Shown here piece by piece: positions 1-20,746 of a DNA stretch of 20,746 bases. Location: positions 1 through 20,746 of the IMG/VR virus record IMGVR_UViG_3300029955_000175. The stretch is one strand, 5' to 3'. Below the pieces are notes generated by a model. The model had not been told where the DNA came from. It saw only the letters and a list, made by a program, of their open reading frames with translations, and made no database searches. Positions within the stretch are counted from its first letter, which is position 1. The number at the start of each line of letters is the position of its first letter. The DNA comes from a virus. Both the position numbers and the translations under genes were made by a program.

Positions 1-128
1 TATATAGAGGATAGTAAAGGAATTTTAAGGTAAGTAAGAGAAATATATTATAGCAAAAAATTTTTAGGGGTGTCAAGAACAATTTTTAGATAGCTCCATA
101 TAAAAAACAGATAACAAGGAGAAAAGAT
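1..128 (+). other. Leader before gp55; possible tail of an upstream ORF
   Basis: Frame 1 is open from the window edge and stops at TAA 31-33, giving a ten-residue tail that could be the end of an upstream gene; this is too short to identify. The rest is AT-rich. I see no clear TTGACA promoter or strong hairpin in it. It ends in the Shine-Dalgarno site that serves gp55. Confidence 0.3.
116..121 (+). promoter_or_regulatory. Ribosome binding site that decides the gp55 start
   Basis: AAGGAG, seven bases before an ATT codon at 129. There is no ATG, GTG or TTG at a usable distance. The frame is open from this ATT through the TTG at 210, and the extra 27 residues continue the gp55 similarity, so the site points to initiation at ATT. 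Confidence 0.75.
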
Positions 129-722
129 ATTTCAGAACAAAAAATAGTAGATGAACGTATAATTGTTAGAAAGCCAAGATCAAAACGTTCATATATAAAT
201 GGTAACGATTTGCACGCTGCATTAGTAAAGTTTTATGAAGACGTGACAATTAGCGAAAAGAATAATAAAAAAACACCTGAGATTCCAAGATATATAGGTG
301 AATGTATTATGCATATCGCAACGAATCTATCAGGTAAAATAAATTTCGTTATGTATAGTTTTAGAGAAGAACTTGTCGGAGACGCTATCGAAAAGATGGT
401 CGAGGCAGTACACCTTCATAAATATGATCCAAATTTAAGTAAGAATCCTTTTGCTTACTTTACTCAGATTGCTTGGAATTGCTTCTTACAAAGAATTCAA
501 AAAGAAAGAATAGAAGCATACGTAAAGCATAAGAATATTGAAAATCTCATTATGCACGCTACAGATGAAAATATAGAATCATTACTTGATAATGATGAAC
601 ACAATAAAGTAATTAATAATTTTGAAAAGCCTAAAGAAAAAAATAATTATGCCAAGCATAAAAATCTCTCTTATGAGAAGAATAGAAAAAGACGAAATAC
701 TATAAATACTACTGAAAGTTAA
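129..722 (+). CDS. 55: Late-transcription sigma factor, T4 gp55-like
   Basis: A sigma-70-related factor that directs host RNA polymerase to TATAAATA-type late promoters, working in T4 with the sliding clamp and gp33. The predicted protein has 197 residues (T4 gp55 about 185). It matches remembered T4 gp55 in the N-terminal YINGNDLHAAL block (T4 YVNNKELLQAI), in the stretch on both sides of NPFAYFTQIAWNCFLQRIQKER (T4 [22 protein letters not shown]), and in a basic tail. The TTG at 210 would cut off the conserved N-terminus. The likely start is ATT at 129, behind AAGGAG; the second residue would be Ser, as in T4. It lies directly before a homing endonuclease and the gp47/gp46 pair, the T4 neighbourhood in the same relative order. 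Function is confident; the start codon is inferred. Confidence 0.88.
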   Translation: MSEQKIVDERIIVRKPRSKRSYINGNDLHAALVKFYEDVTISEKNNKKTPEIPRYIGECIMHIATNLSGKINFVMYSFREELVGDAIEKMVEAVHLHKYDPNLSKNPFAYFTQIAWNCFLQRIQKERIEAYVKHKNIENLIMHATDENIESLLDNDEHNKVINNFEKPKEKNNYAKHKNLSYEKNRKRRNTINTTES

Positions 723-739
723 TTTTAAAGGAGAATGAA

Positions 740-1471
740 ATGGAAAAGTATGGTTTCATATACATCTGGTTTGACCGTAAGCACAAACGTTATTATATAG
801 GAGCACATTGGGGTACTGAGACAGACGGTTACATATGTTCTAGTGATTGGATGCGACATGCATATAAACGTCGTAAAATAGATTTTTCTAGACGAGTAAT
901 TTATAGATGTAATAATAAAGAAGATTTGTGGAATGAAGAATATAAATGGTTATGTCTAATTGATCCAAAAAAATTAGGTAAAAAATATTATAATCATGCT
1001 ATAATTAAATATGAAATGGGTTATGGAGTTTTTTCAGAAGAACGTAATAATAAAATATCTGTTGCTCATAAAGGCCGAAAGAAAGCTCCTTTCACAGATG
1101 AACATAAAAAAAATCTTTCAAATTCTCATTTAGGAAAAGAAGGGTTTTGGACAGGTAAAATAAGATCAGAAGAAACAAAACAAAACATATCTAAAAATCG
1201 TAAAGATAAATCTGCTGGTGATAAACATCATATGTATGGAAAACAACATACTAATGAAACTAAATTAAAAATGTCACAATCTAAAAAAGAAAGTGGGTTT
1301 AATCCTTCACACCAATTACAGAAATTTTATGATGAAGGTACAATTTGGATAACAAACGGATTCGAACATAAAAGAGTAAAAAATAATTTAATCATCCCTG
1401 ATGGATGGTTTCAAGGAATGATTAAAAATAGACGTAAGAAAGTAGTTGACAAACCTGAAGAAATAGGTTAA
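740..1471 (+). CDS. GIY-YIG homing endonuclease with NUMOD3 repeats
   Basis: A free-standing phage homing endonuclease of the Seg/I-TevI type, which cuts intergenic DNA in endonuclease-free relatives and spreads by repair. The 243-residue protein opens with GFIYIWF (GIY position) and YYIGAHWG (YIG position). The N-terminal catalytic module fills about residues 5-95, with candidate catalytic Arg and Glu in the RRVIYR and NEEYKWL segments. The middle holds NUMOD3-like DNA-binding repeats of the SEETKQNISKNRK and NETKLKMSQSKK type, residues 105-185. The end has the WITNG...IPDGWFQG module common at the C-termini of such enzymes. The start ATG has a strong AAAGGAG. It is inserted between gp55 and the gp47 block. 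Confidence 0.9.
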   Translation: MEKYGFIYIWFDRKHKRYYIGAHWGTETDGYICSSDWMRHAYKRRKIDFSRRVIYRCNNKEDLWNEEYKWLCLIDPKKLGKKYYNHAIIKYEMGYGVFSEERNNKISVAHKGRKKAPFTDEHKKNLSNSHLGKEGFWTGKIRSEETKQNISKNRKDKSAGDKHHMYGKQHTNETKLKMSQSKKESGFNPSHQLQKFYDEGTIWITNGFEHKRVKNNLIIPDGWFQGMIKNRRKKVVDKPEEIG

Positions 1472-1475
1472 AAAT
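1446..1475 (+). promoter_or_regulatory. Possible host-type promoter
   Basis: A perfect TTGACA (1446-1451) is followed after 17-18 bases by an A-rich TAAAAAT segment, a poor -10 box. It overlaps the end of the endonuclease gene and lies 40 bases before the small gene at 1513. Weak evidence. Confidence 0.35.
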
Positions 1476-1512
1476 ACTTTTTTAAGTTTCAATTAGATTA
1501 AGGAATATACAT

Positions 1513-1686
1513 GTGAAAAATGAACATTTAATACCAGACCTTATCAAGGATATAGTCGAAAAGTACAAAAAAGCCAAGATGGTAAATGAAAGATTATCCC
1601 TTGAAGATAGAATCAACGCAATTCGTGAATATCTCGACGAGTCAATTACCAAAGCTGCAAAACAAAATATCTTCAGAAAGAAATAA
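1513..1686 (+). CDS. Small charged helical protein, unknown
   Basis: A 57-residue protein starting at GTG with AAGGA eight bases upstream. The sequence (VKNEHLIPDLIKDIVEKY, then a KKAKMVNERLSLEDRI stretch and an AKQNIFRKK tail) is rich in Lys, Glu, Ile and Leu and looks wholly alpha-helical, with no Cys or membrane segment. It ends seven bases before gp47 and is probably cotranscribed with gp47/gp46. I do not recognise a family. Its position next to recombination genes makes a small accessory protein possible, but nothing in the sequence shows a function. Confidence 0.65.
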   Translation: MKNEHLIPDLIKDIVEKYKKAKMVNERLSLEDRINAIREYLDESITKAAKQNIFRKK

Positions 1687-1693
1687 AATATAA

Positions 1694-2710
1694 ATGCGAA
1701 TTTTGGTGATATGTGACACTCATTGGGGCGTTAGAAGTGATAACGCCCTTTTTTATAATTATCAAAAGAAATTTATTGATAATGTTTTCTTCCGTTATAT
1801 TGACGCCTACAAGCCCGATGCTATCTTTCATTTAGGCGATCTTGTAGATAATCGTCGAGTCGTGAATTACAAGACCTATGACACCCTTCAGAACGATTTT
1901 CTCAATCCTATGGCTGATCTAGATATTCCGCAGCATTGGCTTGTAGGAAATCATGACGCATTCTACAAAAATACATTGCGTATTAATGCAATGAGTAAGT
2001 TTGTCGCCAAGGGCGATGTCTATGATCGTCCGAAAGAAATTATGGTCGGCGACTGCAAGATTCTCATGCTGCCTTGGATTTGCGACGAGAACCGAGAAGA
2101 ATCATTACATTTCATTAAGAACTCAAACGCTAGATATTGTTTTGGACATTTAGAAGTCGATGGCTTCGAAGTAAAAAGAGGAACTTTACATCATGGAGGT
2201 ATTGACCGCCGAGATTTTAACAATTTTGATTCTGTATTTTCTGGTCATTTCCATAATCGCAGTAGTGGAAATAATATTCGTTATCTTGGTGCCGCTTTTC
2301 AGTTCGATTGGTCTGATTATAATGAGTGGAAAGGGATATCAATATTGGATACTGATACTGGTCATGTCAATTATCTTCGGAATCCTTACACAATGTTTAA
2401 CGTAATAGAATATAATGAGAATTCTGAAGAAGATTATTCAAAGTATAAAGATACATATGTTCGACTTATGGTAAAAGAAAAGAATTCTGAAAACAAATAC
2501 AATGACTTTGTAAGTAAACTTAGTGATCAGGGTATTAATAATCTTACCATTATTGACAATACATTTAAGAAAATTGAATTGACTAATCAAGAAATCGTCG
2601 TTGACGAGCTAGAATCTATTTTTTACGGTCATATTGATCAATTAGATATTTCAAATAAAAAAGACGTTATACAATTATTCGATAACATTTATAAGGAAAT
2701 TCGTGCTTAA
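1694..2710 (+). CDS. 47: Recombination nuclease subunit gp47 (SbcD/Mre11-like)
   Basis: The nuclease half of the phage Mre11-Rad50 complex, which resects DNA ends for recombination-dependent replication and degrades host DNA. The 338-residue protein has the calcineurin-like phosphoesterase motifs in order: CDTHWG (residues 7-12), HLGDLVDNR (about 46-54), VGNHD (about 84-88), FGHLEV (about 150) and SGHFHNR (about 183-189). Their Asp, His and Asn residues bind the two metal ions. Length matches T4 gp47 (339). The C-terminal 120 residues are the divergent region that contacts the partner ATPase. It overlaps gp46 by eight bases, consistent with translational coupling of the two subunits. Confidence 0.96.
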   Translation: MRILVICDTHWGVRSDNALFYNYQKKFIDNVFFRYIDAYKPDAIFHLGDLVDNRRVVNYKTYDTLQNDFLNPMADLDIPQHWLVGNHDAFYKNTLRINAMSKFVAKGDVYDRPKEIMVGDCKILMLPWICDENREESLHFIKNSNARYCFGHLEVDGFEVKRGTLHHGGIDRRDFNNFDSVFSGHFHNRSSGNNIRYLGAAFQFDWSDYNEWKGISILDTDTGHVNYLRNPYTMFNVIEYNENSEEDYSKYKDTYVRLMVKEKNSENKYNDFVSKLSDQGINNLTIIDNTFKKIELTNQEIVVDELESIFYGHIDQLDISNKKDVIQLFDNIYKEIRA

Positions 2711-4412
2711 GTTTAAATGGATAGAGTATGCAAACTTTTTATCTTCTGGTAATTATGTAACCAGAATCGAATTGGACAAAGCTAATATTACTATGATTGT
2801 TGGTAAGAATGGGGCCGGTAAGTCTACTATTCTCGATGCAATTTCTTTTGTTATTTTTAACAAACCTTTTCGTAACATCACAAAGAGCCTGCTGGTAAAT
2901 ACCATTACCAAAAAGCGTACTTTAGTCAAGGTAGAATTTGAAATTGGTTTTGATACCTTCCTTGTCGTTCGAGGCATTAAGCCGAATATATTTGAAATCT
3001 ACAAGAATGGGGTACTTGTTCCACAGGACGCAAAGAATCTAGATTACCAAGATTATCTAGAACGCTCTGTCCTGCGTTGTAACCATAAGGCTTTCTGTCA
3101 GGTAGTGGTGCTAGGGTCAGCATCGTTTATCCCCTTCCTTGACCTTCCTGCCGAGCAGAGACGCAAGGTAGTGGAGAATATCCTCGACCTTGAAGACATA
3201 AGTCTGATGAATACACGTCTGAAGAAGCAGATCATCGAAACAAATGAAGATTTTAATAGTCTTACGAGTGTAAAGACTTCATTGATTGAAAGAATCAAAA
3301 ACATTCAGGATGCTCAGGCACGAGAGGCCGAAGACCGCACCAAGCTGGCCGAAGGGTTTCAGGTCGAAATTGATAAGATTAAAGAAGAAATTAAGATCAA
3401 GAAATCTGAATTTAAAAAGAATGATTTTCGAACAGCACATAATGTCGTCAAGGAAAAAAAGGATTTTACATTAAAAGAAATTAATAATAAAAATCATAAT
3501 ATAAGCTTAGCAGCACAAAAATTTGCTTCTTTGAAAAAAGAAATTGAGTTTTTAGAGCACACAGATTCATGTCCGACATGCAGTCAGATGATAGACACCA
3601 AATTTAAAAACGAGTCTATAAAATCAAAGAAAAATGAAATAGCTAATATTGAAGCACAAAATCAGATTGATGTTAGTGAACTTAATGATTTAAAGTTATT
3701 ATATGAAACTCAAGCGAAAGAAATGAATGTTCTTCAAGAAGAAATAGAATATCAAAATAATATAATCAGTTATATTAAGAATAAAGAAGGTCAAATCAAA
3801 GTATTCGAAAATAAAAGAGATCAATTCTTAAATAGTATTAAAAAAACTACTAATGATGAATTCGATAAAGTTAATTCTGATCTTTTGGAAGTCAATTTAA
3901 AAATTGATGTTCTTCAAAAACAAAAGAATGCTGAAATCGTTTTGCTTCGACTACTCAAGGATGATGGTGTGAAGGCACAGATCATTAATCAGTACGTTGA
4001 TATTATTAACGATTTAGTCAATGGGTTTCTTTTCGAAATGAATTTTCCATGTCAGTTCTTTCTTGATTCTTCATTTAACGAAACTATTAAGTCAAGATAT
4101 CGAGACGAGTTTACGTATGCATCCTTTTCTGAAGGTGAGAAGCTGAGAATCACTCTGGCTATCCTTTTTACATGGAGAGAAATTGCCAAGCGTCGAAATT
4201 CTATTTCCACAAATATTCTATTTTTTGATGAAATTCTAGATTCTTCACTCGACTCTGACGGTATAGAAGACTTCTTTAATATCATTAAACACTTGACAAA
4301 GGGAACAAATACGTTTATCATATCTCATAATGATAAGTCCATCGACAATGTGGAAAATTCAATCGAATTTACTAAAATCAAAGAATTCTCCCATATAACA
4401 AGTAAGACATAA
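2703..4412 (+). CDS. 46: Recombination nuclease ATPase subunit gp46 (SbcC/Rad50-like)
   Basis: An SMC-type ATPase that controls the gp47 nuclease and tethers DNA ends. The 569-residue protein (T4 gp46 about 560) has Walker A GKNGAGKST at residues 34-42, a long coiled coil interrupted by the zinc hook CPTC at 290-293, the ABC signature SEGEKLR near 475, Walker B ILFFDEILD near 505, and a final ISHND His-switch motif. It starts at GTG inside the end of gp47, with AAGGAAA about five bases upstream; no ATG fits. All expected motifs are intact, so the protein is presumably active. Confidence 0.96.
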   Translation: MLKFKWIEYANFLSSGNYVTRIELDKANITMIVGKNGAGKSTILDAISFVIFNKPFRNITKSLLVNTITKKRTLVKVEFEIGFDTFLVVRGIKPNIFEIYKNGVLVPQDAKNLDYQDYLERSVLRCNHKAFCQVVVLGSASFIPFLDLPAEQRRKVVENILDLEDISLMNTRLKKQIIETNEDFNSLTSVKTSLIERIKNIQDAQAREAEDRTKLAEGFQVEIDKIKEEIKIKKSEFKKNDFRTAHNVVKEKKDFTLKEINNKNHNISLAAQKFASLKKEIEFLEHTDSCPTCSQMIDTKFKNESIKSKKNEIANIEAQNQIDVSELNDLKLLYETQAKEMNVLQEEIEYQNNIISYIKNKEGQIKVFENKRDQFLNSIKKTTNDEFDKVNSDLLEVNLKIDVLQKQKNAEIVLLRLLKDDGVKAQIINQYVDIINDLVNGFLFEMNFPCQFFLDSSFNETIKSRYRDEFTYASFSEGEKLRITLAILFTWREIAKRRNSISTNILFFDEILDSSLDSDGIEDFFNIIKHLTKGTNTFIISHNDKSIDNVENSIEFTKIKEFSHITSKT

Positions 4413-4489
4413 TAAATATGAATATCATTGCTGAAATCCAGTCTATAAATCAAAAATTGGATTTTGTCGTTTCACATATAAAGGGAGAA
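4386..4489 (+). promoter_or_regulatory. Late-promoter-like box between complementary arms that cover the next gene's ribosome site
   Basis: TTCTCCC (4386-4392), in the end of gp46, is complementary to GGGAGAA (4483-4489), the Shine-Dalgarno region of the gene at 4493. Between the arms lies AATAAATA (4411-4418), one base off the T4 late box TATAAATA. A readthrough transcript could pair the arms; a late transcript would lack the left one. The span is about 90 bases and such boxes are common by chance in AT-rich DNA, so this is tentative. Confidence 0.3.
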
Positions 4490-4492
4490 AAC

Positions 4493-4969
4493 ATGTCAAT
4501 TTTAGATACTATTAAAGCAGAATTAGAACACGCAGTAGGCGTTGTAGAAAATTCAAAAACAGTCATTACCGATTTGAAGACTACTGTCGCTAGTCATGAA
4601 CAGACTATTGCAACACAGGCAGCTACTATTGCTGCTCATGAACAAACCATCAGTACCATCACTTCTGATTTACAGGGTTTTGTCTCAAGCGTTAAAACTA
4701 AGTTTGATGATTTTGAATCATTTTTAAATAATGATATTGTCAAGCCTGTGGAAGCAGTTTTTGTTCCAGAAGCTGCACCTGTTGAAGTAAGTAATACTGA
4801 AGTAGTAGTTGCTCCATCAGAACCAGAAGCACCTGTTGCTGCAAATTCAACAATAACACCAGATAATTTTGATTCTTTGTTTCATAATATTGTAACTAGC
4901 GTAGCTTCAACAACACATGAAGCAGAACAAGCAGTAGAAAATATCACAATCGGGCCATTACAGGCTTAA
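4493..4969 (+). CDS. Heptad-repeat acidic protein, unknown
   Basis: A predicted 158-residue protein from ATG 4493, behind a good AAGGGAG. An in-frame ATG at 4418 would add 25 residues but has no clear ribosome site. After a helical N-terminus (MSILDTIKAELEHAVGVVEN), residues 30-60 carry near-perfect seven-residue repeats (TVASHEQ, TIATQAA, TIAAHEQ, TISTITS), a short parallel coiled coil. Residues 85-120 are rich in Val, Pro, Ala and Glu and look disordered; a short helical tail follows. No enzyme motif is visible. The shape suggests a self-associating structural or scaffold protein. It lies between gp46 and a phosphoesterase, possibly under late control. Confidence 0.72.
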   Translation: MSILDTIKAELEHAVGVVENSKTVITDLKTTVASHEQTIATQAATIAAHEQTISTITSDLQGFVSSVKTKFDDFESFLNNDIVKPVEAVFVPEAAPVEVSNTEVVVAPSEPEAPVAANSTITPDNFDSLFHNIVTSVASTTHEAEQAVENITIGPLQA

Positions 4970-4983
4970 AATAAGGATTTTTA

Positions 4984-6111
4984 ATGTCTAATAATCAGGA
5001 TATTGCATTAAATATGCAATATGATACTTCTTCACGCGAAGAACTTATTGAAAAACTACAAACATTACAACAGAATAACGATCACCCTATATCAAGGGAT
5101 TTCGCACGTAAAAATGGAATAATTGATGCTGAATGGTCATCATATTTTTCTACTTTTAATAGTTTTAAGTTAGCAGCCGGATTATCTCCTACAAAAACTG
5201 CTCTTAAAGAAATTAGAGCTTTCGAAAAGCACGAGTCTGTAGAGACATTAAAAGAATATAATAAAACAAAGTTTGGATGGAAGAATATCTGGAAGAAAGA
5301 CTCTTTAAAGAGATTCCAGACATTTCTTGTATGTTCTGATGTACACGATTTGCATTGTGATCCTTTCTTTCGAAGATTATTTGTTTTAGCAGTAAAGCAA
5401 TATAAGCCAGAGAAGATTATTCTCAATGGCGATATTTTTGATATGCCTGAAGTTTCTAAGTACACCACTCGTCTTGCTGATCTTAAACCAAAAGAAAGAG
5501 TCCTTTGGGTTTCTAATTTTCTCTATGATTTGAGAGAAGCTTCACCAGACTCAGAAATCAATTTTGTTGAAGGAAATCACGAATATCGTCTAATTCATCA
5601 TCTTTTGGAAAAGACACCTTCAATGGTGGAATTACTCGACATTCATGGTTTTGACATCAAGACTCTTTTAGGCTTAGATAATTACGAAGTCAACTATTAT
5701 TCAAGTGCAGATATTGCCACATTTACCGAGGCAGATATCCGTAATGAATTAAAGAAGAACTACTATATGTTCAAAGATTTTGTTGTGTTCTATCATTTTC
5801 CTCAAGGTCGTACCATCTTTGGTATGCCGGGAATTTCAGGTCATCACCATAAATTGCAAATCTGGCCTGAGTACAATGCAACCTATGGTAGCTATAACTG
5901 GATGCAGATCGGTGCTGGTGCTACTCGTCATGCTGATTACACAGATGCAGCCGGAAAGTGGCAAAATGGATTTGCTCTTGTCCACGTCGATCTGAACGAA
6001 AAGAAAAATACTACGTTTGAATATATCGATTGTACAGGAGAGGTATGTGTCCTTAACGGAAATCGCTATCTAAGATACGAGAATGAAAAAACATTTCAAC
6101 CGTTAATTTAA
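4984..6111 (+). CDS. Calcineurin-like phosphoesterase with N-terminal HNH-associated repeat
   Basis: A 375-residue metallophosphoesterase. Residues 16-66 (SREELIEKLQ...PISRDFARKNG...FSTFNSFKLAAGL) fit the homing-endonuclease-associated HNH repeat (PF18780 type), a small helical DNA-binding unit. The phosphoesterase domain follows with CSDVHD (117-122), LNGDIFD (147-153), EGNHEYR (196-202), YHFPQG (270-275) and SGHHH (285-289). Substrates of this family range from DNA to cyclic nucleotides and cannot be read from sequence. It differs from gp47, which is also in this window, in length and in the extra repeat. The repeat suggests a DNA substrate or a domain captured from a homing enzyme. ATG start with AAGGA upstream. 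Confidence 0.88.
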   Translation: MSNNQDIALNMQYDTSSREELIEKLQTLQQNNDHPISRDFARKNGIIDAEWSSYFSTFNSFKLAAGLSPTKTALKEIRAFEKHESVETLKEYNKTKFGWKNIWKKDSLKRFQTFLVCSDVHDLHCDPFFRRLFVLAVKQYKPEKIILNGDIFDMPEVSKYTTRLADLKPKERVLWVSNFLYDLREASPDSEINFVEGNHEYRLIHHLLEKTPSMVELLDIHGFDIKTLLGLDNYEVNYYSSADIATFTEADIRNELKKNYYMFKDFVVFYHFPQGRTIFGMPGISGHHHKLQIWPEYNATYGSYNWMQIGAGATRHADYTDAAGKWQNGFALVHVDLNEKKNTTFEYIDCTGEVCVLNGNRYLRYENEKTFQPLI

Positions 6112-6115
6112 GGAG
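6110..6115 (+). promoter_or_regulatory. Ribosome binding site for an ATT-started ClpP-like gene
   Basis: AAGGAG begins within the stop codon of the preceding gene and sits seven bases before ATT 6123. The nearest in-frame standard start, GTG 6198, would delete the conserved first strand and has no such site. Confidence 0.75.
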
Positions 6116-6122
6116 ATATCAC

Positions 6123-6662
6123 ATTACAGAAATTTCATTAGAAGACAAGAATATTTGTTATCTCAATGGAGAGATTAATGCTGATTCTTCAGATTATGTG
6201 ATTCGATTTATTCTTGAAAAAAATTTAGAAAAAACAAAGATCGATCATTTAAAGTTAATCATTAATTCTGATGGTGGCGATCTGCATCATGCTTTTGCTA
6301 TTATCGATATCATGAATGCTACAAAAATTCCTATATGGACTTATGGATTAGGAAATGTCTATTCAGGCGGTCTTATAATTTTTATGGCCGGGGTAAAAGG
6401 TAAGCGTCATATATTCAAAAGTGCGTCTTTATTAACTCACCAATGGCTTGGAGCATTCGAAGGTAAAGAACATGAATTCTCTGCATGGTCAAAAGGTAAT
6501 AGAACAGCAAGTAAGACAATTATTAATCATTATCGTGAAGCTACAGGTTTATCAGTAGATAAAATTAAAAAAACGTTGCTTACTTCTTCTGACGTATATC
6601 TTACTCCTGAAGAAGCTATTCAGTTCAATCTTGCTGATAGTATAGTAGAAAATTTCATCTAA
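6123..6662 (+). CDS. ClpP-like serine protease
   Basis: A phage member of the ClpP/crotonase fold, 179 residues from the inferred ATT start. The N-terminal strand NICYLNGEINADSSD and LKLIINSDGGD match the ClpP pattern of a first strand with LxGxI and then INSPGG. The candidate catalytic triad is Ser81 in NVYSGGL, His106 in LLTHQW and Asp157 in SSDVYLTPEEA. Spacing of 25 and 51 residues is close to the 25 and 49 in E. coli ClpP. The tail LADSIV matches the ClpP ending. In T4-type phages such proteins are candidates for head maturation or for degrading host proteins; no partner ATPase is in the window. GTG 6198 would remove the first strand, which argues for ATT. Confidence 0.85.
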   Translation: MTEISLEDKNICYLNGEINADSSDYVIRFILEKNLEKTKIDHLKLIINSDGGDLHHAFAIIDIMNATKIPIWTYGLGNVYSGGLIIFMAGVKGKRHIFKSASLLTHQWLGAFEGKEHEFSAWSKGNRTASKTIINHYREATGLSVDKIKKTLLTSSDVYLTPEEAIQFNLADSIVENFI

Positions 6663-6664
6663 TT

Positions 6665-6690
6665 GTTTTTAGAATAAATAATCTAAAAAC
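6665..6690 (+). promoter_or_regulatory. Nine-bp hairpin with late-promoter-like loop
   Basis: GTTTTTAGA (6665-6673) and TCTAAAAAC (6682-6690) are perfectly complementary around an eight-base loop. AATAAATA (6673-6680) in the loop resembles a T4-type late box. The right arm abuts the AGGA ribosome site of the gene at 6701. It has no T-tract and so is not an ordinary terminator. Regulatory role inferred. Confidence 0.45.
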
Positions 6691-6700
6691 AGGATGTACT

Positions 6701-7765
6701 ATGTTATCTTTTTCACAACATCTATCAAGATTGGAAGAATTTTTTGATTCGTCTAAGCAAACGTTACGTGATCGTAATAACATTATTATTGGTTTTATTG
6801 AAACTGATAGTAATGGTTTGCTTAAACTCATAAATCGAAAAGATAAGATACTTGGTTTCTATGATCCTAAAAAGAATATGACTACTGATCGTCTAGGAAT
6901 CAAAATTGGAACAGGAAATTTACTACCTACTCTTATTGAAAATGTAAACGAATCCTTACTAGAATATCACAAAACTCTGAATCAAAAACTTTTTGATGGA
7001 GAAATCCTTCGTCCTGAAGTTCGAATGACTCTATTGAAGATCGCCGAAACATGGCAGAAGTTTTCAAAAATTCCTAATGATATCGTGAAGGATATCATTT
7101 TTACTGGTGGTAACGCTCAGTACAATTATACAAAATATTCAGACATCGACGTTCATATCGTTATCGATAAAAAAGTCTTGACAGGAAAGTCTGATCCTGA
7201 TTTAATAGACGACTATCTATCCGATAAGAAAACTCTGTGGTCAAAGTCACGTAACATAAAAGTTCGTGGTTACACGGTAGAGTTGTATGCTCAGGATGTA
7301 GATGATAAATTGGTTGCATCTGGCGTATACTCCTTGTTGAATAACAAGTGGGTGCTGAAACCAGAACACGGTAAGTATGACTTTAAGCACGACGACGCCT
7401 TAAAGAACAAGGTAGACGAATTTACAGACACAATCAATAACATGATTGAAAAAGAGTTACCAGATCATGAATTTAAAATTATGAAGGACAAATTAAAAAA
7501 TATGCGTAAGGCAGCTTTGGCGTCTGGTAGTGAATTTTCTTTCGACAACCTCGTATTTAAAAGCTTGCGTAATAATGGAATCCTTGATAAGATGAATAAG
7601 TACCTTGCTCAAAAACAGGATAATGAATTGTCTTTGGAGTCTAAAGATTATAAAGAATTAAATTTAGGTACTAATTTAGGAAAAACAGACTCTAAAGCAT
7701 TGACCAAATTTTGGTCACAAAAAGGTGAAGTTCATAAAGAAAGACCCTATGGTATTAGGGGGTAA
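6701..7765 (+). CDS. Nucleotidyltransferase-fold protein
   Basis: A 354-residue protein with a polymerase-beta-type nucleotidyltransferase core. IIFTGGNAQYNYTKYSDIDV, near residues 127-147, gives the GG helix followed by the two metal-binding Asp residues of SDIDVHIVID; a possible third acidic residue lies in GYTVELYAQD about 45 residues on. The N-terminus resembles a peptide-like head (MLSFSQHLSRLEEFF). The C-terminal 120 residues are basic, helical and unassigned. The substrate is unknown; the fold covers RNA-tailing, antibiotic-modifying and toxin enzymes. The ATG is preceded by AGGA. The frame stops inside a run of five G, and an open +1 frame continues to 7847, so the true C-terminus may be longer. 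Confidence 0.75.
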   Translation: MLSFSQHLSRLEEFFDSSKQTLRDRNNIIIGFIETDSNGLLKLINRKDKILGFYDPKKNMTTDRLGIKIGTGNLLPTLIENVNESLLEYHKTLNQKLFDGEILRPEVRMTLLKIAETWQKFSKIPNDIVKDIIFTGGNAQYNYTKYSDIDVHIVIDKKVLTGKSDPDLIDDYLSDKKTLWSKSRNIKVRGYTVELYAQDVDDKLVASGVYSLLNNKWVLKPEHGKYDFKHDDALKNKVDEFTDTINNMIEKELPDHEFKIMKDKLKNMRKAALASGSEFSFDNLVFKSLRNNGILDKMNKYLAQKQDNELSLESKDYKELNLGTNLGKTDSKALTKFWSQKGEVHKERPYGIRG

Positions 7766-7847
7766 AGGCATTAAGAAATATGATAGAACAGGTAAAGGAG
7801 ATAGAGTTTCTTTATGGGTTCGTATACCTAATGAAAGTAATAAATAA
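7749..7847 (+). other. Open +1 frame continuing the nucleotidyltransferase, or a 32-residue ORF
   Basis: The +1 frame is open across the run GGGGG (7758-7762), where the upstream gene stops at TAA 7763. It encodes a basic tail (GGKGIKKYDRTGKGDRVSLW, then VRIPNESNK) ending at TAA 7845-7847, whose last base is the first base of the next gene's ATG. A one-base deletion in the G run would fuse the frames. Explanations are a programmed +1 slip at GGG-TAA, a homopolymer mutation or sequencing error, or a separate small gene from ATG 7749, which has only a weak ribosome site. Confidence 0.45.
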
Positions 7848-8002
7848 TGGTTTATCTTTTAATTTTAATCATATTAGATATATTAAATATGATATATTTC
7901 GCACATACTGTCCTTATTGGTAATAAATACAAAGAATTCTTAAGCTTTATTTTCTTATTGACAATTCTTTGTCTTACATTTATATTAGGAAAAGTAGATT
8001 AA
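7847..8002 (+). CDS. Small membrane protein
   Basis: A 51-residue, strongly hydrophobic protein with two predicted membrane helices: the N-terminal MVYLLILIILDILNMIYF and a second one around FLSFIFLLTILCLTFILG. They are joined by a short polar loop (IGNKYKEF). Its ATG overlaps by one base the stop codon of the +1 frame upstream, which suggests coupled translation. Its 3' end contains the tRNA promoter. No family recognised; tiny phage membrane proteins can affect lysis or exclusion, but nothing here shows it. Confidence 0.6.
   Translation: MVYLLILIILDILNMIYFAHTVLIGNKYKEFLSFIFLLTILCLTFILGKVD
7958..7986 (+). promoter_or_regulatory. Consensus host-type promoter for the tRNA pair
   Basis: TTGACA (7958-7963), exactly 17 bases, then TATATT (7981-7986). 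The predicted start near 7993 is ten bases before tRNA-Leu, so it fits a tRNA promoter. It overlaps the end of the small membrane protein gene. Confidence 0.8.
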
Positions 8003-8091
8003 GCCCTATTGGTGGAATTGGTAGACGCACCACACTCAAAATGTGGCGGCCCGGTAGGGCCGTGTAGGTTCAAGTCCTACATAGGGCACCA
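8003..8091 (+). tRNA. tRNA-Leu (anticodon CAA)
   Basis: Acceptor stem GCCCTAT/ATAGGGC closes the cloverleaf. The anticodon arm is CCACA, loop CTCAAAA, TGTGG, giving anticodon CAA for UUG codons. A long variable arm (GGCCC/GGGCC type) fits class II tRNA-Leu. The T-arm has the TTCAAGT loop. ACCA is encoded at the 3' end. Confidence 0.93.
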
Positions 8092-8097
8092 TTATAG

Positions 8098-8172
8098 GCT
8101 CCTGAAGCATTGCTGGCGATGCAGCGGATTTGTAACCCGCAGAACAAAGTTCGATTCTTTGTGGGAGCACCA
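8098..8172 (+). tRNA. tRNA-Thr (anticodon TGT)
   Basis: A 75-base cloverleaf. The acceptor stem GCTCCTG/TGGGAGC has two wobble pairs. The D-arm is GCAT/ATGC, the anticodon arm GCGGA, loop TTTGTAA, CCCGC (A-C mismatch at the loop end), the T-arm CAAAG/CTTTG with loop TTCGATT, and ACCA is encoded. It lies six bases after tRNA-Leu and is probably processed from the same transcript. Confidence 0.88.
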
Positions 8173-8180
8173 TTTAATTC

Positions 8181-8209
8181 TTGACAACCATAAAAAAATC
8201 AGTTATTGT
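8181..8209 (+). promoter_or_regulatory. Host-type promoter
   Basis: TTGACA (8181-8186), 17 bases, TATTGT (8204-8209). The predicted start is about 20 bases before the GTG of the membrane protein at 8238. The TTG of this box would open the frame formally but has no ribosome site, so it is not taken as a start codon. Confidence 0.6.
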
Positions 8210-8237
8210 TGATACAAATGATAACAAAGGTGATATC

Positions 8238-8405
8238 GTGGAAAACGTAATTGGTGTTTTGATGATGCTTGGTTTCTTACTAAGCTTTTTTGCTATGATA
8301 GCCATAATTTATGGTATCTACTATGGAATTATTGTCTATGTAGGTTATAGAGTCATAAAATTCCTTATAAGGTTCTTTAAAACTACCTTGACAGAGATTG
8401 GATAA
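8238..8405 (+). CDS. Small membrane protein
   Basis: A 55-residue protein from GTG 8238, with AAAGGTG about five bases upstream. It is almost entirely hydrophobic, with one long or two closely spaced membrane helices (GVLMMLGFLLSFFAMIAIIY, then GIYYGIIVYVGYRVI) and a basic-aromatic tail (KFLIRFFKTTLTEIG). It has its own promoter and lies directly after the tRNA pair. The next gene's promoter overlaps its last codons. Function unknown. Confidence 0.6.
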   Translation: MENVIGVLMMLGFLLSFFAMIAIIYGIYYGIIVYVGYRVIKFLIRFFKTTLTEIG

Positions 8406-8416
8406 TCTGATAGAAT
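8388..8416 (+). promoter_or_regulatory. Consensus host-type promoter
   Basis: TTGACA (8388-8393), exactly 17 bases, TAGAAT (8411-8416). It stands 26 bases before the ATG at 8442, with an AGGAG between. One of the best promoters in the window. Confidence 0.8.
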
Positions 8417-8441
8417 ATCCAGTTCATAGTAGGAGAATGTT

Positions 8442-8621
8442 ATGATCAAGCATCGTATTCGATACGAAGTCAAGAAAGATAGAGTTGTCATTGAGTTAGT
8501 AAAAGATTTTGCTAATTTTTCTGATGCTTGCACTTTTATTCGTGAAATAAAAGGATCATGTGCTTCAAAACCTATCATTGAAGAAATAAACACACAAAAA
8601 TTTAATTTTAGAAAGGTCTAA
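8442..8621 (+). CDS. Small basic protein, unknown
   Basis: A 59-residue protein with a strong AGGAG ribosome site and its own consensus promoter, the pattern of an early phage gene. The N-terminus is basic (MIKHRIRYEVKKDRVVIEL) and probably beta-strand; a helix with FSDACTFIREIKG follows, then a polar tail. It has two Cys residues but no metal pattern. No family recognised. Such small early proteins often bind host factors (inference only). Confidence 0.65.
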   Translation: MIKHRIRYEVKKDRVVIELVKDFANFSDACTFIREIKGSCASKPIIEEINTQKFNFRKV

Positions 8622-8622
8622 A

Positions 8623-8970
8623 TTGTCAGATACAAACGTAAACGTTACTGAGGATAATCTTAAGGATACCAGTAACTTTCTTCTATCATTACAAAGTGTG
8701 GCTGAATTTCAGGCAGATTTGAACGCAGCAGTACAAAAGTTTGGCAAGGCCAATGATAAGATTGCTACAAATGTTCTAATGCCAGTAATTCTTGACACAT
8801 TCTTGCTATATCCATGGACATGGATTGTCGATGGTTTTAAGCATAGTCCTGATGACTTTGAAGCAGCTATTAAGCAGGCTGCTACTTTGTTTAAGGTAGC
8901 AATGTCTCTTAAACCACAAGACCCCGAAGTCTCAACAGAACCAGATGACGAAGATCAGTCAGATGAATAA
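8623..8970 (+). CDS. Acidic protein, unknown
   Basis: A 115-residue protein from a TTG start with AGAAAGG seven bases upstream; it begins one base after the preceding stop. It is helical and acidic, with a central hydrophobic stretch (VLMPVILDTFLLYPWTWIVD) that is too mixed for a clear membrane helix, and a highly acidic, disordered end (residues 98-115). No motif or family recognised. Probably in the operon driven from 8388. Confidence 0.7.
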   Translation: MSDTNVNVTEDNLKDTSNFLLSLQSVAEFQADLNAAVQKFGKANDKIATNVLMPVILDTFLLYPWTWIVDGFKHSPDDFEAAIKQAATLFKVAMSLKPQDPEVSTEPDDEDQSDE

Positions 8971-9061
8971 ACCGGAATTGCATATCCGGGCATCGATTTA
9001 AAGTAATAACCAGTTTTTGCAGATAGTCTGCAAAAAAAGATACAGATCGTATCTTAATTTA
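8971..9061 (+). promoter_or_regulatory. Spacer with three consecutive hairpins
   Basis: Three perfect stems follow each other: CCGGA/TCCGG (8972-8976, 8985-8989), the 10-bp TTTTTGCAGA/TCTGCAAAAA (9014-9023, 9027-9036, three-base loop) and AAGATAC/GTATCTT (9037-9043, 9049-9055). None has a T-tract on the plus strand. The array precedes the ribosome site of a small helix-turn-helix gene, so it may be a structured leader or an RNA processing region. Confidence 0.5.
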
Positions 9062-9077
9062 ACTAAAGGAAAAGATA

Positions 9078-9230
9078 ATGCGTACACGTACAATTGATAG
9101 TATTGTCAAGAAGCTTCAGAAGGGCAAGACCCTTCGTGAAATCGCAACTCAGTATGGTATTTCAAACCAGAAGGTTTGGCGAATTGGTGCTTCAAAGGGT
9201 GTATATTCAGTGCGTTCAACAAAGGCATAA
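9078..9230 (+). CDS. Small helix-turn-helix DNA-binding protein
   Basis: A 50-residue protein with AAAGGA upstream. The core GKTLREIATQYGISNQKVWR fits a resolvase/LuxR-like helix-turn-helix: GKTLREIA as the first helix, the turn at YGIS, recognition helix NQKVWRIG. The flanks are basic. It is short enough to be only the DNA-binding unit, probably acting as a dimer on nearby promoters. Likely a phage transcription regulator; target unknown. It follows a highly structured spacer that might control its own expression. Confidence 0.72.
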   Translation: MRTRTIDSIVKKLQKGKTLREIATQYGISNQKVWRIGASKGVYSVRSTKA

Positions 9231-9242
9231 TTCGAAATAATT

Positions 9243-9401
9243 ATGTTTAAAGAAAAAAAGAACTTTACTGATCTAAAAAAACATAGTCCAGAAGTCGTTG
9301 ATTACGAGCCCTCTAAAGATGAATTTAGAGGTCATCGTGATAATCGAAAGAAGAAAAGGGACAATGAAAAGAAAGATAAAAAAGAAAGTTCTTGGAATTG
9401 A
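9243..9401 (+). CDS. Very small, highly charged protein
   Basis: A 52-residue ORF starting at ATG, 12 bases after the helix-turn-helix gene. Its second half is almost entirely Lys, Arg, Glu and Asp (RGHRDNRKKKRDNEKKDKKE), so it is probably disordered and may bind nucleic acid. The ribosome site is weak. It ends directly before a terminator, which fits the last gene of an operon. Existence moderately supported, function unknown. Confidence 0.5.
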   Translation: MFKEKKNFTDLKKHSPEVVDYEPSKDEFRGHRDNRKKKRDNEKKDKKESSWN

Positions 9402-9408
9402 TTCTATG

Positions 9409-9467
9409 GAGGGTGACAGACTAGGTTGGCGTAATGTCATATCGAATTCTGTTACCCTCTTTTTTTT
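9409..9467 (+). terminator. Rho-independent terminator with a long loop
   Basis: GAGGGTGACAG (9409-9419) pairs with CTGTTACCCTC (9449-9459), with one G-U pair, followed by eight T (9460-9467). The loop is 29 bases, longer than usual. It ends ten bases before the deformylase-like gene and overlaps nothing coding, so it could terminate the 8388 operon or act as an attenuator for the next gene. Confidence 0.75.
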
Positions 9468-9476
9468 GGAAAGTAA

Positions 9477-10016
9477 ATGACATTTAAATTAGAAATTAAA
9501 AAAAATACACCTAAGCTATTGACACCAGCAGAAGCATGGGATTTTCAAAATCCTCCTTTTAGTCTGGAAGATTTTTCTGTAGAGTTAGCCGAATTACTAT
9601 GGAAAGAAATGGCTTTAGGTCTGTCAGCTAATCAGGTCGGGTATCAGTATAAGATATTTGCTACGGTAGGTGATCCTACCTATGTTTTTGTCAATCCTCG
9701 AATTGTTCATTTTTCTGACGAAACTGTAGACCTTGAGGAAACTTCTTTTTCTTATCCGGGTTTTGTCATTGATAAAGTGCGTCCTAAGCATATTCGTATT
9801 CGTTTTGCTACACCTAGTAGCGAAGTCTTTACAATGCCATTTACAGGCATGACAGCACGAGTTATTCAGCAGCAGATGGATCATATCAATGGTATAGCAT
9901 TTTGGGATGGAATTTCCAAGCTCAGATTTGATATGGCTGTCAAGAAAGCTCAAAAATTAGGATTTAATTATTCGAATCTTCATTATAAGACAACTCCATC
10001 AGGACTAATAATTTAA
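9477..10016 (+). CDS. Peptide deformylase homologue with degenerate active site
   Basis: Peptide deformylase removes the N-formyl group from new proteins; several phages carry one. This 179-residue protein keeps motif 1 as GLSANQVG (residues 48-55, with the oxyanion Gln53) and the fold around VFVNPRI and SYPG. In motif 2 (normally EGCLS) it reads ETSFS, so the metal-binding Cys is Ser90. In motif 3 (normally HExxDH) it reads QQMDH, so the first His ligand and the catalytic Glu are Gln132 and Gln133; only His136 remains. Normal deformylase activity is therefore unlikely. The frame is otherwise intact and starts at ATG with GGAAAG upstream, so a retained non-catalytic role is possible. It lies between two terminators. 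Confidence 0.82.
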   Translation: MTFKLEIKKNTPKLLTPAEAWDFQNPPFSLEDFSVELAELLWKEMALGLSANQVGYQYKIFATVGDPTYVFVNPRIVHFSDETVDLEETSFSYPGFVIDKVRPKHIRIRFATPSSEVFTMPFTGMTARVIQQQMDHINGIAFWDGISKLRFDMAVKKAQKLGFNYSNLHYKTTPSGLII

Positions 10017-10034
10017 GGGCTTCGGCCCTTTTTT
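10015..10034 (+). terminator. Rho-independent terminator
   Basis: AAGGGC, a TTCG tetraloop and GCCCTT, running into six T (10029-10034). A textbook terminator that starts at the stop codon of the deformylase homologue and insulates the polymerase promoter. Confidence 0.95.
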
Positions 10035-10035
10035 A

Positions 10036-10064
10036 TTGACAAATTCCTCCTTGTAGGATAAGTT
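10036..10064 (+). promoter_or_regulatory. Candidate promoter for DNA polymerase
   Basis: A perfect TTGACA (10036-10041) just after the terminator. The -10 region at 17 bases (TAAGTT) is weak, so a phage activator such as a MotA-like factor may be needed (inference). Confidence 0.55.
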
Positions 10065-10077
10065 ATTAGGCTTAATT

Positions 10078-10082
10078 AGGAG
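10078..10082 (+). promoter_or_regulatory. Ribosome binding site for DNA polymerase at an ATT start
   Basis: AGGAG, six bases before ATT 10089. The next in-frame ATG is 180 bases on and would remove the conserved polymerase N-terminus. Confidence 0.75.
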
Positions 10083-10088
10083 ATTACC

Positions 10089-12596
10089 ATTTCACATTTT
10101 TACACATACGTCGCCAAGAAAGGTGACACCATCTTTGAACGTGGTTACAAAGATGGAAAGATTTATTCAAAAGAAACCCATTATGAACCTTATCTTTTCA
10201 TTGAAGATTTCAATGGGGATTATTCTACTATTGATGGTAAGAAAACAAAGCGTATCGACTTCGACTCCATGAAGCGAGCACGAAGTTATTTGTATAAAAA
10301 TAAAGATATACATAAGATTTATGGTTTTACAGATTTTGAATATACTTACATTTACGATAATTTTAAAAAAGGTTTTGAGTTTAATTTCGGTCTACTGAAT
10401 ATCGTCAACACTGACATTGAAACAGATTCTTCAGATGGCTTTCCAGACATACAGAAGGCCGACAAGCAGATTACCGCCATTACCTTAGCCAAGAAGGGTA
10501 AGACTCTTACGTTTGGCTATTTTCCCTATGAAAGCACAGAAACCAAAGTCTATGTCCAGTGTGATACTGAGAGAGAACTACTTCTGAAGTTTATAAAGGC
10601 TTGGAATAGTGTAGAATGGCAACCTGATATCGTTACGGGATGGAACATTGAAATGTTCGACATTCCTTATATAATTAATCGTATCATTGTCGTTCTAGGT
10701 GGTCAATATGCCGAAAAACTTTCTCCGTTTGGAATTATTGAAGAAAAAGAAATCGAGCAGAGAACAGGTAAGATAGTCCAGACATTTTCAATCTTTGGAA
10801 TTTCTATTATAGATTATTATGCAGCTTACAAAAAGTTTGCTGTGAATGAAAGAGAATCTTACAAGCTCGACTTCATTGCAGAATACGAACTAGGTGAGAA
10901 GAAGGTTGACTATTCCGAGTACGGAAGCCTACACAACCTTTATGTACAAAATCCACAACTTTACTATACTTACAATATTCACGATGCTGTTCTGATCGAA
11001 AAGCTTGAAAATAAACTTCATTATATTGAACAGATTGTAAACATTGCATATATTGAAAGAGTAAACTATGAAAATACTCTTTCTACTGTTAAGCCTTGGG
11101 ATGTGATTGTCCATAATTATCTTATGGACAATCGTATTGTTGTGCCTCAGATTAGTGTAAAGGAATCTGATTACAGAATTGAAGGAGGTTACGTAAAAGA
11201 GCCTTTACCGGGTTATTATGAATATGTGGTTTCAGTAGACTTTACGTCTTTGTATCCTTCAATTGCTATGCAATATAACATGTCTCCTGATACTTTTGTG
11301 CAACAGTTTCCTTTTAAAAAGGAAAACATAACTCGTCAGTTTGAAAAAATTATCAATGGCGATATGTCAGAAGTGACAGCCGAATTAAAGCGTCGTGATT
11401 ATTGCATGACTGCAAATGGATGTCTATTCAAGCGTGACAAACGAGGGTTCGTTCCTACACTCATGAAAGAATTCTTCGACGAGCGTAAACGTGTTCGTAA
11501 GCTTGAGGCTATTGCTGAAAAGAAATATGAAGAAGAAAAAACCGATGAAAATCGTAATACTTTCCTAAAGCATAAGAATCTTCAGACTGCATTCAAGTTG
11601 ATTAATAACTCAGGTTACGGTGCTATTGCCAATAAGTATTTTCGTTGGTTTACTAATGCTATTGCTGAAGGAATTACTCTTACTGGTCAGCTAACCATCA
11701 AGTATGTAGAAGATCGCATTAATAAGTATTTGAATAAAAAATTCAAGACTGAAGGCGTTGTTTATGTAGTCTATTGTGACACCGACTCTGCTTATATTAC
11801 ACTTAAGGAATTCATAACTCAAAGTGGTATTGTCGATAAGGACGAGGCTATTAAGGCAATCGTAAAGTTTGCCGAGGAAGAAATGTGTCCATATATCGAT
11901 AGTGTCTGTCAGGAATTGGCCGACAAATTGAACGCTTTCGAGTTAAAGACTTCTATGAAACTCGAAAAGGTTTGTGATCAAGTTTTCTTTACAGCAAAGA
12001 AGCGTTATGGTTTAAATGTAGATTATAGTGAAGGTATTTACTATAAAGAACCTAAGTTAAAAGTCACTGGTCTGGAAACTGTAAGGTCTTCTGTACCTAA
12101 GAAATGTCGTAAGGCTCTAGAGCACACATTTAAATTGATTTTTAAAAAGGATCGACAAAAACTTATAGAATATGTTGAAGAATTTCGAAAAGAATTCTAC
12201 AATATGAGTTTCGAGGATATCGCAAAACCTTCTTCGGTTCAAGGACTTAAGGAGTATTACGATAAGGATCGTCTATACAAAAAGGGCTGTCCTATGCATG
12301 TTCGCGGTGCATTGATTTATAACAAGTTTATTCAGGATCGAAATCTTACTAATCGTTATCGACCAATCGAGGATCACGATAAAATTAAGGTTTGTTATCT
12401 GAAGCTTCCTAATCCGACACACCAAAATGTGATTGCAATCGGAGACGATAATCCAGAAGAACTTGACATTGCATCTTATGTAGATTACAATCTGCAATTC
12501 GATAAAACTTTCATACAGCCATTACAGGCTGTATGTGATGCTGTCGGATGGGAAACAAAGAAGGTTTATACCCTCGACGATATTTTTGGAGACTAA
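10089..12596 (+). CDS. 43: Family B DNA polymerase, T4 gp43-like
   Basis: The replicative polymerase with proofreading exonuclease, 835 residues from the inferred ATT start (T4 gp43 898). Exo I NTDIETDSS has Asp109 and Glu111; exo II is TGWNIEMFDIPYI; exo III YNIHDAVL. Polymerase motif A is VDFTSLYPSI (Asp384), motif B KLINNSGYGAIAN (Lys503) and motif C YCDTDSAY (Asp564, Asp566). The C-terminal TLDDIFGD resembles the T4 clamp-binding tail. The first 60 residues (SHFYTYVAKKGDTIFERGYK, then DGK...YEPYLF) match the T4 start (KEFYISIETVGNNIVERY...). ATG 10269 would remove them. The HD-hydrolase gene follows one base after the stop. Confidence 0.97.
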   Translation: MSHFYTYVAKKGDTIFERGYKDGKIYSKETHYEPYLFIEDFNGDYSTIDGKKTKRIDFDSMKRARSYLYKNKDIHKIYGFTDFEYTYIYDNFKKGFEFNFGLLNIVNTDIETDSSDGFPDIQKADKQITAITLAKKGKTLTFGYFPYESTETKVYVQCDTERELLLKFIKAWNSVEWQPDIVTGWNIEMFDIPYIINRIIVVLGGQYAEKLSPFGIIEEKEIEQRTGKIVQTFSIFGISIIDYYAAYKKFAVNERESYKLDFIAEYELGEKKVDYSEYGSLHNLYVQNPQLYYTYNIHDAVLIEKLENKLHYIEQIVNIAYIERVNYENTLSTVKPWDVIVHNYLMDNRIVVPQISVKESDYRIEGGYVKEPLPGYYEYVVSVDFTSLYPSIAMQYNMSPDTFVQQFPFKKENITRQFEKIINGDMSEVTAELKRRDYCMTANGCLFKRDKRGFVPTLMKEFFDERKRVRKLEAIAEKKYEEEKTDENRNTFLKHKNLQTAFKLINNSGYGAIANKYFRWFTNAIAEGITLTGQLTIKYVEDRINKYLNKKFKTEGVVYVVYCDTDSAYITLKEFITQSGIVDKDEAIKAIVKFAEEEMCPYIDSVCQELADKLNAFELKTSMKLEKVCDQVFFTAKKRYGLNVDYSEGIYYKEPKLKVTGLETVRSSVPKKCRKALEHTFKLIFKKDRQKLIEYVEEFRKEFYNMSFEDIAKPSSVQGLKEYYDKDRLYKKGCPMHVRGALIYNKFIQDRNLTNRYRPIEDHDKIKVCYLKLPNPTHQNVIAIGDDNPEELDIASYVDYNLQFDKTFIQPLQAVCDAVGWETKKVYTLDDIFGD

Positions 12597-12597
12597 T

Positions 12598-13311
12598 TTG
12601 GCTAAGTATGATCAAGGTGGAGGCTGCTCTTGCGGTCTTAATAAAATTTGTGAGTGTGAACCAGCAGAAAAAGAAGAACGAAATTATAAGAATTCTAAAA
12701 TGTTTGTTCCTATGTTTGCTAATGGGGTAACAAATGTTGGATATAAGAATGAATCTAACTCCAATGTAATAATAATTGGAGCAGAACCTACTGCTTCTAC
12801 AATTCTTCTACATTCTGGAAATTATTTTGATTTTCTTGATCCTGATAATTCTAAGTACACAATCGAGGATATCGCTCATGGACTAAGCATGGCCTGTCGT
12901 TATGCAGGCCAGTGTAGGGAGTTCTATTCCGTTGCTGAGCATTCTTATTGGGTAAGTTATCTTGTGCCTTCTGAGCTTGCCTACGAGGGTCTAATGCACG
13001 ATTCTTCAGAAGCCTTTACCGGCGACATGAATAAGCCTCTGAAGAATCTTCTACATGATTTCGAAACAATTGAAAAGCGAATTGAAGAGTCTATTGCAAA
13101 AAGATTTAAATTCAAATTTCCTTATCCTCCTGAAATCAAGGTAGCAGATCGACAAATGCTTGTAACCGAGCAGTATCAGAATATGAACAAGTCACATTGG
13201 AAAAAGACTGATATCGAGCCAGCAAATATTAAATTAGGGCTATGGAGCCCTAAGAAGGCTAAGCATATGTTCTTAAAGCGTTATTATGAACTACAGGAAG
13301 AACCATTATGA
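12598..13311 (+). CDS. HD-domain phosphohydrolase with Cys-rich N-terminus
   Basis: A 237-residue protein from TTG 12598, with GGAG six bases upstream inside the end of the polymerase gene. The HD domain is of the 5'-deoxynucleotidase (YfbR-like) type: VAEHSYWV supplies the first His, LMHDSSEAFTGD the His-Asp pair and VADRQMLVTE the final Asp, with DMNKPLK between. Enzymes of this type hydrolyse nucleoside monophosphates or other phosphoesters. An N-terminal extension, GGGCSCGLNKICECEP, carries four Cys in two CxC pairs and may bind a metal. It is linked to polymerase and to a macro-domain gene. Role in nucleotide supply or signal removal inferred. Confidence 0.8.
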   Translation: MAKYDQGGGCSCGLNKICECEPAEKEERNYKNSKMFVPMFANGVTNVGYKNESNSNVIIIGAEPTASTILLHSGNYFDFLDPDNSKYTIEDIAHGLSMACRYAGQCREFYSVAEHSYWVSYLVPSELAYEGLMHDSSEAFTGDMNKPLKNLLHDFETIEKRIEESIAKRFKFKFPYPPEIKVADRQMLVTEQYQNMNKSHWKKTDIEPANIKLGLWSPKKAKHMFLKRYYELQEEPL

Positions 13312-13658
13312 ATGAGAAGTCAGCAGAACAGATTGTTATTGATGAATACTTCGTTCCTTCAGGAGCAGGAGCACCAAAGAAATTTCATATTTCTCGTAAT
13401 CCTTCTTTTAAAGGAAGTGAAAGAGAATTAGCAGAAGAAGCTATTCGAGTATTAAAGAAAGAATTTGCTAAGTCTCCAAGAGAAAAGCATTGTGATAATC
13501 TTGATACTATCGAATCTTACGTCAGGAAAGCGTTTAAACATTCAGCGGTAGACTTTCATAAAGAATATACTGTTCAAGAACTTAGACAAAAATTATCAGT
13601 AGTTTGGGGTAATTTAGATTTTGCTTTGCTACATTTATCTAATCCGAGGGATTTTTGA
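13308..13658 (+). CDS. Conserved-looking small protein, unknown
   Basis: A 116-residue protein whose ATG overlaps the HD gene stop by four bases (ATGA), so it is probably translationally coupled. It has an N-terminal segment with FVPSGAGAPKKFHISRNPS and then a helical body (ERELAEEAIRVLKKEFAKS, and YTVQELRQKLSVVWGNLDFA). No Cys cluster, membrane segment or catalytic pattern is visible. Family not recognised. Overlap with both neighbours indicates one operon with the HD hydrolase and macro-domain genes. Confidence 0.7.
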   Translation: MNEKSAEQIVIDEYFVPSGAGAPKKFHISRNPSFKGSERELAEEAIRVLKKEFAKSPREKHCDNLDTIESYVRKAFKHSAVDFHKEYTVQELRQKLSVVWGNLDFALLHLSNPRDF

Positions 13659-14050
13659 TGAAAAAGATATTCGTATTCGGGTCTAATGAAGCCGGTCGTC
13701 ATGGTGCTGGTGCAGCCGGTTATGCTCAAGTCGAGCACGGTGCAAAGTATGGTCAGGGTTGGGGATTGCAAGGAAATTCTTTTGCAATCCCCACAAAAGA
13801 TCACTTTATAAGAACGCTTTCACTTGAAAGAATTAATAAATACGTACAAGACTTTCTTTTCATAGCAAGAGAAAATCCAGATTTAGAATTCAATCTGACT
13901 TGCATTGGATGCGGTTTGGCAGGATATGAAGTGAAGGATATTGCACCTATGTTCGCAGATGCACCACCAAACGTCATAATGCCAAAACCATTTCAAATAT
14001 TTTTTAAAGGAGAATATTATGATCCAAGAGGATTTGAACACTCAACTTAG
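13658..14050 (+). CDS. Macro-domain-like (ADP-ribose-binding type) protein
   Basis: A 130-residue protein from ATG 13658, which overlaps the previous TGA and has GAGGG seven bases upstream. The sequence begins KKIFVFGSNEAGRHGAGAAG, continues with a Gly-rich GQGWGLQGNSFAIPTKD and has IGCGLAGYEVKDIAPMF. This fits the phage and bacterial macro-like family with the Asn-containing FGSN motif and a Gly-rich ligand loop. Such domains bind or hydrolyse ADP-ribose derivatives, including signals used by bacterial NAD-based defences; that role here is inference. It sits beside an HD hydrolase in one operon. Confidence 0.8.
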   Translation: MKKIFVFGSNEAGRHGAGAAGYAQVEHGAKYGQGWGLQGNSFAIPTKDHFIRTLSLERINKYVQDFLFIARENPDLEFNLTCIGCGLAGYEVKDIAPMFADAPPNVIMPKPFQIFFKGEYYDPRGFEHST

Positions 14051-14201
14051 TCCAAGACAAGATTTTCTACATCAACTATTTGGGTATATTATAATGAGTG
14101 AAGTAGATGAAGCAATAGAAATACTTGATTATGTTGTTGATGATGCTATTACAGATCATAAATTTGAAGATATATTAAAGGACTTAGAAAAGAATGGATA
14201 A
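14019..14201 (+). CDS. Small acidic helical protein
   Basis: A 60-residue ORF overlapping the end of the macro-domain gene by 32 bases in another frame, but with a very strong AAAGGAG six bases before its ATG, so I take it as real. It is acidic and helical (SEVDEAIEILDYVVDDAITD, and EDILKDLEKNG). Family not recognised. The next gene overlaps its end by eight bases. Confidence 0.62.
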   Translation: MIQEDLNTQLSPRQDFLHQLFGYIIMSEVDEAIEILDYVVDDAITDHKFEDILKDLEKNG

Positions 14202-14469
14202 CGAAAACAACGAGAAACTTTCAATTTTTGATTTTGGTTTCTCAACAACTACCGAAGAAGAATTAAAACGTTCTGAAAGAGAAAACATCGAGTCTTTACA
14301 TACAAAGCTTTCAGAATCCAATGCTAAACTTATTGGACTCAAGGAAATTATCTGGCCTTTATTAGAAGAATTTCGTAAAGACCCCGGCAATCCTATCATC
14401 AAGTGGCCCAATCGTGTAGCAATCATTAATAATTTAATGAAGAAAATCAATGACTACATCAACGCTTAA
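14194..14469 (+). CDS. Conserved phage protein of unknown function
   Basis: A 91-residue protein starting eight bases inside the previous gene. A charged coiled-coil-like centre (EEELKRSERENIESLHTKLS) is followed by IWPLLEEFRKDPGNPIIKWP and NRVAIINNLMKKI. The tail recalls the D-P-x-x-x-x-I-x-W-P-N-R pattern of uncharacterised proteins in many T4-type phages, from memory and unconfirmed. No enzyme motif. Part of the overlapping gene string after DNA polymerase. Confidence 0.68.
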   Translation: MDNENNEKLSIFDFGFSTTTEEELKRSERENIESLHTKLSESNAKLIGLKEIIWPLLEEFRKDPGNPIIKWPNRVAIINNLMKKINDYINA

Positions 14470-14773
14470 TAGACAATATGATCCGAGAAATCCTAGTAAA
14501 TTGATTACCATTCAAGAATTAGTATGGCTTTATGAAGAACAAATAAAGCTTTCTATGTTGAAATCTAAAGATTCAACACGTCTTGTAGCTTGTTTATTAG
14601 GCATTTATTTAGCTGAAGAAGTTTTATATTATTCTACACATACTGTATATCATAATATAGGTAATAAAGAAGAAAAGAAAAGAATTATTGGTGATATTGT
14701 TAACGAAATAACAAAAAGACTTGGTTGTGAAGTTTATGGTTGTACAGCGGCAATTTTAGGAGAATATCTATAA
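14450..14773 (+). CDS. Small protein, unknown
   Basis: A 107-residue protein overlapping the previous gene by 20 bases; GAAG is near its ATG. It is mainly helical (ITIQELVWLYEEQIKLSMLK, then LVACLLGIYLAEEVLYYSTH) with a final NEITKRLGCEVYGCTAAILG containing two Cys. The moderately hydrophobic centre is too short and mixed to call a membrane helix. Family not recognised. Its end contains the ribosome site of the following membrane protein gene. Confidence 0.62.
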   Translation: MTTSTLNRQYDPRNPSKLITIQELVWLYEEQIKLSMLKSKDSTRLVACLLGIYLAEEVLYYSTHTVYHNIGNKEEKKRIIGDIVNEITKRLGCEVYGCTAAILGEYL

Positions 14774-15570
14774 TATTTCTTAGTATCATCTTATTCTTAG
14801 CAGCGTTTGAATTATCAGGTATTTCAGCTTTCTTTAGTATAACAGGCATGACGGCAATCTTTCCGTCTGCCTATTGGTCAATTGTCGTTATGGGAATCGC
14901 GTTAGAAGTCGGTAAGCTGTCTTCTATCAGCTTTCTTCATTTCCATTGGAAAGAAGTTCCGGGTCTGATTAAGGCGTATCTTATTAGCGCCATAGTTATT
15001 CTCATGTTCATTAATTATATTGGACTGTTCGGCTACCTTTCAAAGGCTCATATCGAGCAACAGGTTAATAATAGTACTCAGTATGCACAAGTAGAAATTG
15101 TACAATCGAAGATTGATAACGAAACTAACACCATTACCGATTTAGATAAACAGATTGCTCAAATCGACAATGCCTTACAGAAGCTCACAGACACAGGCAG
15201 GGCAGCATCTTCACTTGCACAGGCACAGAGCCAGCGAAAGACGAGAGATAGCCTTGTAAAGGCCAAGACAGATCATTTAACGACACTCGATACACTCAAG
15301 AATCAAAAGATAACCGCAGAAGTTTCCAATAAGAAATTAGAAGCTGATTTTGGTCCTTTAAAATATATTGCTGATGCAGTCTATGGTAATCCAACGCCAG
15401 AACAAATGGAAAATATTGTAAGATGGATTATTTTTATTTTAGGATTCGTGTTTGATCCTCTGGCTTTATGTCTGTTGATATCAGCACAATTTACTCTGAC
15501 AAATCGAAAGAAAAGGTTGACATATCCATCAAACGAGGGTATGATAACTATTGATGATAGTAAACTCTAA
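14770..15570 (+). CDS. Membrane protein with a periplasmic or cytoplasmic coiled coil
   Basis: About 266 residues. The first three membrane helices (LSIILFLAAFELSG, then SAYWSIVVMGIALEVGKLSS and KAYLISAIVILMFINYIGLF) are followed by a long Gln/Thr-rich coiled coil, residues 105-190, and a last helix (IVRWIIFILGFVFDPLALCL) with a basic tail. I recall similar uncharacterised proteins in T4-type cyanophages. The clear AGGAG at 14758-14762 stands seven bases before ATA 14770. Alternative starts are TTG 14740, with a poor ribosome site, or ATG 14848, which would lose the first helix. The ATA start is tentative. Function unknown; a membrane scaffold or exclusion protein is possible. Confidence 0.72.
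   Translation: MIFLSIILFLAAFELSGISAFFSITGMTAIFPSAYWSIVVMGIALEVGKLSSISFLHFHWKEVPGLIKAYLISAIVILMFINYIGLFGYLSKAHIEQQVNNSTQYAQVEIVQSKIDNETNTITDLDKQIAQIDNALQKLTDTGRAASSLAQAQSQRKTRDSLVKAKTDHLTTLDTLKNQKITAEVSNKKLEADFGPLKYIADAVYGNPTPEQMENIVRWIIFILGFVFDPLALCLLISAQFTLTNRKKRLTYPSNEGMITIDDSKL
15517..15545 (+). promoter_or_regulatory. Consensus host-type promoter before the uvsX operon
   Basis: TTGACA (15517-15522), exactly 17 bases, TATGAT (15540-15545). It lies inside the end of the membrane protein gene, 34 bases before the ATG of the small gene that precedes uvsX. Confidence 0.8.
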
Positions 15571-15578
15571 GGAGTAAT

Positions 15579-15857
15579 ATGGCACATTATGCATTTATTC
15601 TGGCATGGAAACAGCCACCAGAATCTATACCTGAAGAAGAATTTGAATTAATCTTGAAATTTTTCAAGGCTTATAGATTCAAAATGTTTGCAAATCAAAT
15701 ACCGCAAATATGGGTTGCAGAAGATGAGGGTCTAAATCCTGTAATTAGAATTGTAGGAAGAATTCCTATGTCAATTACTAGGCATTTAACCTCAATCTAT
15801 TGTACTCGAATGTCAGATACATCTGGCGATTATATAGACAAAATCGGAGCAAAATAA
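15579..15857 (+). CDS. Small protein upstream of uvsX, unknown
   Basis: A 92-residue protein with AAGGAG five bases before its ATG and a consensus promoter close upstream. The sequence looks like a compact alpha-beta fold (AHYAFILAWKQPPESIPEEE, then FKMFANQIPQIWVAEDEGLN and VIRIVGRIPMSITRH). No known motif recognised. It is two bases from uvsX and surely cotranscribed, so it may assist recombination; that is inferred from position only. Confidence 0.7.
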   Translation: MAHYAFILAWKQPPESIPEEEFELILKFFKAYRFKMFANQIPQIWVAEDEGLNPVIRIVGRIPMSITRHLTSIYCTRMSDTSGDYIDKIGAK

Positions 15858-15859
15858 GT

Positions 15860-16924
15860 TTGGTTAAGGCAAAAAAAGAAAAACTTGGTGGTTCATTAAT
15901 TGAAAGATTACAAAGAGCCGGTTCAGGAAACATAACATCTACGTTAGCTTCTGATAGTGCATTTAATGTGCAAGCCGACACAGTGGCTACTACAGTACCT
16001 ATTATCAATGTAGCATTTTCTGGTAAGTTAAACGGTGGATTTGTTCCGGGTCTTACAATTCTAGCTGGCGAGTCCAGAACTTTCAAGACTTTACTTTCAC
16101 TTTTACTCTTAAAATCTTACTTAGATAAGTTTTCAGATGGTATCGGAATTATTTACGATATCGAAAGAGGCATCACCAAAGAATATTTAGATATGGTCGG
16201 AGTTGATTCTGATCGTGTACTTCTGCTTAGAGACATAATTCATATTGAAGAATTGAAATTCGATATGGTTAAGAGATTAGAAGAAATTGAAAAAGGTGAT
16301 CACGTATTCTTTCTTGTAGATTCTTTGGGTATTATTGCTTCAAATAAAGAAATTGAAGACGCCATAGAAGAAAAATCTGTTACTGACATGACTCGTGCTA
16401 AATCTCTTAGAAGTTATCTTCGCGTCGTTTCTCCTTACTTCTTAAGTAAGGAAATTCCTTGTGTAATGATTAATCACGTTTATCAGACTTTAGAGAATTA
16501 TTCAAAGACTGTAGTAGGCGGTGGTACAGCTATTATGTATATTGCTAATCAGGTTCTTATTGTTACTCGTGCTCAAGAGACTGAGGGTGAAGGTAAAGAT
16601 AAAGAATTATTAGGATATAAATTTACCTTACATATTGAAAAATCACGATTTGTAAGAGAAAAGGCAAAATTAGCCTTTACAGTCCTTTTCGATGGTGGTA
16701 TAGATGAAACTTCTGGCCTCCTTGAAGAAGCCAAGGAATTTGGATTGATAGAAGGTGGCGGCGGTGGATGGTATACTTATAATGGTAATAAGTATCGTTC
16801 ATCACAATTTACCAAAGAATTTTGGAAGCCAATTCTAGCAAATGAAGAATTCCAAACATTTGTTGAAAACAAATATAAATTATCAGGAAATTATGATGAT
16901 AAAGAAGATTCTAGCGAAAGTTGA
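15860..16924 (+). CDS. uvsX: RecA-like recombinase UvsX
   Basis: A strand-exchange ATPase of T4-type phages that forms presynaptic filaments for recombination-dependent replication. 354 residues from TTG 15860 (T4 UvsX about 391); GGAG lies ten bases upstream. The nonstandard Walker A AGESRTFKT (69-77) parallels T4 GPSKSFKS. Other blocks match T4: YDIERGITKEYLDMVGVD, FFLVDSLGIIASNKE (Walker B), SVTDMTRAKSLRS, IPCVMINHVYQT, TVVGGGTAIMY, HIEKSRFVREK and FDGGIDETSGLL. The acidic tail (DDKEDSSES) parallels the acidic T4 tail that regulates DNA binding. The C-terminus is shorter than in T4. An upstream in-frame start at 15800 would overlap the preceding gene and is not needed. Confidence 0.96.
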   Translation: MVKAKKEKLGGSLIERLQRAGSGNITSTLASDSAFNVQADTVATTVPIINVAFSGKLNGGFVPGLTILAGESRTFKTLLSLLLLKSYLDKFSDGIGIIYDIERGITKEYLDMVGVDSDRVLLLRDIIHIEELKFDMVKRLEEIEKGDHVFFLVDSLGIIASNKEIEDAIEEKSVTDMTRAKSLRSYLRVVSPYFLSKEIPCVMINHVYQTLENYSKTVVGGGTAIMYIANQVLIVTRAQETEGEGKDKELLGYKFTLHIEKSRFVREKAKLAFTVLFDGGIDETSGLLEEAKEFGLIEGGGGGWYTYNGNKYRSSQFTKEFWKPILANEEFQTFVENKYKLSGNYDDKEDSSES

Positions 16925-17051
16925 TATCGAATTCTTTAAGAAATTTAAAGAAAGATACGAAGGTTGGGACATTGTACGATATGAAGATAATTCGCTCGTC
17001 ATGATCCCACCAAAGCGTGAACCTATTGTAAGGAAACGAAGATGGCCATGA
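16893..17051 (+). CDS. Small basic protein, unknown
   Basis: A 52-residue ORF from ATG 16893 (or 16896), with AGGAAA just upstream; it overlaps the uvsX end by 32 bases and the next gene by ten. Sequence: MMIKKILAKVDIEFFKKFKE, then YEGWDIVRYEDNSLVMIPPK and a very basic RKRRWP end. It is shorter than, and unlike, UvsY. The basic tail suggests nucleic acid contact. No family recognised. Confidence 0.58.
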   Translation: MMIKKILAKVDIEFFKKFKERYEGWDIVRYEDNSLVMIPPKREPIVRKRRWP

Positions 17052-17479
17052 AAATTGGTGTGACAGGCACTCGTAATGGCCTTAGTAAGGACCAAAAAGA
17101 ATTTGCTAATACTGCATTATTCAATATTCCTTTAGGAAATCCATTAGAAAAATATGAATTTCATCATGGAAATTGTATTGGTGTGGACGTTGAAGTTGCT
17201 GCCATAGCAAGGCAATATAGTTATCACATTGTATGTCATCCTCCGATGATTAAAGATTTGATAGGAGACTTCATATCTGATGAATATCGACCTCCCTTAA
17301 CATATTTTCAGAGAAATCGTAATATAGTTAATGAAACAGAACTTTTGCTTGCATTTCCTAAAGAAATAGAGAGACAAGCAAAAGGAGGAACGTGGTATAC
17401 GGTAGATTACGCTAATAAACGTAATAAAGCTGTAATTATTATATTTCCAGATGGTAGTACAAAAGGGCATAACATTTAA
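17042..17479 (+). CDS. SLOG/DprA-like nucleotide-binding Rossmann protein
   Basis: A 145-residue protein from ATG 17042 (AGGA seven bases upstream). The opening KIGVTGTRNGLS is a Rossmann strand-loop of the SLOG (LOG/DprA-like) type. HHGNCIGVDVEVAAIARQY gives the second conserved G-x-D segment, and YFQRNRNIVNETELLLAFP matches the R-N-x-x-I segment of DprA- and YAcAr-like SLOG proteins. KGGTWYTVDYANKRNKAVII follows. SLOG domains bind nucleotides or nucleic acid; some sense or make signalling nucleotides in defence systems. Specific ligand not deducible. Confidence 0.75.
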   Translation: MAMKIGVTGTRNGLSKDQKEFANTALFNIPLGNPLEKYEFHHGNCIGVDVEVAAIARQYSYHIVCHPPMIKDLIGDFISDEYRPPLTYFQRNRNIVNETELLLAFPKEIERQAKGGTWYTVDYANKRNKAVIIIFPDGSTKGHNI

Positions 17480-17754
17480 TGTGGAAAACTTTAGCAGTAG
17501 ATATTAGCGATGATATTATATCAATAGATGGTAACGTCTGTACATTTGATGTACTCCATGTTATTGTAACTGAAAAATTTCCCCCGGATGAAGATTTAAA
17601 ATACTTCTACGAGGAACTATCTACAGATATAGAACTCGGTCTGACTGATCTTGTTCCATTGAAAGACTATCTATTAGTCCGAACGGAAATTTTAGACGAA
17701 GAAGAAATTAACAAATGGAAACAAATTCTTGGAGAATATAAAGAAAATGAGTAA
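17479..17754 (+). CDS. Small acidic protein, unknown
   Basis: A 91-residue protein whose ATG shares a base with the preceding stop (TAATG), so it is probably coupled. It is acidic (MWKTLAVDISDDIISIDGNV, then FPPDEDLKYFYEELSTDIEL and a charged helix EILDEEEINKWKQILGEYKE). No recognisable motif or membrane segment. The following gapR-like gene overlaps it by eight bases. Confidence 0.66.
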   Translation: MWKTLAVDISDDIISIDGNVCTFDVLHVIVTEKFPPDEDLKYFYEELSTDIELGLTDLVPLKDYLLVRTEILDEEEINKWKQILGEYKENE

Positions 17755-18007
17755 TACAGAAGTATCAGGTACAGAAGAAATAAACTCAGGTCATCTTCGT
17801 TCTTTTATTGAGCGTATTGAGCGTCTTGAAGAAGAAAAGAAGGTAATTGCCGAAGACATTAAAGACGTTTACGTTGAAATAAAGTCTAATGGCTTTGATG
17901 TAAAGATTGTACGCACTATTGTCAAGCTCCGTAAGCTAGATCGTGATAAGCGTCATGAAGAAGAAGAAATTCTTTCACTTTATATGCAAGCCATTGGTAT
18001 GAATTAA
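17747..18007 (+). CDS. gapR: GapR-like (DUF2312) DNA-binding protein
   Basis: An 86-residue protein, close to the usual GapR length. After a short polar head it has the family core GHLRSFIERIERLEEEKKVI, then AEDIKDVYVEIKSNGFDVKI, VRTIVKLRKLDRDKR, an acidic EEEE and LYMQAIGM. GapR in alphaproteobacteria encircles over-twisted AT-rich DNA ahead of replication and transcription forks and aids topoisomerases. A phage copy could help replication of an AT-rich genome or displace host GapR (inference). ATG 17747 lies in the end of the preceding gene; a TTG at 17729 is an alternative. The strong match points to an alphaproteobacterial host. Confidence 0.9.
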   Translation: MSNTEVSGTEEINSGHLRSFIERIERLEEEKKVIAEDIKDVYVEIKSNGFDVKIVRTIVKLRKLDRDKRHEEEEILSLYMQAIGMN

Positions 18008-18096
18008 TGACTGTTAAACAAGAAAGCATAACTGTTATACTTATAACATTAATTGTGCTGTATATTTTAGGTTATACTATAGTTTATGGACCATAA
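18007..18096 (+). CDS. Tiny single-pass membrane protein
   Basis: A 29-residue ORF in TAATG overlap with the gapR-like gene: MTVKQESITVILITLIVLYI and then LGYTIVYGP. One membrane helix after a short polar head. No independent ribosome site; translation would depend on coupling. The chained overlaps in this stretch support it, but it is very short. Confidence 0.45.
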   Translation: MTVKQESITVILITLIVLYILGYTIVYGP

Positions 18097-18099
18097 TTA

Positions 18100-18168
18100 A
18101 TGCCAGTATTTTTAATTTGTGTTTTAGCAGTAATATTAGCAGTCGCAACAATTTTAGGATATCATTAA
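18100..18168 (+). CDS. Tiny hydrophobic peptide
   Basis: A 22-residue ORF (MPVFLICVLAVILAVATILG, YH), essentially one membrane helix. It ends immediately before the GTG of the next membrane protein gene and begins three bases after the preceding tiny ORF. No clear ribosome site. Support is its position in a tight chain of hydrophobic ORFs. Confidence 0.38.
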   Translation: MPVFLICVLAVILAVATILGYH

Positions 18169-18750
18169 GTGTTTTTACCGTTTGATTTAGATTTATTTGC
18201 ATTTTTCTTTTTAACTCTTATTTTTCTGAGTTATAGATTTTGGATCGGACTTCCGATATTAATTATTTTTTATAGTGCTTTATTATCATACTTTGGATTT
18301 AATCCAATATCAAATTCTTATCAATGGCTTTCTGAGAATTATGTAAAAGCCATTCTGTACGTATTTACATATGTTGCCATTGGTGTATTATGGTCAATAT
18401 TCATGTGGTATGTAAAAGTAAAGAAATGGATAGGTGAAGTTAAAGTTAAAAAAGCTAATTATGATAATTTAGCTGTCAAAAAAGATTTAAATTTTAAAGC
18501 TTATTATTCCAGAGTATCTTACGACACACTTGACTCTATGAAGGTTTCTAATTATAAGTCAGAAATCATTTTCTGGATTAGTTTTTGGTGGTTTTCATTC
18601 ATTGAAACCTTCTTCGGAGAATGGCTCAAGAATTTCTTCAACGGAATCTATACTCTTTTCAGTAGCTTATATGGTGCAATTTTGTCAAATGAATTAAAAA
18701 AAATTGGAATAGATAATAAATCTGTTGACATCGATAAGGAAGTAGGATAA
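18169..18750 (+). CDS. Multi-pass membrane protein
   Basis: A 193-residue protein from GTG 18169, directly after the preceding stop. About four hydrophobic segments are visible: FLPFDLDLFAFFFLTLIFLS, then GLPILIIFYSALLSYFGF, YVFTYVAIGVLWSIFMWYV and, after a basic loop (residues 83-125), the aromatic IIFWISFWWFSFIETFF. The tail is charged. No family recognised. Together with two tiny hydrophobic ORFs it forms a membrane-protein cluster; lysis or superinfection functions are possible but unproven. Confidence 0.7.
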   Translation: MFLPFDLDLFAFFFLTLIFLSYRFWIGLPILIIFYSALLSYFGFNPISNSYQWLSENYVKAILYVFTYVAIGVLWSIFMWYVKVKKWIGEVKVKKANYDNLAVKKDLNFKAYYSRVSYDTLDSMKVSNYKSEIIFWISFWWFSFIETFFGEWLKNFFNGIYTLFSSLYGAILSNELKKIGIDNKSVDIDKEVG

Positions 18751-18753
18751 ATA
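18725..18753 (+). promoter_or_regulatory. Possible promoter for tRNA-Asn
   Basis: TTGACA (18725-18730), 17 bases, TAAATA (18748-18753), a mediocre -10. GATAAATA (18746-18753) also resembles a late box. Either could drive the tRNA at 18787. It overlaps the end of the membrane protein gene. Confidence 0.5.
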
Positions 18754-18776
18754 TAAAGCATGAATCTTTAATTAAG

Positions 18777-18877
18777 ATTAACTGGCTCTGAGGTGGCCGA
18801 ATGGCAAGGCTCGCGACTGTTAATCGCAGGACTCCAAAAGAGAGTAGGTTCGATTCCTACCCTCAGAGCCAGTTAAT
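18777..18877 (+). repeat. 17-bp perfect inverted repeat extending the tRNA-Asn acceptor stem
   Basis: ATTAACTGGC before the tRNA continues the acceptor stem and pairs with GCCAGTTAAT after it, giving 17 uninterrupted pairs (18777-18793 with 18861-18877). The CCA end is buried in the helix. T residues follow at 18877-18882, so the structure may also terminate transcription. Confidence 0.85.
18787..18871 (+). tRNA. tRNA-Asn (anticodon GTT) with long variable arm
   Basis: Acceptor stem TCTGAGG/CCTCAGA, discriminator G and encoded CCA, as in bacterial tRNA-Asn (T1-A72, G73). The D-arm is GCC/GGC. The anticodon arm is CGCGA, loop CTGTTAA, TCGCA, with a C27-A43 mismatch. The T-arm is GTAGG/CCTAC with loop TTCGATT. 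The variable region has 15 bases with a CTC/GAG stem, which is class II and abnormal for Asn. The loop differs by one base from the CTGTAAA of tRNA-Tyr. The gene sits in a longer inverted repeat. Confidence 0.85.
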
Positions 18878-18900
18878 TTTTTAAAAGGTTCGAATTTTAC

Positions 18901-18935
18901 TATAAATGCTCCGAAGATTAATTTCAACGGAGTAT
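18901..18935 (+). promoter_or_regulatory. Ribosome-site-masking hairpin with overlapping late-promoter-like box
   Basis: ATGCTCCG (18906-18913) pairs with CGGAGTAT (18928-18935), one G-U pair. The right arm contains CGGAG, the Shine-Dalgarno of the HNH gene. TATAAATG (18901-18908) differs by one base from the T4 late box. Initiation about seven bases after it, near 18915, would give an mRNA without the left arm. A T-tract follows (18935-18941), so the hairpin may also terminate early transcripts. Confidence 0.6.
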
Positions 18936-18939
18936 TTTT

Positions 18940-19473
18940 TTGTCTAAAAATTCTGAAGGTGTAATTAGATGGCGTATTAAAACAAAATCTTTAATTATTG
19001 AACATATGGGTGGTTGTTGTCAGATATGTGGTTATAATCGTTGTCAAAACGCTTTAGATTTACATCATATTAATCCTAAATTAAAGGAGTTAACATTTGG
19101 TGAAATTAGAGTTAATCCTGTTGCTATTGCAAAAATTGCAGAAGAATTAAAAAAATGTATTTTATTGTGTGCAAATTGTCATAGAGAATTTCATGCAGGA
19201 TATATTTGTTTACCTGATGATTATGCCATTTTTGATGATAAATTTATACAAAATTCAAGACGTGAGATTGACGAACGAAAAGAAAGAGCAAATCAAAAAA
19301 TTAAGAATAAATTAAAAGGTGGTAAGCGTTTAAAAATTCTCTTGACGAACGAAGAATTTATTGCTAAGTTTCAATCTGAATTTAAGGGTAACAAATCTAA
19401 ATTTGCCGAGTTCCTTAATGTTTCTGAAGCTGCTGTCAGAAAAAGACTGAAGAAGATCGAGAGTATAAAATGA
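18940..19473 (+). CDS. HNH homing endonuclease with C-terminal helix-turn-helix
   Basis: A 177-residue protein from TTG 18940, seven bases after CGGAG. The HNH zinc-type module is complete: CQICGYNRC, LDLHHINPK with the catalytic His, and ILLCANCHREFH with the closing Cys pair and His. After a Lys-rich linker (residues 105-135), FKGNKSKFAEFLNVSEAAVR and KRLKKIE form a helix-turn-helix for site recognition. It lies between a tRNA and a deaminase gene, the usual setting of a mobile endonuclease. It overlaps the deaminase gene by four bases. Expression seems controlled by the upstream hairpin. Confidence 0.88.
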   Translation: MSKNSEGVIRWRIKTKSLIIEHMGGCCQICGYNRCQNALDLHHINPKLKELTFGEIRVNPVAIAKIAEELKKCILLCANCHREFHAGYICLPDDYAIFDDKFIQNSRREIDERKERANQKIKNKLKGGKRLKILLTNEEFIAKFQSEFKGNKSKFAEFLNVSEAAVRKRLKKIESIK

Positions 19474-19880
19474 AGAAGATCGACATTTTTAATTTCCTTT
19501 TCAAGTCGGCTATTGCGATTGATGAAGTCGCGGCTAATGCTCGACTCGTCTCGATTATCACCTACAAGAACACTGTTGTTTCTGTAGGCTTTAACAAAAT
19601 GAAATCTCATCCTTTCCAGAAGAAGTTTGGAAAGAATTCTGAGGCTATTTTTCTTCATTCTGAAATTGACGCTATCAAGAATGGTCTGCGTCATATCGAT
19701 CAGGACGACTTTAAGAAGTGCGAGCTTTATAGCCTGCGTGTCAAGCGTGAAAGCCGTAACGGACCTTTTGTGACTGGCATTTCTATGCCTTGTGATGGAT
19801 GCATGAGAGCAATTGTTACATTTGGTATTAAAAAGGTGTTTTACACCGAAAATGAAAAAAACTGCTTTACTTGTCTATAA
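19470..19880 (+). CDS. Cytidine/deoxycytidylate deaminase-family protein
   Basis: A 136-residue zinc-dependent deaminase. LHSEIDAI (about residues 52-59) supplies the His ligand and catalytic Glu, and SMPCDGCMRAI (about 110-120) the PCxxC Cys pair. The core is FFKSAIAIDEVAA-like helix, TYKNTVVSVGFNK strand, then the two motifs and the GIKKVFYT strand. Substrate could be dCMP, cytidine or another base; T4-type phages usually carry a dCMP deaminase, which is longer. The ATG overlaps the HNH stop. No allosteric insert is visible. Confidence 0.85.
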   Translation: MKKIDIFNFLFKSAIAIDEVAANARLVSIITYKNTVVSVGFNKMKSHPFQKKFGKNSEAIFLHSEIDAIKNGLRHIDQDDFKKCELYSLRVKRESRNGPFVTGISMPCDGCMRAIVTFGIKKVFYTENEKNCFTCL

Positions 19881-19883
19881 ATA
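19876..19883 (+). promoter_or_regulatory. Perfect late-promoter box
   Basis: TATAAATA, the exact T4 late consensus, at the end of the deaminase gene and 11 bases before tRNA-Gln. Function inferred from the gp55 homologue in this window; such octamers occur by chance in AT-rich DNA. Confidence 0.5.
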
Positions 19884-19893
19884 AAGAGTATAT

Positions 19894-19968
19894 TCTGGAA
19901 TGGTGTAATTGGCAGCACGCAACTCTCTGAAAGTTGAAATACAGGTTCGAGCCCTGAGTCCAGAGCCA
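19894..19968 (+). tRNA. tRNA-Gln (anticodon CTG)
   Basis: A 75-base cloverleaf: acceptor TCTGGAA/GTCCAGA (last pair mismatched), discriminator G and encoded CCA. The D-arm is GTGT/GCAC, the anticodon arm CAACT, loop CTCTGAA, AGTTG, and the T-arm ACAGG/CCTGA with loop TTCGAGC and a terminal A-A mismatch. The variable region is short. The T1-A72 pair and G73 agree with Gln. The two mismatches make it slightly weak. Confidence 0.8.
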
Positions 19969-19979
19969 ATTTTTTAATA

Positions 19980-20085
19980 ATGTGCTTAGATGGAGAATAG
20001 TTTAATTGGTAAAACAATCGACTTTGAATCGATTAACAGGAAATGCTTGTGTAGGTTCGAATCCTACTTCTCCATCTAAGCACAT
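19980..20085 (+). repeat. 18-bp perfect inverted repeat extending the tRNA-Gln acceptor stem
   Basis: ATGTGCTTAGA before the tRNA pairs with TCTAAGCACAT after it, continuing the acceptor stem to 18 uninterrupted pairs (19980-19997 with 20068-20085). It resembles the repeat around tRNA-Asn. Confidence 0.87.
19991..20075 (+). tRNA. tRNA-Gln (anticodon TTG) with long variable arm
   Basis: Acceptor TGGAGAA/TTCTCCA; D-arm GTTT/AAAC; anticodon arm ATCGA, loop CTTTGAA, TCGAT, so anticodon TTG; T-arm GTAGG/CCTAC with loop TTCGAAT. All stems are complete. The variable region has 17 bases with a five-pair stem (ACAGG/CTTGT), which is class II and not normal for Gln. The acceptor TGG start agrees with Gln identity. 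The 3' end reads TCTA, so CCA must be added after processing. Confidence 0.85.
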
Positions 20086-20127
20086 CAATTTCTACCGTTA
20101 GATAAATAATAAAACGGAGAAATTGAT
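20084..20127 (+). promoter_or_regulatory. Long hairpin masking ribosome site and start codon, late box in the loop
   Basis: Left arm 20084-20099 and right arm 20113-20127 form 15 pairs with one bulged A. The right arm contains CGGAG and the first two bases of the ATG at 20126. The 13-base loop holds GATAAATA (20101-20108), close to the late box. A transcript starting near 20115 lacks the left arm and leaves the ribosome site free. Confidence 0.7.
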
Positions 20128-20674
20128 GCAGTCTGATTTAATAAAACAATATCTTATTGAAGGTAAATCTTTTAAAGAAATACAAAGCGTTGTAACTATT
20201 TCTAAAGCTACATTATCGTATCATAAGAAAAAACTTGGTTTACCAACGTTATCCTGTGGTAAGAGATATAATTGGAAATTGATAGGTGAAGACCTTGACA
20301 ATGGTTATGATATATAATATATTATAGATAAGTATGGTGTTTCAAATCATACTCTTTTAAATGCTAAATATAAAAATAAAATATTTTTTGAGATTCCAAA
20401 AAAGACATTAGAAATTTATACTGTAGAAAATCATTCTAAAGTTGGTTCAAATATAAGAAATAAAATCAAAAAGTTAATAAAAGAAAAAAACGGAATTCTT
20501 GAATGTCAAGAATGTGGTGTTGGAGAAATTTGGAATAATAAGAAATTAGTTCTTCAGCTTGATCATAAAGATGGAAATCCTAAGAACAATTTTATTGACA
20601 ATTTAAGAATTTTATGTCAGAATTGTCATTCTCAAACACATACATTCGCTGGCAGAAATGTAAAAAGGAACTAA
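20126..20674 (+). pseudogene. HNH homing endonuclease interrupted by an in-frame stop
   Basis: One reading frame, 182 codons, broken only by TAA at 20315-20317 (codon 64). Before the stop: a helix-turn-helix (GKSFKEIQSVVTISKATLSY) and the beginning of a second repeat (WKLIGEDLDNGYDI). After the stop the repeat goes on (YIIDKYGVSNHTLLNAKYK), then CQECGVGEIW, LDHKDGNPKNN and DNLRILCQNCHSQ form a full HNH zinc module. The intact frame on both sides implies a recent nonsense mutation, stop readthrough, or a sequence error. It lies directly after a tRNA and before the kinase gene. Confidence 0.82.
20295..20323 (+). promoter_or_regulatory. Consensus promoter sequence inside the broken HNH gene
   Basis: TTGACA (20295-20300), exactly 17 bases, TATATT (20318-20323), spanning the in-frame stop. 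It may be chance, or may drive the HNH half or the downstream kinase. No good ribosome site follows closely. Confidence 0.45.
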
Positions 20675-20675
20675 A

Positions 20676-20746
20676 ATGAAAAAATATATTTGGCTTCTTG
20701 TAGGGCTTCCGGGTGTAGGTAAGTCAACTTGGCTTAATAATCATGC
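20676..20746 (+). CDS. P-loop kinase, probably polynucleotide kinase (partial)
   Basis: The first 23 codons of a gene cut by the window edge: MKKYIWLLVGLPGVGKSTWL, then NNH. Walker A GLPGVGKSTW follows a single strand at the N-terminus, close to the start of T4 polynucleotide kinase (MKKIILTIGCPGSGKSTW). T4 Pnk repairs tRNA cut by host anticodon nucleases and heals 5' ends, which would fit the tRNA setting. Other small P-loop kinases are possible. AGGA lies shortly upstream of the ATG. Confidence 0.7.
   Translation, partial: MKKYIWLLVGLPGVGKSTWLNNH

Follow-up and report, generated by a model that had tools for sequence, protein, structure and literature searches.

How might an endonuclease gene lodged beside a phage tRNA gene be held back until late in infection? 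The question is raised by a 20,746-base fragment of an uncultured T4-like phage (virus record IMGVR_UViG_3300029955_000175; the whole analyzed stretch is hereafter called the window), in which a hairpin covers the start site of a reading frame. An earlier note on this DNA had proposed that the hairpin silences an HNH gene on readthrough RNA and that a late promoter in its loop yields RNA free of the left arm, by the logic known for T4 I-TevI. We consider it probable, at roughly 0.72, that the hairpin is a 5′ element for late gating, part of a homing-endonuclease cassette lodged where a phage tRNA gene ends.

The window encodes a gp55-type late sigma factor, a DNA polymerase, and UvsX. The match of the sigma gene to PHROG 234 (E 9e-40) indicates that the phage encodes its own gp55 late sigma factor. 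A nucleotide search against named phages returned no match, and three further contigs were 100% identical to window positions 14470 to 20746 (6.3 kb). The genes for the gp55-type sigma (129), a ClpP-like protease (6123), and the polymerase (10089) have 5′ ends without ATG, GTG, or TTG, and each carries an ATT about 7 nt after a strong Shine-Dalgarno sequence. For the polymerase, the ATT falls in an alignment precisely on the ATG annotated as the start of the Acinetobacter phage AB1I1M-1 polymerase, and AUU appears from these sequences to be the start codon of all three genes.

Table 1. Features of the window discussed in the text (positions in the window).
Feature	Position	Strand	Remark
gp55-type late sigma factor gene	210..722	+	frame open upstream to ATT at 129
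TATAAATA, 18 nt before tRNA-Gln(ctg)	19876..19883	+	
18-bp perfect stem (19980-19997 / 20068-20085), abuts hairpin	19980..20085	+	
tRNA-Gln(ttg), long variable arm, directly upstream of hairpin	19991..20075	+	
Left arm of hairpin	20083..20099	+	11 + 5 paired bases, A20094 bulged
GATAAATA, T4-type late-promoter octamer in loop, predicted +1 near 20114	20101..20108	+	motif and geometry
Right arm of hairpin, holds Shine-Dalgarno and start codon	20113..20128	+	
Shine-Dalgarno GGAG, fully paired in hairpin	20116..20119	+	
63-aa open frame masked by hairpin, weak HTH match	20126..20317	+	ends at in-frame TAA
HNH endonuclease domain, same frame past TAA	20318..20674	+	conserved Cys/His/Asn residues kept

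The hairpin and the late-promoter motif in its loop

The left arm consists of CATCAATTTCT (20083 to 20093), the bulged A, and CCGTT (20095 to 20099), and the right arm of AACGG (20113 to 20117) followed by AGAAATTGATG (20118 to 20128). Positions 20083 to 20093 pair with 20118 to 20128 and positions 20095 to 20099 with 20113 to 20117, which encloses a loop from 20100 to 20112. The predicted structure therefore comprises 16 pairs, and both GGAG and the ATG (20126 to 20128) are paired within the right arm. The 15-pair stem reported in the earlier note was thus recovered with one additional pair, and exactly 15 pairs persisted when the tRNA and the 18-bp stem were added to the fold. Folding of the 84-nt region gave −19 kcal/mol (z −4.45), a value equaled by none of 200 dinucleotide shuffles, and the arm score was likewise reached by 0 of 200 shuffles of the left flank (z 6.7). 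The tRNA and the hairpin together folded into separate neighboring stems at −56.5 kcal/mol (z −8.07). Six hairpins of the same ungapped score class occur in the 20.7-kb window, and it is placement, not ungapped score, that distinguishes the masking hairpin from the five others.

The presence of GATAAATA in the loop, as first noticed, was confirmed. T4-like late promoters consist of TATAAATA at positions −13 to −6 (PMC1524935). An octamer so positioned would set the start near A20114, and the left arm, which ends at 20099, would therefore be absent from late RNA; at the level of the motif, the promoter is thus placed as the proposed escape demands. The late RNA is predicted to begin with ACGGAGAAAUUGAUG; its leader would span just 12 nt or so, and the Shine-Dalgarno sequence would lie 2 nt from the 5′ end. 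The first base of the window octamer is G rather than T, a position that is poorly conserved in T4 relatives (PMC1524935). Within the −45 to −14 zone of genes, G-first octamers made up 27 of the 79 octamers in one set of T4-like viral contigs and 8 of 119 in a second set, which had been selected for T. By these counts, genes of related contigs are often preceded by GATAAATA. Four [TG]ATAAATA octamers are found in the window, all on the plus strand and 18 to 41 nt ahead of either an endonuclease gene or a tRNA, although this pattern was spotted after the fact. From motif and geometry, we infer that GATAAATA would direct late transcription.

The following sequence of events is proposed. Readthrough RNA, including RNA started from the octamer at 19876 that would serve the tRNAs, would keep both hairpin arms; the Shine-Dalgarno sequence and the AUG would then be paired, and ribosomes would be blocked. 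Repression by the hairpin is what its pairing would predict. Once the gp55-type late sigma acts, the loop octamer GATAAATA would direct initiation at about 20114, and the resulting RNA, devoid of the left arm, would present an open start site. As far as sequence can tell, this T4-like late-gating logic is well supported, given the gp55-type sigma gene, the frequent occurrence of GATAAATA before related genes, and the loss of the left arm from the predicted late RNA.

An interrupted HNH gene next to a tRNA gene

The gene behind the hairpin is not the intact HNH gene that had been supposed. The frame opened by the masked ATG meets a TAA at 20315 to 20317 (codon 64) after 63 codons, and a 118-aa HNH domain continues in frame after this stop codon, with no in-frame ATG, GTG, or TTG before the domain. 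The same TAA is present in four of four contigs, i.e., the window and the three identical ones, and an intact endonuclease reading frame was therefore found in none of them. The HNH signature itself is clear (PHROG 14736, E 7e-24), and the 118-aa part retains the invariant residues C63, C66, H83, N95, C100, C103, and H104. A database search with the N-terminal 63 aa found no match. With the TAA at codon 64, translation would now yield a 63-aa HTH fragment.

Two ways around the stop codon were considered. Reading of the TAA as sense is unlikely, since the window contains no suppressor tRNA and TAA serves as a normal stop for its other genes. If the HNH half were translated separately, it would lack an ATG, GTG, or TTG; an AUU start, such as this phage seems to use elsewhere, would be possible, but no Shine-Dalgarno sequence precedes it. 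Two contigs from other samples (L334 and L337) begin exactly at window position 20620 and overlap the window end (20620 to 20746) by 127 bases. Such a shared start resembles a branch in the assembly graph and suggests that strains differ within the HNH gene. No empty-site relative was found among the five contigs that contain the downstream gene, three of which carry the HNH gene and two of which begin inside it. The nonsense codon is presumably recent, and an intact allele probably either left the device behind or has it in common with this copy. With the gene broken, the device may no longer be under selection.

Upstream, the 18-bp stem corresponds to the acceptor stem of tRNA-Gln(ttg) plus 11 extra flanking pairs. 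The variable arm of this tRNA is class II-like, and it lacks the encoded CCA that terminates each of the other four tRNAs of the window. Unmasking through tRNA processing was rejected, as cleavage at the 3′ end of the tRNA would not disturb the hairpin.

Recurrence of the layout and the rival readings

An HNH profile search of viral contigs yielded 572 relatives, from which the best 80 were kept; all counts of relatives given below refer to the 73 unique loci among these best 80 of 572. Stems were judged by explicit stem scores and not by a loose pair count. RBS-masking stems were found in 24 of the 73 relatives and in 4 of 113 control open reading frames (ORFs) from the same loci (Fisher P = 6e-8), and 10 of the 23 relatives with an octamer at −50 to −14 carried a masking stem better than 95% of left-flank shuffles, compared to 6 of 78 late structural genes with an octamer (P = 2e-4), with both P values being indicative only, given the common ancestry of the relatives and the rule-based calling of starts. 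The arm sequences are wholly different between members (L309, L317, L318, L325, L326, and L327), so it is the pairing and not the sequence that is kept. Direct orthologs of the window hairpin are limited to identical copies, in which the arm columns are invariant.

The layout, for which the earlier note had suggested a search in related phages, recurs in these 10 HNH relatives and also at two further endonuclease genes. A GIY-YIG endonuclease gene of the same phage (L005, 8289 to 9029, minus strand) has TATAAATA in the loop of a hairpin that masks its Shine-Dalgarno sequence, and at the HNH homolog of the 440-kb Salicola phage SCTP-2, CATAAATA occupies the loop of a long hairpin that masks the RBS (L143, 1280 to 1357). 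GIY-YIG relatives were too few to serve as a second family test. In the former contig, an RNase H gene (L005, 9028 to 10230) is apparently split into 9028 to 9591 and 9850 to 10230 by an antisense endonuclease-like remnant, and the hairpin preceding this remnant still has TATAAATA in its loop. A scan for TATAAATAATA...GGAGAA...ATG returned ordinary late structural genes, most of which lacked masking stems; these genes served as the control set. A scan for an arm complementary to the Shine-Dalgarno sequence around TATAAATA returned 80 stretches, versus 24 with a scrambled arm; the matches, in T4-like contigs (L148 to L227), were mostly tail-sheath genes, plus other late structural genes, and the layout is therefore not specific to endonucleases.

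The relatives are also closely associated with tRNA genes. Among the 73 unique relatives (best 80 of 572), 72 have a tRNA within their locus of about 5 kb, and these loci hold 7.8 tRNAs per 5 kb; the corresponding densities for two further phage locus sets are 0.30 and 0.0. When a tRNA lies at the 3′ end, as in 39 of these relatives, the HNH stop codon falls at tRNA positions 8 to 10 (U8-A9-G10) in 12 and at positions 13 to 15 in 6. Examples of the U8-A9-G10 stop in the downstream tRNA, taken from loci L254 to L332, are L301, L302, L306, and L309. A copy of the tRNA 5′ part is found upstream of the HNH gene as well in L302, L306, and L304, and in the first two the hairpin's left arm and the beginning of the octamer are provided by this copy. 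We infer homing from these arrangements, which point to tRNA genes as the target of this HNH family; the window copy, which has a tRNA upstream only, is a less certain case. A wider reading, which we offer tentatively and somewhat doubt, would be that of a broad family specialized in phage tRNA genes, whose cassettes insert into tRNA genes or at their borders, often terminate within the following tRNA by using its U8-A9-G10 as stop codon, and carry a late-promoter hairpin, sometimes built from a tRNA remnant, that silences the nuclease on tRNA-operon RNA. The window copy would be a decaying member of it.

Late gating thus has in its favor the nonrandom fold, the sigma gene, the geometry of the octamer, and the return of the device in relatives and in another endonuclease gene of the phage, while the broken gene, the G-first octamer, the very short predicted leader, the occurrence of the layout before tail-sheath and other late genes, and the five hairpins of similar score count against it. 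The best-surviving rival, which we nevertheless judge improbable, is that the hairpin masks the start but the octamer is no promoter, the nuclease being kept nearly silent on tRNA-operon RNA. The leading G and the closeness of the predicted start to the Shine-Dalgarno sequence would agree with it, as would the relatives (best 80 of 572), in which stems scoring at least 20 occur in 24 of 73 and octamer and stem together in 9. It does not account for octamers upstream of 23 of these 73 relatives versus 9 of 113 control ORFs, nor for the location of all four window octamers 18 to 41 nt before an endonuclease gene or tRNA, and G-first octamers do precede genes in related contigs.

We give little credence to the view that the hairpin belongs to the tRNA, as a 3′ processing, stability, or termination element overlapping the start of a dead gene by chance. 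Its abutment on the 18-bp tRNA stem and the interrupted frame downstream are what this view would expect, but an intrinsic terminator is ruled out by the absence of a U-run on either strand, the other four window tRNAs have no similar neighbor, the right arm is exactly the Shine-Dalgarno sequence plus the ATG, and the device also occurs at a gene without a flanking tRNA, the L005 GIY-YIG gene. Least likely of all is a chance inverted repeat ahead of a decaying reading frame, for which the in-frame nonsense codon and the six hairpins of one score class could be cited, yet no shuffle out of 200 reached the fold or arm score, the hairpin sits on the Shine-Dalgarno sequence and ATG with the octamer in its loop, and the device recurs across the family with different arms.

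Comparison with known systems

Late RNA escapes an RBS-masking hairpin in T4 I-TevI, I-TevII, I-TevIII, and segB (PMC2988022), and in T4 e and soc, initiation at a late promoter within the leader eliminates the RBS-masking stem (PMC3014915). As positive controls, T4 segB and e behaved like the window in the folding tests. Aeh1 mobE is reported to be a free-standing HNH gene in which a late-promoter hairpin sequesters the RBS (PMC2988022), features seen in or predicted for the window gene as well; Aeh1 late promoters carry a CTAAATA motif (PMC1524935). The I-TevI-like logic put forward in the earlier note accordingly fits the sigma gene, octamer, geometry, and recurrence, but the contrast it drew with I-TevI, that of a free-standing gene, fails, since segB and mobE are free-standing with the same device.

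Late gating of a tRNA-associated HNH gene would extend a T4 control device to a distant uncultured T4-like phage. The recurrence gives statistical support for the device in a tRNA-associated endonuclease family in which pairing is kept while sequence changes, and selection for late-only expression of mobile endonucleases becomes testable in many phages. The finding also ties in with a recent study in which SegB is reported to amplify tRNA genes under anti-phage defense (PMC13096335).

The closest isolate relatives of the window HNH domain are the F-TflIV-like HNH genes of Tequatrovirus (52 to 58% identity), which adjoin a tRNA cluster much as the window gene adjoins a tRNA; in Escherichia phage BP32, such a gene (L144, 1322 to 2047) lies directly before tRNA-Leu, where T4 has tRNA-Gln. 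Their N-terminus is shorter than that of the window gene, and the octamer is absent from the 120 nt upstream. The I-Tev genes share the late escape from a masking hairpin but are intron encoded, whereas T4 e and soc follow the same stem-removal logic without being endonucleases. The mobE gene is intact and is inserted in a protein gene, nrdA, and not in a tRNA cluster. In T4 segB, as in the window, the start lies about 40 to 50 nt after a tRNA, the hairpin masks the Shine-Dalgarno sequence and AUG, and an ATAAATA octamer with a non-T first base (CATAAATA in segB) lies within the hairpin, in the left arm in segB and in the loop in the window. The predicted leader of the window gene is shorter than that of segB or most relatives, and segB, a free-standing GIY-YIG gene between tRNA-Ile and tRNA-Arg, is intact and active, whereas the window gene is HNH and interrupted. 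The window device is hence closest to segB by position and to Aeh1 mobE by nuclease class. The device itself was already known from T4 and Aeh1; what is new is its recurrence in a tRNA-cluster HNH family.
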